From: Dactylosporangium sp. AC04546
GTDB lineage: Bacteria > Actinomycetota > Actinomycetes > Mycobacteriales > Micromonosporaceae
Length of the DNA stretch: 64,000 nt
Assembly (NCBI RefSeq): GCF_022095675.1
Contig: NZ_JAHYSG010000035.1
Span: 1-64,000, forward strand
Direction of reading: 5' to 3'
Under the pieces are notes generated by a model, which was not told the origin of the DNA, made no database searches, and was given only the letters and a program-made list of their open reading frames with translations. A program made the position numbers and the translations under genes. Every line of letters begins with the position of its first letter. Position 1 is the stretch's first letter. Of the stretch, positions 1-64,000 are shown one piece after another.

Positions 1-31
1 GCCTCGCCCGCCCGTCACGCCCGAGCCGCGC

Positions 32-83
32 CTCCCCATCACGCTTGATACATCAGAAGTGATGCATCAAGTCTGATGCATCA
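32..83. repeat. 14-bp phased palindrome array 1
   Basis: The 10-bp palindrome TGATGCATCA occurs at 60-69 and 74-83, with a one-base variant (TGATACATCA) at 46-55. The starts are exactly 14 bp apart. A half-copy (CATCA, 37-41) falls on the same 14-bp phase at 32-41. It lies about 200 bp upstream of the thiolase gene and has a twin at 157-216. Such regular spacing suggests a cooperative protein-binding array; the binding protein is unknown. Confidence 0.8.
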
Positions 84-156
84 CAAACGGTGCACTGCCG
101 GACGCGGCGGAGCATCGGAGCGGCGCACCACGGCGACCCACGCTCGCAGCAGCGAC

Positions 157-216
157 CACTCCATCACTTCCGATGCATCAAGCCTGATGCATCAAACGCG
201 ATGCATCACAAGTGAT
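157..216. repeat. 14-bp phased palindrome array 2
   Basis: This is the second array of the same motif: CGATGCATCA at 171-180, TGATGCATCA at 185-194 and CGATGCATCA at 199-208, again in exact 14-bp steps. In-phase half-copies lie at 162-166 (CATCA) and 213-216 (TGAT). The array begins 125 bp after array 1 and ends about 65 bp before the thiolase start, so it probably covers the promoter of that operon. Confidence 0.8.
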
Positions 217-256
217 CAAGGCGCGCGGCCGTGGGGAAGTGCACTGACGTCCAGGC

Positions 257-273
257 AACTAACGGTGTTAGTT
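257..273. promoter_or_regulatory. Perfect inverted repeat (operator candidate) before thiolase
   Basis: AACTAAC (257-263) and GTTAGTT (267-273) form a perfect 7-bp inverted repeat with a 3-bp spacer (GGT), ending 7 bp before the thiolase ATG. The form resembles operators of TetR-family repressors of acyl-CoA metabolism, but no regulator gene is in the window. A protein bound here would block the start region. Confidence 0.55.
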
Positions 274-280
274 TCTAGGC

Positions 281-1447
281 ATGCGAAGCGTGTACTTTGT
301 GGCTGCTCGGCGCACCCCCATAGGAAAGTTGCGCGGTGCGCTCTCGCACGTCCGGCCGGACGATCTCGCGGCCGCCGTGGTCAAGGACCTGGTCGCGACC
401 GCCGGTATCGAGCCCGGGCAGGTCGACGAGGTGTACTGGGGGGCGGCCAACCAGGCCGGCGAGGACAACCGGAACGTCGCGCGCATGGCCGTGCTGCTGG
501 CCGGGCTGCCCGAGTCGGTCCCCGGGGCCACCGTCAACCGGCTCTGCGCGTCCGGCATGGAAGCGGTCACCGTCGCCGCGCGGACGATCGCCTCGGGTGA
601 GGCCGAGATCGTCGTCGCCGGTGGGTCGGAGTCGATGAGCAGGGCGCCGTTCGTGCTGCCGCGGCCCGACGACGGGCTGCCCAACGCCATGAGTATCGCC
701 GACACCCGGCTCGGGTGGCGGCTGGTCAACGCGCGGATGCGGGAGCTGCACGGGCTGCTGAGCATGGGCGAGACGGCCGAGGAGGTGGCGGTGCGGTACC
801 GGATCGGGCGGGAGCGGCAGGACGAGTTCGCGCTGAGAAGCCACCAGAACGCGGCCGTCGCGCGGGACGCCGGGCACTTCGCCGGCGAGATCGTCGAGAT
901 CGACGGCGTCACCAGCGACGAGGGGATCCGGGCGGACACCAGCCTGGAGAAGCTCGCGAAGCTCAAGACCGTCTTCAAGGCGGACGGCACGGTCACCGCC
1001 GGGAACTCGTCGCCGCTCAACGACGGCGCCGCCGGGCTGGTGCTGATGAGCGAGGACGCGCTCAGGAAGAGCAATCTCGAGCCGCTCGGGCGGTACGTGG
1101 CCGGGGCGTCCGCCGGCGTGCACCCCGACGTCATGGGCATCGGGCCCGTCCCCGCCACGCAGAAGGTGCTCGACCGGGTCGGCTGGAAGATCGGCGATCT
1201 TCAGCAGGCCGAGCTCAACGAGGCGTTCGCCGCCCAGGCGCTCGCCGTGGTCGACCAACTGGGCATCGACCCCGCGATCGTCAACCCGTCCGGCGGGGCG
1301 ATCGCGATCGGGCACCCGCTCGGCTGCTCCGGCGCCCGCATCCTCACGACGCTGCTGCACCGCATGCGGCGTACCGGGGACACGCGCGGGCTCGCGACGA
1401 TGTGTGTCGGTGTCGGTCAGGGTTCCGCGGTACTGGTGGAAAGGTGA
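281..1447 (+). CDS. Thiolase (PcaF/3-oxoadipyl-CoA or acetyl-CoA acyltransferase type)
   Basis: A 388-residue thiolase, a normal length for the family, which cleaves or condenses 3-oxoacyl-CoA with CoA or acetyl-CoA. The nucleophile Cys89 lies in [10 protein letters not shown], the catalytic His345 in AIGHPLG and the second catalytic Cys375 in CVGVGQG, so all three key residues are present. The N-terminal stretch [15 protein letters not shown] (about 56-70) is typical of PcaF/PaaJ-type thiolases of aromatic catabolism, but no other pca or paa gene is present, so the substrate is open. The ATG at 281 has only a weak ribosome site. The TGA overlaps a possible GTG of the reductase gene that follows, so the two are one operon. 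The inverted repeat at 257-273 probably controls it. Confidence 0.93.
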
Positions 1448-1452
1448 ACGAG

Positions 1453-2184
1453 ATGCGATTCGCAGGCCGGACGGCCGTCGTGACCGGCGGTGCGCAGGGT
1501 ATCGGGGCGGCCACCGCGCGGCTGCTGGCCGAGCAGGGCGCCGACGTCGTCGTGCTCGACCTCGACGCGACCAAGGCACAGAAGGTCGCCGACACGCTTC
1601 CAAAGGGCCGTGCCCTCGGCTGCAACGTGACCGACAAGGACCAGGTCGACGCCGTGTTCGCCGAGATCGGCACGGTCGACGTGCTGGTCAACAACGCCGG
1701 CATCACGCGGGACAACCTGCTGTTCAAGATGCCGTTCGACGAGTGGAACGCCGTCCTCAACACCAACCTGACCAGCATGTTCCTGTGCACTCAGGCGGCT
1801 CAGAAAAGCATGGTGCGGCAGCGGTACGGGCGAATCGTCAACCTCAGCAGCCGCTCCGCGCTCGGGGCGCGCGGCCAGGTCAACTACGCGGCGGCCAAGG
1901 CCGGCGTGCAGGGGCTCACCGCGACGCTCGCGATCGAGCTGGGGCCGTTCAACATCACGGTCAACGCGGTCGCCCCCGGCTACATCGCCACCGCGATGAC
2001 GGCCGCCACGGCCGAGCGGGTCGGCAGCACCCCGGAGGACCACCAGGCGCAGGTCGCGGAGCGCACGCCGCTGCGCCGGGTCGGGCAGCCAGAGGAGGTC
2101 GCCGCCGTCATCGCGTTCCTGGCCAGCGACGAGGCCTCCTATGTCTCCGGCCAGACCCTGTACGTCAACGGCGGCGCCCGCTAG
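1453..2184 (+). CDS. fabG: SDR-family 3-oxoacyl-ACP/CoA reductase (FabG type)
   Basis: A 243-residue classical short-chain dehydrogenase. The cofactor motif TGGAQGIG is at 11-18, NNAG at 80-83, and the catalytic Ser132, Tyr145 and Lys149 (YAAAK) are in the canonical spacing. PGYIATAM after the active site and a C-terminal VNGGAR are typical of FabG/PhaB reductases. I start at ATG 1453 because AAGG at 1441-1444 gives a good ribosome site; a GTG at 1444 overlapping the thiolase stop is in frame and possible. Paired with the thiolase it would reduce 3-oxoacyl thioesters, as in a short beta-oxidation or acetoacetyl-CoA module. The substrate is inferred only. Confidence 0.9.
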   Translation: MRFAGRTAVVTGGAQGIGAATARLLAEQGADVVVLDLDATKAQKVADTLPKGRALGCNVTDKDQVDAVFAEIGTVDVLVNNAGITRDNLLFKMPFDEWNAVLNTNLTSMFLCTQAAQKSMVRQRYGRIVNLSSRSALGARGQVNYAAAKAGVQGLTATLAIELGPFNITVNAVAPGYIATAMTAATAERVGSTPEDHQAQVAERTPLRRVGQPEEVAAVIAFLASDEASYVSGQTLYVNGGAR

Positions 2185-2233
2185 TGGGTCCAGAGCCGAC
2201 AGGCCCCGACCAGATCAGCTAGGTAGCCCGCTC

Positions 2234-4684
2234 CTACTTGATGACCAGGTCGACCTCGGCCACGTCGGCCGCGGTCCTGGTCTTGTCGTGCACGTCGACG
2301 AGGCGCAGCTTGTACGTGCCGGGGGCGTCCTGCTTGATCTGGAATCCCAGGTCGGTGCCGGGCGCCACCTTGCTGCTGTACAGCGCCTCGTTCGGCGCGA
2401 CCGTCGGGCCGAGCTCGGTGCCGTCGGGCTGGCCGAGCCGGAAGTTGTCGCTGCCGACGTAGTGGCTGCTGCCGCCGGTGTACTGGATGTCGACCTTGCA
2501 GGTGACCGTGCGGTAGCCCTTCTTCGCCTGGCCGTTGTAGTCGAAGAAGCCACCGCGGATGTCGCAGCTCGCGAACGTGACGCTGATGTCGCGCACGGTG
2601 ACCTTCTTGTCCTTGAGGACGTTCACCGGCTCGTACGCGACCACCGTGCCGGTGCCCGACAGCGGGATCTTCGCCTGGGCCTCGTCGCCGTCGCCGATGA
2701 TCAGCTCGCCGGACCCGACGGTGCCCTTGAGCTTGTCGTAGATCGAGAAGTCGACGGTGTAGTCGCTCTTCTGGCCGGCGGCGACCGTGGTGTTCTCGCG
2801 GAACGAGCCGTCGAACTGCTGGCCGCCGACGCTGAGCACGATGTTGACGTAGGGCGTCTGGTCCTTCTCGCCGAGGTTCTCCACCCGGACGTCGGTGAAG
2901 AGCTTGTGGTCCTCGTCGCCGAAGTTGTAGTTCACCTTGCCGAAGGTCAGCTTGTACGGCCCGTACCAGACCGTCTTGTTCACGTCGACCGTCTGCTTGT
3001 CGGCGCCCGGCTGCGCGTTCTTGGTGTTCGCCGGGGCGGCCCCGGTGCCGCCGGTGTCGCCGGTGTTGCCGCCCGTGTTGCCGCGGTTGCCGGCGGCGCT
3101 GTTGTTGCCGGCCTTGTCCGTGTCGTCGTTGCTCACCGCGCGCCAGGCGGCCACGCCGCCGACGCCGAGGAGCAGCACCAGCACCACGACCGCGCCGAGC
3201 ACCAGGGCGAGCTTGCCGCCCGATCCCCCGCTGGTCGGCCGCGGGGTCACGACCCCGGGCGGCGGCATGGGGGCACCCGGAACACCGAACGCGGCGGGCC
3301 CACCAGGAGGCGGCGGCGCGCCGAAGCCAGCCGTCGCGGGAGCCGGGAACATGGCCGTGCCACCGCCGGAAACGGGCGGCACGCTACCGGGTGGCGCCGA
3401 CACCGGGCCGGCGGCCGGCGAGATCGGCGACGGGCCCCCGACCGGCGCGGACATCGGCGCCGGCGGACCGGAGACCGGCCCGCCCACACCCGAGACGGGC
3501 ACCGGCGGCGCCATCCCGGAGACGGGCGCGACGATCGGCGCGCCGAAGCCCGGCGGCCGCGGCGGCATGGGCGCCGGCGGGCCGGGCGGGAACGGCGGGC
3601 GGGGCGGCATGGCGGCCAGAACGCTGCCCAGCGCCACCACCAGCTCCGGCTGCTCGATCAGCGTCGGCGCGATGCCGAGCCGCTGGTGCAGCAGCGTGCT
3701 GACCATGGGGATCCGGCTGGACCCGCCGACCAGGAACAGCCCGCCGATCTGGTCCGGCCGCACACCGGCCCGCTGGAGGGTGCCGACGGTGAGGTCGACG
3801 GTCCGCTCCAGGTACGACCGGGAGAGCTGCTCGAACTCCGACCGGGTGAGGTGCACGTCGAGGTCGAAGAGCGGAACGTGGATGCCGGCCGACGAGGTCC
3901 GCGACAGCTGCTCCTTGGCCTGCCGCACGTCCTCGCGCAGCAGCAGGCTGCGTCGCCGACCGGTCTCGTCGGCCGGCTCCATGAGCTGGCGCCACTTGTC
4001 CCCGTCGGTGAGCGTCAGCGACTGCCCGACGTGGCCGACGATCGCCGCGTCGAGGTCGACGCCGCCGACGTCGGGCAGGCCGTCGCTGGCCAGCACGTCC
4101 CAGCCGCCGTCGGGCCGGCGGCGCAGCACGGTCGTGTCGAACGTGCCGCCGCCGAAGTCGTAGACGACGAGGTGACCGCCGGGGGCGATGCTGCGCCCGA
4201 GCACGGTGGTGAAGTACGCGGCGGCCGCGATCGGCTCCGGCACCAGGATCGGCGACGGCATGCCGGCCCGGGACGCCGCGTCGGCCAGCACCGACCGGCG
4301 GTGGGTCGCCCAGTTCGCCGGATAGGTCAGCACCGTGCGCACGGGCATGATCCCGAGCACCCGCGACGCCTCGTCGGCCGTGCGCCGCAGCAGCGCGGCG
4401 AGCAGGTCGGAGACCGCGTACTCCCGGCTGCCGAGCAGCACCGTCCCGTCGTCGATCCGACGCTTCGGGTTGGGCTCGTAGCGACTGGGATCGAGCCGGG
4501 CGCTGCGCTCGGCGTCCTTGCCGACCAGCAGGTGCCCGTCGACCTCGGCGTACACCGACGACGGCAGCAGGAAGCTGGCGTCGAACAGCAGCGGCTGGCT
4601 GCGACCGTCGGCGGCGGTCAGCGCGGCGACCGTGTGTGTGGTGCCCAGGTCGACGCCCAGCTGCGACTCGTTATGCCTCGTCAC
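2234..4684 (-). CDS. Membrane-anchored Hsp70-like ATPase with extracellular C-terminal domain
   Basis: An 816-residue protein with a GTG start. Residues 8-360 are an Hsp70/actin-fold ATPase: phosphate loop 1 VDLGTTHT (11-18), phosphate loop 2 VVYDFGGGTFDTT (173-185) and adenosine loop LVGGSSRIP (318-326). There is no Hsp70 substrate-binding domain. Instead there is a Pro/Gly-rich linker (about 360-490), one transmembrane helix (about 491-513), a Gly/Asn/Thr-rich spacer and about 270 residues of beta-rich sequence predicted outside the cell. The ATPase is therefore predicted cytoplasmic with a tethered exported domain. Such fusions occur in actinomycetes, but I cannot assign a function. It converges on the reductase gene and lies upstream of nothing obviously related. 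Confidence 0.85.
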   Translation of the reverse strand: MTRHNESQLGVDLGTTHTVAALTAADGRSQPLLFDASFLLPSSVYAEVDGHLLVGKDAERSARLDPSRYEPNPKRRIDDGTVLLGSREYAVSDLLAALLRRTADEASRVLGIMPVRTVLTYPANWATHRRSVLADAASRAGMPSPILVPEPIAAAAYFTTVLGRSIAPGGHLVVYDFGGGTFDTTVLRRRPDGGWDVLASDGLPDVGGVDLDAAIVGHVGQSLTLTDGDKWRQLMEPADETGRRRSLLLREDVRQAKEQLSRTSSAGIHVPLFDLDVHLTRSEFEQLSRSYLERTVDLTVGTLQRAGVRPDQIGGLFLVGGSSRIPMVSTLLHQRLGIAPTLIEQPELVVALGSVLAAMPPRPPFPPGPPAPMPPRPPGFGAPIVAPVSGMAPPVPVSGVGGPVSGPPAPMSAPVGGPSPISPAAGPVSAPPGSVPPVSGGGTAMFPAPATAGFGAPPPPGGPAAFGVPGAPMPPPGVVTPRPTSGGSGGKLALVLGAVVVLVLLLGVGGVAAWRAVSNDDTDKAGNNSAAGNRGNTGGNTGDTGGTGAAPANTKNAQPGADKQTVDVNKTVWYGPYKLTFGKVNYNFGDEDHKLFTDVRVENLGEKDQTPYVNIVLSVGGQQFDGSFRENTTVAAGQKSDYTVDFSIYDKLKGTVGSGELIIGDGDEAQAKIPLSGTGTVVAYEPVNVLKDKKVTVRDISVTFASCDIRGGFFDYNGQAKKGYRTVTCKVDIQYTGGSSHYVGSDNFRLGQPDGTELGPTVAPNEALYSSKVAPGTDLGFQIKQDAPGTYKLRLVDVHDKTRTAADVAEVDLVIK

Positions 4685-4706
4685 GCCGACACGGTAGCGC
4701 CTTCAA

Positions 4707-5336
4707 TCAACGCCTGCCGTTGGCCCCGGCCTTCACGGGTTCGTCGGTGCGCACGAGCGGCGTTTCGACCAGGTGTTCGGCCAGGAACCAGGCCTGGAGC
4801 TCGCCGGTGCGGATGATGTCGGACACCAGCAGATCGTTGGTGCCGTCGTCACCCATCTCGGCGGTCCTGGCGGCGGCGTCGTGCGCCTCGGTCAGCACGA
4901 TCTCGTGCGCCTCCAGCAGGCGCGAGAGCATCGCCGGTACCTCCTCCGCCCCATCCGGCGGCCGGGGCACGCGGGTCAGTTCGGCCACGTGCCGCGGGTC
5001 GCCGACGGCGATCCCGCCCAGCGTCTGGACCCGCTCGGCGAGCGAGTCGACGAGCTCGATCTGCTCGCCGGCGTGCTTGTCCAGCAGCAGGTGGAGCTGG
5101 TAGAACGTCGGCCCGCGCATGAGCCAGTGGTGCTTCTTGTACAGCGAGTACAGGATCTGGGTGTCGGCGAGCACCTGGTTGAGCCGCTCACACGAGTACG
5201 CCCGGGCGTCCATGGACAGCGCGACCGGGAACTGCCGGATCGTGCCGAAGCGCTGGATCTCCCGGCTCTGCTGGTGCAGCCAGGGCTGGCTCTCGGTGTC
5301 GGCGGGGCCTGTGGCTTTCTGCTTTTTCGCTGGCAT
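4707..5336 (-). CDS. dps: Dps-family DNA-protecting ferritin
   Basis: A 209-residue Dps protein that oxidises and stores iron as a dodecamer and protects DNA in stress. The inter-subunit ferroxidase ligands are visible: His70 (HHW), His82 (QLH), Asp86, then Asp97 and Glu101, in the same spacing as E. coli Dps. The N-terminal tail (about 1-40) carries Lys residues (MPAKKQK) that could contact DNA. I start at ATG 5336; a longer in-frame reading to 5411 adds only Arg/Ser-rich sequence. The gene is divergent from the lipoprotein gene at 5423 with an 86-bp shared promoter region. Confidence 0.92.
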   Translation of the reverse strand: MPAKKQKATGPADTESQPWLHQQSREIQRFGTIRQFPVALSMDARAYSCERLNQVLADTQILYSLYKKHHWLMRGPTFYQLHLLLDKHAGEQIELVDSLAERVQTLGGIAVGDPRHVAELTRVPRPPDGAEEVPAMLSRLLEAHEIVLTEAHDAAARTAEMGDDGTNDLLVSDIIRTGELQAWFLAEHLVETPLVRTDEPVKAGANGRR

Positions 5337-5422
5337 GGCGGCGGCACTTCCCGATCCGGACGGCTTCAATCCTGCCGGCCTCCGGTGTGGAACCCGGCGG
5401 CACCCCGCCACGTCAGATCGTC

Positions 5423-6259
5423 ATGAAGCTGCCCCGCCTGCTGCTGGCCACCGCCCTGCTGGCCGCCGGATGTGCCGACCCGGCCGGCCCCTCCGCACCG
5501 CCCGCATCCTTCGCGGCCGATGACGTTGTACTGCAGGTGCGCGTCACCGGCGGCTTCGTCCCGCCGCAGACGCTGGTCACCGAGATCCCGGTGCTGACGG
5601 TGTACGGCGACGGACGCGCGATCACGACCGGCCCGATCCCGGCGATCTATCCCGGCCCGGCCCTGCCCAACGTCCAGGTGCAGCGGATCGGCGCGGACGG
5701 CGTGGCGAAGCTGACCGACCTGGCCCTCGACGCGGGCGTCGGCCAGGAGCAGGACTTCGGGATGCCGCCCGTGGCCGACGCCCCGTCGACCGAGTTCACC
5801 GTCCGCACCGCCGCCGGCCTCCAGCGGACCACGGTCGACGCGCTGGGCGCGGGCGGCACCGAGACGCTCACCGGCGCCCAGCGGGAGGCCCGCGAGAAGA
5901 TGCAGCGCCTCGTCGACGCGCTGACCGACCTCTCGGGCACGCTGAAGACGACCGACCGGCCGCAGCCCTACGAGCCGGCGGTGCTGGCCGCGGTGTCCAG
6001 CCCGTTCGTCGAGACGAGCGACCCGGTGCTCAAGGACCCGCCCGCCGTCGCCTGGCCGGGCCCGGCCCTCCCGGGCGCCACGGTCGGCGACCTCCCCGAC
6101 GTCCACTGCCTGACGTCGGAGGCCGGCCAGACCGCGGCGATCCTGGCCGCGGCGAAGGCTGCGAACGCCCGCACGCCCTGGACCTCGGGCGGTACCTCCT
6201 GGTCGGTGGCCTTCCGCCCGCTCCTGCCCCACGAGTCGTCCTGCGCCGACCTCGGTTGA
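5423..6259 (+). CDS. Predicted lipoprotein of unknown function
   Basis: A 278-residue protein with a lipoprotein signal: LLLATALLAAGC with the lipidated Cys17. The mature part has no motif I recognise. It has alternating beta-type sequence (VVLQVRVTGGF, IPVLTVYGDGRAI) and only three further Cys-free segments before a C-terminal Cys pair region (VHCLTSE and SSCADLG) that may form a disulfide. It is expected on the outer face of the membrane. I start at ATG 5423 because the signal peptide begins there; the open frame upstream (to 5387) is unlikely. It is divergent from dps and followed by a GC-rich hairpin. Confidence 0.8.
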   Translation: MKLPRLLLATALLAAGCADPAGPSAPPASFAADDVVLQVRVTGGFVPPQTLVTEIPVLTVYGDGRAITTGPIPAIYPGPALPNVQVQRIGADGVAKLTDLALDAGVGQEQDFGMPPVADAPSTEFTVRTAAGLQRTTVDALGAGGTETLTGAQREAREKMQRLVDALTDLSGTLKTTDRPQPYEPAVLAAVSSPFVETSDPVLKDPPAVAWPGPALPGATVGDLPDVHCLTSEAGQTAAILAAAKAANARTPWTSGGTSWSVAFRPLLPHESSCADLG

Positions 6260-6274
6260 CGCCGGGAACCGTGC

Positions 6275-6305
6275 CGGCCGGCCCCGGTGGATGCGGGGCC
6301 GGCCG
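6275..6305 (+). terminator. Probable terminator after lipoprotein gene
   Basis: CGGCCGGCCCC (6275-6285) pairs perfectly with GGGGCCGGCCG (6295-6305), giving an 11-bp all-GC stem with a 9-nt loop, 16 bp after the stop codon. There is no T-run, which is common in high-GC actinomycete terminators. Confidence 0.5.
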
Positions 6306-6392
6306 TCGGCGGGGCCGGTAGGGCTTACCCCACCCCGGAAACACCGGTCAGTAGGCGTGCGCCGGACCACCCGTCCACGGTTCCATCGATGC

Positions 6393-7142
6393 ATGGCCGA
6401 GGACGTCGTCACGCTCGAAGCGGTCCGCAAGCGGTACTCGTCGAAGGCGGGTCCGGTGGAGGCACTGCGCGGCGTCTCGCTCGCGTTCGCCGCCGGCACC
6501 TTCACCGCCGTCATGGGGCCGTCCGGCTCCGGCAAGAGCACGCTGCTGCAGTGCGCCGCGGGCCTCGACCGGCCCACCGGCGGCACCGTGCGGGTCGCGG
6601 GCACCGACCTGGCGACCCTCTCCGAGACCAGGCTGACGCTGCTGCGCCGGGACCGGATCGGGTTCGTCTTCCAGGCGTTCAACCTGCTGCCGTCGCTGAC
6701 CGCCGAGCAGAATGTGGCCCTGCCGCTGCGCCTGGCCGGCCGGCGGCCGCCGCGCGCCCGGGTCCGCGAGGTGCTCGCCGCCGTCGGGCTCGCCGACCGG
6801 GCCCGGCACCGCCCGGCCGAGCTGTCCGGCGGCCAGCAGCAGCGGGTCGCCATCGCACGGGCGATCGTGACCGCCCCGGCCGTGCTGTTCGCCGACGAGC
6901 CGACCGGTGCGCTCGACTCGCGCACCGGCCGGGACGTGCTGGGGCTGCTGCGGGGCATGGTCGACGATCCCCACGGCGAGCACCGCCAGACGATCGTGAT
7001 GGTGACCCATGACCCGCTCGCCGCGTCGTATGCCGACCGGGTGGTGTTCCTCGCCGACGGGCTGGTCGCCGACGAGCTCGCCCGGCCCACCGCGCAGGCG
7101 GTCGCGGCGCGGATGACGAGCCTGGAGGCCGTGCCGTGCTGA
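6393..7142 (+). CDS. ABC transporter ATP-binding protein (MacB/LolD type)
   Basis: A 249-residue ATPase with all ABC motifs: Walker A GPSGSGKST (42-50), Q-loop Gln94 (FVFQAFNLLP), signature LSGGQQQR (144-151), Walker B VLFADEP with Asp168/Glu169 and a switch His (MVTHD). The sequence between Q-loop and signature (SLTAEQNVALPL) is typical of LolD/MacB ATPases that work with FtsX-type permeases and act on peptides, lipoproteins or antibiotics. I start at ATG 6393 because the beta strand of the ABC fold begins just after it. It overlaps the permease gene by 7 bp, so they form one transporter. Confidence 0.93.
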   Translation: MAEDVVTLEAVRKRYSSKAGPVEALRGVSLAFAAGTFTAVMGPSGSGKSTLLQCAAGLDRPTGGTVRVAGTDLATLSETRLTLLRRDRIGFVFQAFNLLPSLTAEQNVALPLRLAGRRPPRARVREVLAAVGLADRARHRPAELSGGQQQRVAIARAIVTAPAVLFADEPTGALDSRTGRDVLGLLRGMVDDPHGEHRQTIVMVTHDPLAASYADRVVFLADGLVADELARPTAQAVAARMTSLEAVPC

Positions 7143-9589
7143 GCGTCGCCGCGCAGACGATCAGGGCCCGGTGGGCCTCGTTCGCGGGCGTGTTCATCGC
7201 GCTGTCCCTGGGCGTGTGCCTGCTCGCCACGACCGGCCTGACGATCGCCTCGACGGCCGGCGTGGACCGCGCGCCGGTCTGGTATTCCGGAGCCGACGCG
7301 GTCGTGGCCGGCCCGCGCTCCGCCGTGCTGCACGTCGACGAGGGCGACGGGGTTGCGTATGACGCGGTGACGGGCACCCGGTTCGCGCAGGCCGTCCCGG
7401 CCGGGACGGCCGCCCGGATCGCGGCGATCCCCGGTGTGACCGCGGTGGTGGACCGGGCGGTGCCGGTCGACCTGGCCGCTGCCGGAGGCGGGACGGTGCC
7501 CGCCGTCGCGCATCCGTGGGCGAGTGCGGGGCTCCACCGATACACCATGATCGAAGGCTCCGAGCCGAAAGCCCCGGGCGACGTGGTCCTCACGGCCCCG
7601 ACCGACCGCCGGCCCGGCGACCGGGTCGACGTGCTCACCCCGGCCGGCCCGCGCACGTGGACCGTCGCCGGGGTGGTGAGCGGGCCGCCCGCGGTCTACG
7701 TCGCGGACGCGACGGCCGAGGAGCTCGCCGGCGGCCGGATCGACGCGGTCGCGGTGCGCGGGCTGGGCGGCCGGCTCGACGTGCTGCGGGCGGCGGCCGG
7801 TCCCGAGGCGCGGGTGCTCACCGGCGACGACCGGGCCGATGCGGAGGACGACCCGGACGCCGACCTGCTGGCGGTCGCCGCCGCGCTGCTCGGCACGACC
7901 GCGGGCGTCGCCGGCTTCGTGTCGGTGTTCGTGGTGTCGGGCACGTTCGCGTTCGCCGTCGCCCAGCGCCGCCGTGAGCTGGCCCTGCTGCGCGCGGCGA
8001 GCGCCACCCCGCGCCAGGTGCGCCGGCTGGTGCTCGGCGAGGCGCTCATCGTCGGAGTGCTCGCCGGCATCACCGGCTGCGTCCTGGGCGTGCTGGCCGC
8101 GCCGCCGTTCGCGGGCTGGCTGGCCCGGGAGGGCTTCGCGCCGGAGCGGTTCACCGCGCGGTTCATCCTGTGGCCGCTGCTCGCGGCGTTCGGCGCCGGC
8201 CTGCTCGTCGCGCTCGCGGGCGCGGCCGTCGCGGCCCGCCGCGCGGGCCGCATCCGCCCGATCGAGGCGCTGCGCGAGGCGTCGGTCGACCGGCGGGCGA
8301 TGACGATCACCCGCTGGCTGTTCGGCCTGGCGTTCCTCGGCGGCGCGGCGGCCATGCTGCTCGCGATCCCCGGCCTGACCGCCGACGCGATCGCCCTGAT
8401 CCTGCTCGACGCCATGCTGGCGATCACCGGCATCGCGCTGCTCGCACCGGTGCTCGCCCCGCCGCTGGCCGGCCTGCTCGGCTGGTGCCTGCCCGGCGTG
8501 GCGGGCGGGCTGGCCCGCGACAACGCCCGCCGCTCGGTGCGCCGCACCGCCTCGACGGTCGCCCCGATCCTGGTGACGGTCGGCATCGCGGCCGCCACCC
8601 TCGCCGCCACGGCCACCCTCTGGCGGGCCGAGGAGCAGGCGGGCGCCGACCGGGTGACCGCCGGCTCGGTCGTGGTCCCGACCGGCACGGCGGGCCTCGG
8701 CCCCACGGCCGCGGCCGAGCTGGCCGCCTCGCCCGGCGTCGAGGCGGCGGTCCCGATCGCCCACTCGGTGGTGTATCTCGCCCAGGACGACTACGCCGAG
8801 GAGTTCCCGGCGATCTACGCCGGCCCGGGCGTCGAGCGCGTGATGCGCCTCCCGGCCACCGCCGGGGCGGTCGGCGACCTGCGCGGCACCGGCACCCTGG
8901 CCGTCGGCGCGGGGCTGGCCCGTTCGATGCACTGGACCGTCGGCGGCGACGCCGAGCTCTGGCTGGACGACTCGGCCCGGGTCACCCTGCGCGTGGTCGC
9001 GATCCTGGCGCCGTCGCTCGACCTCGACCAGTCCGTGCTCCTGCCGTGGGACCTGCGCGCCGCCCACGCGCCGCGGGCCGGCGCCGACGCCGTGTACCTC
9101 GCCGGCGCGCCGGCCACCACCGCCGGGGGCCGGCTCGTGCCGGCCGTCGAGTTCTTCGCCGCGCTCGACGGCGAGCAGCGGCGCACCAACGACGTCGCGC
9201 TGATCGCGGTGCTCGGGATGGCCCTGCTGTATACGACGATCTCGATCGCGAACACGCTGGTGATGGCGACCGCCGACCGGGTCCGCGACCTGGCGCTGCT
9301 GCGCCTGTCCGGCACGACGCCCCGGCAGGCGCTGACCATGATCGCGCTGGAGGCGCTGCTCGTGGCCGGCACGGGCGTGCTGCTCGCCGGTGCCGTGACG
9401 GCCGCCATGATGGCGGGCCTGCTCGCCGGCCTGGGCAACCTCGTGGCGTCGGTCGAGCCGGTGGTGCCGTGGGTGCCGGTCGCGGGGATCGCGCTGGTGT
9501 GCGCGGTGGTCACGCTGGTCGCGAGCCTCGGCCCGGCCTGGCTCGCGCTGCGCCAACCAGCCACCCGGCTGGCCGCCGCACGCGAATAG
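7136..9589 (+). CDS. FtsX-like ABC transporter permease
   Basis: An 817-residue permease with a GTG start. It has an N-terminal helix (about 13-35), a large exported domain, three helices (about 240-375), a central block of helices (about 385-500), a second exported domain and three C-terminal helices (about 685-805). This is the duplicated FtsX/MacB_PCD arrangement seen in Gram-positive peptide or bacitracin-type exporters. The motif RRRELALLRAASATPRQVR (coupling region) is repeated near the C-terminus as VRDLALLRLSGTTPRQALT, showing the internal duplication. The gene overlaps the ATPase gene. The substrate is unknown and no two-component system is next to it. Confidence 0.92.
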   Translation: MLSVAAQTIRARWASFAGVFIALSLGVCLLATTGLTIASTAGVDRAPVWYSGADAVVAGPRSAVLHVDEGDGVAYDAVTGTRFAQAVPAGTAARIAAIPGVTAVVDRAVPVDLAAAGGGTVPAVAHPWASAGLHRYTMIEGSEPKAPGDVVLTAPTDRRPGDRVDVLTPAGPRTWTVAGVVSGPPAVYVADATAEELAGGRIDAVAVRGLGGRLDVLRAAAGPEARVLTGDDRADAEDDPDADLLAVAAALLGTTAGVAGFVSVFVVSGTFAFAVAQRRRELALLRAASATPRQVRRLVLGEALIVGVLAGITGCVLGVLAAPPFAGWLAREGFAPERFTARFILWPLLAAFGAGLLVALAGAAVAARRAGRIRPIEALREASVDRRAMTITRWLFGLAFLGGAAAMLLAIPGLTADAIALILLDAMLAITGIALLAPVLAPPLAGLLGWCLPGVAGGLARDNARRSVRRTASTVAPILVTVGIAAATLAATATLWRAEEQAGADRVTAGSVVVPTGTAGLGPTAAAELAASPGVEAAVPIAHSVVYLAQDDYAEEFPAIYAGPGVERVMRLPATAGAVGDLRGTGTLAVGAGLARSMHWTVGGDAELWLDDSARVTLRVVAILAPSLDLDQSVLLPWDLRAAHAPRAGADAVYLAGAPATTAGGRLVPAVEFFAALDGEQRRTNDVALIAVLGMALLYTTISIANTLVMATADRVRDLALLRLSGTTPRQALTMIALEALLVAGTGVLLAGAVTAAMMAGLLAGLGNLVASVEPVVPWVPVAGIALVCAVVTLVASLGPAWLALRQPATRLAAARE

Positions 9590-9666
9590 CGCCTCACGCG
9601 CCGGCCACGCCGCTGCGCGCGGCAGCGGCCTGACGCGGCGGCCGTGCCGCTGCGCGTCGTGGTGGG

Positions 9667-10518
9667 CTACCGCGGTTCCGGAGTTCGCCGGTGTGACGCT
9701 ACGGCCAGTGCGTTGGCGCTCACGACGATCGCGATGCCGGCCCACTCGTGGACGGCCAGGACCTCGCCCAGCAGCACCAGGCCGGCCAACGCGGCGAGGA
9801 CCGGGTGGATGCTCATCATCACGCCGAAGAACTGGGTCGGGACCCGGCGCAGGGCGATGAGGTCGGCGGCGTACGGGATGACCGAGCTCAGCACGCCCGC
9901 GGCCACCGCGTAGAGCAGCCCCGGGCCGTGCAGGCGGCCCGCGACGATCAGGGCCGCGGCCACCGGTAGGTACGCGAGCGCCGACACCGCGGTCGCGGCG
10001 GCCGGTGCCTGCAAGCCGGGCAGCCGCTTGCCGAGCAGCCGGTTGAGCAGGATGTACGCGGCCCAGCAGGCGGCGGCGAGCAGGCCCAGCCCGATACCGG
10101 CGTAGTCGCGGGCCGGGCCGGGCAGCACGAGGACGTAGACGCCGACGCCGGCGGCGACCGCGCAGAGCAGGTCGGTCCGGGTCCGCGAGCCGGCCAGCGC
10201 GACCGCCAGCGGGCCGAGGAACTCCAGGGTGACGGCGAGGCCCAGGCCGACGCGGTCGATCGCGGTGTACAGGCTCAGGTTCATCGTGCCGAACACCAGC
10301 GCCAGCAGCAGCGTCGGCCACCACTGGGCCCAGGTGAACCGGCGCGGGTCGGGCCGGGCCACCGGCAGCAGGACGGCCGCGGCGACGAACTGCCGGACCG
10401 CGACGACGCCGGCCGGGCCGATGCTCGCGAAGGCGTGCGCACCGACGGCCGCGCCGACCTGGTTGCTGGCGGCGCTGGCGGCCATCGTGGCCAGCCCGGC
10501 GGCGGTCGCTTTTCCCAT
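9667..10518 (-). CDS. EamA/DMT-family exporter (RhtA-like)
   Basis: A 283-residue drug/metabolite-transporter-superfamily protein with about ten hydrophobic segments and two EamA repeats. It has Leu/Ala/Val-rich helices, a conserved FGTMNLSLYTAIDRVGLG stretch in the first half and VPTQFFGVMMSIHPVLAAL in the second, which is typical of RhtA-type amino acid (threonine/homoserine) exporters. I start at ATG 10518; the longer open frame runs into the promoter. It is divergent from a LysR regulator 68 bp away, which suggests that regulator controls it. Substrate inferred only. Confidence 0.87.
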   Translation of the reverse strand: MGKATAAGLATMAASAASNQVGAAVGAHAFASIGPAGVVAVRQFVAAAVLLPVARPDPRRFTWAQWWPTLLLALVFGTMNLSLYTAIDRVGLGLAVTLEFLGPLAVALAGSRTRTDLLCAVAAGVGVYVLVLPGPARDYAGIGLGLLAAACWAAYILLNRLLGKRLPGLQAPAAATAVSALAYLPVAAALIVAGRLHGPGLLYAVAAGVLSSVIPYAADLIALRRVPTQFFGVMMSIHPVLAALAGLVLLGEVLAVHEWAGIAIVVSANALAVASHRRTPEPR

Positions 10519-10573
10519 GCCCGAAGTGTGGGCAGCGCCGCGCGATACGGGAAATACATCGGTCGGGCAACCT

Positions 10574-10588
10574 ATACGCTTCACGTAT
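10574..10588. promoter_or_regulatory. LysR-type box (T-N11-A) in divergent promoter
   Basis: ATACG (10574-10578) and CGTAT (10584-10588) form a perfect inverted repeat with a 5-bp spacer. It contains the T-N11-A signature of LysR regulators. It overlaps the ATG of the LysR gene, so binding would repress its own gene and could activate the divergent exporter. Confidence 0.6.
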
Positions 10589-11432
10589 GGATCTGCGGCA
10601 GCTCCGCGTGTTCGTGGCGGTGGTCGACGCCGGGACGTTCACCGACGCCGCCGCGCGGCTCGGCGTGTCGCAGGCCACCGCGTCGCGCACGGTCGCCGCG
10701 CTGGAGGCCGCGCTCGGGGCCCGGCTGCTGCAGCGCAACACCCGGCACGTGGGCCTGACCGGGACCGGCGCCCAGGTGCTGCCGATCGCGCGGCGGGTGC
10801 TCGACGAGGTGGCGCACCTGGAGCGGGTGGTCGAGCAGTCGCGCGGCGAGCTGCGGGTCGGCTACGCGTGGGCCGCGCTGGGCAAGCACACCCGGCGGGT
10901 GCAGAAGGCGTGGGCGGCCACGCATCCCCGCACGCCGCTCGTCTTCGTCCAGACCAACACGCCCACCGCCGGGCTCGCCGAGGGCACGGCCGACGTGGCC
11001 GTCATCCGGCGGGCGCTGGACGACCCGCGGTTCGACACCGCGCTCGTCGGCGTCGAGTCCCGCTATGCCGCGGTGTCGACCGACAGCCCGCTCGCGCGGC
11101 GGCGGTCGGTGCGGATCGACGATCTCACGCGGTACACCTTGGCCATCGATGCCCGAACGGGGACCACGACCCTCGATCTCTGGCCGCCCGGATCGGCCCC
11201 GGCGAAGGTGCGCACCACGACCGGTGTCGACGAGTGGCTCACCCTCATCGCCGCCGGTCAGGCCGTCGGCGTCACGTCCGAGGCGACGGCCAACCAGAAC
11301 CCCCGGCCGGGCGTCGCCTTCCGGGCGGTCCGCGACGCCCCGCCGATCCCGGTCTGGCTCGCGTGGTGGCGCGACGACGTGCCGCCGCGGCTGTCCGACC
11401 TGCTGGGGCTGATCTGCGAGGCGTACCGGTAG
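10587..11432 (+). CDS. LysR-family transcriptional regulator
   Basis: A 281-residue LysR protein. The N-terminal winged helix-turn-helix (2-60: LRQLRVFVAVVDAGTFTDAA then LGVSQATASRTVAALE) is followed by a linker helix and a periplasmic-binding-type effector domain (about 88-281). The effector domain is slightly short compared with the usual 290-300 residues. It is divergent from the EamA exporter gene and a LysR box overlaps its own start, so it probably autoregulates and controls the exporter. The effector cannot be read from the sequence. Confidence 0.9.
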   Translation: MDLRQLRVFVAVVDAGTFTDAAARLGVSQATASRTVAALEAALGARLLQRNTRHVGLTGTGAQVLPIARRVLDEVAHLERVVEQSRGELRVGYAWAALGKHTRRVQKAWAATHPRTPLVFVQTNTPTAGLAEGTADVAVIRRALDDPRFDTALVGVESRYAAVSTDSPLARRRSVRIDDLTRYTLAIDARTGTTTLDLWPPGSAPAKVRTTTGVDEWLTLIAAGQAVGVTSEATANQNPRPGVAFRAVRDAPPIPVWLAWWRDDVPPRLSDLLGLICEAYR

Positions 11433-11442
11433 GGTCGCGCGC

Positions 11443-12246
11443 ATGCGGCTTCACGTTGGCTGCGCGATGTGGACGCACAAGGCCTGGCCGTCGACCGCGG
11501 AGCGGCTCCGTTCGTACGCCGAGTGGTGCAACGCGGTCGAGGGCAACACGACGTTCTACGCCACGCCCGCCCGCGACACCGTGGCCGGCTGGGCGGACCA
11601 GACCCCGGCCGACTTCCGGTTCGTGCTGAAGCTGCCGCGGGCGGTGACCCACGAGCGGCGCTTCGCGGGCACGGAACTGCGCGCCTTCCTCGGCGCGATC
11701 GAGCCGCTGGGCCCGCGGATCCACGCGCTGTGGGTGCAGCTGCCGCCGTCGTTCGGCCCGGCCGACGTCGGGGCGCTGGCCACGTTCCTGGGCAACCTGC
11801 CGGCTTCGTACCGGTACGCGGTCGAGGTCCGCCACCCGGCCTTCTTCACCGACCCTTCCGCCCTGGAGTCGGTCCTCACCGCCGCGGGCGCCGAGTGGGT
11901 CCCGTTCGACACGACGGCCTTCTTCACGACCCCGCCGACGAGCGACGCCGAGCGGGACGCCTGGAGCAAGAAGCCCCGCCTCCCGCTGCGGACCGAGGCG
12001 TTGACGGAGCATCCGATCATCCGGTACCTCGGCCGCGACGACCCGGCCGTCACAGTCTCGGGCTGGCGGCCGTGGGTGGCGCGGTGCGCGGCCTGGCTCC
12101 GGGAGGGCCGCTCGCCGACGGTGTTCATCCACACCCCGGACAACGCCGAGGCGCCGACGCTGGCCCGCCAGTTCCATGCCGAGGTACGCGCGCTCGTCCC
12201 GGACCTGGAGCCCCTCCCCGACCCGGAACCGCTCACGCTGTTCTAG
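11443..12246 (+). CDS. DUF72 domain protein
   Basis: A 267-residue DUF72 protein, a TIM-barrel-like family of unknown function. Visible family marks are the N-terminal VGCAMWTHKAWP, EGNTTFYATP (about 34-43), FRFVLKLPRAVTHERRF (about 56-72) and RYAVEVRHPAF near the middle, with a C-terminal VFIHTPDNAEAP. The family has been linked to DNA or RNA processing only by genome context. It starts 10 bp after the LysR gene on the same strand, so it may be co-transcribed. It converges on the pentapeptide-repeat gene. Confidence 0.88.
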   Translation: MRLHVGCAMWTHKAWPSTAERLRSYAEWCNAVEGNTTFYATPARDTVAGWADQTPADFRFVLKLPRAVTHERRFAGTELRAFLGAIEPLGPRIHALWVQLPPSFGPADVGALATFLGNLPASYRYAVEVRHPAFFTDPSALESVLTAAGAEWVPFDTTAFFTTPPTSDAERDAWSKKPRLPLRTEALTEHPIIRYLGRDDPAVTVSGWRPWVARCAAWLREGRSPTVFIHTPDNAEAPTLARQFHAEVRALVPDLEPLPDPEPLTLF

Positions 12247-12253
12247 GCGGGTG

Positions 12254-12895
12254 CTACACGACCGTGATGCGGGCGCCTCGGTCGGTCAGCCACGCGGTCA
12301 GGGCCGGGCCGCCCAGCGTGGTACCGGCGACCGTCACCGGGCCCTCGATGTGGCCCACCGCGTCCTCGAAGGCGGCGCCGTCCAGCAGGGCGCCGGACAG
12401 GCGGGCCGGGGCGGGCGGGGTGCCCAGGACGCAGTGGCGGAGGGAGGCGCCACGCAGGTCGGCGGCGCGGAGGTCGGCGCCCGAGAAGACCGTGGAGTTG
12501 AGTAGCGCGTCGCGGAGGTCGGCGCCCGGGAGGGTCGCGTCCACCAGGTCCGCGCCGAGCAGGTGGGCGGCGCGGAAGGCGACGCCCGGGGCGCGGGCCG
12601 CGGTGGCCTCGGCCCGGACCAGTTCGGCTCCGGAGAGGTTGGCGGCCGTGAGGTCGGCGCCCGCGAGGTTGGCGCGGTCGAGGTTCGCGCGGACCAGGCG
12701 TACGCCGGACAGGTTGGCACCCAGGAGATCGGCGCGGCCCAGGTCGAGGCCCGTCAGGTCGGCGCCGCGCAGGTCGGCGCCCGCGGCACCGAACGGACGT
12801 TCGGCGTCGGCCAGGTAGGCCTCCAGAGCGGCCCGGGCCCCGGGGTCGACCGGCCAGGCAACGACGTTCGCCGCCGTTCTACCGAACCCGATCAT
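12254..12895 (-). CDS. Pentapeptide-repeat protein
   Basis: A 213-residue protein made mostly of A(D/N)LXX pentapeptides (about 36-160): ADLRG, ADLTG, ADLLG, ANLSG, ANLDR, ANLAG, ADLTA, ANLSG and so on, which fold as a right-handed quadrilateral beta helix. Known members (Qnr, MfpA, McbG) mimic DNA and protect gyrase; others have unrelated roles. The gene overlaps the 3' end of the upstream toxin-like gene by 17 bp, and it is the last gene of a four-gene minus-strand unit. That position would fit an immunity or partner protein, but this is inference. Confidence 0.88.
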   Translation of the reverse strand: MIGFGRTAANVVAWPVDPGARAALEAYLADAERPFGAAGADLRGADLTGLDLGRADLLGANLSGVRLVRANLDRANLAGADLTAANLSGAELVRAEATAARAPGVAFRAAHLLGADLVDATLPGADLRDALLNSTVFSGADLRAADLRGASLRHCVLGTPPAPARLSGALLDGAAFEDAVGHIEGPVTVAGTTLGGPALTAWLTDRGARITVV

Positions 12896-13862
12896 CGTAG
12901 ACCAGCACCTTTCCGTTCCAATCCTCGCGCGCGGCCACCCGCTGGCGGACGTCCGCCGCCGACTCGTCCGTCAGGTTCTTGGTGTCGACGATGACATGCT
13001 CACCCTTGGCCAGCTCGCCGTCGACCTGCCGTTCGAACGTCTCGCCGTTGTACCGCCCCGGTTGCTCCGGCGGCATGAGCTCGCCCTGCTTGTCGCCCGA
13101 CCGGTAGTACTCGTTCGGGGACTTCACGTCCCAGCGCTGGCCGTTGGCGTCGATGAAGTCGCCCTGGTCCTTCTGGAAGGCCGGGTTCGAGTTGTCGAGC
13201 GGGGCGCGTTCGATCGGGCCGGCCAGGGCGCCGTTGCGCTCCATCTCCAGGCCGACCTGCGCCTCCCTCGTCGACTCGGGGGTGACCTTGCCGCCGTCGG
13301 CCGGGTCCTTGGCCAGTTCCTGGACCCGGGCGTTGTACTCCGGGCTGCCCTGCTCGGGCGTCTTGTAGGCCTGCTGATCGCCATTGGCGGCGGCCAACTG
13401 CTGATCACCGTTGCCCGCGTTCGGGGTCGTCGCCTGCTGGTCGCCCGTGCCGGGGTTGGCGGTGGTCGTCTGCTGGTCGCCGGGGTTGGCAGTCGTGGCC
13501 TGCTGGTCGCCCGTGCCGGGGTTGGTGGTCGTGGCCTGCTGATCGCCGGTCGCGGTGCTCGCCGGGGCCTGGACCTGGTCGCCGGTGCCCGTGCCGGTCG
13601 GCTGCGGCGGCGCGTCGCCCCGGTGCGGGACGGTGTCGCGGCCCGCCTTCGAGGCGCCCGCCTCCTGCTGCCCGCCGCCCTCCTGCTGGGCACCAGCCTC
13701 CTGAAGACCGGCCTTCGCCTGCCCGCCACCTTCCTGCCCACCCGCCTGCTGGCCGCCGCCTTCCTGACCACCCGACTGCTCGCCGCGCGGCGGTACCGTG
13801 TCGCCCGAGCCGCCCGTCTCGCCGCCGCCCGTCGGCGCCGTCTCCTTGACCTGGTCACCCAC
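12879..13862 (-). CDS. Repeat-rich protein with C-terminal nuclease-toxin-like domain
   Basis: A 327-residue protein starting at GTG 13862, which overlaps the stop of the ATPase gene (GTGGGTGA). Residues 1-75 are Gly/Gln/Glu repeats (GGQEGGGQ), and 80-165 are GDQQAT(T/A)NPG repeats backed by near-identical DNA repeats (for example 13434-13456 and 13500-13522). Residues about 175-327 are ordered: FIDANGQRWDVKSP (235-248), GELAKGEHVIVDTKN and NGKVLVYDD at the end. The D-x(n)-DVK pattern and the whole layout resemble C-terminal domains of actinobacterial polymorphic toxins of the restriction-endonuclease-like fold. There is no signal peptide. The longer open frame to 14144 is an artefact lying inside the ATPase gene. 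Confidence 0.75.
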   Translation of the reverse strand: MGDQVKETAPTGGGETGGSGDTVPPRGEQSGGQEGGGQQAGGQEGGGQAKAGLQEAGAQQEGGGQQEAGASKAGRDTVPHRGDAPPQPTGTGTGDQVQAPASTATGDQQATTTNPGTGDQQATTANPGDQQTTTANPGTGDQQATTPNAGNGDQQLAAANGDQQAYKTPEQGSPEYNARVQELAKDPADGGKVTPESTREAQVGLEMERNGALAGPIERAPLDNSNPAFQKDQGDFIDANGQRWDVKSPNEYYRSGDKQGELMPPEQPGRYNGETFERQVDGELAKGEHVIVDTKNLTDESAADVRQRVAAREDWNGKVLVYDDRVR

Positions 13863-16794
13863 GGCGGTCGACCGCCTTCCGGACATCGCGGGCCCAGTAC
13901 ACCGACGAGGACCGGTCGTTGGCCGTCCACACCGCAGGCGGGAACCGCACCCGGAACGCGTGCACGAAGACGCAGACCCGGTAGTCCTGCTCCCAACGAT
14001 GAAGATCGACGCCGGACGGCGGCGCCGGCGGGGCGCCACCCAGGGAGGCCAGCCGCGCCGGCATCGTCTCGAACCACGCCTCCGAGCCCATCGCCGGGCC
14101 GGCGCTCGCGAACAGCTCGCCCGCCGCCTCCCGGCCCGGCGCACCGCCCAGCACCGCCTCCGCCCGCGGCCGGAACGCGCAGCGGTGCCGGCACTCGAAG
14201 CATTCCCCGAACGGCGCGAGCGCCTCCTCCACCGCCGGCTCGGCCGCCCGCCAGGCGGCGAACCGCTCCCGCAGCGCGTCGTCGTCGGCGAGCGGCGCCT
14301 CCTCCAGCCCCCGCTCGGCGGCGTCCGCGGCCCGCACGTCCGGCACCGCCACCAGTACCGCCTGATCGAGCGCGTTGTGCGAGACGATCGCCTCGAACGG
14401 GCGCAGCGCCGCCGCGGCCCGCACCTGGTCGTCGTGCATCGCCATGGTCTGGCCCAGCAGCTCGCGGTCCTCCGCGGCGGCCGTCCGGTGCATGATCTTC
14501 AGGTTCGTGATCTTGTACGCATCCTCGGCCACCTTGCCGACCTGCTGGTCGATGAGGAGGTACGACTGGCGGTACTTGCGGTCCTCGGCCAGGCCCTGCG
14601 CGATGCGCTCGGCGGCGAGGGCCTGGGCGTTGCCCTCCTTCTGGTCGCCCTGGCCGGTGCGCGCCGCCGCTCGCGGGAACACCCGGTGTGCCTCCTCGAG
14701 CAGCACCACGTGCGGGGCGTCGCCGGAGCGGCGGTGCTGGCGGTACCAGCCGCGCATCGCGGTGACCAGCAGCAGCGTGATGAGCGACTGCTCCTTGGCG
14801 TTGTCGCCGACTCCGGCGAGCTCGAAGACCACCGGCCGGCGCATGAGGGTGCCGATGTCGTACGAGCGGCGGCAGTTGAGCGTGGTGCCGCAGGCGCCCT
14901 CGATGAGTGCCTCGGCTCGCAGGCGCGCGGCGGCGTCGATGTTGGCGTGCGTCTCGCCGGCGTAGCCGAGCTGCTCGACCACCTCGGCCAGCACGCCGGC
15001 GAACTCGGGCAGCACCGGCCAGCGCTCGCCGTCCGCCGGGGCTGCGCGATGGGCGGCGTGAAAGCCGCGGCGCCGGTACGTCTCGACGAGCGCCCGGCGG
15101 TACAGGAACGGCAGCGGGTCCCACAGGCCGAACGCCGCCTCGAAGCAGGCGAGCAGGTTGGACACGTGGGAGCTGACGGTCGCGCCGTCGGGCACCTGGA
15201 ACGGGTTGAGCCGCAGCGGCGCCACGTCGTCGTCGCCGACGGTGAAGATCAGCAGGTCGTCGAACTCGGGCAGGGTCGCCAGCCAGCGGTAGTCGTCCAG
15301 CTGGGCGTTGACGGGCTCGATGACGGCGAACGGCACGCCGTGCCCGCGCAACTGCCGGCACAGGTGCAGCGCGGTGTTGGTCTTGCCGGATCCAGGGGTA
15401 CCGACGATGAACCCATGCCGAGGAAGGTCGGCAACCGCGAAGCGCACCGCGCCGCCCGCGTCGCCCGCACCGGGCTGGTTGCCCAGCAGCAGCGCGGGGC
15501 CCTTGGGCGCGGCGACGACCCGCGCGGGGTCGCGGGGCGCCACGACGGCGATCCCCGGCGCGTGGCCCTCCAGCGCCAGCGGCAGCCGGAAGAGGCTCGC
15601 CGCCTCGTCGCGGTCGACCAGCAGCCGCAGCTGCCGCAGCGGATCGCGGGTGGACCGGCCGGGCGGCGCCTCGGCCCGCAGGACCGCGTCGAGCTCCGCC
15701 CCGCCCCACTCGATCGGCTGGAGCGTGGTGAACGCCCGGGCCAGCTCGTCGTGCTCGGCCGGGCTCCCGGGCCGGGCCACCAGGTGTCCGCTGAGGACGG
15801 ACTGCGGGTCGTCGCGGTCCGGCTGGGCGCGCGGCGCCGGGCTGACCGTCGCGGCGACGTGGCCCGCGAACGCGTCGGGCAGCGGCTCGGGCGCGGCGAC
15901 CGTGACCGAGAAGCGGAAGGCCGGCCCGTCGTAGCGGCGCAGCGCGTCGAGGTAATAGGGCTCGATGACCAGCGCGCCGCCGTCGGCGGAGAGCCTGGTG
16001 TGCCCGCCGACCTCGGTGGCCTGATCCATCGGTTGGGAGAGTCTGCGGTACCGCGTGCTCTCGGTCTCCAGCATCCGGCGCAACGCCTGCGGCACGCGGC
16101 CGGCGGTCAGCTCGATCGAGAGCGCCACCGGCGTCGGGTACTGCCGCAGCGCCTCCAGCAGCCCCTCCCACGAGTGCGGCTGCCGGCCGAACGGCTCCAC
16201 GGCCACGTAGGCGGGGACTCCGGCGTCCATCCGCTCGGGCCGGGCCAGCCGGACCCGCTTGTGCACCTGCGCGAGGCCGCCGGGCGCGGGCACGAACGGC
16301 GACAGCACGTCACGGACGCGATCGGCGTCGTCCAGCGGCTCCACGCGCACGTGGTCGGGCACGTTCGCCAGCGCCGCCGCGAGCGACCTGGTCGCGACCC
16401 GGGCCAGGTCGGCGGTCGGCTGCTCGACCCGGCCCAGGAGGTACACCTCGATCCGCCCCGGCTCGCGATGCAGCAGGCGCAGCGCGACGGACGCCGACTC
16501 GGGCAGCGACAGGAACTGCCCGAGGTAGGCGGCCTGCTCGCCGACCGCCCGCCCCAGCCGCTCGGCCACGCCCAGGCGGGCGTACTCCGCGCGGCGGGAC
16601 AGGTCGACGGCGGCGGTCACCTGGAGCGCGACCCAGGCCCAGACCCGGTCGGGCCCGCTCACCAGGTAGGGCACCGGGTCGGCGGGACCGCGCCGTTTCA
16701 GCTGATTTGGTTGGGGCCTATCGGCTCTGAACCCGGGTTCCAGCTGACTTGGTTGGGGCCTATCGGCTCTGAACCCGGGTTCCAACTCGCTCAC
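13855..16794 (-). CDS. HerA/DUF87-family ATPase
   Basis: A 979-residue protein. Walker A GTPGSGKT is at about 464-471 and Walker B VVLLEEAHRVF at about 695-705, followed by an arginine-finger-like region (EDRKYRQSYLLIDQQ). These are marks of HerA/VirB4-type hexameric motors that pump DNA or protein. About 450 residues precede the motor. Near the C-terminus a Cys cluster (GECFECRHRCAF, about 862-873) may bind metal. Start GTG 16794 overlaps the upstream stop (GTGA). This start puts two copies of a 14-residue repeat (EPGFRADRPQP) at the N-terminus; GTG 16674 is an alternative without it. It is the third-to-last gene of the toxin-like cassette and could be its export or delivery motor (inference). 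Confidence 0.85.
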   Translation of the reverse strand: MSELEPGFRADRPQPSQLEPGFRADRPQPNQLKRRGPADPVPYLVSGPDRVWAWVALQVTAAVDLSRRAEYARLGVAERLGRAVGEQAAYLGQFLSLPESASVALRLLHREPGRIEVYLLGRVEQPTADLARVATRSLAAALANVPDHVRVEPLDDADRVRDVLSPFVPAPGGLAQVHKRVRLARPERMDAGVPAYVAVEPFGRQPHSWEGLLEALRQYPTPVALSIELTAGRVPQALRRMLETESTRYRRLSQPMDQATEVGGHTRLSADGGALVIEPYYLDALRRYDGPAFRFSVTVAAPEPLPDAFAGHVAATVSPAPRAQPDRDDPQSVLSGHLVARPGSPAEHDELARAFTTLQPIEWGGAELDAVLRAEAPPGRSTRDPLRQLRLLVDRDEAASLFRLPLALEGHAPGIAVVAPRDPARVVAAPKGPALLLGNQPGAGDAGGAVRFAVADLPRHGFIVGTPGSGKTNTALHLCRQLRGHGVPFAVIEPVNAQLDDYRWLATLPEFDDLLIFTVGDDDVAPLRLNPFQVPDGATVSSHVSNLLACFEAAFGLWDPLPFLYRRALVETYRRRGFHAAHRAAPADGERWPVLPEFAGVLAEVVEQLGYAGETHANIDAAARLRAEALIEGACGTTLNCRRSYDIGTLMRRPVVFELAGVGDNAKEQSLITLLLVTAMRGWYRQHRRSGDAPHVVLLEEAHRVFPRAAARTGQGDQKEGNAQALAAERIAQGLAEDRKYRQSYLLIDQQVGKVAEDAYKITNLKIMHRTAAAEDRELLGQTMAMHDDQVRAAAALRPFEAIVSHNALDQAVLVAVPDVRAADAAERGLEEAPLADDDALRERFAAWRAAEPAVEEALAPFGECFECRHRCAFRPRAEAVLGGAPGREAAGELFASAGPAMGSEAWFETMPARLASLGGAPPAPPSGVDLHRWEQDYRVCVFVHAFRVRFPPAVWTANDRSSSVYWARDVRKAVDRRG
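16699..16782. repeat. 42-bp tandem duplication at HerA-like gene start
   Basis: Two 42-bp units, 16699-16740 and 16741-16782, differ at one base (position 8, T or C). Each contains the 12-bp palindrome GAACCCGGGTTC. The unit is less GC-rich than its surroundings. Read in the minus-strand frame they encode QLEPGFRADRPQP(S/N) twice at the start of the ATPase. Confidence 0.9.
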
Positions 16795-17768
16795 TGCTGG
16801 TGCGGCGGGTACGGCGGGGCACTCATCGGCGGGGCACTCATCGGCGGCGCGCTCATGGGTGAGCCGGTCGGCGGCTGGTGTACCTGGGGCCAAGCGCCGG
16901 TGACGGGCTGCTGCATCGGGGCGATCCCGGGCGGGGCCAGCGGCGGGAGGCCGGTGGGCATCGGCGCCTCGGGCGTGATCTCGACCAGCCGGTTGGTCTC
17001 CTGCGTGGCCGCGAGATTCATGATCGCCGTCTGTACCCCGAGCCGCGTCACGCTGTGCGTGATCTCGCGCAGCGCCCGGATGCGGCCGCCGGTGATCGCG
17101 GACCGGTACGCCGTGCCGCCGGCCATGGCCCGGAAGCCGTCGCGCAGCGTGTGGCCGATCAGGACGATCGTGGAGCGGGACCGCCACATGGTCCAGCCGA
17201 AGTACAAATCGGTGCCGTATGTCTGGACGCTCAGCAGCGACTGGAGCTGCGTGTCGCCGAGGGTGAGCAGGTACTGCCCGGCGACCCGCACCGGCCCCAT
17301 CCGGAACGGCAGCGCCCGCTGCCCGGCCGACTGGAGCATGTACCCGTACGCGGCCGCCCCGGCGGCCGCCTTGCCCTCGACCACCAGCGCGTACTCGGCG
17401 ATCGGCTCCTTGATCGGGAAGAACAGCGTGACCACCCAGGCCGTGAACGCGAGCCCGATCACGACGGGAATCGTGATCATCGCGCCGCCGCTGGCCAGCG
17501 TCAGCCCCTCGATCGAGTCCGCGTTCGTGCCGGCGTTGAAGAACACGCCACACGTACAGCAGAGGATGACGAACGTGGCCAGCGACAGCACCAGGGCGAC
17601 GTTGGCGGCGCGCACGGCGTGCGGCCGGATCTGCTTCCAGGTGACGCTGTCGTCGGCGAACTCGTCGGGCTCCCGGTAGGTGACCCGGGCGTTCCGGTAG
17701 GACGACTGCACGTCCTGCAACACCTGCTGCCAGGGGTCGGCGCCGCCGCCCCAGTTCTGCGTGGACAT
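16791..17768 (-). CDS. Two-pass membrane protein, first gene of HerA cassette
   Basis: A 325-residue protein with two adjacent transmembrane helices (about 55-75 and 90-115), the second followed by a band-7/SPFH-like or soluble region (ALVVEGKAAAGAAAYGYMLQ, then GRIRALREITHSVTRLGVQ). It ends in a Pro-rich tail with SAPPM repeats (SAPPMSAPPMSAPPYPPHQQ). I start at ATG 17768; the frame extends further only into low-quality sequence. It overlaps the HerA-like gene by 2 bp (GTGA), so the two are translationally coupled. A membrane anchor plus a HerA ATPase suggests a membrane-bound pump. I know no name for it. Confidence 0.8.
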   Translation of the reverse strand: MSTQNWGGGADPWQQVLQDVQSSYRNARVTYREPDEFADDSVTWKQIRPHAVRAANVALVLSLATFVILCCTCGVFFNAGTNADSIEGLTLASGGAMITIPVVIGLAFTAWVVTLFFPIKEPIAEYALVVEGKAAAGAAAYGYMLQSAGQRALPFRMGPVRVAGQYLLTLGDTQLQSLLSVQTYGTDLYFGWTMWRSRSTIVLIGHTLRDGFRAMAGGTAYRSAITGGRIRALREITHSVTRLGVQTAIMNLAATQETNRLVEITPEAPMPTGLPPLAPPGIAPMQQPVTGAWPQVHQPPTGSPMSAPPMSAPPMSAPPYPPHQQ

Positions 17769-18061
17769 TGGACTCCCGGTGCGCTCACCATGACGCTCCG
17801 TGGCCCGGAGCAAGCGCCAATCTATGAAGCGCCGGTTCGCCGTCACAAGGTCACCGCGGGCATTCGCACCGATCGTCGAGCCCGGCCATCCGTAGGGCGG
17901 CCGGGGCTCGTCCGCCTCGCGCGCTATTCCGGTTCGCCGGCCGTCTGGGGGAGCGCGCTTGGACCCCACTGGCGCCACCGGCCAGGTCCGGTAGCATCGA
18001 CGCAGCGCGATGCCGTGGGAGCCGGCCGACCGTGCCCGTCTGCCTTCACGAGGAGCTCCCC
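17769..18061. other. Divergent intergenic region
   Basis: This region of 293 bp separates the minus-strand HerA cassette from the plus-strand SGNH hydrolase gene, so it must hold two promoters. I see no clear -35/-10 pair, RNA or repeat. AGGAG at 18051-18055 is the ribosome site for the hydrolase. Confidence 0.5.
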
Positions 18062-19213
18062 TTGCTTCGCAGAACGTTCCTTCCTGCCCTGATCGCCGCC
18101 CTTGTGGCCACGGTCGCCTTCATCCTCGTCCAGCCCGCCGGGCCCGCCGGTTCGGCGGCGGCGGCGCCCGTGCGCATCATGCCGCTCGGCGACTCCATCA
18201 CCGCCGGCCCGGGCTGCTGGCGCGCCAAGCTCTGGCATCGGTTGCAGACCAGCGGCTACACGAACATCGACTTCGTCGGCGGGGTCTCCGACGGCGGCGG
18301 CTGCAACCCCGGCTACGCCTACGACTTCGACCACGAGGGCCACGGCGGCTACTCCGCGACCGGCATCGCCGACAACAACCAGCTCCCGCCCTGGCTGACC
18401 GCGGCCCGCCCCGACGTCATCCTGATGCACCTGGGCACGAACGACATGTGGGGCGGCTACATCCCGCTCGCGACCAAGCTGGCGGCCTTCACGAAGCTGG
18501 TCGGGCAGATGCGCGCCGACAACCCAGCCGTCAAGATCATCGTGGCCCAGATCATCCCGATGAGCCAGGCCGCCTGCGCCACCTGCCCGGCCGACGTGGT
18601 CGCGCTGAACAACGCCATCCCCGGCTGGGCGGCCGGCCTCACCACGGCCCAGTCGCCGATCACCGTCGCGGACCTGTGGACGGGCTTCGACGCGGTGGCC
18701 GACACCGGCGACGGGGTGCACCCGAACGACGCCGGCTTCCAGAAGATGGCCGACGCCTGGTACCCGGCCGTCACCCGGGTCCTGAGCGGAGTGACCCCGT
18801 CCGCATCCCCGTCGGCGTCCGCTTCGCCGTCTCGTTCCGCCTCCCCGTCCGTGTCCGCTTCGCCGTCTCGTTCCGCGTCCCCGTCCGCGTCCGCGTCTTC
18901 CGGCGGATCGCAGTGCGCCGCGACCTACCGGGTCATCTCCCAGTGGGGCGGCGCGTTCCAGGGCGAGGTGACGGTGACGAACACGTCGGCCACCACCTCG
19001 TCGGCCTGGACGACGACCTTCACCTTCGCCAACGGCCAGCAGGTGAGCCAGGCGTGGAACACCACGCTGACCCAGTCGTCGGCAACGGTGACGGCCCGCA
19101 ACGTGTCGTACAACGGCGCCCTGTCCCCCGCCGCCTCCACCTCGTTCGGCTTCCTCGCCTCCTGGAACAACACCACGAACGCGACGCCCACCGTGACCTG
19201 CCGGCTGTCCTGA
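18062..19213 (+). CDS. Secreted SGNH/GDSL hydrolase with CBM2
   Basis: A 383-residue secreted esterase-type enzyme. It has a signal peptide (about 1-35, LRRTFLPALIAALVATVAF), an SGNH domain with nucleophile Ser45 in GDSIT, GTND (125-128) and Asp217/His220 in DGVHPND. A Ser/Pro linker (SASPSRSASPSV) follows, encoded by a 36-bp DNA repeat (18815-18840 and 18851-18876). The C-terminus is a family-2 cellulose-binding module (about 285-383, first Cys in SQCAATY, last in TCRLS). It probably deacetylates plant polysaccharide. I choose TTG 18062 because AGGAG lies 6 nt upstream and the signal peptide begins there; GTG 18032 is the alternative. Confidence 0.9.
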   Translation: MLRRTFLPALIAALVATVAFILVQPAGPAGSAAAAPVRIMPLGDSITAGPGCWRAKLWHRLQTSGYTNIDFVGGVSDGGGCNPGYAYDFDHEGHGGYSATGIADNNQLPPWLTAARPDVILMHLGTNDMWGGYIPLATKLAAFTKLVGQMRADNPAVKIIVAQIIPMSQAACATCPADVVALNNAIPGWAAGLTTAQSPITVADLWTGFDAVADTGDGVHPNDAGFQKMADAWYPAVTRVLSGVTPSASPSASASPSRSASPSVSASPSRSASPSASASSGGSQCAATYRVISQWGGAFQGEVTVTNTSATTSSAWTTTFTFANGQQVSQAWNTTLTQSSATVTARNVSYNGALSPAASTSFGFLASWNNTTNATPTVTCRLS

Positions 19214-19220
19214 CCCGGCG

Positions 19221-19253
19221 GAGGGCCGTTTTCCCGCGAGGAGAGCGGCCCTC
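19221..19253. terminator. Hairpin between convergent genes
   Basis: GAGGGCCG (19221-19228) pairs with CGGCCCTC (19246-19253). A T-run (TTTT at 19229-19232) is inside the loop. It lies between the SGNH hydrolase stop and the end of the minus-strand gene, so it may serve both. Confidence 0.45.
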
Positions 19254-19698
19254 AGCGGCCGCTGCGGGACTCGATGGCCTTGACGGTGCCGGCGAACGCC
19301 TTGGCCAGCACGCCCTTGCCGACGCTGCCGAGCAGCGCCCCGACCACGCGGCCCTTGAGGTTCTTGCCCTGCCGCACGACGACGGCGTCGATGTCGGTCC
19401 GTCCGTCGGGCCGGCGCGTGAACGTGTAGGTGTGCCCGGAGGCGCCGCCCCAGATGTTCGAGTCGGTCGTCCGCATGACGACCCGGTCGGTGTCCGACCA
19501 GTCGTACCGCAGCCGCTCCCAGATGCCGCCCGACCCCTCCGTGACGTCGGCGTAGGTGGGGCCGCGGTCGTGCACCCGGAGGTACTCGTCGGCGCTGTTG
19601 CCGAAGAGCTTCGAGCGGCCCGGCCCGAAGTCGGTGAGACCGGCGACGAACTGCTCGGGCGTCGCGGTGGTCGTGGCGTGCAGGTGGATCGTGGACAT
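19252..19698 (-). CDS. Small SRPBCC-like protein
   Basis: A 148-residue protein starting at ATG 19698 (MSTIHLHATTTATPEQFVAG). The opening beta strand followed by TPEQFVAGLTDFGP, the middle GGASGHTYTFTRRPDGRTDI and a long C-terminal helix (KAFAGTVKAIESR) fit the START/SRPBCC (polyketide cyclase-like) helix-grip fold, usually a small-molecule-binding pocket. The ligand is unknown. It converges on the hydrolase gene and is divergent from the lysozyme gene. The longer open frame to 19977 is not used because no start or domain supports it. Confidence 0.75.
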   Translation of the reverse strand: MSTIHLHATTTATPEQFVAGLTDFGPGRSKLFGNSADEYLRVHDRGPTYADVTEGSGGIWERLRYDWSDTDRVVMRTTDSNIWGGASGHTYTFTRRPDGRTDIDAVVVRQGKNLKGRVVGALLGSVGKGVLAKAFAGTVKAIESRSGR

Positions 19699-19831
19699 CG
19701 CAGGCTCCGTTGTGTGTTGAGGTCCGTGCTCACAGCCTGCGCGCACCGGCCCCCTCGCCGAACCCGTGGACGATCCTGGCCGACACCCTGGCCGACACTC
19801 CAGAGTTCGACGTCTGTCTATTGAAAATTTC

Positions 19832-19854
19832 CGACGATCGTGAGGTAATCGTCG
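19832..19854. promoter_or_regulatory. Inverted repeat upstream of lysozyme gene
   Basis: CGACGAT (19832-19838) and ATCGTCG (19848-19854) form a perfect 7-bp inverted repeat with a 9-bp spacer, just after an unusually AT-rich stretch (TTGAAAATTT, 19821-19830). It lies about 90 bp upstream of the lysozyme start. It may be an operator, but nothing proves it. Confidence 0.35.
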
Positions 19855-19943
19855 AAGCTCTTTGCCAACCCGGCTGGAGCCACCCGGCGCACGGCACGGC
19901 CGGACCGGTCGTCCGGCGCCGATCACCCCCAAGGAGGCGCACC

Positions 19944-20672
19944 GTGACCCATCGACGGCTCGGCGCACTGGCGGCACTGTCCCTGGCGGCCGTACTGGTC
20001 ACCACGGTCCTGACCGGCGGCCCGGCAAACGCTGCCACCGTCACCTACGGCCAGGACGTGTCCAGCTACCAGGGCAACGTGAACTGGTCCGCGCAGTGGA
20101 GCGCCGGTTCGCGCTTCGCCTACGTGAAGGCGACCGAGGGCACGTACTACACCAACCCGTACTTCGCCCAGCAGTACAACGGCTCCTACAACATCGGGAT
20201 GATCCGCGGCTCGTACCACTTCGCGATCCCGAACGGCTCCGGCGGCGCCGCGCAGGCGGACTACTTCGTCGCACACGGCGGCGGCTGGTCGAAGGACGGC
20301 AAGACCCTGCCGGGCGCCCTGGACATCGAGTACAACCCCTACGGCGCCACCTGCTACGGACTCTCGCAGTCGGCGATGGTGAGCTGGATCCGGGCGTTCC
20401 TGAACCAGTACCACACCCGGACCGGCCGCTGGGCCGTCATCTACACGACCACCGACTGGTGGACCACGTGCACCGGCAACTACAGCGGCTTCTGGGCCAA
20501 CAGCCCGCTCTGGCTCGCCCGCTACAGCAGCTCCCCCGGCACGCTGCCGGCCGGCGCGCCGACCTGGTCGTTCTGGCAGTACTCCAGCAGCGGCCCGTTC
20601 GCCGGCGACTCCAACCAGTGGAACGGCGCGCTGGACCGACTCAAGGTCCTGGCCTGCAACGGCGCCTGCTGA
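19944..20672 (+). CDS. Secreted GH25 lysozyme
   Basis: A 242-residue N-acetylmuramidase that cuts peptidoglycan outside the cell. A signal peptide (1-30, ending ANA) is followed by a GH25 barrel: Asp38 in YGQDVSSYQG, Asp127 and Glu129 (catalytic DxE in GALDIEY), and a C-terminal WSFWQYSSSG typical of GH25. No cell-wall-binding domain follows. I start at GTG 19944 because AAGGAGG at 19931-19937 lies 6 nt before it. It ends just before a strong hairpin shared with the convergent lipoprotein gene. Confidence 0.93.
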   Translation: MTHRRLGALAALSLAAVLVTTVLTGGPANAATVTYGQDVSSYQGNVNWSAQWSAGSRFAYVKATEGTYYTNPYFAQQYNGSYNIGMIRGSYHFAIPNGSGGAAQADYFVAHGGGWSKDGKTLPGALDIEYNPYGATCYGLSQSAMVSWIRAFLNQYHTRTGRWAVIYTTTDWWTTCTGNYSGFWANSPLWLARYSSSPGTLPAGAPTWSFWQYSSSGPFAGDSNQWNGALDRLKVLACNGAC

Positions 20673-20679
20673 AGCAGCC

Positions 20680-20727
20680 CGCCGCCACCCCGTCGCTCAG
20701 CCGTGTGAGGGCGACGGGGTGGCGGCG
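20680..20727. terminator. Strong bidirectional terminator
   Basis: A perfect 17-bp inverted repeat, with arms 20680-20696 and 20711-20727 and a 14-nt loop, lies between the lysozyme stop (20672) and the stop of the convergent lipoprotein gene (20697-20699, inside the loop). It probably ends both transcripts. Confidence 0.75.
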
Positions 20728-21218
20728 CAGGGCGCCGCGCATTTGCGGTAGACGTAGCGGTCGCCGAAGCGCGGGGCGTTGGGGACCACCATCACCAGGC
20801 CGGTGACCCCGTCGTCCTGCCGCTCGGACACCAGGTCCTTGCCGAAGCCGTAGCCGATCTCCGGCGCCTTGTCGAACATCGCCCGCACGACGATCTGCCG
20901 ATCGTCGGCCTGACCGGGATGCAGCCCGGTCAACTGCCACCGCCCAGTCGTGCCGATCCGGGCGGTGGCCTTGTCGAACCCCGGGGGCAGGGTCTTCTCG
21001 CCGTCGGTGAACGCCTCGTACGGCACGTTCGCCGCGGTGAAGGTGCCGTCGGCGGCGAACGTGACCGTCCCGTCGAGCTGCTCGTTGCGCCAGGTGCCGA
21101 CCACGTCGTCGGTGGTCAGCGGCACACCGAGGTCCGGGCCCGGGTCGGTGATGTCGCCCACCAGGCCGCACGCCGTCGCCAGGACCAGTGCGGCCACCGC
21201 GAGCAACACCCTGCGCAT
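20697..21218 (-). CDS. Small lipoprotein, candidate immunity for the RHS toxin
   Basis: A 173-residue protein with a lipoprotein-type signal: LLAVAALVLATAC, putative lipidated Cys17 (the position three before Cys is Ala, a weak fit). The mature part starts with a spacer and then DDVVGTWRNEQLDGTVTFAADGTFTAANVP, a beta-sandwich-like pattern seen in actinobacterial lipoproteins. The C-terminus holds a Cys pair (KCAAPCAA). It starts 26 bp after the RHS gene on the same strand, so it shares that operon. An outward-facing lipoprotein downstream of a secreted toxin is a natural place for immunity, but this is inference from position only. Confidence 0.75.
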   Translation of the reverse strand: MRRVLLAVAALVLATACGLVGDITDPGPDLGVPLTTDDVVGTWRNEQLDGTVTFAADGTFTAANVPYEAFTDGEKTLPPGFDKATARIGTTGRWQLTGLHPGQADDRQIVVRAMFDKAPEIGYGFGKDLVSERQDDGVTGLVMVVPNAPRFGDRYVYRKCAAPCAATPSPSHG

Positions 21219-21244
21219 CGCGCCAGTATCGACCCGGGCGCGGC

Positions 21245-24200
21245 TCAAAACCACTCCGACAACTTCTTGAGCGTCCCCTCGATGCCGTCGTAGACCTGCC
21301 GCGGCACCAGCGGGTCGCGCTGCGACGGGTTGCGCCAGGCCGTGTTCGGGTTGTCCGGGGCGAGCACGCGGTCGGCAACATGGTCGGTCGCCTTGTTGCC
21401 GACGAACGTCTCTCGCCAGCGGACGTCCTGCTGGAGCCAGCCCTCACCCGCCGCGGCGTCGTGGCCGTCACCGGCCGGCATGTCCGGCCCGTAGTCCTTG
21501 ACCTTGTTGGGGTTGTAGGCCGCCGACGCCCACGTACTCGCGTTCGTCAGGTGGTACTCGACGACCGGCTGCCCGTTCGCGTCCTTGCCGACGATCTTCC
21601 AGGTCAGGTCGTAGGAGCCCATGAAGGCGATCGCGTACTGCTCGCCGCGCGTACCGTGGGTGATGATGCCCAGGCCGTTGTTCACGGCGGCGTCCGCGCG
21701 CTCCTGCGGGGTGTACCGCGCCAGGTGCCAGTCGTAGTGGTACTCCTCCCCGACGTTGTACATGCTGTTGGCGAGCGCCCACTCGATCACCCGCCGCGCC
21801 TCGTCGACCGGCTCCAGGCCCTTGATCTCCTCGGTGAACGGGTCGCCGTCGCTGAAGTACTCCCGCGTCGCGCACGGGTCGGCGGTCGGGCAGCCCTTCA
21901 GCTCGACCATGACCCACTCGAAAAAGAGTTCCTCCTCGGTCTTGTTGTTCGGCTTGCGGTACTCGCCGCCGGCGCAGTTCTGTGGCGACGACGAGCTGCA
22001 TTTCCCGGTCGGGATGGGCGGCAGCACCGGCGGGGTCCACGGTTCACCGTCGTCGTCCGGCGGAAAGTAGGTGCCGTTGGGGTCGGTGAACGTGACCGGG
22101 TTGCCGCCGCCGTACGAGTAGCCGTTGATCTGGGCCGGGTCGGTGACGTCGAGCACCGGGTCGACCGAGATGAACCGCCCGGTGACCGGGTCGTACTCGC
22201 GGGCGCCGAGGTGCACGAGGCCGCCCGGGTCCTTCGTCTTGCCCAGGAAGCCGCGCTCGTCGGGCCAGGACGCCGGCAGCGCGCCGCGCTCGCCGCCGTA
22301 CGGCAGCGTCCGCCGCCAGGTGATGGCGCCGGTCGCCGCGTCGACCGCGCAGCCGTTGGTGTTGTGCAGGTCCGCGAAGGTGTAGCTGGTGCCGGCCGGG
22401 GTGCGGGTGGCCACGTTGTGCCCGGCGAAGGTGTAGAACCGCTTGCCGGTGACCGCGCGGGTGGCGAGGTCGAGCCGCAGCTCCATGCCGTCGAGGTACA
22501 GCGTGGTCGCGCCCCCCTCCGTGCGCAGCAGGCGGTTGCCGTCCGCGTCGGTGAGGTACGTGGTGTCCGCGCCGTTCTTCGAGTGGCGCTGGAGCCGGCC
22601 GGAGGCGTCCCAGGTGAAGCTCTCCGACGTGCTGCCCTGGGTGCGGGTCAGCAGCGCACCGCGGGCGTCGTACGTGTAGTCGACGGTGCTGCCCCCGCCG
22701 GTGCGGTCGACCGAGGTCAGGGTGTGCGCCTGGCTCGTACCGGCTGCCGGGTAGTGGTAGTTCTCGGTCACCGCCGCACCCACCGCCGGGTACGTCGTCT
22801 GCGAGGTGCGCTGCCCGACGTCGTCGAAGGTCCAGGACTGGTGGTAGGCGGCCGGGCCGCCGACCCCGGTCGCCGCCGGGCCGGTCGAGCAGAGCGCCGG
22901 GTCGGTGACCGTCGTGCTCCACGCCTCGGTCATCCGCCGGTAGCCGTCGTAGCTGAAGCACTGCGTGTCGACCGGCCCGCCTGCGGGCGTGTCGGCGATG
23001 GCGAGCACGTTGCCGGCCTCGTCGTAGCTGTAGTGCGCGTCCATGTCGACCGCCGCGGCGCTCTCGCGGTCGACGCGCACGCCGGTCTGCCGCCCCGTGC
23101 CCCGTTCGTAGGAGAACGTCGCCCAGGCCTTCTTCCCGCTGCCGTTCCAGAGGGTGTACTGCAGCAGGCCGCCGGCTGTGTCGTAGTGGGTCGCGTTCGT
23201 GGCGTCGTTGACGACGTAGGACGTCAGGCCGGTCAGCGACACCGGCCGCTGGAGCTGGTCGTAGCCGATGGTGATGCTCTCGGCCGGCAGGCCGCCGCCG
23301 GTCGGCTGGCCGATCGTCTGCACCGTGCCGTCGGGGTTGTAGGTGGTGCTGAAGTCGTAGGTCTTGGCCAGCTCGACGCCCGCCGCGGTTGGGATCGTGT
23401 AGCTGGTCTTGAGCGGGTTGTAGAGCGCGTCGCGCTGCGGGACGGTGATCGTGTACGCGGCGGTGCCGGAGTAGCGCACCGTGCCGGACAGCTGCCCCTT
23501 GTAGAAGCTGTCGTAGACCCACATCGCGACCTTGGTGCCGGTGTTCACCTTGCCGGTCCACTCCGACGTCTTCCGGCCGATCGCGTCGTAGACGTAGCTC
23601 GTCACGGCGTGACGGGCGTCCTCGGCCGAGGTCATCCGGTTGAGCGAGTCGAACGTGAACTTGGTGGTGCCCGCGTCCGGGTCCACGGTCTCGACCAGGT
23701 TGCCGCGCTGGTCGTACGTGTAGCCCCAGGTGTTGCCCATGGCGTCGGTCATCGTGGCGAGCTTGCCGTTGGGCGCGTAGGTGTAGGTGATCGCCGTCGA
23801 CGTGGCGCCGGGCACCCGCCCGGCGTACTGGCGCAGCGTCGTGGTCTGCCCCTGTGCGTTGACGACGGTCGTGCGGGCGGCGCCGCCGGTCGGCGGCAGC
23901 GTCGTGGTGCTCGCACCGTCGTAGACCGTCCGGGTCCGCCAGCGCTCGTCGCCGGCGACGACGTAGATGTCGTCGGTCTGGCGGTCGACGCCGTCGTAGA
24001 GGTACTTGTGCGCCCCGTCCGTCGACCCCTCGGGCACGGTGAGCACCAGGTCACCGGCGGCACCGACGGCGAAGTAGTTGCCGGTCTGGGTGGCGACGCC
24101 GCCCCGCGAGTTGTAGACGGTGTCGGTGAGCAGCCAGCCGCCGATCGCCTCCGACTGCACCTGCCGCACCCGCAGCCGGCTGTCCAGCAACTGGTAGCTG

Positions 24201-27200
24201 GTCGCGTAGGTGCCGTCGTTGCGTACCTTCTGGGTGGTGATGACGGTCGGCTTGTCGGCCCTGACGTTGTACGCGTACTTCGAGTTCGGCGTGTTGTTCA
24301 GCGTCCTGGGCCGGTTCGGCAGCCACACCGCGGTGAGCCGGCCGAGCGGGTCGTAGGCCAGGTCGGTCCGCCGGAGGTTCGGGTCGGTCGTGGTGACGGC
24401 GAGGCCGTACGCCGGGTTGGTGTCGGTGACCGTGACGTGGCCCACGGCGTTCTTGATCGTCGTGCGGGTGTTGAGGCCGTTGGTGAACACGTAGGTGGTC
24501 TCGGTGGTCCCGCCGTTGGGGTCGACGGTGCGGACCTGCCGGCCGTAGCCGTTGACCGTGATGGTCGTCGTCAGGTACTTCGTCGTCGTCCCGTCGTCGC
24601 TGTCGAGGTTGCCGATCTCCGTGACGTCACCCTTGGTCGGCGCGGCGCCGTAGGCCTGCCCGTCGTAGGTCTTGCGCTCGGAGAACAGCAGCTGGGTGCG
24701 GCGGTTCGGGGTCTTGCCGCAGTCGACCGAGAACTTCTCGGTGAGCTTGGCGTACCGGTGGATGTAGGCGGTGTCGTTGTCCAGGTACGACGTCCTGGTG
24801 CACTGGTCGTCGGCCGGGGTGCCGACGTCGCCGAGGTTCTCCTCGGTCAGGATCCGGCCCCAGGTCTGGTCGTAGGTCGAGACGATCTTCGTCTCCCGCC
24901 ACACCGGGGCGCCCTGCGCGGTCGGGGTGAGCGCGGTGAGCTGGCGGACCGTGGCGTGCTTGACCATCCACGAGCGGCGGGTGCCCCACGTCTCCGTCTG
25001 GGTGTGGGTGTACCACAGCACCGGCACGTTGAGCGCCTTCGAAACCACCTGCGAGCCGTTGTAGGTGATCGTCTCCAGCTCGAAACCGTTGAGCTCTTCG
25101 GTGTCGGTGTAGACGTTGCCGAGGTCGTCGGTCACCTTCACCGACCGCGTCCCGCCGCCGGGCGCCTCGTCGCCGTCCATGCCGCGGAAGAAGTAGTGCT
25201 CGGTCTTGGTCGTCAGCGTCTGCTGGTCGCCGGAGCGCACGGTGACCTTCGGGTAGCCGCGCCACTGCGACCAGGTGCGGTCCTCGTCCTTGGTGATGCC
25301 ATCGGGCGCCGGCTTGCGCCACGCCCCGCCGCCGATCGGGTCCTGCGTGCCGAAGCCCTGGTTGCTGTACTCGTAGCTGGTGACCTCGTCGGAGTTGCCG
25401 CCGGTCGGATCGGTCTGGACGACCTGGGCGATGACGTACTTGTGGAACCAGTCGGTGAGGTCGTCGTCGGTGCCGAAGGGGTTCCACTTCACCGGATAGC
25501 ACCGGCGGGTGCTGTTGCCCTCGGTCGGCACGTTGCCCGGGCCGCAGTCGGCGGGCGCGTAGTTGAACTGCACCTGGGCGCCGGTGTCGGTGACGACCGA
25601 GCTGAGCCGGAACCGGTTCAGCGGCGCGAGCATGTCGGTGGGTGTGTCGATACGGTTCGGCAGCTGGATGCCCTGGAGCAGCACCGGTGGCATGTCCGCA
25701 GTCCCGCCGTAGAGGCCGCTGTGGTCGATCCGCCCGAGCCACAGCGTGCGCGAGCCGTCGCCGTTGTCGGTGAACGAGTGGCCCAGCCGCCACTGCTCGA
25801 CCGGCGTCCAGCCCGAGCCCTCGCGGATGTCGGTGGTGATGGTGGTGAGCCGTTTGCGGGTCCAGAACGTCGCCGACGCCTGGTCGTTCTTGCAGTGCGT
25901 GCCGGGCGTGCAGGCGCGGTCGAACGGCACGTCCGGCCAGGAGTTCGCCGTGTCGGCGGTCAGCTGGTCCTCGGCGCAGGTGATCGCCCCGCCGGGCAGG
26001 CACCGCTCGACGGTGTCGAAACGGACCCGGGCGGGCGCGTCGGTGGCGTAGACGGTGCCGTCGGCCTGGCCGTAGTCGATCCGCTTCAGGTAGCCGCCGC
26101 GCACGTACTGGGCGCCGTTGACGTCGGTCTTGCCGCCCTGGGCGTAGGCGTTGAGCTCCTTGCCGTAGAAGTAGGCGATGACGTTGCCGTGCGGGTCCTT
26201 GACGTAGTCGAGGTTCCACCGCCAGCCCTGGTCGCAGAACGAGTCGAGCCAGCCCGAGCTGCGGTAGCACGGCTCGCCGTTGTCGTCGCCGGAGATCGGG
26301 ACCGTCCAGGTGGAGCCGGTCTCCTCCTTGTTCGCGGTCCAGCCGGGCAGCCGGTTGAGGCCGAAGAAGTACTGGCTGCCGTCGGTGGTGGTGACCTTCC
26401 AGTGCTCGCCGTCGTTGTCGCCGTTCGTGGCCCCGGTCAGCCGCTCGACCTTGGTGCCGTCGTCGTTCGACAGCTTCCACAGGTTGTCGTTGACCTTCAC
26501 CAGGTCGCCGGAGTGGCCGGCGAGCTGGAGCGAGGCGTTCTGCATCGCCCAGCACTGGTCGCCGTAGTGCTCGTGCCCGTCGTCGGCGCACGCCTTGTAC
26601 CGCCGCTCGATGTACCCCGGCTCGTAGGCGAAGCCCTCACCGATCCACGAGCCCTGGTTGTTCGTGTTCGACGTCCGGCCGTCCACGCCCTGCGAGGAGT
26701 ACCCGAGCGAGACCTCCGGGGCGAGCCCGCCCGGCACCGGCGGCAGCCGCAGCGGGTAGCTCCAGGACAGCGCGCCCGACGAGGCCGACACGTCCCACTT
26801 CGACGACGGGTTGAGCTTGGTCGCCGCGTAGCTGCCCTGCGAGGAGGTGTCACCGGCCTCGGCGGCGAGCAGCGTCGTCGCGCCGGTCGCCGTGACGGTG
26901 GCGGTGAGCCGCCGGTTCGCGGTGTCGTTCGTCGTCGGCACCGTCTCGCGGCGGCACTCGGGCCGGTCGGGCGTGCTCAGCGCGCACGCCGGCAGGCGGA
27001 CGAAGTGCAGCCTGGCGCCGTAGTCGCCGCCGAAGGCGTTCGCGAAGCCGGCATAGTCGATCTCGACCTGGACAGTACCCCCGGAAGCCACGCCGTCGGT
27101 CCGGTTCACGGCGAGCAGCGTGCCCCGGACACCGGCCCGGGTGGCGGTGGCGTGGTGCAGCACGCCGACGTGGACCGCGGCCGGGGTCGCCGCGGCCGAG

Positions 27201-27526
27201 AGCGCGCTGGCCCCGCCGCCCGGCGCGACCGTGGTCGCGGTGACCGCCATCCCGCCGAGGGTGACCCTGCGCGGCCCGCCGGTCAGGTCGAGGTCGGCGC
27301 CGGCTGGGTCGGGCCAGGTGACGGAGGGCGCGGCGGTAACCGCGGCGGCCGCGGCGGCGTCGCTGAGCGGGCGGCGGCGGGTCGCGACCGGGGTCGCCGG
27401 CGCCGCCTTCCGGACCTGCACCGCGGGGGCATCGCGCCGCGGGGGCGGCGCGGCCTCGCTCGCTTCCGGCACGCCGGCGGCGAACAGCGCGAGCACGCAC
27501 ACAGCCGCGATGCGCGCGACGGACAT
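21245..27526 (-). CDS. RHS/YD-repeat protein with variable C-terminal toxin-like domain
   Basis: A 2093-residue secreted protein. I start at ATG 27526 because a GGGAGG site lies 4 nt before it; ATG 27529 is the other choice. Residues 1-25 form a signal peptide. Then come a beta-rich N-terminal half and many YD repeats (for example GRLTAVWLP, GNLVETVDPDAGTTKF) from about residue 1050 to 1750. The RHS core motif GLVHLGAREYDPVTGRF lies at about 1766, ending in TDPNG at about 1812. The last roughly 280 residues are an unrelated C-terminal domain with no nuclease motif I recognise. RHS proteins form a shell around such a domain and deliver it to neighbours. It is 16 bp after the LamG gene and 26 bp before the lipoprotein gene. 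Confidence 0.9.
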   Translation of the reverse strand: MSVARIAAVCVLALFAAGVPEASEAAPPPRRDAPAVQVRKAAPATPVATRRRPLSDAAAAAAVTAAPSVTWPDPAGADLDLTGGPRRVTLGGMAVTATTVAPGGGASALSAAATPAAVHVGVLHHATATRAGVRGTLLAVNRTDGVASGGTVQVEIDYAGFANAFGGDYGARLHFVRLPACALSTPDRPECRRETVPTTNDTANRRLTATVTATGATTLLAAEAGDTSSQGSYAATKLNPSSKWDVSASSGALSWSYPLRLPPVPGGLAPEVSLGYSSQGVDGRTSNTNNQGSWIGEGFAYEPGYIERRYKACADDGHEHYGDQCWAMQNASLQLAGHSGDLVKVNDNLWKLSNDDGTKVERLTGATNGDNDGEHWKVTTTDGSQYFFGLNRLPGWTANKEETGSTWTVPISGDDNGEPCYRSSGWLDSFCDQGWRWNLDYVKDPHGNVIAYFYGKELNAYAQGGKTDVNGAQYVRGGYLKRIDYGQADGTVYATDAPARVRFDTVERCLPGGAITCAEDQLTADTANSWPDVPFDRACTPGTHCKNDQASATFWTRKRLTTITTDIREGSGWTPVEQWRLGHSFTDNGDGSRTLWLGRIDHSGLYGGTADMPPVLLQGIQLPNRIDTPTDMLAPLNRFRLSSVVTDTGAQVQFNYAPADCGPGNVPTEGNSTRRCYPVKWNPFGTDDDLTDWFHKYVIAQVVQTDPTGGNSDEVTSYEYSNQGFGTQDPIGGGAWRKPAPDGITKDEDRTWSQWRGYPKVTVRSGDQQTLTTKTEHYFFRGMDGDEAPGGGTRSVKVTDDLGNVYTDTEELNGFELETITYNGSQVVSKALNVPVLWYTHTQTETWGTRRSWMVKHATVRQLTALTPTAQGAPVWRETKIVSTYDQTWGRILTEENLGDVGTPADDQCTRTSYLDNDTAYIHRYAKLTEKFSVDCGKTPNRRTQLLFSERKTYDGQAYGAAPTKGDVTEIGNLDSDDGTTTKYLTTTITVNGYGRQVRTVDPNGGTTETTYVFTNGLNTRTTIKNAVGHVTVTDTNPAYGLAVTTTDPNLRRTDLAYDPLGRLTAVWLPNRPRTLNNTPNSKYAYNVRADKPTVITTQKVRNDGTYATSYQLLDSRLRVRQVQSEAIGGWLLTDTVYNSRGGVATQTGNYFAVGAAGDLVLTVPEGSTDGAHKYLYDGVDRQTDDIYVVAGDERWRTRTVYDGASTTTLPPTGGAARTTVVNAQGQTTTLRQYAGRVPGATSTAITYTYAPNGKLATMTDAMGNTWGYTYDQRGNLVETVDPDAGTTKFTFDSLNRMTSAEDARHAVTSYVYDAIGRKTSEWTGKVNTGTKVAMWVYDSFYKGQLSGTVRYSGTAAYTITVPQRDALYNPLKTSYTIPTAAGVELAKTYDFSTTYNPDGTVQTIGQPTGGGLPAESITIGYDQLQRPVSLTGLTSYVVNDATNATHYDTAGGLLQYTLWNGSGKKAWATFSYERGTGRQTGVRVDRESAAAVDMDAHYSYDEAGNVLAIADTPAGGPVDTQCFSYDGYRRMTEAWSTTVTDPALCSTGPAATGVGGPAAYHQSWTFDDVGQRTSQTTYPAVGAAVTENYHYPAAGTSQAHTLTSVDRTGGGSTVDYTYDARGALLTRTQGSTSESFTWDASGRLQRHSKNGADTTYLTDADGNRLLRTEGGATTLYLDGMELRLDLATRAVTGKRFYTFAGHNVATRTPAGTSYTFADLHNTNGCAVDAATGAITWRRTLPYGGERGALPASWPDERGFLGKTKDPGGLVHLGAREYDPVTGRFISVDPVLDVTDPAQINGYSYGGGNPVTFTDPNGTYFPPDDDGEPWTPPVLPPIPTGKCSSSSPQNCAGGEYRKPNNKTEEELFFEWVMVELKGCPTADPCATREYFSDGDPFTEEIKGLEPVDEARRVIEWALANSMYNVGEEYHYDWHLARYTPQERADAAVNNGLGIITHGTRGEQYAIAFMGSYDLTWKIVGKDANGQPVVEYHLTNASTWASAAYNPNKVKDYGPDMPAGDGHDAAAGEGWLQQDVRWRETFVGNKATDHVADRVLAPDNPNTAWRNPSQRDPLVPRQVYDGIEGTLKKLSEWF

Positions 27527-27542
27527 CATGCCTCCCACGGGC

Positions 27543-30500
27543 CTAGAGCTCGGCAACTTCGGTCAGGGTGTTGAGCTGCTGCACGGTCGCGGCAGCGAGC
27601 GGGCCGCTGTAGACGCGGACCTCGTCGACGACGCCGGCGAGGGCGCCTCCCCACACGCTCGCGGTGAGGGACCGGCCGATCTGCAGGCCGCCGGTCGCGG
27701 TCCACGGGGTCGCCACGTTGCCGGCGGTGCCGATGAGCTGGCCGTCGGCGTAGAGCTTGAGCTGCTGGTAGGCCGCGTCGTAGGTGACGACGACGAACTG
27801 CCCGGCGGAGGCGCCCGGGTCGGGCCGCGACACCGCGCCGTCGCCGGTGACGACCGTGGTCGCCGCGCCGTCGGCATCGGCGGCGCTGACCGAGGCGCGC
27901 CAGAGCGCCCCGCCGGCGCCGTCCGGCACACAGCCCACGGTGAGGGCGCCCGCGTGGGTGCCGGGCAGGGACAGCAGCGTCATCGGCGCGGCCGTGCAGT
28001 CGGTGGCGACCTGGACCCGGGCGGCGGCGGAGAAGCTGCCGTTGGTGGCGACCACCGGCCCCGCGGTGGCGGCATAGCCCGTGGCGCCGTCGAGAACGAG
28101 GTGGCCGTCGCCGACGAGCGGGCTGGGCGCGAACGGGTCGTCGGGATTGCGCATATAGACGGTGGCCCCGCCGTACAGGCCAAGCTCCAGGGCCGGGTCG
28201 ATCTCGGTGCCGCCGCCCGCGCCGGGCGGGCCGTAGCCGGCGCTCTTGGCGACCAGCGGGGGCTGGTCGTCGACCGGCGTCGCGGCGTCGAGGTCCCAGT
28301 AGCCGAGCCGCTTGGTCAGCAGCGTCGGCAGCACCTGCGCCTCGCCCGGCACCACGGCCCGGTCCCAGATCTTGATGTCGGCGACGTCGCCGTTGAGGCT
28401 GTCGCCGTAGATGCCCGAGCGGATGTACCGGCGGCCGACCTGGATCGGGCCGTGCGACGACCACGGCGAGCGCCACGAGCCACTGCCGGCCTGCACACCG
28501 TTGACGTACATCGTCTGGCGCAGCGTCACGTCGTCGTAGACGACGGTCAGGTGCGTCCACTTGCCGGCCTCCGCGACCGGGCCGGCGACGTTCCACGAGC
28601 CGAGCGACTGCACGTCGTTGACCGGGACGTTGGCGAACCAGCGGCCGGTCGTCGGCGCGTAGGCGACGATGAACCCGGGCTCGCCGGAGCCGTCCTGAGA
28701 CAGGATGGTCTGGTACCGCGTGAGGTCGTTGAGCCGGACCCAGAGGCTGACCGTGAAGCTGTGTCCGGTGTCGACGACCGTCGACCCGGTCGACAGGCCG
28801 CTCGTGCTGACGCCGTTGAACCGCGCCGCCCGGTCGGCCGCGCCGCCCGGCCCGGCCACGCCGAACTGGGCGGCCGCCCCGGCGGTCAGCGGGCTGGCGC
28901 CGGCCGTGTCGGCAGCGGTCGGCGAGCCGGTGGCGTCGTCGAGCCGCCAGCGCGCGATCGGAGCGGTGCCGGCCGCCACCCGGAACGTGCAGCTGCTGAT
29001 GTCGGACTGCTTGCCCGCGTGGTCGACCGCCACCACGTTCACCGTGTGCGGGCCGTCGGTCTGCGGCTGCCAGGCGACCGAGACCGGGCCGCCGTCAAAG
29101 GCCGGGTTCGCCTTCAGCGTCGGCGTCGGGTTGGTGTCGAACCCGTAGCGGTACTCCACGACGTCGGTCGCCGCGCTGTCGAACGTGAACGTGCCGTACC
29201 GCCCGACGCCCGCGTGCCAGGTCTGGTCGTCGACGCAGGCGACCGCGTTCGCCGTGCCGTTGTCTGCCGCGTCTCCCGGCAGGTACTGCGGTGAGTCGAT
29301 GTCCGGCCCGGACGGTTTCGTCTTGTCGAGGATGAACTCGCAGACACTGCCGCCGTTGTCCGAGGACCACGGCCCGGTCGCGGTACCGTCGCCGGCCCGG
29401 ACCTTCCACGACACGACCGTGTTCTCCGGCAGCGCCGGGACGCCGGTGCCGGGGTCGGCCAGGTTGTAGCTGAACGTGGAGCCGTTGGCGAGCTCGGAGG
29501 AGGTCCACGACCTCGACTGCGCGGTGCCGCCCTCGGTCCAGTTCACCTGGAACTCGGCCCGCAGCGGCTCGGCGTCGGCCGTGTCCGGGTCGGTCAGCAC
29601 CGCCTTGAGGGTCGGCAGCGAGCTCACGTACGGGCGGGACGCCCCGGCGACGCAGGCGCCGCCCGGGTTGAGGCTCAGCGCGGACAGCGCCGGCCGGTCC
29701 GGCGCCCGGTTGTACTTCACCGACAGCACCGCGTTGTTGCAGAACCGCTTCAGGTGCAGGTAACTGGACTCGTTGTCGGCGCGGATCAGGAACGTGGTCT
29801 TGGACCAGCCGCTGTTGGCCGCGGTGGACACGGCCTCGAACGCGTCGAACTCGGTGTTGCGGGTCGCCCCTGTCTCGCAGCCCGTGGTGCCGGTGGGTGC
29901 GATCGTCTGCTGCTTCACAAAGCCGGACATGCCGGCGCCGCCGGGCATGTTGTTCCAGTTCGTGGCGCTGGTGATGAGGGCACCGCCGCTGCCGGCGCGG
30001 TACAGGCTGACGTTGCGCGGCGTCGAGTCGTACGTGTGCTGGAGCGTGACCCGGAACTTCGCCTCGAGGATCGTCATGCCGCTGAACGCGGTCGGCAGGA
30101 CGTAGAACAGGCGCTTGATGCGCGAGCTGTTGCACACCTGGCCGGAGACGCCGACCGGGCAGTAGCCGACGCGCTCGTTGTTCTCGCCGGAGAACTTCCA
30201 GTACTCGTCGTTGGGGTAGCCGGAGTCGGTCATCGTCCACGACTCGTTCGAGCCGCCCGACGTGAAGGGGTCGACGTAGACCGGGTAGGTGGTCGCCGGC
30301 GAGTCCAGCACGGTCGCGTCGGGCACCAGCGTCAGCGCGCCGGCGTCGACCGCCAGGCCGACCGGTGCCGTGGCCGCGCCGTCGGGGGCGCCCGCCGTCA
30401 GGTCACCGTCGGGTGCGGCGACGGCGGAGTCCCACATCCGGGCGGGCGGCGTGTCGAACACGACGCCGCCGGTGGCCGAGTCGGCCAGGACCAGCCCGCC

Positions 30501-31208
30501 GTCGGCGGTGACCCGCGCGGTGATCAGCCGCAGGTCGAGGCCGAGGCGCAGCCGGCGCAGGCCGGGGTTGCGGGCCGCCTCCGCGGTCCGGACGACGAGG
30601 ACGTGGGAGAAGCCGGTCACGCCAGCGCGGACGACGAGGTCGACGCCGGGCAGCGCGTCGCGGTACGTCGCCGTGGCCCCGGACAGCTCGGGCGCGGGCA
30701 GGCGGCCGGGCCAGACGAGCCCGTAGCGCCGGCCCGCCCGTTCGACCGAGGCGAACGTGCCGGTGCCGCCGCCGGACAGGCGCAGGCCGGTCGTGGCCGC
30801 CCGGCTCCCGATCGAGCCGTCGGGGTGCCGCACCAGGGTCGCGTCGGCCGGCACCCAGCGGCCGTTCTGCGCGACGTTGACCGGCTGTTGGTAGACCAGC
30901 CGGGTCAGGGTGCCGTCCGGGTTGGCGTACACCTGCTGGCGCTCGGCCCGCAGGCCGGTGACCTCGACCGGCTTCCCGGCCGCGCGGGCCGCCGTCGCCG
31001 CGGCCGCGACCGTCTGCGGCGCCGCCGGCGCCCTGCCGGTGCCGCCCGGCATCGCCTGCACCTCAGGCCGGTCCGTTCGGGCGGGCGTGGCCGCCCAGGC
31101 CGTCGCGCCCACCAGCACCGCGACGAGCGCGGCCGTCACGCCCCGGCGCACCCGGGCCGCTGCCCGGCGCCGTACCCGCCGAGGCGACCCGTCCCCGTTC
31201 GTCGACAC
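27543..31208 (-). CDS. Secreted LamG/DNRLRE-type protein of the RHS operon
   Basis: A 1221-residue secreted protein. A basic N-terminus and signal/membrane segment (about 10-40) is followed by a conserved actinobacterial beta module (VYANPDGTLTRLVYQQPVNV to about 260) that it shares with the upstream FG-GAP protein. A DNRLRE-like sandwich, fibronectin-like Cys-containing modules and two LamG jelly-roll domains (about 748-956 and 1036-1216) complete it. LamG domains bind glycans. I choose GTG 31208 because AAGGGA lies 6 nt upstream; ATG 31250 is the alternative and then the gap to the FG-GAP gene is 5 bp. The three genes are tightly packed and must be one transcript. Confidence 0.85.
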   Translation of the reverse strand: MSTNGDGSPRRVRRRAAARVRRGVTAALVAVLVGATAWAATPARTDRPEVQAMPGGTGRAPAAPQTVAAAATAARAAGKPVEVTGLRAERQQVYANPDGTLTRLVYQQPVNVAQNGRWVPADATLVRHPDGSIGSRAATTGLRLSGGGTGTFASVERAGRRYGLVWPGRLPAPELSGATATYRDALPGVDLVVRAGVTGFSHVLVVRTAEAARNPGLRRLRLGLDLRLITARVTADGGLVLADSATGGVVFDTPPARMWDSAVAAPDGDLTAGAPDGAATAPVGLAVDAGALTLVPDATVLDSPATTYPVYVDPFTSGGSNESWTMTDSGYPNDEYWKFSGENNERVGYCPVGVSGQVCNSSRIKRLFYVLPTAFSGMTILEAKFRVTLQHTYDSTPRNVSLYRAGSGGALITSATNWNNMPGGAGMSGFVKQQTIAPTGTTGCETGATRNTEFDAFEAVSTAANSGWSKTTFLIRADNESSYLHLKRFCNNAVLSVKYNRAPDRPALSALSLNPGGACVAGASRPYVSSLPTLKAVLTDPDTADAEPLRAEFQVNWTEGGTAQSRSWTSSELANGSTFSYNLADPGTGVPALPENTVVSWKVRAGDGTATGPWSSDNGGSVCEFILDKTKPSGPDIDSPQYLPGDAADNGTANAVACVDDQTWHAGVGRYGTFTFDSAATDVVEYRYGFDTNPTPTLKANPAFDGGPVSVAWQPQTDGPHTVNVVAVDHAGKQSDISSCTFRVAAGTAPIARWRLDDATGSPTAADTAGASPLTAGAAAQFGVAGPGGAADRAARFNGVSTSGLSTGSTVVDTGHSFTVSLWVRLNDLTRYQTILSQDGSGEPGFIVAYAPTTGRWFANVPVNDVQSLGSWNVAGPVAEAGKWTHLTVVYDDVTLRQTMYVNGVQAGSGSWRSPWSSHGPIQVGRRYIRSGIYGDSLNGDVADIKIWDRAVVPGEAQVLPTLLTKRLGYWDLDAATPVDDQPPLVAKSAGYGPPGAGGGTEIDPALELGLYGGATVYMRNPDDPFAPSPLVGDGHLVLDGATGYAATAGPVVATNGSFSAAARVQVATDCTAAPMTLLSLPGTHAGALTVGCVPDGAGGALWRASVSAADADGAATTVVTGDGAVSRPDPGASAGQFVVVTYDAAYQQLKLYADGQLIGTAGNVATPWTATGGLQIGRSLTASVWGGALAGVVDEVRVYSGPLAAATVQQLNTLTEVAEL

Positions 31209-31255
31209 CGTCGATCCCTTCGTCGTCCTGTCCGAACCGTTGCCATACATCGCCG

Positions 31256-34200
31256 TCAGCCCAGCGCCGAGCCGAACGCGGTCACCGTGGTCGGGATGCC
31301 GCCCTGGCCGGGCGTGTAGGTGCGGGTCGGGGCCGCGCCGCCGGTGGCCAGGCTCGACCACGGGATGACGTACACCGCCCGGTTGATCCACACGACCGGC
31401 ACGAGAAGGTTGGTGCCGTCGCTCGCGAGCCAGCCGCCGAGCAGCTCCTGCCCGGCCGGCGAGCCCGGCAGGGCGCCCGAGCGGCGCTCGACAAGCACGC
31501 TGGAGGTGAGGATGTTGGTGCCGCCCGCGAAGACGCGGATCGCCCCGCTGTCCACCGTGGAGCCCCGGTCCTTGCCGGCCAGGCCCACCGCGATCAGGAC
31601 TGTGGAGGCCGAGGCCTCCGCCGCCGGGTCGCGGTTGACCGCGACGACCCGCCGGCCGAAGTAGGCGCCCGCCTGGTCGCCCTCGCCCACGCCGGGTGTG
31701 CCGCCGCCGACGGTGCCGACGTGGACGGCGCCCGCGTTGGTCACGACGTACTGCTGGACCATGCCGGCGTCGACCGCGGTGCCGATGTCCTCGCCGGGCA
31801 CTCCGACGACGAGCAGCGACTCGACGGCGCCCGCCGGGGAGCCGGGGCGGCGGTACGGCACCATCGCGATCGCCGTGCCGAAGCCGTCGCCACGCTCGGG
31901 CGACTCCGCGCCGTAGGTGTCGTCGCCCTGCACGAGGCAGCGGACCCCGACCGGCGCGGTCGCACCCGAGTTGTGGTTGAGCAGGCAGACCGACCCGGCG
32001 AACTCGGAGCCGGCGCCCTGCGCCTCACCGGGGGAGGCCACGGCGATGTGGTACGGCGACGCGGTGACCGCGGTGCCGGTCCGGTCGTCGGTCTCGGCGC
32101 CCTGCGGGGACTGGCCGTCGAACTTCACGTTGACGGTGCCGCGCAGGTAGTGCACGGTGCCGGCGTCGAACACGCTCCCGACGTCCTCGCCGGGCGCGCC
32201 GATGACGAGGTACGGCTCGTTGGCGGCGGTGGTGCCGCCGGCCAGCGAGTAGCCGAACCAGTCGCCCGCCTCGGTCTGGTCGGGCACGGTACCGCGGCCG
32301 TTGGGCAGCGCGGCGCCCTGCGTCACCACCATGGTCGCGGGGCCCTTGGCGAGTCCCTGCGGCGAGCCGTAGAGCAGGTAGACGGCGCCCGAGTCGGCCT
32401 GGCCGTTCGAGTCGCGCATCGGCGCGCCGACCGCCACGTCGGCACAGCCGTCGAGGTTCGCGTCGTAGACGGCGAGACTCGTGCCGAACTCGTCGTTCGC
32501 GGCGGCCGTCCCCGGTACACCCTCGACGCCCACCTGGAGCGTCCGCACCGCCCCGCTCGCGCCGTCGACCAGGATCACCGCGCCCGCGTTGGCCAGGCTT
32601 CCGGCGGGAGACTTCGGGTCGCCGATCAGGCGGTCGGCGACGCCGTCGCCGTTGACGTCGCCCGGGGTCAGCGTCGCCGGGCAGCCGGCCGCCTGCGGGT
32701 CGACGACGGCCGTGGCGAACTCGCACCACGGCGAGGTGACCGAGGTACTGCCGTCGCTGACGGTCACCCGCCACTGGTACGCGCCGCCGCCGGCGAGCTG
32801 CCCGGTCGGGACCTGGGTGGAGGCGGTCGCCCCGGAGGTCACACCGGACACCGTCGCCGAGCCGATCTGGGCGGTACCGCCGACGGCCCACCACTCGAAG
32901 ACGGCCGACATCGGGTCGTTCTCGGTGTCGCTCGCCGTGGCCGACAGGCGCGGCACGACCGAGCCGATCGTCGGGCGGCCCGACCCGGTGACGCAGGCCG
33001 AGGCCGGCACGGTGGCGCGGGCGGTCACCGTCGGGGTGGCGTTGTAGGTGACGCTCAGCTTCGGGCTGTTCGTGGCGTCGTTGAGGTACCGCTTCCAGGT
33101 GTTGTGGTTCGTCTCGTCCAGCGCCTTCAGGCCCAGCGTGACCGCGGTACAGCAGCCGAGGCCGATCGTCGAGGCCCAGGCGGTGATGTCGAACGAGACG
33201 TCGTTCGGCCCGCAGCTGCCGGTCATGTCCGACCGGTAGGCGGCCGACGTCGTGCCGATCTGGCTGCCCCAGCCGGTGCCGCTCGCATTCCAGCCGGTGT
33301 TCCAGGTCGTCGACGCGGTGATCGGCGGGGTCCAGAACAGCCCGACCGCCCCCGGCCCCTGTGAACAGGTCACCCCGGACCAGCGCTGGGCCAGGGTGAA
33401 CGTCGCCGAGGTGACCTTGCCCTTGCCCATGAAGCCGCTCGTGTCGAGTTCGAACACGGGCCGCATGGTGAACACCGGCGACTGCCAGTCGGACAGGCCG
33501 ACGCGGGCCAGGCCGTTGGTGCCGTCCGTCGAGGAGAAGGTGCCGTTCGGGGCGTCGTAGTACGACTGGTCGGGGCTGGACTTGCTCAGCTCGGTCCAGT
33601 GGTTGCGCGCGCCGACCACGGTCGGGTCGATGACGACCGGGTACTCGACGGCGTCGTCGTCGAGCATCGCCGTGTCGGGCGTGAGGACGAGGTCACCGCC
33701 GTCGACCGCGAGCTGGACCGGGCGGGTGCGGGGCACCACGTCACCGGCCTCGTTCACCCGGCCGGCCTGCAGCAGCCGGTTGCGGGCCGTGACGTCGGAG
33801 GAGTCCCACATCAGCGGCGTCCCGGCGGCGAACACGACGCTGCCCGCCTCGTCGACAGCCCGCATACCGCCGGACGGGTCGCGCTGGATCGTCAGCCCCT
33901 CGCCGATGAGCCCGAGCCGCAGTTGCCGGACCGACGCCTGCCGGGCGGCCGCGCGGTTGCGCACCACGACGTGCTCGGCGAAGCCGTCCACACCCGCCAC
34001 GACGCGCAGGTCGACGCCCGGCAGCACGTCCGGGTAGGTGGCGACGTTGCCGGACAGCACCGGCTTGGGCAGCGTGCCCTTCCACCCCACCGAGAGGCGG
34101 CGGCCGTTGCGGTCCGCGCGGATCAGTGGCGCGCCCTTGCCGCCGCCCGAGAACACCATCGGGAAGGTCGCAGCTCGCGGCGAGATCGTGCCGTCGAGGC

Positions 34201-34540
34201 TCGTGACGAGCGTCGCGTCGGCGGTCGTCCAGGTGCCGTCCGCGGCCTTCGCGAACCGCGTGCGGACCGAGGACTCCCAGGTGTACGTCCCGTCGGGGTT
34301 GGCGAAGGTCTGCGACGTCTCGTCGGTGGCGTCGGACACCAGGACCCGGCCCGAGCACCGCCGGGCGGCGTCCGCGGCGGCCGTCCGCCCGGCCACCCCG
34401 GCGGGACAGGTCACGGCGCGCGCCTCCGGCCGGCCGATCGTCCGATCGGTGCCGGTCACATCGACGGCTACCAGCACGCCGAGCAGCAGCACGAGGCTGA
34501 GTGAAAACGTCAGATGACGCGCAGAACCGCGTGTCCGCAT
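31256..34540 (-). CDS. Secreted FG-GAP (integrin alpha-type) protein of the RHS operon
   Basis: A 1094-residue secreted protein starting at ATG 34540, with GGGGGAG 4 nt before it. It has a signal peptide (about 8-28) and an N-terminal module paralogous to that of the LamG protein (SFANPDGTYTWESS, then YPDVLPGVDLRVVAGVDGFA). A sandwich domain with many Trp/Tyr and an Ig-like part follow. From about residue 620 to the end there is a beta propeller of FG-GAP/VCBS repeats: DVNGDGVADRLIGDP, DANLDGCADVAVGAP and APGEDVGSVFDAGTV, with calcium-binding DxNxDG loops. It is the first gene of the operon, and a surface-attachment role is likely (inference). Confidence 0.88.
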   Translation of the reverse strand: MRTRGSARHLTFSLSLVLLLGVLVAVDVTGTDRTIGRPEARAVTCPAGVAGRTAAADAARRCSGRVLVSDATDETSQTFANPDGTYTWESSVRTRFAKAADGTWTTADATLVTSLDGTISPRAATFPMVFSGGGKGAPLIRADRNGRRLSVGWKGTLPKPVLSGNVATYPDVLPGVDLRVVAGVDGFAEHVVVRNRAAARQASVRQLRLGLIGEGLTIQRDPSGGMRAVDEAGSVVFAAGTPLMWDSSDVTARNRLLQAGRVNEAGDVVPRTRPVQLAVDGGDLVLTPDTAMLDDDAVEYPVVIDPTVVGARNHWTELSKSSPDQSYYDAPNGTFSSTDGTNGLARVGLSDWQSPVFTMRPVFELDTSGFMGKGKVTSATFTLAQRWSGVTCSQGPGAVGLFWTPPITASTTWNTGWNASGTGWGSQIGTTSAAYRSDMTGSCGPNDVSFDITAWASTIGLGCCTAVTLGLKALDETNHNTWKRYLNDATNSPKLSVTYNATPTVTARATVPASACVTGSGRPTIGSVVPRLSATASDTENDPMSAVFEWWAVGGTAQIGSATVSGVTSGATASTQVPTGQLAGGGAYQWRVTVSDGSTSVTSPWCEFATAVVDPQAAGCPATLTPGDVNGDGVADRLIGDPKSPAGSLANAGAVILVDGASGAVRTLQVGVEGVPGTAAANDEFGTSLAVYDANLDGCADVAVGAPMRDSNGQADSGAVYLLYGSPQGLAKGPATMVVTQGAALPNGRGTVPDQTEAGDWFGYSLAGGTTAANEPYLVIGAPGEDVGSVFDAGTVHYLRGTVNVKFDGQSPQGAETDDRTGTAVTASPYHIAVASPGEAQGAGSEFAGSVCLLNHNSGATAPVGVRCLVQGDDTYGAESPERGDGFGTAIAMVPYRRPGSPAGAVESLLVVGVPGEDIGTAVDAGMVQQYVVTNAGAVHVGTVGGGTPGVGEGDQAGAYFGRRVVAVNRDPAAEASASTVLIAVGLAGKDRGSTVDSGAIRVFAGGTNILTSSVLVERRSGALPGSPAGQELLGGWLASDGTNLLVPVVWINRAVYVIPWSSLATGGAAPTRTYTPGQGGIPTTVTAFGSALG

Positions 34541-34622
34541 GGACTCCCCCGCGTTCCGGTCCAGTGGATTGTGGTCCGAAGCGTAGGGTCCGCGACGCTC
34601 CGCGCGGGAGCCCAGCGATCGA

Positions 34623-34642
34623 TGTTGGCGGAACTCTGCCAA
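34623..34642. promoter_or_regulatory. Inverted repeat upstream of solo HTH gene
   Basis: GTTGGC (34623-34628) and GCCAAC (34637-34642) form a perfect 6-bp inverted repeat with an 8-bp spacer. It is directly before the TTGACA box and between the divergent HTH gene and toxin operon, so it is a good operator candidate for both. Confidence 0.45.
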
Positions 34643-34644
34643 CC

Positions 34645-34674
34645 CTTGACACGGCCACCGTGGCGACCGGACGA
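34645..34674 (+). promoter_or_regulatory. Candidate promoter for HTH gene
   Basis: A perfect -35 TTGACA (34645-34650) is followed by GACGAT (34669-34674), a partial match to TAnnnT, with an 18-bp spacer. A leader of about 60 nt would follow to ATG 34737. Confidence 0.5.
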
Positions 34675-34736
34675 TTCACCGCGACTGAACGCAGCCTTCG
34701 GAACACCGACCGCTGTCAGGACCACGGGGGATCGAC

Positions 34737-34988
34737 ATGGACCTCACTCAAGGACCCTTAGTCATCGAGGATCTTGAACGCACGCTGCTCTACCTGTGCC
34801 TCTACGATCTGCGCGACCACGAGATCGGCGAGCGCCTCTTCATCAGCGTGCGGACCGTCCAGCGCCGCCTGGAGCGGCTGATGGCCCTGGCGGGCGCGGA
34901 GAACCGCTTCACGCTCGGCGCGCGGGCGACGAAGCTCGGCTGGATCGACCCGGGCCTGCCGGCCGCCCCCACCCCGAAGCACCAGTGA
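34737..34988 (+). CDS. Small LuxR-type HTH protein (solo DNA-binding domain)
   Basis: An 83-residue protein consisting of little more than a helix-turn-helix: LYDLRDHEIGERLFISVRTVQRRLERLMALAGAENR (about 27-62), which matches the GerE/LuxR C-terminal DNA-binding pattern (Ixxxl.is..TVqrrl..l). It has no receiver or ligand domain. The ATG at 34737 is preceded by GGGGGA. It is divergent from the FG-GAP/LamG/RHS operon with 196 bp between, and an inverted repeat lies in that gap, so it is a plausible regulator of the toxin operon. Confidence 0.75.
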   Translation: MDLTQGPLVIEDLERTLLYLCLYDLRDHEIGERLFISVRTVQRRLERLMALAGAENRFTLGARATKLGWIDPGLPAAPTPKHQ

Positions 34989-35067
34989 CCCTCGGCGGGG
35001 TGTGATGTAGCCGACACTGGCGACTTCCGGCCGCCCCGGGCGTCAGTTCAGGGGATAAAAAGATCAA

Positions 35068-35094
35068 GGCCGTCTTCCCTCTGGGAAGACGGCC
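35068..35094 (-). terminator. Rho-independent terminator after tRNA-fMet
   Basis: A perfect 12-bp stem (35068-35079 with 35083-35094) with a 3-nt loop lies about 20 bp downstream of the minus-strand tRNA. On that strand it is followed by a T-rich tract (TTGATCTTTTTATC). Confidence 0.85.
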
Positions 35095-35113
35095 CGTAAC
35101 CTTACTGCGTTTG

Positions 35114-35187
35114 TAGCGGGGACAGGATTTGAACCTGCGACCTCTGGGTTATGAGCCCAGCGAGCTACCGAGCTGCTCCACCCCGCG
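35114..35187 (-). tRNA. tRNA-fMet (initiator), anticodon CAT
   Basis: A 74-nt initiator tRNA on the minus strand with anticodon CAT. The acceptor arm is CGCGGGG with CCCCGCT, so base 1 is unpaired (C against T), the hallmark of initiators. The anticodon stem carries the three consecutive G:C pairs (CTGGG/CCCAG) also specific to initiators. The T arm (GGTTCAAATCC) is normal. No CCA is encoded (CAA follows the discriminator A). A terminator hairpin follows at 35068-35094. Confidence 0.95.
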
Positions 35188-35694
35188 TCGGCTTGTTCAC
35201 ATTAGCGCACCCTCGTCCGGACTTCCAAATCTTGAGGCTGTCCCGTGGCCTGGGTCACCCGCAGGCCTGAGGAAGAGGCCCGCGACGGCCGAATTCCGGT
35301 CACCCACAAGGCGGACCGAGCCGAGCCACCGCCCGAGCGTGCCTCACCCGCCTGCCGGGGGCAAGCCCAGGACCCGGCGCCCGACGGCCGCAAGGAGGGC
35401 CACCCGCGGCTACGGGGGTCCCACATACACAGCCACTCCAGTCGGCCGGGCCGAGGGAGCGGGAGCGCGTGGGCGCCGCAAGACCAAGGGCTTGACCACG
35501 GTCGCGTCAAGGCCACCCAGGCCCCGGTCAGGGCACGCCGAGCGGCCGTTGAACGGTCACCCGCGACCATGCGGGGCACCGCCAGACGATGGCGGGCCGT
35601 GGGCCAGAAAACCATGAGCCAGAAAGCCGTGGGCCATAAAAAGGCCGGGCGGGGCTGCGCTGCGCAGCCCCGCCCGGCCCTGGAACCGTTTGGG
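35188..35694. other. Intergenic region without recognisable gene
   Basis: About 500 bp between tRNA-fMet and the UPF0182 gene. Open frames here have no recognisable domain or start, and I reject them. A threefold short motif resembling gtgggccaKaaa occurs at about 35596-35641, and a strong hairpin is at 35643-35679. Confidence 0.6.
35643..35679 (-). terminator. Terminator of the UPF0182 gene
   Basis: A perfect 18-bp inverted repeat (35643-35660 and 35662-35679) lies 15 bp past the UPF0182 stop. On the minus strand it is followed by TTTTTATGG, giving a classic intrinsic terminator. Confidence 0.8.
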
Positions 35695-38691
35695 TCAGCC
35701 CGACGGGGCGACGCTGACCGTCGGCGTGGCTCCCGGAGACGCGGAGCCGCCCGGGGAGGCCGACGCGCCCGGGGACGCGGACGGCGACGCCGTGGCGCCG
35801 GCCGCCTTCACCGCCTCCTCGTAGCGGCCGATCGCGTCCTGCAGGGCCTTGAGGGCCTTGCCGTACGCCTCGAAGTCACCCGACAGCTGGGCGGCCTTGA
35901 GGTCGGCGATCGCCTTGTTCATCGCCGCGATCGCCTCCTGGACCGCGGGTGTGGACGGGGCGCCGGTCGTCGGGTTCGACGGCTGGGGGTTGCCCTCCGT
36001 CGACGGGACCGGCGCCTGGCCGGTCACCTGTTTGACCAGCTGCTCCAGGCCGAGCGCCAGGGTGTCGGCGTAGGCCTTGTACTGCGGGCCATACGCCACC
36101 AGGACCTTCTGCAGGGTCGGGAACGTCTTGTCGTTCTTCGTCCGCAGGTAGATCGGCTCGACGTACAGCATGCCGTTGGCCACGGGTAGCGACAGCAGGT
36201 TGCCGTAGATCACGTCGGAGCTCTGGGACGAGAACTGGGTCAGGTCACGTCTGGCGTCGGAGATGCCTGTCATGACGCTGTGCATCTGGTTGGGGCCCTG
36301 GATCGCCGTGTTCGGCGGCAGCTCCAGGATCTCGAACCGCGGCTTGCCGTCGACGTACGACGCGGACATCAGCGAGGCCAGGTTGCCCCGCTTCTGCGGC
36401 GCCATCGCCGCCGTGAGCTGGAACCGGGTGGTCTCCTGGTTCGGCAGCTTGGCCACGATGTAGTACGGCGGCTGGTCGGCCGACGGGTTGGCCGGGTCCT
36501 TCGGGACCTCCCAGAAGTCCTGGCCCGAGAAGAAGCCCTCCGGCGACGTCACGTGGAAGCGGCTGAGCAGGTCGCGCTGGACCTTGAACTGGTCCTCCGG
36601 GTAGCGGAGGTGGTCCATCAGGTCCTTGGAGATCTCCGAGCGCGGCTTGACGAGCTTGCCGCCGAACGCCTTGTTCCACGTCTTGAGCACCGGGTCGGTC
36701 TCGTCGAACTCGTAGAGCTTGACCTCACCGGTGTAGGCGTCGACGGTGGCCTTGACCGAGTTCTTGAGGTACGTGACGTCCTGCCGCGGCTCCGGGAACA
36801 GCCGGCCGCTCGTGGAGGAGTCCTGGATCGCGGTGTTCCAGTCGATCCGCTGGGCGTACGGGTAGGTGGCCGACGTCGTGTAGCCGTCGATGATCCACTG
36901 GATCTTGCCGTCGACGACCGCCGGGTACGGGTCGGAGTCGAGGGTCAGGAACGGCGCCACCTTGCGCACCCGGGACTCGGGGTCGCGGATGTACATCACC
37001 TTGGAGTTGTCGTTGAGCACGCCCGACAGCAGGAAGTTGGTCTCCCGGAAGTAGGCCGCGTAGAGCAGCCGGCGCCCGAAGGAGCCGACCTTCACGCCGC
37101 CGCTGCCGTCATACGTCGAGTACTGGTCCTGGCCGCCGGACGGGCGGTCGAACTCGGCGTTGCGGTCGTTGGGGTTGGCCCGCCCGACGATCGCGTAGAC
37201 GTCGCCCATCTGCTCGCCGTAGTAGATCTGCGGCTTGTCGACCGGGATGTGGTCGGTGTCCGACGCGCACTTCTGGCCGGCCTGCTCCACGCCCTTGTCC
37301 TGCTCGCTGAGGAAGCCGGAGACGTAGAACGGCTGGCCGCTGCAGACCACCTGGTTGGCCGGCGCCGCCACGAACCCGTAGCCGTGGGTGTAGACGCTGT
37401 GCCGGTTCTGCCAGTTGTTCTGCTGCAGCTGGTCGTAGCGGATCTCGCGCACGCCGACGACGTAGTCCTGGGTCTTGCCGTCGACGGTGTAGCGGTCGAT
37501 GTCGAGCTTCGGGTTGAACTCGTAGAAGCCGCGGACCTGCTGCTGCTGGGTGTAGGTCTCGCCGACGACGTTGGGGTCGAGGAGCCGGATGTTGGTGACC
37601 GTCTCGTCGGTGCCGGACGTCAGGTTGGTCGGCGGGTTCTGGTTCTGCGCCTTGTACTCCTTGACCTCGACGCCGTTGAGCCCGTAGGCGTCTCGGGTCG
37701 CCTTGATCGCGCGGTCGAAGTACACCTGCTCCTTCTGCAGCTGACTCGGCTTGACGGTGAACGACTGCACCGCCGCCGGGTAGATGCCGCCGACCGCCAC
37801 CGCGGAGAGCGCCAGCAGCCCCAGCGCGAGACCCGGCCAGACCAGGTTACGCATGAAGGCGTTGGAGAAGACGAGGATCGCGATCGCCACCACGATCGAG
37901 ATCCAGGCGAGGATCTCCTTGGCCGGCAGCAGCGCGTTGATGTTGGTGTAGCCCGCGCCGTAGAGCTCCTGCGTGGGGAACTTGTCGAGCAGCAGGCCCC
38001 GCCGGTCGAGGAAGTACGCCGCGGCCTTGAGCAGCACGAACGCCGCCACGAGCGCGGTCAGGTGGGCCCGGGCGGCGGCCGTCATGCGCTCGCCGGCGCC
38101 CTGCAGGCGCACCCCGCCGAACAGGTAGTGCAGCGCCAGGGCGCCCAGCAGCGAGAAGACGACCGTCGTGAACGCCACGCCCAGCAGGTACCGCCAGAAG
38201 GGGTACTCGAAGACGTAGAACGACAGGTCGACGTTGAACTGCGGGTCGGTCTGGTTGAAGGGCGTGCTGTTGCTGAACAGCATCCACTCCTGCCAGTGCC
38301 CCTGCGCCGAGAGGCCGGAGAACAGGCCGATCAGCGCGGCGACCAGCACGATCCAGCCGGTCATGTGCGGCAGCAGGAACAGCCGGTAGCGGTCGAGCGC
38401 GTGCTGCTCCGCGGAGTGCGGCCGCAGCAGCGGCCGGGTGCGGTAGGCGAGGTAGAGGTTGGCGGCGATCACCAGAGCGACGGCCAGGCCGAAGATCAGG
38501 AACATCCAGAGACGGGTCGTGAGCACACCGCTGAAGACCTGGGTGTACTTGACCTCGGAGAACCAGAGGTAGTCGGCCCACGCCCCGACGACGCGGTCGA
38601 ACACGGTGAACAACAGAAAAACGACGACCAGGACGGCGATCGTGACTCGTCCACGACGGCTCACCCTGGTCATCGGGTTGCGCATTACCAC
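35695..38691 (-). CDS. UPF0182 family membrane protein
   Basis: A 998-residue UPF0182 protein. Seven hydrophobic helices occupy about residues 15-310, followed by a large domain predicted outside the membrane (about 320-900: VEVKEYKAQNQNPPTNLTSG, RDPESRVRKVAPFLTLD, EPIYLRTKNDKTFPTLQKV), with a Ser/Ala/Pro-rich tail (SASPGASASPGGSASPG). Family function is unknown. The M. tuberculosis homologue is Rv3193c. The start GTG 38691 has GGAG 6 nt upstream; ATG 38685 and 38673 are in frame. It is followed by a terminator, and the next gene upstream on this strand is the PDZ protein (46 bp apart). Confidence 0.92.
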   Translation of the reverse strand: MVMRNPMTRVSRRGRVTIAVLVVVFLLFTVFDRVVGAWADYLWFSEVKYTQVFSGVLTTRLWMFLIFGLAVALVIAANLYLAYRTRPLLRPHSAEQHALDRYRLFLLPHMTGWIVLVAALIGLFSGLSAQGHWQEWMLFSNSTPFNQTDPQFNVDLSFYVFEYPFWRYLLGVAFTTVVFSLLGALALHYLFGGVRLQGAGERMTAAARAHLTALVAAFVLLKAAAYFLDRRGLLLDKFPTQELYGAGYTNINALLPAKEILAWISIVVAIAILVFSNAFMRNLVWPGLALGLLALSAVAVGGIYPAAVQSFTVKPSQLQKEQVYFDRAIKATRDAYGLNGVEVKEYKAQNQNPPTNLTSGTDETVTNIRLLDPNVVGETYTQQQQVRGFYEFNPKLDIDRYTVDGKTQDYVVGVREIRYDQLQQNNWQNRHSVYTHGYGFVAAPANQVVCSGQPFYVSGFLSEQDKGVEQAGQKCASDTDHIPVDKPQIYYGEQMGDVYAIVGRANPNDRNAEFDRPSGGQDQYSTYDGSGGVKVGSFGRRLLYAAYFRETNFLLSGVLNDNSKVMYIRDPESRVRKVAPFLTLDSDPYPAVVDGKIQWIIDGYTTSATYPYAQRIDWNTAIQDSSTSGRLFPEPRQDVTYLKNSVKATVDAYTGEVKLYEFDETDPVLKTWNKAFGGKLVKPRSEISKDLMDHLRYPEDQFKVQRDLLSRFHVTSPEGFFSGQDFWEVPKDPANPSADQPPYYIVAKLPNQETTRFQLTAAMAPQKRGNLASLMSASYVDGKPRFEILELPPNTAIQGPNQMHSVMTGISDARRDLTQFSSQSSDVIYGNLLSLPVANGMLYVEPIYLRTKNDKTFPTLQKVLVAYGPQYKAYADTLALGLEQLVKQVTGQAPVPSTEGNPQPSNPTTGAPSTPAVQEAIAAMNKAIADLKAAQLSGDFEAYGKALKALQDAIGRYEEAVKAAGATASPSASPGASASPGGSASPGATPTVSVAPSG

Positions 38692-38737
38692 GGTCGGCTC
38701 CGCCCGTTCGCGTATGGAAACTCGTCCAGCGTAGTCA

Positions 38738-39769
38738 TCAGCTACACAGCGCTGGTGTCCGACCGGCCCGGACCTGCTCGAGCGCGGTCAGCGCGTCGTC
38801 CAGTGTGGTCACCTTGACCAGGGGCAACCCGGACTGCGGGTTGTCCATGGCCTCGGCGCAGTTGGCCGCGGGGGTCAGGAAGAACTTGGCCTTGGCCGCC
38901 TTCGCGGCGACCAGCTTCTGGGGGATGCCGCCGATCGGGCCGACGTTGCCCTCCTCGTCGATCGTGCCGGTGCCGGCGATGATGTAGCCGCCGGTCAGGT
39001 CCTCGGGCTTGATCGTGTCGATGATGCCGAGCGTGAACATCAGCCCGGCCGACGGGCCGCCGATCTTGTCGAGCTGGATGCTCAGCTCGAACGGGTGCGG
39101 CTGCTTGGCCGCGACGACGACGCCCAGGCGCGGGTTGCCGTCGTCGCCCTTCTTCGTCGTCAGGCTGACCGTCTTCGTCTCGGTGCCGCGCTTGAACTCG
39201 ACCTGCCGGGGCACGTCGGCCGGCTTGGCCCGGACCAGCTCGGTGAGCTTGTTGACCGACGTCACGGCGGTGCCGTCGATCGCGGTGATCACGTCGTCCT
39301 TCTGCAGCTGCCCGGCCGCCGGGTATCCCTCGGTGACCTCACCGACCGTGACCTGCACCGGATAGCCCAGCTCCTTCAGCGCGACGGTCTCGGCCGAGGT
39401 CTGCGACTCCTGGAAGTCGCGGGCGTTGTCGTCCTGGACCTGCTGCTCGGTGCGGTCGGGCGGGTAGATCAGCTCGCGCGGGACCACCGCCCTGTCGTCC
39501 TTGAACCAGCCGATCATGGCGTCGAGCAGGGTCAGGTCCGGTTGGACCGACACCGTCGTCATCCGCAGCTCGCCGGCTGACTTGGTCACCGGCACGCCGC
39601 TCACGTTGATGATCGGCTTGCCGTCCGGCTTGCCGGTGTCCGTGCCCAGCGTGTTGTAGGTCGGTCCGGGGCCCATCTCGACATACGGCACCTTGACCAC
39701 GGTCGCCTGCCAGGACAGCACCAACAACAACAGCGCCCCGAACAACACGGTGAGGCCACGACGTCTCAT
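38738..39769 (-). CDS. PDZ plus Lon-type protease domain, membrane-anchored
   Basis: A 343-residue protein with an N-terminal membrane helix (about 4-26), a PDZ domain (about 120-210, GYPAAGQLQKDDVITAIDGTAV) and a C-terminal Lon-type Ser-Lys protease domain. The nucleophile Ser is in GGPSAGLMF (about 239) and the general-base Lys about 43 residues on, in GGIPQKLVAAKAA (about 282). This is the YlbL family; the catalytic domain should face outward. I start at ATG 39769 because the frame further upstream uses TTG with no ribosome site. It is divergent from the zinc-hydrolase gene (56 bp apart). Matches Rv3194c in the conserved order. Confidence 0.92.
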   Translation of the reverse strand: MRRRGLTVLFGALLLLVLSWQATVVKVPYVEMGPGPTYNTLGTDTGKPDGKPIINVSGVPVTKSAGELRMTTVSVQPDLTLLDAMIGWFKDDRAVVPRELIYPPDRTEQQVQDDNARDFQESQTSAETVALKELGYPVQVTVGEVTEGYPAAGQLQKDDVITAIDGTAVTSVNKLTELVRAKPADVPRQVEFKRGTETKTVSLTTKKGDDGNPRLGVVVAAKQPHPFELSIQLDKIGGPSAGLMFTLGIIDTIKPEDLTGGYIIAGTGTIDEEGNVGPIGGIPQKLVAAKAAKAKFFLTPAANCAEAMDNPQSGLPLVKVTTLDDALTALEQVRAGRTPALCS

Positions 39770-39825
39770 GGCGGCGAGCCTAGCGCTCCCGTCCGACAAG
39801 AACCGGAAGCGAGTACCGTTGTGGA

Positions 39826-41208
39826 ATGCCCGCAGACATCCCGTTCGGCTTCGGTCCGCCCGGCGGCGACGTGCCGGATCCGAACGATCCGCGCCAGATG
39901 CAGCAGTTCCTGAGCCAGCTGCAGCAGCTGTTCGCCACGCCCGGTGGCGGCCCGGTCAACTGGGATCTCGCGCGTCAGCTGGCACAGGCGCACCTCACCG
40001 GGGGCGGCCCAGGCGCTGCGCAGTTCCCGGTCGGCTTCGCCATGCCCGGCGCGCCGATGCCGGCGCCCGAGGCCGCGGCCGACGCGCCCAAGCCGGTCGG
40101 CGACCCCGCGGTGACCGCGGTCGAGCGCGCCGCCGTCATCGAGGCGCTGCGCCTGGCTGACCTGTGGCTGGAGCCGGAGTCCGCGCTGCCCTCGGGCGTG
40201 CGGTCGACCTCGGCCTGGAGCCGCGGCGAGTGGCTCAACCAGACCCTGCCCATCTGGAAGAAGCTGTGCGACCCGGTCGCCGCCCGGATGGTCTCCGCCA
40301 TGACCGAGCTGGTGCCCGAGGAGATGCGCGCCCAGATGGGCCCGATGACCTCGATGGTCGCCTCGCTCGGGGGCGCGCTGCTCGGCGGGCAGCTCGGCAC
40401 CGCGCTCGGCTCCCTCGCCGCCGAGGTGCTCTCGGCCGGCGACATCGGCCTGCCGCTCGGCCCCGCGGGCACGGCGGCGCTGGTCCCGGCCAACATCGCT
40501 GAATACGGCAAGGGCCTGGAGATCCCCGACGACCAGGTCCGCCTCTACGTCGCTCTGCGCGAGGCCGCCCACCAGCGCCTCTTCGGTCACGTCCCGTGGC
40601 TGCGCGGCCACGTCTTCGCCGCCGTCGAGGCCTACGCCGCCGGGATCCACGTCGACCGCGAGGCGATCGAGGAGGCGATGAGCCGGATCGACCCGGCGAC
40701 GCTCGGCAGCGACCCGCAGGAGCTCGTCCTGGAGGGCATCTTCACGCCCGAGGACACGCCCCAGCAGCGCGCCGCGCTGGCCCGCCTGGAGACCGCGCTC
40801 GCGCTGGTCGAGGGCTGGGTCTGCCACGTCGTCGACCGGGCCGCGGGTGACCGCCTGCCGGACGTCATCCGCCTCTCCGAGGCCTTCCGCCGCCGCCGCG
40901 CGGCCGGCGGACCGGCCGAGCAGACCTTCGCCGCGCTCGTCGGGCTGGAGCTGCGCCCGCGCCGCCTGCGCGAGGCCACCGCCCTGTGGAACGCGCTGAC
41001 CGAGCACCGCGGCATCAGCGGCCGGGACGCCCTCTGGGGCCACCCCGACCTGCTGCCCGACGAGGAGGCGTTCGCCGACCCCGACCTGTTCGCCCGCACC
41101 CAGCTCGACCTGGGCGACCTCGGGTTCAGCGAGGAGTTCGGCAAGGACGACCAGACCGGCAAGGACGACCAGACCGGCAAGGACGACACCGGCAAGGACG
41201 AGAGCTAG
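39826..41208 (+). CDS. Zinc-dependent metalloprotease-like protein (TIGR03624-type)
   Basis: A 460-residue protein of the actinobacterial family called putative hydrolase/zinc-dependent metalloprotease. The N-terminus is IPFGFGPPG and Asp/Pro-rich. A probable active-site helix REAAHQRLF (Glu246 to Arg251) precedes LRGHVFAAVEAYAAGIHVD. It has ExxH rather than HExxH, which is usual for this family as far as I recall. The C-terminus has degenerate repeats (GKDDQT x2, then GKDDTGKDES). It overlaps the convergent gene by 4 bp (41205-41208). It corresponds to Rv3195 in position. Substrate unknown. Confidence 0.87.
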   Translation: MPADIPFGFGPPGGDVPDPNDPRQMQQFLSQLQQLFATPGGGPVNWDLARQLAQAHLTGGGPGAAQFPVGFAMPGAPMPAPEAAADAPKPVGDPAVTAVERAAVIEALRLADLWLEPESALPSGVRSTSAWSRGEWLNQTLPIWKKLCDPVAARMVSAMTELVPEEMRAQMGPMTSMVASLGGALLGGQLGTALGSLAAEVLSAGDIGLPLGPAGTAALVPANIAEYGKGLEIPDDQVRLYVALREAAHQRLFGHVPWLRGHVFAAVEAYAAGIHVDREAIEEAMSRIDPATLGSDPQELVLEGIFTPEDTPQQRAALARLETALALVEGWVCHVVDRAAGDRLPDVIRLSEAFRRRRAAGGPAEQTFAALVGLELRPRRLREATALWNALTEHRGISGRDALWGHPDLLPDEEAFADPDLFARTQLDLGDLGFSEEFGKDDQTGKDDQTGKDDTGKDES

Positions 41209-41795
41209 GTCAGCAGCGCGCGGGTGGCGTCCCAGCCGTCCAGGCCGAGGTCCAGCCGGCGCAGGTCCTCCGGGCCGCGCAGCCGGTGCCAGCCCGGGGC
41301 CGACACGACCTGGCTCGGGTCGGGGCTCGGGCGGCGGGCTGCCGCCACGTCGCCGGTCTCGGCGTCGAGGTCGGGCAGCCACCCGGGCACCGGGAGGCGG
41401 GTGGCCACGGCCAGGATGCCGCCGGTGTGCGAGGGCGCCACGGCCACGGTCTTCGTCGAGAGCGGGCGGATCAGCTTGCCGATGAGCATGGCGGGGAGGT
41501 CGGGCGCATCCGCCATGACCACCACCGCTCGATCATGACCGTCGGCCTCCGCCGCCTCCAGTGCCGCGCGGATGCTCGGGGTGCCGACCGTGTAGATCCG
41601 GGTCGACGGCCAGGCGATCTTGGCCACCAGCGGCAGGTCGGCCTCCACGGCGGCGATCGCCGGCTGGATCTGCGGCAGCGGCGCGAGCAGGTCGACGACG
41701 TCCTCGGCCAGCGCGGAGCGCCAGGCATCGAGGTCCACGCCCGGGGGTGACCAGGTCACCGGGGCAAGCAGGGTCACGACCGCCGCAACGGTCAT
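41205..41795 (-). CDS. CofC/MobA-like nucleotidyltransferase-fold protein
   Basis: A 196-residue protein. It has beta strands of a nucleotide-sugar-transferase-like fold, with VVVMADAPDLPAMLIGKLI (about 90-108) resembling the DxPDLP segment of CofC/DUF2064 proteins. However, there is no clear GG(x)G(x)R nucleotide loop at the N-terminus, so it may be a divergent or non-catalytic relative. The ATG at 41795 overlaps the upstream metallopeptidase stop (ATGA). It overlaps the end of the convergent hydrolase gene by 4 bp. The assignment is tentative. Confidence 0.65.
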   Translation of the reverse strand: MTVAAVVTLLAPVTWSPPGVDLDAWRSALAEDVVDLLAPLPQIQPAIAAVEADLPLVAKIAWPSTRIYTVGTPSIRAALEAAEADGHDRAVVVMADAPDLPAMLIGKLIRPLSTKTVAVAPSHTGGILAVATRLPVPGWLPDLDAETGDVAAARRPSPDPSQVVSAPGWHRLRGPEDLRRLDLGLDGWDATRALLT

Positions 41796-42316
41796 TCGGT
41801 GATCCCGAGACCGGCCGCCGCTGACACCCCCTCAAGATACCCTCGCGCCCGCTCGGACTTCGGATAGCGGGCCACGAGCGCCCAGAACGCGCTGCTGTGG
41901 CTCGGGATCACCAGGTGTGACAGCTCGTGCAGCAGGACGTAGTCGATGACCCAGTCGGGCATCTCCTGCACGCGGTGTGAGATGCGGATGGTACCGTCTG
42001 CCGGCGTGCAAGATCCCCAGCGCCCGTTCTGATTCTCCACCCAGCGAACGCTGGCCGGCCGGGACGCCGCAGGGTGATCGGGCAGGTAGCGGGCCGCCAG
42101 CCGGTGCGCACGGGCGGTCAGCTCGGCGTCGGTGCGGCGGGCTCGCTGCTCACGGACGGCGAGGCGCTCCAGCATCCGATCGACCCACTCGCGCTCCTCC
42201 GCTCTGGAGAACTGCGCGGGGATCAGCACGACGACCCGCTCACCGTCGCGGTAGGCAGACACCGTGCGTCGGCGGCGCTTGCTGCGCCGCACCTCGATGA
42301 CCGGCTTTCGCGTCAT
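41792..42316 (-). CDS. YgjP-family (M48-like) metallopeptidase
   Basis: A 174-residue protein with the zinc motif HELSH at 130-134 and the third ligand His140, preceded by RWGSCTP (about 99-105) and IRISHRVQ, which are the marks of the YgjP/DUF45 domain. Family members are SprT/M48-like metallopeptidases often placed near restriction or repair genes; the function is poorly known. It is translationally coupled to the CofC-like gene. I use ATG 42316. Confidence 0.9.
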   Translation of the reverse strand: MTRKPVIEVRRSKRRRRTVSAYRDGERVVVLIPAQFSRAEEREWVDRMLERLAVREQRARRTDAELTARAHRLAARYLPDHPAASRPASVRWVENQNGRWGSCTPADGTIRISHRVQEMPDWVIDYVLLHELSHLVIPSHSSAFWALVARYPKSERARGYLEGVSAAAGLGITE

Positions 42317-42695
42317 GCCGGCCCCTCAGGGGTACCGCTCACGGAGGAACGCTAGCTGGGGGCGGCCATGCCTTCGCAAGGCCCAATCTCGCGGAGCGCG
42401 CCCGTAAGTCACCCATTCGTGGCAGCTCGTCGGAAAGATTCCACCGGTTGTCCGGCCTGCTAACGGCCGCTCGGCGCATTTCATCCACGGCTACCCACAG
42501 GGTTGCCCACACAGTTATCCCCAGCCTGTGCATAGTGTGTAGCGTGCGGTTGGAGGAAGATCTTCCGATTACGCTCGGCGTGTCCCGTCTAACCGCACTT
42601 TCCCCGAGTGTCCGACAAGGCACACTCACCACGTTGGCCTAGCTGGTCAGCACCGGTGCGCGGCGCGTGCGCCGGACCGAGATGAGGAGGGCATC
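42317..42695. other. Intergenic region with left DnaA-box cluster
   Basis: 379 bp without a gene I can support; open frames here read poorly. It contains four DnaA-like 9-mers (described separately) and ends with a strong GAGGAGG site for the DUF5679 gene. Confidence 0.6.
42481..42523 (+). promoter_or_regulatory. Cluster of four DnaA-box-like sites (plus orientation)
   Basis: Candidates at 42481 (TCATCCACG), 42491 (CTACCCACA), 42503 (TTGCCCACA) and 42515 (TTATCCCCA) match TTATCCACA or TTGTCCACA at 7, 7, 8 and 8 of 9 bases. They are all on the same strand, spaced 10-12 bp. Confidence 0.5.
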
Positions 42696-42848
42696 GTGGC
42701 CGAGACGTACAACGGCTACTGCGTCAAGTGCAAGGAGAAGCGGGATTTCGAGGGCGAGATAGCCATTTCGAAGACCGGCATGAAGATGGCCAAGGGCGCC
42801 TGCCCGGTCTGCGGAACGACGGTCAACCGGATCCTCGGCAAGGCCTGA
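42696..42848 (+). CDS. DUF5679 small zinc-ribbon protein
   Basis: A 50-residue protein: CVKC near the N-terminus (9-12) and CPVC (36-39) form a compact CxxC/CxxC zinc ribbon, and MAKGACPVCGT matches DUF5679. I start at GTG 42696 because GAGGAGG at 42684-42690 lies 5 nt upstream. It is conserved in actinomycetes at this locus as far as I recall, but its function is unknown. It may bind nucleic acid or ribosome parts (inference). It sits between two DnaA-box clusters. Confidence 0.85.
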   Translation: MAETYNGYCVKCKEKRDFEGEIAISKTGMKMAKGACPVCGTTVNRILGKA

Positions 42849-42861
42849 ACCGGGCCGACCG

Positions 42862-42912
42862 GGCAGCTCCGCTGCCTGGACCGATAGACGGAAAGCCCCG
42901 CCGAGTAGGGGC
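42862..42912 (+). terminator. Weak hairpins after DUF5679 gene
   Basis: GGCAGC (42862-42867) pairs with GCTGCC (42871-42876), and GCCCC (42895-42899) with GGGGC (42908-42912). Either may end the short DUF5679 transcript. No T-run. Confidence 0.3.
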
Positions 42913-43016
42913 CACTCACACCACCGGCACGCGCGCCGCCCCCCGCCCGGCGCGTGAGCCCCGACGTCGTCGCGCGCACAACTGCCCGCGCGGTTTGCGA
43001 CCTTCGTGCAGTTCGC

Positions 43017-43079
43017 TGTGGATAACTCGGCGGCAAGCTGTGGATAACACCGGCCGACGGTGGACACTCCTGTGGACAA
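43017..43079 (-). promoter_or_regulatory. Cluster of DnaA boxes (minus orientation)
   Basis: TGTGGATAA occurs at 43017-43025 and 43039-43047 (exact complements of TTATCCACA, 22 bp apart). TGTGGACAA (43071-43079) is the exact complement of TTGTCCACA, with a weaker site GGTGGACAC at 43059-43067. All are upstream of the next CDS at 43120 and point away from the cluster at 42481-42523. Confidence 0.6.
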
Positions 43080-43119
43080 CCACCGCGGCCGGTGCCCACG
43101 CTCTGCCAGCCTTACCCGC

Positions 43120-44187
43120 ATGCGACCGACGCTTCTGCCCAACCTGCGGCGCCTGTGGCGCGACGAGCGCACGGTCCAGCTGGGCACCGACCCGGCCACC
43201 GCGATCATCCTCGAGCTGCGCCGCCCCGAGCTGGCCCGCGTCCTCGACCTGCTCGACGGCTCGCACACCGAGCACGCCGTGCTCGACGCGGCCGAGGCGC
43301 TCGGGCTCGGCCGCCAGGACGCCCGCGACCTGATCGGGGCCCTGCACGACGCCGGCCTCGTGGTCGGCGCCCACGCGCTCGTCCCGGTCGGCCTGCCGCG
43401 GCGGACGCACCGGCGGCTCAGCATCGAGGCGGCCGCGATCGGCCTGCGGATGCGCGCCGAGCCCGCGCCCGGCCGGCGCAGCCCCGCCGACGTGCTGCGG
43501 CGCCGCCACGCGGCCAAGGTGGTGGTCGCGGGCGACGGGCCGCTGGTCGCCCCGCTGGCCGCCGTGCTGGCCTCGGCCGGGGTCGGGCACGTCGACCCGG
43601 CCGTGGACGGGCTCACCGGCCCGCCGGACGTCCTGGTGGGCGGGCTGAGCAGCGCCGACGTCGACTCGTCGCGGGCCATCGCCACCGCCACGGCGATCGT
43701 GCGGTTCGCTCCCGACGCGGAGGTTTCGGCGGTACGAGCTGATGCGGTGGACTTCGTGGTGCGGGTCGGCGATCGCCAGCCACCGGCGCTGGCGCGCCGG
43801 GGTGTGCGGCTGCACGCGCTGCCCCGGCTGGACGTCACCGTGCGCCTCGGCACCGTCCTCGTCGGCCCGCTGGTCCGCCCGGCCGGCTCGCCCTGCCAGG
43901 GCTGCCTCGACCTGCACCGGCTCGACCGCGACCCGGCCTGGCCGGCGCTGGCCGCCCAGCTGGCCACGACGCCGATCCGCGACGGGGAGCCGTGCGCCTC
44001 GACCACGGCGCTCGCGGGCGCCGCGTTCGCCGCCGACGAGGTGCTCTCGTACCTCGACGGAGCGACCTCGCGGACCGAGGCGGCGATCGTCGAGATACCT
44101 CGCGCCGGTGAGTTCCGGCGCCGGGAATGGGGCGTACATCCACGCTGTGACTGCCGTCGCCGTCGTCGGAGCGCTCCGACCGGGTAA
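43120..44187 (+). CDS. Orphan ThiF/TOMM-type precursor-binding protein (cyclodehydratase-like)
   Basis: A 355-residue protein. The N-terminal part (about 1-80) resembles the winged-helix peptide-binding region of E1-like TOMM cyclodehydratases. The centre has alternating strands (VVVAGDGPLVAPLAAVLASAG) without a clear ATP motif. The C-terminus carries PCQGCLDLHRLDRDPAWPAL (about 254-273) and HPRCDC at the end, two Cys pairs that could hold one zinc. In M. tuberculosis the gene at this place is Rv3196. No YcaO, dehydrogenase or precursor peptide is near, so a RiPP role is not shown. Function unknown. I use ATG 43120; a GTG/ATG further upstream would lie in the DnaA boxes. Confidence 0.72.
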   Translation: MRPTLLPNLRRLWRDERTVQLGTDPATAIILELRRPELARVLDLLDGSHTEHAVLDAAEALGLGRQDARDLIGALHDAGLVVGAHALVPVGLPRRTHRRLSIEAAAIGLRMRAEPAPGRRSPADVLRRRHAAKVVVAGDGPLVAPLAAVLASAGVGHVDPAVDGLTGPPDVLVGGLSSADVDSSRAIATATAIVRFAPDAEVSAVRADAVDFVVRVGDRQPPALARRGVRLHALPRLDVTVRLGTVLVGPLVRPAGSPCQGCLDLHRLDRDPAWPALAAQLATTPIRDGEPCASTTALAGAAFAADEVLSYLDGATSRTEAAIVEIPRAGEFRRREWGVHPRCDCRRRRRSAPTG

Positions 44188-44196
44188 GAATGACGT

Positions 44197-45597
44197 GTGA
44201 CCGAGATCCCCAGGGGCGCAGTCGCCCGCACCGCACGGCTGGCGTCACTGCCCCTAGGGCTCGCCGGGCGGGCCGCGCTCGGCCTCGGCAAGCGCGTCAC
44301 GGGCATGGCCGCCGACGTCGTTTCCGCCGACGTCCAGCGACGCACCGCCGAGCATCTGTTCAGCGTTCTCGGCCAGCTCAAGGGCGGCGCGATGAAGATG
44401 GGGCAGGCGCTGTCCGTCTTCGAGGCCGCACTGCCGGAGGAGCTCGCCGGGCCCTACCGGGCCGCCCTCACCAAGCTCCAGGAGGCCGCGCCGCCGCTGC
44501 CGGCCGCCAGCGTGCACAAGGTGCTCGCCGAGTCGCTGGGCGCCGACTGGCGCGACCTGTTCACCGAGTTCGACGACAAGCCGGCCGCCGCGGCGAGCAT
44601 CGGCCAGGTGCACCGCGGGGTCTGGGCCGACGGGCGCCAGGTGGCCGTCAAGGTCCAGTATCCCGGGGCCGGCGAAGCGCTGCGCTCCGACCTCAACCAG
44701 CTCGCCCGGTTCGCCGGCCTGTTCAAGGCCATCCAGCCCGGCCTCGATGTGAAGCCGCTGGTGCAGGAGATCCGCGACCGGGTCACCGAGGAGCTCGACT
44801 ACGAGCTGGAGGCCCGCTCGCAGACCGCCTTCGCGGCGGCGTTCGCCGGCGACCCCGACATCTTCGTGCCCGAGGTCCTCGCGTCGTCCCCGCGCGTCCT
44901 GGTGACCGAGTGGGTCGACGGCATCCCGCTGTCGACGATCATCGCCTCGGGCACCGAGGAGGAGCGCGACCACGCCGGCGAGCGGATGGCGCTGCTCCAC
45001 TTCTCGGCGCCGGCACGCGCCGAGATGCTGCACGCCGACCCGCATCCGGGAAACTTTCGCATCCTGGCCGACGGCCGGCTCGGCGTCCTCGACTTCGGCG
45101 CCGTCGCCCGGCTGCCCGGTGGCCACCCGGAGGTGATCGGCCGGCTCACCCGGCTGGCGCTCGCCGGCGACGCCCAGGCGGTCCTGGCAGGCCTCCAGGG
45201 CGAGGGCTTCATCAAGGGCGATCCGAAGATCGACGCCGAGGCGGTGCTCGCGTACATCAGGCCGATGCTCGACCCCCTCGCCGAGGACGAGTTCCGATTC
45301 AGCCGGGCCTGGCTGCGGGCCGAGGCGGGGCGGCTGGCCAACCCGAAGAGCCCGGCCTACACGATGAGCCGCCAGCTCAACCTCCCGCCGTCCTACATGC
45401 TGACCCACCGGGTCACGCTCGGCTCGATCGGCGTCCTGTGCCAGCTGGAGGCCAAGGCGCCGTACCGCTCGATCCTCGAACGCTGGCTTCCAGGATTCGC
45501 GGAGCCGGAGCCTGAGCCCGAGAACGCCCCGCGCGCGGTCGTGAAGCGGGCGACGAAGTCGACCCGCCGCCGCAAGACCGCTGAAGACGCCGCGTAA
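44197..45597 (+). CDS. ABC1/AarF/UbiB-family atypical kinase
   Basis: A 466-residue protein with the UbiB signatures: KMGQ (67-70), the Ala-rich loop AAASIGQVH (131-139) replacing the Gly-rich loop, Lys152 in VAVKVQ, catalytic HADPHPGN (about 276-283) and LDFG (about 296-299). Members support quinone or lipid metabolism, acting on membranes; the substrate is unknown. The C-terminus ends with a Lys/Arg-rich tail (VKRATKSTRRRKTAED). GTG 44197 is used because MTEIPRG fits the family N-terminus and it begins 9 bp after the preceding stop. Equivalent to Rv3197 in position. Confidence 0.92.
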   Translation: MTEIPRGAVARTARLASLPLGLAGRAALGLGKRVTGMAADVVSADVQRRTAEHLFSVLGQLKGGAMKMGQALSVFEAALPEELAGPYRAALTKLQEAAPPLPAASVHKVLAESLGADWRDLFTEFDDKPAAAASIGQVHRGVWADGRQVAVKVQYPGAGEALRSDLNQLARFAGLFKAIQPGLDVKPLVQEIRDRVTEELDYELEARSQTAFAAAFAGDPDIFVPEVLASSPRVLVTEWVDGIPLSTIIASGTEEERDHAGERMALLHFSAPARAEMLHADPHPGNFRILADGRLGVLDFGAVARLPGGHPEVIGRLTRLALAGDAQAVLAGLQGEGFIKGDPKIDAEAVLAYIRPMLDPLAEDEFRFSRAWLRAEAGRLANPKSPAYTMSRQLNLPPSYMLTHRVTLGSIGVLCQLEAKAPYRSILERWLPGFAEPEPEPENAPRAVVKRATKSTRRRKTAEDAA

Positions 45598-45599
45598 AC

Positions 45600-45660
45600 A
45601 GACGTTGGTCGATCTACCCTCATCCGGTCCCGGATCGTGAGGGTAGATCGACCAACGTCT
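45600..45660. terminator. Long perfect inverted repeat between convergent genes
   Basis: The arms 45600-45622 and 45638-45660 form a perfect 23-bp inverted repeat with a 15-nt loop, just after the ABC1 stop (45597) and before the end of the minus-strand small gene (45714). Likely a bidirectional terminator; unusually long and perfect. Confidence 0.7.
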
Positions 45661-45675
45661 TATTGAATGAGAGGA

Positions 45676-45705
45676 CGCCCTCCCCGGCCGGAGCCGGGGA
45701 GGGCG
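45676..45705 (-). terminator. Hairpin after the small gene downstream of whiB7
   Basis: CGCCCTCCCCGGC (45676-45688) pairs with GCCGGGGAGGGCG (45693-45705), with a 4-nt loop. It is 9 bp past the minus-strand stop at 45714. Confidence 0.55.
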
Positions 45706-45713
45706 GGACACCA

Positions 45714-45860
45714 TCAGCGCAGGCTCAGCTGCCGCTCCTGCTCGCGACGGGCGCGCATGGCGATCTGACGGGCGGACGAGTGAGCCTCAGCGAGCTGTAC
45801 CGACTGAGGCCGACGCATTCGTGCGCGTGACAGTGCTTCGTGGAGAAGTTGCAAGGACAT
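45714..45860 (-). CDS. Small basic protein downstream of whiB7
   Basis: A 48-residue helical, Arg/Gln-rich peptide (LQLLHEALSRARMRRPQSVQ, then MRARREQERQL). ATG 45860 is preceded by AGGAG with 7 nt spacing, a strong ribosome site, which makes it a real gene rather than a shadow. It is 115 bp after the whiB7 stop on the same strand and is followed by a hairpin. No family is recognised. It could be co-transcribed with whiB7 and thus be part of the antibiotic response (inference). Confidence 0.7.
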   Translation of the reverse strand: MSLQLLHEALSRARMRRPQSVQLAEAHSSARQIAMRARREQERQLSLR

Positions 45861-45975
45861 GGCGAAACTCCTGGGTCGGTTGGTGCGGACGTCAGTAGAC
45901 GGTGGAGCGAGACGAAGCCGGGTCGGCTGCGGATTCCGCAGACCTCGGCTGGCCGGCAACAGATGTGCGTTCATG

Positions 45976-46359
45976 TCAGGCCGCCACCCCCGCGGCGACA
46001 GCCGCGGCGCGAGCAGCAACTTCGACCCGCAGGACGGCGTCGCGCGCGACGTCCTCCTTGCGCGGACGACCCCGCGGACGCTTCCGCGGCACCACGGCAC
46101 CGCGCTCGAAGATCTCGCCACCCCAGACACCCCAGGGCTCGGCGCGCTCGATCGCGCCGGCCAGGCACTCGACACGGAGCGGGCACTCCGCGCAGAGGGA
46201 CTTGGCCAGCTCGAGCTCGGCCGGCGAGTCAGCGAACCACAGGTCCGGGTCGAAGGTACGGCAGGGCAGGTCGGACTTGACGCCTCGCGCAGCGACACGG
46301 AGGCGCTCGTCGGCGGCCGACTCGACACGCACGTCGATCGATGCCAAAGCCAGGCTCAT
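45976..46359 (-). CDS. whiB7: WhiB7-type transcriptional regulator
   Basis: A 127-residue Wbl protein that carries a [4Fe-4S] cluster and acts with the housekeeping sigma factor. Cluster ligands are Cys33, Cys56, Cys59 and Cys65 (CAECPLRVEC), with the turn GVWGG at 77-81. The C-terminus has an AT-hook (RGRPR, 96-100), which is specific for WhiB7. The position between the ABC1 gene and uvrD2 is the one found for whiB7 in mycobacteria. In those bacteria it activates intrinsic antibiotic resistance genes. The gene has a long leader with an upstream ORF and a terminator hairpin, as expected for attenuation control. I start at ATG 46359. Confidence 0.93.
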   Translation of the reverse strand: MSLALASIDVRVESAADERLRVAARGVKSDLPCRTFDPDLWFADSPAELELAKSLCAECPLRVECLAGAIERAEPWGVWGGEIFERGAVVPRKRPRGRPRKEDVARDAVLRVEVAARAAAVAAGVAA

Positions 46360-46417
46360 CCCGGTCACCCCTTTCTGTTTCTCGATCGTTTGGTGTGATC
46401 GTCGGGACAAAATCAAT

Positions 46418-46453
46418 GAGGCCGCGGATCCCGGTGTCGGGTTCCGCGGCCTC
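46418..46453 (-). terminator. Attenuator hairpin in whiB7 leader
   Basis: On the minus strand GAGGCCGCGGA (46453-46443) pairs with TCCGCGGCCTC (46428-46418), and inner C/G pairs extend the stem. It is followed by ATTGATTTTGT, a T-rich tract, and then whiB7 about 60 nt on. Two extra copies of CCTCGAGG (46450-46457 and 46491-46498) and of CCGCGG (46444-46449 and 46506-46511) could form an alternative, antiterminating pair with the end of the upstream ORF. Confidence 0.7.
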
Positions 46454-46477
46454 GAGGTGAGCCGGAGAGTCGGTCTG

Positions 46478-46945
46478 CTAGACCGGCCTGCCTCGAGGTG
46501 GTATGCCGCGGACTCCGCCATTGGGCTTCGGAGCCGTCATGTCGTGCTTGGCGGTGAACCCACTGGTCCCCTGAACCTGGATCCCACGCCGGTCGAGCTG
46601 AATCACCTGCTGCGGCTGGTCCGCAACCGGGCGCTCAGCGCCGACTTTGCCGTCGCCGACCAGTCCGTCGATCCGGCGCGCCCCGCCAACCCGGACCGAC
46701 TCGGTAGCCAGCGCCTCGACGGCGGCCGGAACCAGGACGGAAACGGAGACGGAAACAGCCGGAACCGCGGCCGGGACCGGGACGACCGCCGCAACCGGGG
46801 CCTGCGCGACGGCGACGCCGCCAAGGACAGACTCCTGCCACGGAGCGAGAGCTGACGGCGGCGAGACGCGGCGGGCCGGCAGGGCCGGCGGCATGCAGGC
46901 AGCGAACGTCGCCGATGGGCGCTCGTTGGTTAGATAGAGCTTCAC
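46478..46945 (-). CDS. Upstream ORF in whiB7 leader (155 residues)
   Basis: Starts at GTG 46945 (MKLYLTNERPSATFA) and ends at 46478 with a TAG. The third codon positions are largely G or C, as in real genes, though T is somewhat more common than in its neighbours. The composition is odd: a middle run rich in Val, Pro and Ala (VAQAPVAAVVPVPAAVP) and a C-terminus GGVRGIPPRGRPV. No family is recognised. Its end overlaps the sequences that could pair against the attenuator, so its translation could set whiB7 expression. A shorter uORF starting inside it is also possible. Confidence 0.55.
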   Translation of the reverse strand: MKLYLTNERPSATFAACMPPALPARRVSPPSALAPWQESVLGGVAVAQAPVAAVVPVPAAVPAVSVSVSVLVPAAVEALATESVRVGGARRIDGLVGDGKVGAERPVADQPQQVIQLDRRGIQVQGTSGFTAKHDMTAPKPNGGVRGIPPRGRPV

Positions 46946-47009
46946 CGGGACTCACCACCTCTCCACACTCGCCAGCTGTCGACCGCCGGCCTTCCGGCGT
47001 CGTGTTCGC

Positions 47010-47050
47010 AGGCTATGCCGTCCCGCGACGGTAGGGCAATCGAATTATCG
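47010..47050 (-). promoter_or_regulatory. Candidate whiB7 promoter with AT-rich upstream element
   Basis: On the minus strand a -35 TTGCCC (47039-47034) and a -10 TAGCCT (47015-47010) have an 18-bp spacer. An AT-rich block, GATAATTCGA (about 47049-47040), lies immediately upstream of the -35. WhiB7-type regulators bind such AT-rich blocks with their AT-hook, so autoregulation is plausible. The start site would be about 640 nt before whiB7. Confidence 0.5.
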
Positions 47051-47070
47051 GAGAAAGTCCTTGTCACTTT

Positions 47071-49152
47071 TCAGCCATCGACGCGAGCAAGATCCTCTAC
47101 GGTTGCGCCGCTGACCAGAGCCAGGACGTCGTCGCCGTAGAGGCCCAGCTTGCGCGGGCCGATGCCGGCGATGACGGCCAGTTCCTCGCGCCGTCCGGGG
47201 CGCCGCTCGGCGATCGCCGCGAGGGTGACGTCGGTGAAGATCACAAACGGTGGAACGCGCTGGACCTGAGCCAGCCGCGCCCGCCAGTCGACGAGCCGGC
47301 CGAGCAGCTCCTCGTCGAGGTCGGACGGGCAGGACGCGCAGCGGCCGAGCTTGCGGTCGACGCCGTTGATGAGGCCGGTGCCACAGATTCGGCAGGACAC
47401 CGCCATCACCCGCTTGACCCGGCCGGCCACGGCGCCCTTCGGCGCGGGTGCGGTGCGGGTGGGCTCGGCCGACGGGAGGAACCGGCTGGCCCGGCGCGGA
47501 CGGCCGCCCGGGCTGCGGGCCGAGGCATACGACAGCCAGAGCGTGTGCCGGGCGCGGGTGATCCCGACATACAGCAGGCGCCGCTCCTCCTCGACGGCGT
47601 CGGCCGAGCGCGCGTGGATCACCGGCAGCGTGCCCTCGGTCAGCCCGACGAGGAACACCGCGTCCCACTCCAGGCCCTTGGCCGAGTGCAGGGACGAGAG
47701 CGTGACCCCGTCGACGGTCGGCACGTGCTGGAGCGCCGCGCGCCGCGACAGCTCGTCGTTGAACTCCTCCAGGCTGCGATCCGGCATGCCCTCGGCGAGC
47801 GCCACGAGCGCGGCAACGGCCTCCCAGCGCTCCCGCAGCGCGCCGCCGGCCGGCGCCTCGCCGGGCCGCCACCCCATGCCCTCCAGGGCCTGCACGACGA
47901 CCTCCGGCAGCGTCTCCCCCACCGGGGGCGTCCGGGTCGCGGCGCGGAGCACGATCATCGCCTGGCGGACCTCGGCCCGCTCGAAGAAGCGGTCGGCGCC
48001 GTGCACCACATAGGGCACGCCCGCCTCGGCGAGGGCCTCCTGGTACACCTCGGACTGCGCGTTGATGCGGAACAGCACCGCGATCTCGCGCGCCGGCGTG
48101 CCGCCCGCGATCAGCTCGGCGCAGCGCGCCGCGACCGCCGCGGCCTCCTCCGGCTCGTCGGCGAAGATCCGCGTGGTCGGCTCGGGGCCGGCTGGCCGCT
48201 GGCCGACCAGCTCCAGCCGCAGCCGGGCCAGGTCGCCGCGGGCCCGGGAGATGACCGAGTTGGCCAGGCCGACGACCTGCGGGGTCGAGCGGTAGTCGCG
48301 GATCAGCCGGACGACCCGCGCGTCGGGGTGGCGGCGCTTGAAGCCCACCAGGTAGGTCGCGCTGGCGCCGGTGAACGAGTAGATCGTCTGGCTCGCGTCG
48401 CCGACCACGGTCAGGTCCTCGCGGCCGCCCAGCCAGGCGTCGAGCAGCCGCTGCTGCATCGGGTTGACGTCCTGATACTCGTCGACGACGAAGTGCCGAT
48501 ACTGCGAGCGGATCTGCTCGGCGACGTCGGCGTGCTCCTCCAGCGCCCAGATGGCGGCCCGGATCATGTCCTCGAAGTCGATGACGCCCTGGGCCCGCTT
48601 GATCCGCTCGTAGTGCGCGTAGACCTGGCCGACCCGGCCGACCTCGAACGGTGGCTCGCGCATCGCCTTGCCGGCCGCGGCCCCATAGTCGTCGGGCTCG
48701 ATCAGCGACGCCTTGGCCCACTCGATCTCGCTGGCGAGGTCGCGCGCGCCGGTGCCGTCGATCTTCAGGCCGGCCCGGGTGGCGGCCAGCCCGACCAGCC
48801 GGGCCTTGCTCTCCAGCAGCTCGGGCATCTCGCGGCCGTCGAAGAGCCGCTGGGCGAAGTAGCGCACCTGGCGCAGCGCCGCGGAGTGGAACGTGCGCGC
48901 CTGGACCCCGTCGGCGCCGAGCTGGCCGAGCCGGGCCCGCATCTCGGCGGCGGCCCGGGCGGTGAACGTGACGGCGAGGACGTGCTGGGCCCGGACCTCC
49001 CCGGCCCGGACGCGGTGCGCGACGCGGTGGGTGATCGCCCGGGTCTTGCCGGTGCCGGCGCCGGCCAGGATGCACAGCGGACCGGCGGGCGCGGTCACCG
49101 CCGCCGCCTGCTCCGGATCCAGTCCCGTCAAGATGTCTGAGGAATCCACCAC
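47071..49152 (-). CDS. uvrD2: ATP-dependent DNA helicase UvrD2
   Basis: A 693-residue superfamily 1A 3'-5' helicase. Walker A GAGTGKT is at 31-37, the Q-motif Gln15 (LDPEQAAAV) before it, motif II VVDEYQDVN in the middle, motif V LHSAKGLEWD and motif VI YVGITRARHTLWLSY. The C-terminus has the tetracysteine of UvrD2 (CRICGTGLING...CASCP, about 583-606) and then an HRDC domain (about 620-690). In mycobacteria UvrD2 is essential for growth and acts in repair. GTG 49152 is the start. It is divergent from the mycoredoxin gene and its product precedes the whiB7 leader on the same strand. Corresponds to Rv3198c. Confidence 0.96.
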   Translation of the reverse strand: MVDSSDILTGLDPEQAAAVTAPAGPLCILAGAGTGKTRAITHRVAHRVRAGEVRAQHVLAVTFTARAAAEMRARLGQLGADGVQARTFHSAALRQVRYFAQRLFDGREMPELLESKARLVGLAATRAGLKIDGTGARDLASEIEWAKASLIEPDDYGAAAGKAMREPPFEVGRVGQVYAHYERIKRAQGVIDFEDMIRAAIWALEEHADVAEQIRSQYRHFVVDEYQDVNPMQQRLLDAWLGGREDLTVVGDASQTIYSFTGASATYLVGFKRRHPDARVVRLIRDYRSTPQVVGLANSVISRARGDLARLRLELVGQRPAGPEPTTRIFADEPEEAAAVAARCAELIAGGTPAREIAVLFRINAQSEVYQEALAEAGVPYVVHGADRFFERAEVRQAMIVLRAATRTPPVGETLPEVVVQALEGMGWRPGEAPAGGALRERWEAVAALVALAEGMPDRSLEEFNDELSRRAALQHVPTVDGVTLSSLHSAKGLEWDAVFLVGLTEGTLPVIHARSADAVEEERRLLYVGITRARHTLWLSYASARSPGGRPRRASRFLPSAEPTRTAPAPKGAVAGRVKRVMAVSCRICGTGLINGVDRKLGRCASCPSDLDEELLGRLVDWRARLAQVQRVPPFVIFTDVTLAAIAERRPGRREELAVIAGIGPRKLGLYGDDVLALVSGATVEDLARVDG

Positions 49153-49233
49153 AACTAGGCATCATCTCAGCCGGGTATGACGTTATGGCGAGCGCTACAT
49201 CGTGCCTCGATCCGCCGGGAGGGAACACACCTC

Positions 49234-49479
49234 ATGATCACCATGTACTCGACGAGCTGGTGCGGCTACTGCCACCGCCTCAAGTCGCAGCTGGACCGCG
49301 AAGGGATCCAGTACCAGGTCGTCGACATCGAGCGCGACCCGGCGGCGGCGACGTACGTCGAGAGCGTCAACGGCGGCAACCAGACCGTCCCGACCGTGAA
49401 GTTCGACGACGGCACCGCCCTGACCAACCCGACGATCAAGCAGGTGAAGTCCAAGCTGGAGAGCGCGCTCAGTAGCTGA
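49234..49479 (+). CDS. mrx1: Mycoredoxin (glutaredoxin-like)
   Basis: An 81-residue glutaredoxin-fold protein with the active site WCGYC (Cys10 and Cys13), cis-Pro in TVPTVKF and a GG-like NGGNQ turn. Mycoredoxin reduces mycothiol mixed disulfides using the mycothiol system instead of glutathione. I start at ATG 49234 because GGGAGGG at 49217-49223 lies 10 nt upstream. It is divergent from uvrD2, as is Rv3198A in M. tuberculosis. Confidence 0.93.
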   Translation: MITMYSTSWCGYCHRLKSQLDREGIQYQVVDIERDPAAATYVESVNGGNQTVPTVKFDDGTALTNPTIKQVKSKLESALSS

Positions 49480-49544
49480 CCCTTCACGAAGCGGCGTCAA
49501 GTCGCTACCGTGTGACTCCAGGGAAACCTGGGGAGGCCGCCACC

Positions 49545-50156
49545 ATGCGGGTAGCGCGCGACTTCGCCGTCCGCGGCCCGGTGCCGTATCACGCGCCCGA
49601 ACGGCCGCGCGTCGCGGATCCGGACCGCCGTCGGCAGATCGCCGACTATCTCGCTGGTGGCGCCACGATCGGCCACGGCTCAGGCCCCGCGGTGCTGCAC
49701 ACCGACGGGGTCTGGCTGTGGCCGGAGCGCTTCGTCGAGGAGATCCTCGAGCACGGCCTCGCGCCGGAGCCCGACCTCGTCGACCAGATGCGGGTCCGCG
49801 CCTTCCGGGCGCCCACCCCGGCGCAGGACGAGCGCCTGGCCACGGAGGCCCTGGCCGCCTGGCGGTCGGGCCCGCCCACGCCGCCGCGCCTGCTGATCAC
49901 GTACTTCGTGCGCGTCGACGAGGACTCCTCCCCCGACGCCCCGGTGTCGCTGCTGCGCCGGACGGTCACGCCGGACGGGCGCATGGCCGAGGAAGCCCTG
50001 TGGCGGGACATGGCCTGGCACGCGACCTACGCCCTGTCCAGCCCGAAGATCGACTACGACATCCGCGAGGCGAGCCCGGCGCAGGCCGCCCGCGTGCTCG
50101 ACACCTGGTGCGCCAAGTGGCACGCGGAGCAGGTCAGGCGCCGAGCCACGACGTGA
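49545..50156 (+). CDS. Actinobacterial protein of unknown function
   Basis: A 203-residue protein without a recognised domain. It starts at ATG 49545, with GGGGAGG 8 nt before it; the in-frame codon at 49512 would add 11 residues. The sequence is soluble, with a Trp-rich stretch (VLHTDGVWLWPERFVEEILEH, about 50-71) and a C-terminal TWCAKWHAEQ. It overlaps the convergent nudC gene by 23 bp (50134-50156). No function is suggested. Confidence 0.75.
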   Translation: MRVARDFAVRGPVPYHAPERPRVADPDRRRQIADYLAGGATIGHGSGPAVLHTDGVWLWPERFVEEILEHGLAPEPDLVDQMRVRAFRAPTPAQDERLATEALAAWRSGPPTPPRLLITYFVRVDEDSSPDAPVSLLRRTVTPDGRMAEEALWRDMAWHATYALSSPKIDYDIREASPAQAARVLDTWCAKWHAEQVRRRATT

Positions 50157-51039
50157 TGAGGTAGTGCGCGATCGACGCCGGGAACGGCAGCCCGAAGTCG
50201 TGCGACGACCCGTCGAGCACCGCGGCGATCTCGCGCCGGGAGAACCAGCGGGCCTCCAGGATCTCGTCCTGGTCGACGTGGATCTCCGCGCCGACCGGGG
50301 CCGTCGCGTGGAAGCCCAGCATCAGCGAGCCCGGGAAGGGCCAGGGCTGGCTGGACGAGTAGCGCACCTCGGTGACCCGCACGCCGACCTCTTCGAGCAC
50401 CTCGCGGGCGACCGCCATCTCGGCCGACTCGCCCGGCTCGACGAACCCGGCGAGCGTCGAGTACCGCCGGATGGTGCCGACGTTCGCCCACTGCGCGTTG
50501 CTGCCGAGCAGGCAGCGCCCGTCGGGCCCGGCCACGCCGTCGTGCACGAGCATGATCACGGCGGGGTCGGTGCGCGGCCAGAGCGTCTCGGCGCCGTCCT
50601 CGGTCTGCCGCACCCAGCCGCCCTGTGCCGGCACCGTCAGCTTGCCGCTGAGCGGGCTGTAGGGGTGCCGGGAGTGCCAGTTGGCCAGCGCCACGCCGGT
50701 GATGAACAGCCCGGCGGGCAGATCGGCCAGCGAGTGGCCGACCTGCCGCAGGTTGACCCGCCGTGTGCCGGCCGGGGCCGTCACGTCGGCGGCCACGGCG
50801 AAGTACACCGTGCCGTCCGGCTCCTCGCCCAGGAAGAACCGCTCGCCCGGCGGCGCCTCGTCGGGGCCGACGAGGACGAGCTCCGGCGGGTCGTCGCCGC
50901 GGACGAGCACGTGCCCGTCGTCGACGACCACCACGCGGGCGCGCAGCCACGCCTTGGCGAGCCACTCCTCGTCGAGGCGCCGGTGCGCCGCCCGGTCCAG
51001 CGTGCCGCGCGCGAGGGGCGGCCCTTCCGGCGAGCTCAT
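50134..51039 (-). CDS. nudC: NADH pyrophosphatase NudC (zinc-site lost)
   Basis: A 301-residue NudC-type Nudix hydrolase, which cleaves NADH or NAD-capped RNA to NMN plus AMP. The Nudix box GFVEPGESAEMAVAREVLEEVGV spans 198-220 and the NudC-specific SQPWPFPGS is at 230-238. In most NudC proteins four Cys hold a zinc before the Nudix box. Here that stretch reads WHSRHPYSPLSGK with no Cys, so the zinc ribbon is lost. The start is ATG 51039; the longer frame to 51066 adds nine residues. Corresponds to Rv3199c. Confidence 0.9.
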   Translation of the reverse strand: MSSPEGPPLARGTLDRAAHRRLDEEWLAKAWLRARVVVVDDGHVLVRGDDPPELVLVGPDEAPPGERFFLGEEPDGTVYFAVAADVTAPAGTRRVNLRQVGHSLADLPAGLFITGVALANWHSRHPYSPLSGKLTVPAQGGWVRQTEDGAETLWPRTDPAVIMLVHDGVAGPDGRCLLGSNAQWANVGTIRRYSTLAGFVEPGESAEMAVAREVLEEVGVRVTEVRYSSSQPWPFPGSLMLGFHATAPVGAEIHVDQDEILEARWFSRREIAAVLDGSSHDFGLPFPASIAHYLITSWLGA

Positions 51040-51121
51040 GCGACCTCCGCTCCGCTCCGGCCGCACGAGTCTGAAGCCGAGCCCATGATGAGCGGCCTCC
51101 TCCGCTTCGCTCCGGAACCGC

Positions 51122-52456
51122 TCATCCCCGGATCACGGCCGTGAGCGCGCTGAGCGGCTTCTCGATCTGCTCCGCGTCGCCGAGGACCACGGCGGCGGCC
51201 TTCGCCGGCGCGAGGTACTCCGCGGCGGCCGCGGCCACGTCTTCCCGGGTCGCCTTGGCCAGCCGTGCCGCGTGCTCGGCGAGGTAGTCGAGCCGCAGCC
51301 CGAAGCCCGCATAGGTGGAGACCAGCCCGGCCAGGCCGGCCTGGGTCGACATGCCGAGCTGGAGGGTGCCCAGCGCATACTGCCGGGCCTGCTCCAGCTC
51401 GTCCTCCTTGGGCGGGAGGCTGGCCAGCCGGCCCAGCTCGTAGAGCGTCTCGAGCAGCGCCGGCCCGGTCACCTCGGTCGCCACCTCGGCCGCGACCACC
51501 AGAGCCGAACCGGCGACGGCGTGCTCCACGAGCGAGTGAGGGCCATAGGTGTACCCCTTGTCCTCGCGGATGTTCTCGACCCAACGCGAGGAGAAGTAGC
51601 CGCCGAAGACGAGGTTGGCGAGCTGGAGCGCCGCGTGGTCCGGGTGCTGCCGGGTGACCGCCGGCAGCGCGATGCGCAGCGACGACTGCACCGAGCCGGG
51701 CCGGTCGACCAGGGTCAGCGGCCCGGGCGCGAGGGCCGGGACCGTCGGCAGCTCGATCCCGACGCCGTTGCCGTCCCACTTGGCGAGCATCTTCTCGGCG
51801 GCGGCGATCGCCTTCTCCGGCGCGATGTCGCCCACGATGACGAGCGTGGCGCCGGCCGGGTGGGCCCGCTCGCCGTGCAGCGTGCGCAGGCCGGCCGGGG
51901 TGACCGCCTCCACCTGCTCCGGCGTCGGGGTCTGGACGGCGTAGGGGTGCTTGCCGTACATCCGCTTCAGCAGGGCCACCCGCGCGAGGTGGCTCGGCTG
52001 GCTCTGCGCCACCCGGATGCGGTCGACGAGCCGCGCCCGCTCGGTGGCGACCTCGTCGGTCGGGTAGCTGGCGTCGGTGAGCACCTCGGCGAGGATGTCG
52101 AGCAGCCGCTCCAGGCCGCCGACGAGAGCGTTGCCCGAGATGAGCAGCCGGTCGGGGTCGGCGCCCGCGGACAGGCCGCCGCCGACCTTCTGCAGCTCGG
52201 CCGCGATGTCCACGGTCGACATCGTCGACGTGCCGGACAGCACCGTCTGGGTGAGCATGGCCGCCTTGGCCAGGTGCGCCTTGGCGAAGGGCACCCGCAG
52301 CCTGACCTCGACCAGCGGCACCGACGAGCGCCGCAGCGCGATCACGGTCAGCCCGTTGGACAGCGTCTGCTCGACGATCTTGGGCAGCTTCAGCGGGCGG
52401 TTGGGCCCGAGCACCGGCAGGGTCCGCTGGGGAAGGGGGGTTTCGACAGTGGTCAC
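51122..52456 (-). CDS. M16 peptidase, non-catalytic partner
   Basis: A 444-residue M16-family protein. It has the two-domain fold (C-terminal RWVENIREDKGYTYGPHS motif, with the Arg-Tyr pair that holds substrate ends) but no HxxEH zinc motif in the N-terminal domain (that region reads FAKAHLAKAAMLTQTV). Non-catalytic M16 partners are known to pair with active ones, as with mitochondrial processing peptidase. It overlaps the active partner gene by 4 bp (GTGA), so the two probably form a heterodimer. Start GTG 52456. Confidence 0.88.
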   Translation of the reverse strand: MTTVETPLPQRTLPVLGPNRPLKLPKIVEQTLSNGLTVIALRRSSVPLVEVRLRVPFAKAHLAKAAMLTQTVLSGTSTMSTVDIAAELQKVGGGLSAGADPDRLLISGNALVGGLERLLDILAEVLTDASYPTDEVATERARLVDRIRVAQSQPSHLARVALLKRMYGKHPYAVQTPTPEQVEAVTPAGLRTLHGERAHPAGATLVIVGDIAPEKAIAAAEKMLAKWDGNGVGIELPTVPALAPGPLTLVDRPGSVQSSLRIALPAVTRQHPDHAALQLANLVFGGYFSSRWVENIREDKGYTYGPHSLVEHAVAGSALVVAAEVATEVTGPALLETLYELGRLASLPPKEDELEQARQYALGTLQLGMSTQAGLAGLVSTYAGFGLRLDYLAEHAARLAKATREDVAAAAAEYLAPAKAAAVVLGDAEQIEKPLSALTAVIRG

Positions 52457-53769
52457 TTGGCTCCTCCGGCGATGACCTCGACCGCGGCGCGGCGGGACGG
52501 GACCAGCTGCGCGGCCGCGGCGACGATCTCGTCCTCGGTGACCTCGCCGATCAGCGTGTGCAGCTGGTTGAGCAGCTCCGGCTCGCCCCGCTGCTGCTCC
52601 AGGACGGCCATCTGCAGCGCCCGGCCGAGCACCGCGTCGGTGTCGCGCAGCAGGTGGGTGGCCATGCGGGCCTGCGTGCGGCTCAGCTCCTCGGCCGCGA
52701 GCCCGTCGGTGGCGATGCGGGCGCACTCCTCCTCGACCGTGCGCAGCACCTTGTCGATGTCGCCGCCCGGAGGGAGGTGCGCCTGGAGGATGAGGGCGGT
52801 GGGGTCGCGCACCGCGAACGGCTCGCCCATGAAGCCGACGTAGCCGCCGACGCTCGTCACCGACCGGTCGCGCAGGACCAGCCGCTCGACCAGCCGTGAG
52901 GCGTCGCCGTCGGTGAGCACCTCGGCCAGTACCACATATGGCAGATAGCCGCGGAGATCATTGATCGGATCCGGCACCCGCCAGGCCGCGGCGACGGCCG
53001 GCAGCGGCGCCAGCCGGTCCTCGTAGGACGAGCGCCGCTCCGCGGTGAGGTCGGGCTCGGCGAAGTCGGGCCGCACCGGGGCGGGCCGGGCCGGCACGTC
53101 GCCGAAGTGCCGCTCGATCAGCGCCGTCGCCGTCGCCACGTCGAAGTCGCCGGAGACCGCCAGCACGGCGTTGCCGCAGGCGTAGTAGCGGTCGAAGAAG
53201 TCGGCGGCGTCGGCGACGGTCGCCGACTCCAGGTCGTCGAACGAGCCGTAGCCGTCGTGCGCGTTGGGGAACGTGTCGAACATGACCGGGGGCAGGCGCA
53301 GCCAGGGGAACCCGCCATACGGCCGGTTGAGCACGTTGACCCGGATCTCCTCCTTGACCACGTCGACCTGGTTGCGCAGGTTCTCCTCGGTCAGCCGCGG
53401 CGCGCGCATGCGGTCGGCCTCCAGGAAGAGGGCCCGCTCCAGCGCGTTCGACGGCAGCGTCTCGAAGTAGTCCGTGTAGTCGAAGTGGGTCGATCCGTTG
53501 AACGTGCCGCCGGAGCCCTGCACGTAGCGGAAGTGGGCCAGCTTCTCCAGGCTCTCCGAGCCCTGGAACATCAGGTGCTCGAACAGGTGGGCGAAGCCGG
53601 TCCGGCCTTGTGGCTCGGATCTGATGCCGACGTCGTACACCACCGCCACGCCGACGACCGGCGCGGCGCGATCAGGGGTCAGCACCACCCGCAGGCCATT
53701 GGGCAGGGTGAGGCGCTCGACGGGATACTTGGAGGCCGGAATTCGCACGGCGGGACTACGACGAGGCAC
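52453..53769 (-). CDS. M16 zinc metallopeptidase, catalytic subunit
   Basis: A 438-residue M16 peptidase. The inverted zinc motif HxxEH is HLFEH (His61, Glu64 and His65), followed by FNGSTHFDYTDYFETLP and a Glu further on (about 136). It has the normal four-lobed family length. It probably digests or processes peptides in complex with the downstream non-catalytic partner. GTG 53769 overlaps the end of the mycosin-like gene by 14 bp. Cell location is unclear as there is no signal peptide. Confidence 0.92.
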   Translation of the reverse strand: MPRRSPAVRIPASKYPVERLTLPNGLRVVLTPDRAAPVVGVAVVYDVGIRSEPQGRTGFAHLFEHLMFQGSESLEKLAHFRYVQGSGGTFNGSTHFDYTDYFETLPSNALERALFLEADRMRAPRLTEENLRNQVDVVKEEIRVNVLNRPYGGFPWLRLPPVMFDTFPNAHDGYGSFDDLESATVADAADFFDRYYACGNAVLAVSGDFDVATATALIERHFGDVPARPAPVRPDFAEPDLTAERRSSYEDRLAPLPAVAAAWRVPDPINDLRGYLPYVVLAEVLTDGDASRLVERLVLRDRSVTSVGGYVGFMGEPFAVRDPTALILQAHLPPGGDIDKVLRTVEEECARIATDGLAAEELSRTQARMATHLLRDTDAVLGRALQMAVLEQQRGEPELLNQLHTLIGEVTEDEIVAAAAQLVPSRRAAVEVIAGGAK

Positions 53770-54952
53770 GCTCCGAATCTATCCCGTCCGTCGAGGAAAC
53801 CCGGATTTGACGTTCGGCCCGCACCGCATTCCCCACCAGAACGCCGAGCACCGCGATCAGCGGCAGGCCCAGCAGCCACCCGTAGGGCTCCCGCGAGCGG
53901 GGCGGCCGGGGCTCGGCCGGCGCGGGCTGCGCGATCGCGCTCGCCCCGGCGCTCGGCTGTCCGCTCGGCCGCGCGCTCGCGCTCGGTGCCGGCACCGGCA
54001 GGCTCTTGGTCAGGGCGGGCACGAGGTCGAGGCGGCCCTGCCCGTAGTCCCGGTCCAGGCCCTTCTCGCCCGCGTCCGCCGCGGTCAGCGTCATCCGGCG
54101 GACGATGTCGGGGGCCTTGAGCGCCGGGTACGCCGAGCGGAGCAGCGCGACCGCCCCGGCGAGCAGGCCGGGCGAGGCGTTGCCGTCGTCGACGCGGTAG
54201 CCGCCGCCGCTGTTGGTGGTCATGATCTGGTCGCCGGGCACGCCGAAGCCCAGGCGCCGTCCGCTGGTGGACTGCACCCGGACGTCACCCGCACGAGTCA
54301 GCGGTACCGCGGCCAGCACGCCGTCGTAGCCGGCCGGGAACGGCTCGAACTCCTGGCCGGGCTGGTTGCCGTCGGCGGCGATCACGATCGCGTCGCTCTC
54401 CTGGGCGTCGCGCACGGCCCGCATGAGCCGCTCGCTGCCCTCCACCGAGTAGCCCACAACGATGATCTTGATGCCGCGGCTGACCGCGAGGTCGATGCCG
54501 TCGGCCAGCTGGTCGGGCGTCACCGCGCCCGTCGGGTCGGGACTCGCCGGCGAGCCGATCACCACCGGCAGAATCCGCGCGCCCGGGGCGATCCCGATGA
54601 CGCCGGCGCCGTGCTCGTCGCCGGTCCGCTCGTCCTTGTGGCCCTGACCGGCGACCAGGCCGGCGAGCGCGGTGCCGTGGCCGCTCTGGTCGACGCCGGT
54701 CGCGCCCGGGCTCTCGGTGACGAACACGGGGTCGAGGATCGCCCCGGTCAGGTCGGGGTGGTTGCGGTCGACGCCCGTGTCGACGATGGCGACGGTGGTC
54801 CCGTCGCCGCGGCTCTTCTGGTTGGCCTCGGCCACCTTGAGGTACCGCAGATGCCACTGATCATCACGAATGACGTCAGCGTGCGCGGAACCGGCGGCGC
54901 CGAGCGCGACACCGATCCCCATGGCCACCGCTAAGGCCACCGGCTGCTTCAT
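53756..54952 (-). CDS. Mycosin-like S8 protein with missing catalytic Ser
   Basis: A 398-residue secreted subtilisin-fold protein with a signal peptide (about 1-25), a C-terminal transmembrane helix (about 354-376) and a Pro/Ala-rich linker, the layout of mycosins (MycP) that clip proteins at the outer membrane face. Asp58 in IVDTGVDRNHPDL and His92 in SGHGTALAG are present. The position of the nucleophile, expected GTSxAAP, reads DDGNASPGLLAG (about 255-266), putting Asn258 at the expected Ser. The oxyanion-hole Asn also appears absent (IIVVGYSVEGSE). It may be a pseudoprotease. No ESX genes are near. Confidence 0.85.
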   Translation of the reverse strand: MKQPVALAVAMGIGVALGAAGSAHADVIRDDQWHLRYLKVAEANQKSRGDGTTVAIVDTGVDRNHPDLTGAILDPVFVTESPGATGVDQSGHGTALAGLVAGQGHKDERTGDEHGAGVIGIAPGARILPVVIGSPASPDPTGAVTPDQLADGIDLAVSRGIKIIVVGYSVEGSERLMRAVRDAQESDAIVIAADGNQPGQEFEPFPAGYDGVLAAVPLTRAGDVRVQSTSGRRLGFGVPGDQIMTTNSGGGYRVDDGNASPGLLAGAVALLRSAYPALKAPDIVRRMTLTAADAGEKGLDRDYGQGRLDLVPALTKSLPVPAPSASARPSGQPSAGASAIAQPAPAEPRPPRSREPYGWLLGLPLIAVLGVLVGNAVRAERQIRVSSTDGIDSERASS

Positions 54953-54989
54953 GCGCGATAGCGTGCCGGATCGACGCAAGCAACGCCAC

Positions 54990-55961
54990 TTATAGAGGTC
55001 GGACGCTTTCCGTGACCTCATCGGTGATCGCGTCGAACTGACGGTGCGTGTCGGGGATGGACACGTAGAGGATCGCGGCCTCGACCTTGCCGACGTCGAT
55101 CAGCGCGATCGAGACCAGCTCGCTGCGGGCCTTGAGCCCCGGCTGGGAGAAGTGCAGCCGGAACTTGATCAGCCGGGCCGGCCGGCCGCCGAGCTCCAGG
55201 TCGCGGGCCGAGATGTCCTCGCGCTGGTTGTTTTCGGGGTAGAAGCTCACCCGCACGTCGGCGGCGATCTGGTCGCCGATGCACTTCAGGTCGAGCACCA
55301 GCCCGTCGTTGACCGCGGCGGGGACGTGCCCCGACAGGATCGTCGCGTGGTAGTCCGAGCCGTTGCCGTCATAGTTGGGCTCGGTGACGAAGTGCTGGCC
55401 CACCCGGTAGGTCACCTTGAGCTCGCCCCGGTCGACCCAGGCCGCGTCCCACGGCGACCAGGGATCCCCGTACTTCTTGTACGAAATGCCCGCCTCTTCG
55501 TCGGCGGTGCGCGGCCCGGCCGGCACGTCGGGCGCCCCCTGCGGGGGCCGCTCGGGCGGGATGCTGGGCGGCGGGCAGCGCCGGGCCAGCTCGGGCCGGG
55601 TGTCGCTGGGCCCCTTGGGCCGGTCGCCGAACAGCCCCCCGGGCGTCGTGGCGTTGTTGGTCATGACCGACGCGAGCACGATCACGAGCCCGATGACCAC
55701 GACCAGGATCGCGCCACCGCCGAGCCACTTCATGATCTTCTTGTTGCGCTTGATCGGGTCGTCGTCGTCATCCGGCCCGCCGACGATCACGTCGGGCGGC
55801 GGCCCGATCGGTGGCGCCCCCAGCCCGGACACCCGCCCGGACTGATAACCCGCCGCCGCGCGCGGCTGCTCGGCCGGCCGTTGAACGGTCGGCGGGCGGT
55901 CGGGCGGCTCGACCACCACCTGGGTGTCGGGCTCCGCCCACGGCGAACGGTGCTCGGTCAT
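54990..55961 (-). CDS. Membrane protein, single-pass, with exported domain
   Basis: A 323-residue protein. The N-terminal 100 residues are cytoplasmic and Pro-rich, ending in a basic-acidic patch (DDDDDPIKRNKKIMKW). One helix follows (about 95-118, WLGGGAILVVVIGLVIVLA), then about 205 exported residues with conserved ELKVTYRVGQHF, LDLKCIG and HRQFDAITDEVTESVR. No family is named. I use ATG 55961, although the ribosome site is weak; the longer frame to 56321 adds an Arg-rich stretch of no merit. It lies just upstream of the mycosin-like gene on the same strand (37 bp apart), so it may be a partner. Confidence 0.75.
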   Translation of the reverse strand: MTEHRSPWAEPDTQVVVEPPDRPPTVQRPAEQPRAAAGYQSGRVSGLGAPPIGPPPDVIVGGPDDDDDPIKRNKKIMKWLGGGAILVVVIGLVIVLASVMTNNATTPGGLFGDRPKGPSDTRPELARRCPPPSIPPERPPQGAPDVPAGPRTADEEAGISYKKYGDPWSPWDAAWVDRGELKVTYRVGQHFVTEPNYDGNGSDYHATILSGHVPAAVNDGLVLDLKCIGDQIAADVRVSFYPENNQREDISARDLELGGRPARLIKFRLHFSQPGLKARSELVSIALIDVGKVEAAILYVSIPDTHRQFDAITDEVTESVRPL

Positions 55962-56026
55962 CTCCACGCAAGTGTCGCAGCCCGACGCCCGGGTTGCCAA
56001 AGACGCCCCGCGGGTGGTGACGGCCC

Positions 56027-56191
56027 TTAGGGCTGCGGTTGGTGGGAGGGCGTGTGCAGCTGGGTGATCTGCGGATACCTGGGCTCGTCGGCGGCCGCGA
56101 CCGGCCCGATGACGATGAGCGCGACGGTCAGCACTCCCGCGGTCGCGACACCGACGACCAAGGCGACCTCTCGCATCTGCGATCCCTGCAT
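56027..56191 (-). CDS. Small membrane protein
   Basis: A 54-residue protein with a single helix (about 8-30, VALVVGVATAGVLTVALIV) followed by a short exported tail (DEPRYPQITQLHTPS). ATG 56191 has AGGGGGG 8 nt upstream; ATG 56176 is also possible. It is in the same direction as, and close to, the 55961 gene. No family known; it could be a small component of that unit. Confidence 0.55.
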   Translation of the reverse strand: MQGSQMREVALVVGVATAGVLTVALIVIGPVAAADEPRYPQITQLHTPSHQPQP

Positions 56192-56253
56192 CGTGCGGAC
56201 CCCCCTCGCATGCCCCCCTTGACAGCTTCGGCGACAATGCGGCCCCGGCGACA

Positions 56254-56273
56254 GCAAGGTGTCGGAACCTTGC
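56254..56273. promoter_or_regulatory. Inverted repeat between AdnB and small membrane protein genes
   Basis: GCAAGGT (56254-56260) and ACCTTGC (56267-56273) form a perfect 7-bp inverted repeat with a 6-bp spacer, in the 126-bp gap between the adnB end (56318) and the small membrane protein (start 56191). It may be an operator or a weak terminator; no T-run follows on the minus strand. Confidence 0.35.
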
Positions 56274-56317
56274 CAAAATCTTCAGACAATCGCCCCACAC
56301 GCTCGGGTCACGCGGCT

Positions 56318-59300
56318 TCATCCACCCGGCAGCGCGGTGATCAACTCCAGCAGCCCTTCCTCGTCCAGCAGGTCGGCGGGCCGGACGGTGACGCCGTCCC
56401 GCACGTAGAAGAACGCCGCCCCGACCTGCTCCAGCGGCACCCCGCGCAGCTCGGCCCAGGCCAGCCGGTACGCCGCGAGCTGCACCGCCGCCGCCGTCGC
56501 GTCACTGCCGCCGGGCCGCCCGCCCGTCTTCCAGTCCACGACGTCGTACCGCCCGTCCGGGTACCGGTACACGGCGTCCATCCGCCCCCGCACCACGACC
56601 CCGGCGACGACGGACGCGAACGGCACCTCCACGTCGTACGGCACCCGGTCGGCCCACTCGCTCGCCAGGAACCGCGCCTGAAGATCGGCAAGCGCCTCGT
56701 CCGGCGCGGCCCCCTCGTCGGCGGCCCCCGGCAGCTCGTCGATGTCGATCAGCCGCTCGGCGTTGAACCGCTGCTCCAGCCAGTGGTGGAACGCGGTGCC
56801 CCGGCGCGCGTACGGGTCCGGCCGCGCCGGCAACGGCCGCCGTAACGCCCGCGCGAGCCGCTGCGGATCCCGCCGGAGCGCCACGAGCTGCGAGACGGAG
56901 AGATGCCCGGGCAGCGAAACCTCGACGACCCCGTCCTGCCTCGGCGCGAGCCGGGCCCGCTCCGCGAGCAGCAGATCGGCCTCGGCCGCCCACCGCCGCC
57001 CGGCCGGATCCCGCACGACGACCGCCGCCCATCGCCGGGCCGTCCCGCCACGGCCCGCACCGCCCTCGCCCGAGCCCGCGGCTGCCACGCCTTCCCGGGC
57101 CGCTTCCTCGCCCGCACCTGCACCGCCGGGCGCGAGCTCGCCAACCTCTCCGACGGGCGGCGCGACCTCGGCAACCTCTTCGCCGGCCGCCTCCTCGGCC
57201 GCCAACAGGTCGGCGGCGGCCGCCCGGACCATCGCGGCGGCCGACTCCAGCAGCGGGCGGCGCGGACCGAGCGGGTCGGCCGGCCAGCTCGCGCTCGGGA
57301 TGTCGACGGCCGTCGGGTTCTGTGCGTCCTGGGCCGGCTGCGCCGCCCAAGCGTCGACCACCCCGGCCCCGGCCAGGCACCGCTCGCGGATCTCCTCCAG
57401 GAACACCGACGGCCCGCGGGCCCGCTTCACGCCCTCGCCCCACCAGTACCCGCTGGCCAGCAGCAGGCGGCGCGGGCGTGTGACGGCGACGTAGGCGAGA
57501 CGGCGCTCCTCGCGGACGTCATGATCGCGCCAGTCGCGGTTGAACGTCTCCAGCCGCGAGACCACGCCCTTGATATCCGAGATGCCGGAAAGATCCAGCA
57601 TCGGCAGGCCGGCGTGGTCGCCCCGCAGCGGGAACGGCAGGACGCCCAGGCCGCGCAGCCAGTGGTCGCCGGCGTTCGACGCGCCCGGGAACACGTCGGC
57701 GGTCAGGCCGGCCACCGCCACCACGTCCCACTCGAGCCCCTTCGCCGCGTGGGCGGTGAGGATCTGCACGGCGCCCTCGACGACCTCGACCTCGCCCGGC
57801 GCCAGGCCGCGCTCCTCGTTCTCGGCCGCGGCCAGGAACGCCAGGAACGCGCTGAGCGTCGCACCCTCCGACTCGGAGGCGAACCGCGCCGCGATGTTGC
57901 TGAACGCGTCGAGGTGCCCGCGGGCCAGGCCCGCGTCGCCCGGGCGGGCCGCGACCTCGACGGCGAGGCCGATCACCCGCTCGATGTCGGCCACGAGGTC
58001 GGGCAGCGGCTGGTCGAGCCGGCGGCGCAGGCGGCGCAGCTCGGCGCCGAGGGCGGTGAAGCGGCGGTGCCCCTCGGCGGAGTACAGCTCGGGGTCACCC
58101 GGCGCGTCCAGCGCCTCGACCAGCACGGCCTCGTCGAGCCGGTCGGCGAGGGCGGGTTCGTCCTCCGGCCCGGCGCGGCGCTCGGCGGCGATGCGGCGGG
58201 CCCGGCGGTACAGCGCGACGAGGTCCCGCGGGCCGATCCGCCACCGCGGGCCGGTCAGGATGCGCAGCAGAGCGGCGCCCTCGGCCGGGTCGGCGAGGAC
58301 CCGCATGGTGCTCACCACGTCGCGGACCTCGGGCGTGTCGAGCAGCCCGCCCAGGCCGACGACCTCCACCGGCAGCCCGCGGGAGCGCAGCGCATTCTCC
58401 AGGGCCGGGATCTGCGCTCGCGTGCGGACCAGGATCGCGGTCGACGGGCGGTCCTCGACGGGGATGTCGTAGGGGAACGTGTCCGGATCGACCTTGGCCG
58501 CGAGCCGCCACGACGCCAGGACCCGGTCCGCGATCCACGCGGCCTCCTCGGCGAACGTGTCGAGGAGCGCACAGTGGACGGTGGCGGTCGACGCGGGCTC
58601 GGCGAGCCGGTCGGCCGGCGCCAGCTCCTGCACCCGCGCGCCGTGGGCCCGCAGCGGCCGGGACAGCGTGTTGGCGACGTCGAGGATCTCCGGCCGGTTG
58701 CGCCAGCTCGTGGTCAGCGACAGCTCGGGCGCCGGCCGGTCGGGCGCGACCGGGAACTCCTGCGGGAACCGGTCGAGGGTGCCGGCCGACGCGCCCCGCC
58801 AGCCGTAGATCGACTGGCAGGGGTCGCCGACCGCGGTGACCGGGTGCCCGTCGCCGAACAGCGCGCGCAGCAGCACGACCTGGGCGTGGCTGGTGTCCTG
58901 ATACTCGTCGAGCAGCACCACCCGGAACCGGTCACGCTCGACCGCCCCCACCTCGGGATGGGCCCGCGCCACCGTGGCCGCCCGGGCGAGCTGGTCGCCG
59001 AAGTCCATGGCCTCCAGCAGGGCTTTTCTCTCCTGGTACTGCCGGATCAGCGGCAGCAACTGCAGCCGCGCCTGCTGGCGGGCCAGCACGTCGCGCACCG
59101 GCTTGGCCATCTTGCCCGTCTTGCCGCCGACCTCGGCGAAGAACCGCCCGGTCCAGGCGGCCACGTCGGCCGGCTCGCGGAGGTGCTCCGCGAGGTCGCC
59201 GGCGAGGTGCAGGACGGCATCGACGACCGTCGACGGGGCCGATGACACGGCGGTCATGTCGCCGTCATACGCCCGGACGACCGCGTCGGCGAGCTGCCAG

Positions 59301-59722
59301 CACGCGGCCTCGGTGAGCAGCCGGGTCGACGGCTCATACCCGGCGCGCACCCCGTGCTCGCGAACGACCCGCGCGGCATACGAGTGATACGTGGCCACGG
59401 TCGGCTCGCCGGCGATGAGGTCGTCGCGGCCGAGCCGGCGGACGAGCTGACCGAGCCGCTGCCGGATGCGGTGCGACAGCTCGCCGGCCGCCTTGCGGGT
59501 GAAGGTGAGACCCAGGATCTGCTCCGGCCGCACGTGCCCGTTGGCGACCAGCCAGACCACCCGGGCGGCCATCGTCTCGGTCTTGCCCGACCCGGCCCCG
59601 GCCACGACGAGCAGCGGCCGCACGGGAGCGGCGATGACCGCGGCCTGCTGGATGGTCGGCGCCGGCAGCCGCAGCAGCTTGGCCAGCTCGATGGGCGCAT
59701 AGCTGGGCGGTGGGGCCGTCAT
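56318..59722 (-). CDS. adnB: AdnB-type helicase-nuclease
   Basis: A 1134-residue protein. The N-terminal two-thirds is a UvrD-type helicase: Walker A GAGSGKT (42-48), motif II VVLLDEYQDTS, motif V ILTAHAAKGLEWD and motif VI YVAVTRPRRLLLAS. The C-terminal third is a RecB-type nuclease with GRMDAV and DVVDWKTG (about 1040-1062), whose Asp and Lys carry the catalysis. AdnAB is the actinobacterial counterpart of RecBCD/AddAB and resects double-strand ends. The gene overlaps adnA (ATGA), so they are made together. I start at ATG 59722; the much longer frame to 61723 runs inside adnA. Confidence 0.94.
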   Translation of the reverse strand: MTAPPPSYAPIELAKLLRLPAPTIQQAAVIAAPVRPLLVVAGAGSGKTETMAARVVWLVANGHVRPEQILGLTFTRKAAGELSHRIRQRLGQLVRRLGRDDLIAGEPTVATYHSYAARVVREHGVRAGYEPSTRLLTEAACWQLADAVVRAYDGDMTAVSSAPSTVVDAVLHLAGDLAEHLREPADVAAWTGRFFAEVGGKTGKMAKPVRDVLARQQARLQLLPLIRQYQERKALLEAMDFGDQLARAATVARAHPEVGAVERDRFRVVLLDEYQDTSHAQVVLLRALFGDGHPVTAVGDPCQSIYGWRGASAGTLDRFPQEFPVAPDRPAPELSLTTSWRNRPEILDVANTLSRPLRAHGARVQELAPADRLAEPASTATVHCALLDTFAEEAAWIADRVLASWRLAAKVDPDTFPYDIPVEDRPSTAILVRTRAQIPALENALRSRGLPVEVVGLGGLLDTPEVRDVVSTMRVLADPAEGAALLRILTGPRWRIGPRDLVALYRRARRIAAERRAGPEDEPALADRLDEAVLVEALDAPGDPELYSAEGHRRFTALGAELRRLRRRLDQPLPDLVADIERVIGLAVEVAARPGDAGLARGHLDAFSNIAARFASESEGATLSAFLAFLAAAENEERGLAPGEVEVVEGAVQILTAHAAKGLEWDVVAVAGLTADVFPGASNAGDHWLRGLGVLPFPLRGDHAGLPMLDLSGISDIKGVVSRLETFNRDWRDHDVREERRLAYVAVTRPRRLLLASGYWWGEGVKRARGPSVFLEEIRERCLAGAGVVDAWAAQPAQDAQNPTAVDIPSASWPADPLGPRRPLLESAAAMVRAAAADLLAAEEAAGEEVAEVAPPVGEVGELAPGGAGAGEEAAREGVAAAGSGEGGAGRGGTARRWAAVVVRDPAGRRWAAEADLLLAERARLAPRQDGVVEVSLPGHLSVSQLVALRRDPQRLARALRRPLPARPDPYARRGTAFHHWLEQRFNAERLIDIDELPGAADEGAAPDEALADLQARFLASEWADRVPYDVEVPFASVVAGVVVRGRMDAVYRYPDGRYDVVDWKTGGRPGGSDATAAAVQLAAYRLAWAELRGVPLEQVGAAFFYVRDGVTVRPADLLDEEGLLELITALPGG

Positions 59723-62700
59723 GCGCCGGGGCCCGTCACGTGGCGGCCCTTGCCGGAGACCGGGCAGGACGTCTTCACCGGGCACACGCGGCACTTGTTG
59801 TTGACCACGGCGCTGAACGTCGACGCGGCCATCGTCTTGGCGGTGCGCTGGACCAGCGCGCGAGCCCAGTTGGGGTCGTCGGCCTCGGCGAGCGGCAGCT
59901 GGACCTGCTCGCGGGCCGTGTTGGTCTCGCCGCCCAGCTGCACCAGCGACGCGCCGCCGGCGACCGACGACTCCTCGAAGGCGCCCAGCTCGATCGCCGC
60001 CTGGTAGGCCGCGAGCTGCGGGTGCTCGGCCAGGTTGGCGTTGGCTGGGATGGTCTTGCCGGTCTTCAGGTCGACGACCACGAGCCGGCCCTGCTCGTCG
60101 AGCTCCAGCCGGTCGACCCGGCCCTTGATCTCGACCGGCGCCTCGGGGTCGGCCAGCTCGACGAGGAAGTCCTGCTCGATCGAGACCAGCCGGCGCGGGT
60201 TGCCGGCCAGCCAGCCGATCAGCTTGTCGAGCATGTGCTCGGCCCGGTCGCGCTCGCGGCCGGCGAGCCAGCGCGCGGACAGCTCGATCGCGTCGAAGCG
60301 GTCGGCGACATACGCCACCAGCTGCGCCCGGTCGGCCGTCGCGTCGGAGGCCAGCATCGCCGCCGCGTGGACCAGGTTGCCGATCGACTGCTCGGGTGAC
60401 GGCGTGAGCGCGCCGCCGTGGCGCTCCAGCAGCCAGCGCAGGCTGCACCGGTCGACGCTCTCCACGGTCGACGGCGTGACCTGCACCGCCTCGCCGGGGT
60501 CGACCAGCGGCCGGTCGTCGGAGAGCGCCGGCAGGCCCCACCAGCTGCCGGGGTCGGCGCCGGGCACGCCCTCGGCGGCCAGCCGGGCGAGCACCGCGGC
60601 GGCGGCCGCCCGCTCGGCGTCGGTGGCGTCGAGGTCGACGAGCGCGACCCGCAGCTCGGCGACCAGGGTCGGCAGCGTCAGCGCCCGCGGCGTCTCGAAC
60701 GCGACCTGACCGTCGAGCTCGGCGTCGCTCGACAGCTCGGTGAGGAACCGGCTGGGCTGCTCCTCGCCGTCGCCGGACGCGACCGCGGTGACGAGCACCT
60801 GCTCGCGGGCCCGGGTGACGGCGACGTAGAAGAGGCGGCGCTCCTCGTCGAGCATCGCGGCGAGCCGGCCCATCGTCTCCATCGTGCGGCCGGCGAGGAC
60901 CTCGACCAGCAGCTCGGAGCCGAGCACGCTGCCGCGCAGCCGCAGGTCGGGCCAGACGCCCTCCTGCACGCCGGCGACGGCGACGACGTCCCACTCCAAG
61001 CCCTTGGCGGCGTGGGCGGTGAGGATGCGCACGGCGTCGCCCCGGTCGGCGGACGGGGCGAGCGAGTCGGCCGGCAGGTCCTGGCCCTCGACGTGGTCGA
61101 GGAAGACCGCGGTGCCGGCACCGGGCAGCCGGTCGGTGAACCGGGCCGCCGCGTCGAACAGCGACACGACCGCGTCGAGGTCGCGGTCGGCCGCGGAGCC
61201 GCGGTGGCCACCCCGGGCGCTGACCGCCGACCAGCGGTCGGCCAGGCCGCTGGCGTGCCAGACCGCCCACAGCACCTCCTCGGCGGTGGCGCCGGGCCGG
61301 GCCGCGGTGTCGCGCGCCTCCTGCAGCAGGCGGGCCACGGCGCGGGCCGGCGTCGCCCAGCGTCGCTCGACCATGGCCAGCTCGGCCGGGTCGCGCAGCG
61401 CGCGCACCAGCAGCACCCCTGACGGGCGCCGGTCGCCGGCGGCCAGCGCGAGGGCCCGGAGCCCCTGCCGGAGCCGCCGCTCGGCCAGCGGGTCGGCGCC
61501 GCCGAGCGGCGAGTGCAGCAGCGCGACCGCGGCGTCCTCGTCGAGCCGGGCGTCGTCCAGCGCGCAGCGCAGGAGCAGCAGCAGCGGCGCGATCGCCGGC
61601 TGGAGGTGCAGCGGCAGGTCCTCGGCCTCGGTCACGGTCGGCACGCCGGCCGAGTGCAGGGCCCGCTGCAGCGGCGCGAGCTGGCGGGCGGTGGAGCGCA
61701 CGATCACGGCCATGCGCGACCACGGCACGCCCCGCAGGAGGTGCGCCTCGCGCAGCCGGTGCGACAGGAACGCCGCCTCCGAGGTCTCCGACGGGAACGT
61801 GCGGGTCTCGACGCTACCGCCGGGGCGCACTGACTCCAGGCGGCGGTGCCGCGACGGGCCGCGCAGGCGGGCCGCCACCCGCTGGGTTGCCGCCAGCAGG
61901 CCCGCCCCGATCCGCCGCGAGTGCGGCAGGGTCACCTGCGGTGCCGGGGCGCCCGAGAGCGTCGGGAAGCGGTCCGGGAAGTCGCCGACGATCGTCGGGT
62001 CGGTGCCCCGGAACGCGAACGTCGACGAGTCGGGGTCGGCGAACGCCACCAGGTGAGCGCCGTTGCCGGCGATGAGCTCCAGCAGCTCGATCTGGGCCGG
62101 GTCGGTGTCGGGCAGCTCGTCGACATACACGAACGAGAGCCGCCGCCGCTCCGCCGCCAGCCGCTCGGGCTCGTCGGCGAGCAGGCCGGACGCGGCGCGC
62201 ACCAGCTCGGCGTAGTCATAGGCCACCGAGCCGCGCGTCGTCGCGTCGCGCAGGGCGAGCACCTGGAGATACTCCTTGAAGAACCGCGCGGCGGCGGCCC
62301 AGTCGGCGCGCCGGTGAATCCGGGCCAGCTCGGCCAGGCCGGACGGTGGAACGCCCCGCTCGACGGCGCGCAGGAGCAGGTCGCGCAGCTCGGTGGCGAA
62401 CGCCCGGGTGGCCAGCGCCCCCTTGAGCGACTCGGGCCAGGGCGCGGGCGACTCGGCCAGCAGCTCGCGGATCACCAGGTCCTGCTCGGGGCCGGTGAGC
62501 AGGCGCGGCGACGGCTCGCCCCGCTCCACCGCGGCCCGGCGCAGCAGCCCGAACGCATAGCCGTGGAAGGTGCGGACCATCGGCTCGGCGGTGGTGCGCA
62601 GGCCGCTCGACCGGCCCAGCCGGGCCTCGATCCGGTCGCGCAGCCGCACCGCGCCGCGGCGGCCGAACGTGAGCACCAGGATCCGCTCGGGGTCGACGCC

Positions 62701-62904
62701 CTCGCCCACGCGCGCGGCCACCGCCTCGACCAGCGTGGTCGTCTTGCCCGTGCCGGGGCCGCCGATCACCAGCAGCGGGCCGGTGGTGTGCTCGACCACC
62801 AACCGCTGCCACGGATCGGCACCGACCGGGACAGCCTTGACGAGGGGCCGGCGCACGAGCCGATAGGCACGGCGGGACCCCGCTGGGGAAGCTGTCGCGG
62901 TCAC
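59719..62904 (-). CDS. adnA: AdnA-type helicase-nuclease with Fe-S motif
   Basis: A 1061-residue partner of AdnB. Walker A GGPGTGKT is at 48-55, and motif VI YVAVTRAREQVLV is present. Motif II reads YVDELPDTDP, where the usual DEFQD Gln is Pro. Its nuclease part has GRVDRLEL and VVDLKTG (about 926-948). A Cys at about 822 (RCSLRWLL) and CRVCPVKTSC near the C-terminus (about 1033-1042) form the four-Cys site for an Fe-S cluster as in AddB-type nucleases. GTG 62904 is the start. The degenerate motif II fits AdnA being the weaker motor of the pair. Confidence 0.93.
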   Translation of the reverse strand: MTATASPAGSRRAYRLVRRPLVKAVPVGADPWQRLVVEHTTGPLLVIGGPGTGKTTTLVEAVAARVGEGVDPERILVLTFGRRGAVRLRDRIEARLGRSSGLRTTAEPMVRTFHGYAFGLLRRAAVERGEPSPRLLTGPEQDLVIRELLAESPAPWPESLKGALATRAFATELRDLLLRAVERGVPPSGLAELARIHRRADWAAAARFFKEYLQVLALRDATTRGSVAYDYAELVRAASGLLADEPERLAAERRRLSFVYVDELPDTDPAQIELLELIAGNGAHLVAFADPDSSTFAFRGTDPTIVGDFPDRFPTLSGAPAPQVTLPHSRRIGAGLLAATQRVAARLRGPSRHRRLESVRPGGSVETRTFPSETSEAAFLSHRLREAHLLRGVPWSRMAVIVRSTARQLAPLQRALHSAGVPTVTEAEDLPLHLQPAIAPLLLLLRCALDDARLDEDAAVALLHSPLGGADPLAERRLRQGLRALALAAGDRRPSGVLLVRALRDPAELAMVERRWATPARAVARLLQEARDTAARPGATAEEVLWAVWHASGLADRWSAVSARGGHRGSAADRDLDAVVSLFDAAARFTDRLPGAGTAVFLDHVEGQDLPADSLAPSADRGDAVRILTAHAAKGLEWDVVAVAGVQEGVWPDLRLRGSVLGSELLVEVLAGRTMETMGRLAAMLDEERRLFYVAVTRAREQVLVTAVASGDGEEQPSRFLTELSSDAELDGQVAFETPRALTLPTLVAELRVALVDLDATDAERAAAAAVLARLAAEGVPGADPGSWWGLPALSDDRPLVDPGEAVQVTPSTVESVDRCSLRWLLERHGGALTPSPEQSIGNLVHAAAMLASDATADRAQLVAYVADRFDAIELSARWLAGRERDRAEHMLDKLIGWLAGNPRRLVSIEQDFLVELADPEAPVEIKGRVDRLELDEQGRLVVVDLKTGKTIPANANLAEHPQLAAYQAAIELGAFEESSVAGGASLVQLGGETNTAREQVQLPLAEADDPNWARALVQRTAKTMAASTFSAVVNNKCRVCPVKTSCPVSGKGRHVTGPGA

Positions 62905-62939
62905 GCCGCTATGGAATCACGACCGACCGACAAAACTCG

Positions 62940-63494
62940 TCAGCCGCCACCCAGCAGTGACGCCTCGAGCAGATCCAGTGACTCGGTGATGTCACGCGAG
63001 ACCATCAGCATGCTGAGCGCCTCCCGCCGGACGAACTCCTGCTCGGCGAGCGAGCGCAGCCAGTCGATCAGGCCGCCGTAGAAGCCCTCCGCGTCGAGCA
63101 GCAGCATCGGCTTGCGGTGCAGGTCGAGCATGGCCGTCGTCCACACCTCGAAGAGCTCGTCGAGCGTGCCGAGGCCGCCGGGCAGCGTGATGAACGCGTC
63201 CGCCTTCTCGATCATCATCGTCTTGCGCGACGCCATGCCGTCGGTCACGACCAGCTCGTCGGACTTGGTGTCGGCGACCTCCAGGTCGACGAGCGACTGG
63301 GGGATCACGCCGTACGTGCGGCCGCCGGCGGCTCGGGCGCCGTCCGCCACGGCGCCCATCATCCCGACGCAGCCGCCGCCGGAGACCAGCTCGTGGCCCC
63401 GCCGCCCGATCTCGACGCCCAGGTCGTGCGCGAGGTCGAGCCAGCGGCCGTCGAGTCGCTGCGACGACGCGCAGAACACACCGATCGACGCCAT
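62940..63494 (-). CDS. LOG-family protein (TIGR00730)
   Basis: A 184-residue protein of the cytokinin-activating LOG/lysine-decarboxylase-like family. It has the PGGLGTLDE motif (about 103-111), ASRKTMMI before it and GGGCVGMMG near the N-terminus. Members cleave the phosphoribose from cytokinin nucleotides or similar purine monophosphates. It starts at ATG 63494, which shares one base with the stop of the next LOG gene. The two LOG genes are thus tandem paralogues. Confidence 0.9.
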   Translation of the reverse strand: MASIGVFCASSQRLDGRWLDLAHDLGVEIGRRGHELVSGGGCVGMMGAVADGARAAGGRTYGVIPQSLVDLEVADTKSDELVVTDGMASRKTMMIEKADAFITLPGGLGTLDELFEVWTTAMLDLHRKPMLLLDAEGFYGGLIDWLRSLAEQEFVRREALSMLMVSRDITESLDLLEASLLGGG

Positions 63495-64000
63495 CAGTTG
63501 GTGCCCGTCTCGCGGGCCAGCCGCCGCGCCGACGCCGCCTGGATGTCGTCGAGGTGCTCCCCGGCATTGACGATGTGCTGTACCGCCTCATCGACGTCGT
63601 CCGTCACGAGCATGAGTTGCAGGTCCTCCGGACCGATCTTCCCGTCCGCCTGCATCGTGTCGCGCATCCAGTCCAGCAGTCCCTGCCAGTACGACTTCCC
63701 CATCAGGACCACGGGGAACCGGGTCACCTTGCGGGTCTGGACCAGCGTGACGGCCTCGAAGAGCTCGTCGAGCGTGCCGAAGCCGCCCGGCAGCACGACG
63801 AACGCCTGCGCGTACTTCACGAACATCGTCTTGCGCGCGAAGAAGTACCGGAAGTCGATGCCGATGTCGACCCACTCGTTGAGCCCCTGCTCGAACGGCA
63901 GCTCGATGCCGAGGCCGATCGACAGGCCGCCCGCGTCCGCGCAGCCCTTGTTCGCGGCCTCCATGACGCCGGGGCCGCCGCCGGTGATGACCGCGTAGCC
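63494..64000 (-). CDS. LOG-family protein, partial (5' end outside window)
   Basis: The C-terminal 168 residues of a second LOG protein, open to the right edge. It contains GGGPGVMEAANKG, RKTMFVKYAQAFVVLPGGFGTLDELFE (PGGFGTLDE is the family active-site motif) and a C-terminal DDVDEAVQHIVNAGEHL. It is longer at the C-terminus than the neighbouring paralogue. The start lies beyond 64000, so the N-terminus is unknown. Confidence 0.88.
   Translation of the reverse strand, partial: GYAVITGGGPGVMEAANKGCADAGGLSIGLGIELPFEQGLNEWVDIGIDFRYFFARKTMFVKYAQAFVVLPGGFGTLDELFEAVTLVQTRKVTRFPVVLMGKSYWQGLLDWMRDTMQADGKIGPEDLQLMLVTDDVDEAVQHIVNAGEHLDDIQAASARRLARETGTN

Follow-up and report, generated by a model that had tools for sequence, protein, structure and literature searches.

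The leader of whiB7 in the window (the whole 64-kb stretch of DNA analysed here) is very probably a ribosome-sensing transcription attenuator, and it belongs to the published whiB7/wblC attenuator kind, with an unusually long upstream open reading frame (uORF). This reading is carried by the anatomy of the leader, its conservation, a covarying pairing between the end of the uORF and the terminator, and a weak amino-acid constraint on the uORF, all of them seen by comparing sequences. The elements listed in an earlier reading of the same DNA (the first-pass annotation) were all found, on the minus strand.

Leader anatomy and its association with whiB7

The features considered are given below with their coordinates in the window.

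49152-47071, minus strand: UvrD-type helicase with HRDC domain (uvrD2-like), upstream of the leader
47010..47048, minus strand: promoter, with AT-rich ATAATT (47048-47043), -35 TTGCCC (47039-47034), an 18-nt spacer and -10 TAGCCT (47015-47010)
46478..46945, minus strand: uORF of 155 codons, from GTG 46945 to TAG 46480-46478, with SD-like AGGTGG at 46960-46955
46556..46573, minus strand: second conserved block CAGGGGACCAGTGGGTTC (QGTSGF), inside the uORF, with apparent nucleotide-level constraint
46491..46511, minus strand: 5' half of the antiterminator, inside the uORF: CCGCGG 46511-46506, CCTCGAGG 46498-46491, then GCCGG 46487-46483
46444..46465, minus strand: antiterminator 3' side, overlapping the terminator 5' arm: CCGGC 46465-46461, CCTCGAGG 46457-46450, CCGCGG 46449-46444
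46406..46453, minus strand: predicted intrinsic terminator (by folding), stem-loop 46453-46418 plus a weak T tract ATTGATTTTG from 46417
45976..46359, minus strand: whiB7, 127 codons (Pfam Whib PF02467, 53.4 bits vs. a cut-off of 23.6)
44197-45597, plus strand: ABC1-type kinase ORF, convergent, after whiB7

The window most likely comes from a Dactylosporangium (Micromonosporaceae). Matches to whiB7 in six genomes of the same genus were 94–100% identical. The neighbourhood order helicase/whiB7/ABC1-kinase was found at the locus, fitting whiB7 as the downstream gene, and by synteny we take this gene to be the orthologue of M. tuberculosis whiB7. The kinase ORF resembles the NCBIfam entry 'macrolide-binding ATPase MABP-1' (528.6 bits, short of the cut-off at 800) and, lying beside whiB7, is a drug-binding candidate. 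A 48-codon ORF directly after whiB7 (45714-45860, minus strand, MSLQLLHEALSRARMRRPQ...), for which Pfam and NCBIfam searches gave no match, possibly belongs to the whiB7 transcript; a similar small ORF was found 3' of whiB7 in 49 of 110 loci by a loose pattern, part of the matches being inspected. Just past the kinase stop and facing the end of the whiB7 transcript is a perfect inverted repeat with 23-base arms (45600-45660), perhaps a two-way transcription end. Rfam, searched at gathering scores over the whole window, returned one tRNA and nothing else.

The promoter with an AT-rich block upstream of the -35 element, in which the first-pass annotation had seen a fit to WhiB7 autoregulation, is recognisable in the sequence, and TTGCCC, the 18-nt spacer and TAGCCT recur together with the AT-rich stretch at the same site in 7/7 Dactylosporangium leaders; transcription would start near 47003. 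The spacer of the best-scoring promoter in 97 leaders was 18 nt in 84 cases, 17 nt in 12 and 19 nt in one, counts to be read in the light of a scoring rule that itself favours sites with such spacers. According to the accessible part of PMC3905903, WhiB7 activation in mycobacteria requires an AT-rich block at -35, and a SigA-type promoter with such a block, as expected of a whiB7/wblC attenuator, is what the leader appears to carry. A simple sigma-70 consensus scan called 0 promoters at the leader and a consensus scan called 0 terminators, probably owing to GC-rich hexamers and to the interruptions in the T tract ATTGATTTTG. In one Dactylosporangium (L005, genome G001) the sequence just upstream of the promoter is unlike the helicase end of its relatives, and the leader is still kept.

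The intrinsic terminator hairpin proposed just before whiB7 was borne out by folding, with -33.6 kcal/mol for 46453-46418 (z -6.4 vs. dinucleotide shuffles), and two-sided changes were found at 4 of its 15 pairs in 44 sequences, nearly all from Micromonosporaceae. The stem is strong; the window and several relatives have a weak T tract, and the tract is interrupted in most Dactylosporangium loci (e.g., L003, L005, and L006) but uninterrupted in L007 and many Micromonospora. In order to assess how regularly uORF and terminator accompany whiB7, we applied a rule demanding a GC-rich hairpin with a T-containing tail at most 420 nt upstream of the whiB7 match, and an ORF of 18 or more codons that is preceded by an SD and ends 4–45 nt before the hairpin. 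The search across the class gave a whiB7 match at E ≤ 1e-18 in 204 of 246 genomes, and the leaders are a selection among the matches listed. The rule held for 178 of 185 whiB7 leaders (at least five genomes being counted twice: L031/L003, L032/L007, L076/L012, L080/L017, and L091/L018) vs. 3 of 577 random window positions, while a terminator-like hairpin alone occurred at 151 of these 577; it also held for 40/40 held-out leaders, fetched afterwards. Among the seven exceptions (L004, L020, L023, L087, L143, L157, and L161), L004 does carry a uORF, which did not pass the SD filter, and L087 offers no more than 438 nt of upstream sequence. Between uORF stop and terminator arm there are 24 nt in the window and a median of 23 nt in the 178 leaders (10th–90th percentile 19–26, range 7–40).

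These counts bear on the idea that the hairpin merely ends upstream transcription and that the ORF stays open by chance because the DNA is GC-rich. Other reading frames in the leader region are indeed open as well, up to 317 codons, yet the hairpin lies about 620 nt past the end of uvrD2 and 58 nt upstream of whiB7, uORF and hairpin go with whiB7 in nearly every leader, and the pairing described below is specific to the uORF end; we consider a chance frame hardly credible.

Pairing between the uORF end and the terminator arm

The repeats that had been noticed at the ORF end and in the terminator arm proved genuine, as both CCGCGG and CCTCGAGG recur downstream, and CCGCGG, CCTCGAGG and GCCGG can nest with their partners into an antiterminator. 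Covariation was analysed in 118 of the 178 called leaders, i.e., those among L008-L030 and L085-L185 (124 loci). When both partners came from one leader, the duplex of uORF end and terminator arm had a mean of -28.5 kcal/mol vs. -23.6 with permuted partners (sd 0.33, 200 permutations), a spread that does not equal a probability, as related species are not independent; a control arm taken 60–105 nt before the stop gave -21.2 (own) and -21.3 (permuted). Runs of at least 7 pairs between the arms were present in 64/118 leaders vs. 20.7% with permuted partners, and the longest run was shorter than 7 pairs in 54/118. The compensated pairs were CCTCGAGG/CCTCGAGG, CCTGGAG/CTCCAGG, GCCTCGAAG/CTTCGAGGC, CCTCGAAGT/ACTTCGAGG, and TTGGAGAG/CTCTCCAG. 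Covariation was slight in the 44 sequences that are nearly all from Micromonosporaceae (a two-sided change at one pair, in two cells), because the antiterminator hardly varies there. From this pattern, an antiterminator common to the uORF end and the terminator arm, as is characteristic of whiB7/wblC leaders, is predicted.

In folds of growing transcripts, the antiterminator differed by at most 0.1 kcal/mol from the optimum when the transcript ended at 46444, 46438, 46432 or 46426, and from 46420 on the terminator was favoured by 3.4–6.2 kcal/mol. Since the terminator is more stable in the complete leader, antitermination would have to be kinetic, with the antiterminator forming first. In the mechanism that we propose, RNA polymerase would start near 47003 from the SigA-type promoter, which WhiB7 itself could boost, and a ribosome would translate the 155-codon uORF behind it. 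During normal growth, the ribosome at the stop codon would cover the last uORF codons (with CCTCGAGG 46498-46491), leaving the downstream CCTCGAGGCCGCGG free for the terminator, and transcription would halt before whiB7. If ribosomes slow down or are missing (e.g., with ribosome-targeting drugs or amino-acid shortage), the uORF end would be naked, and its CCGCGG, CCTCGAGG and GCCGG could pair with their partners CCGGC, CCTCGAGG and CCGCGG while the 3' arm of the terminator is still to be made, upon which whiB7 would be transcribed. A naked uORF end should thus permit an early antiterminator, which a ribosome sitting at the stop codon would be expected to block; the function would be the reading of the frame, the peptide being mostly a by-product. 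Translation, termination, drug induction and autoactivation are assigned to this locus by analogy with published work on relatives. Architecture, tight spacing between stop and terminator, covarying pairing and the same model in print all agree with the translation-dependent attenuation suggested by the first-pass annotation.

A variant of this mechanism would be amino-acid-specific, with a Val/Ala-rich middle of the uORF sensing charged Val or Ala tRNA instead of drugs. Val makes up 16.1% of the uORF, compared with 8.7% for three long window ORFs, its share in residues 37-90 is 29.6% (Ala 24.1%), and whiB7 is induced by amino-acid starvation in relatives, as stated in the available portion of PMC12121999. 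However, overall Ala is not in excess (15.5% vs. 15.6%), which speaks against alanine sensing, Val amounts to just 11.8% in Micromonosporaceae uORFs, and the middle is poorly conserved and begins far from the pairing region. General slowing of ribosomes would act alike, and such sensing, which we find improbable as an explanation of the leader, may add to the sensing of drugs but not replace it.

Constraint on the uORF

The attenuator proposed here asks for an open frame, and the 155-codon ORF upstream of whiB7, with its GTG start, TAG stop and SD-like sequence, was confirmed. Start, frame and stop are retained in seven Dactylosporangium loci, in which the uORF spans 155–198 codons. The remark that the ORF is longer than usual holds insofar as these lengths are the extreme of the known range, but whiB7 uORFs are not generally short, the median being 85 codons in 178 leaders. 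uORFs of 79–145 codons were found in 73 leaders from other genera, nearly all Micromonosporaceae (one MAG without family assignment, L097, is included). In 97 leaders, nearly all from outside this family (two Micromonosporaceae, L026 and L111, are wrongly included), the median was 76 codons and two reached 155; the starts were set by an SD rule that may err at single loci, and L156 and L178, the leaders from outside the family with at least 155 codons, are doubtful. A separate observation concerns Mycobacterium palustre and a family that we take to be mycobacterial (f8), whose short Ala-rich uORFs (L110, L112, L123, L208, L212, L215, and L216) have an SVDxG-like ending that differs from the PPRG and WSPPV types.

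The first-pass annotation had also allowed for a real protein product of the ORF. A functional small protein made from the same transcript as whiB7, with the attenuator secondary, would agree with the 155 codons, with the 52 database proteins that match the uORF (hypothetical where named, and from Dactylosporangium where the organism is named), and with the conservation of both uORF ends in the family. Purifying selection along the whole length was nevertheless not seen, as dN/dS over all 21 Dactylosporangium pairs was 0.96 for codons 13-115, a ratio that may be inflated by a method without codon-bias correction. With the same reservation on codon bias, four single pairs gave 0.46, 0.91, 0.93 and 1.25 for these codons, the first, from a close pair, being in favour of a protein. 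For codons 116-143, dN/dS was 0.48 in the genus. Furthermore, the length varies by up to 43 codons within the genus, the product has no family match in Pfam and NCBIfam, and the last 12 codons show 0 synonymous and one non-synonymous change in the genus and are therefore kept as RNA. Gaps among the three closest genus pairs (9, 3, 36 and 15 nt) are each a multiple of 3; more distant pairs align too poorly at the DNA level for judging gaps. The 'biased codons' turned out to be only moderately so, with a GC content of 0.80/0.58/0.82 at codon positions 1/2/3 in the middle of the seven genus uORFs. The uORF probably yields no working protein, and a protein as its main role appears very unlikely. 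Across the genus, the frame is retained, the middle seems close to free and the 3' end seems kept as nucleotides, which argues that selection maintains the open frame and not the peptide.

The conserved C-terminal peptide (PPRGRPV, WSPPV or RPWRDPA before the stop) was considered as an arrest peptide and rejected as the main cause, because its codons are the covarying antiterminator arm and because the frame of this arm differs between the PPRG and WSPPV types; an added peptide effect may exist on top of the RNA pairing.

The second conserved block lies outside the terminator and antiterminator, and the model based on these does not explain it. It is found 13–84 codons before the uORF stop and reads VQGTSGF in the window, GTSGFTG in Micromonospora, GTGLS in family f31 (presumably Streptomycetaceae) and QGTG[LMV][SP] elsewhere; its nucleotides are approximately CAGGGGACCRGTNTGTCC in several families and GGGACCANTGG in Micromonosporaceae (46570-46560 in the window). 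In the held-out set, the 18-base motif (at most 4 mismatches) was found in 20/40 leaders, all in frame 0, vs. 0.46 expected from codon shuffles, and since 18 of these 20 come from f31, they do not count as 20 independent cases. The 97 leaders of the first set gave 25 matches in frame and 3 out of frame (1.2 expected), counts that are biased, as the motif was written by eye from this set. The block was not recognised in 21/78 Micromonosporaceae and 2/23 f31 uORFs, and among held-out leaders outside f31 it was recognised in L210 and L221 and not in 18 others. The variable codon in Micromonosporaceae is mostly AGT, ACT or AAT, with T as third base in 55/57 block sequences (these include close relatives; T is kept in 48/51 distinct 33-mers) vs. 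71/544 Ser/Asn/Thr ANx codons in the remainder of these uORFs. For f31, GGT was found as the second Gly codon in 21/21 vs. 34/141 elsewhere, and the codon after it varies in its first base. With a synonymous third base fixed and the amino acid varying, the constraint on the block appears to act on nucleotides.

A hairpin was not supported as the basis of the block, as the third base of a Gly codon inside the would-be stem varies in Micromonosporaceae and the local fold has a median rank of 0.24 among windows of the same uORF (57 uORFs). The consensus for RNA polymerase pausing, given as G-11G-10T-3G-2Y-1G+1 in the accessible text of PMC6062546, is fitted by the class form of the block except at -2, and the window form fits the short G-10Y-1G+1 only. 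Matches to this consensus occur 0.96 times per uORF (23 uORFs, the block itself in 20/23) vs. 0.66 in codon shuffles and are too common there to be accepted as proof of pausing. Tentatively, the block could be a separate nucleotide-level element, either a programmed RNA polymerase pause that gives the first ribosome time to catch up, or a different cis-acting RNA signal.

Comparison with known attenuators

uORF-mediated transcription attenuation of whiB7/wblC was reportedly described by Burian and Thompson in 2018 and by Lee, Lee and Roe in 2022 (Mol Microbiol 117:179). The literature search found no publication on whiB7 in Dactylosporangium. What the present analysis adds is class-wide comparative evidence for the whiB7 attenuator, i.e., a covarying antiterminator, a nucleotide-conserved 3' end and a weakly constrained middle, and the long Dactylosporangium uORF offers a natural experiment on whether sensitivity depends on the length of the uORF. 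The comparison also bears on the question, raised in the available portion of PMC12121999, whether antibiotic-induced ribosome stalling takes place inside the whiB7 uORF.

The same attenuation model is given for actinobacterial whiB7 in the accessible parts of PMC10727445, PMC11550727 and PMC13393426. As in the whiB7/wblC attenuator outlined in the available sections of PMC10727445 and PMC13393426, the leader combines a putatively autoactivated promoter, a long leader, a uORF and a predicted Rho-independent terminator, and the predicted antiterminator draws on uORF and terminator sequence. It is unlike typical whiB7/wblC leaders in its 155 codons (vs. the median of 85) and its interrupted T tract. 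The second conserved block is not named in the available portions of the published descriptions, and, if it works, would be a part missing from the attenuator model as given there.

In the ilvB1 leader attenuator of Mycobacterium tuberculosis and classical amino-acid attenuators, following the accessible part of PMC13236596, the ribosome at the stop likewise masks the antiterminator and the terminator forms, but their uORF is short and holds regulatory codons for the end product, whereas the uORF in the window is long and has no such conserved run in its middle. The attenuators of ABCF resistance genes (are5sc, tiaA, and vga(A)), as presented in the available text of PMC12421871, are alike in that uORF, terminator and antiterminator answer ribosome-binding drugs; they have small uORFs and respond to a narrow drug group, while the whiB7 leader is reported, in the part of PMC12121999 at hand, to answer many classes.
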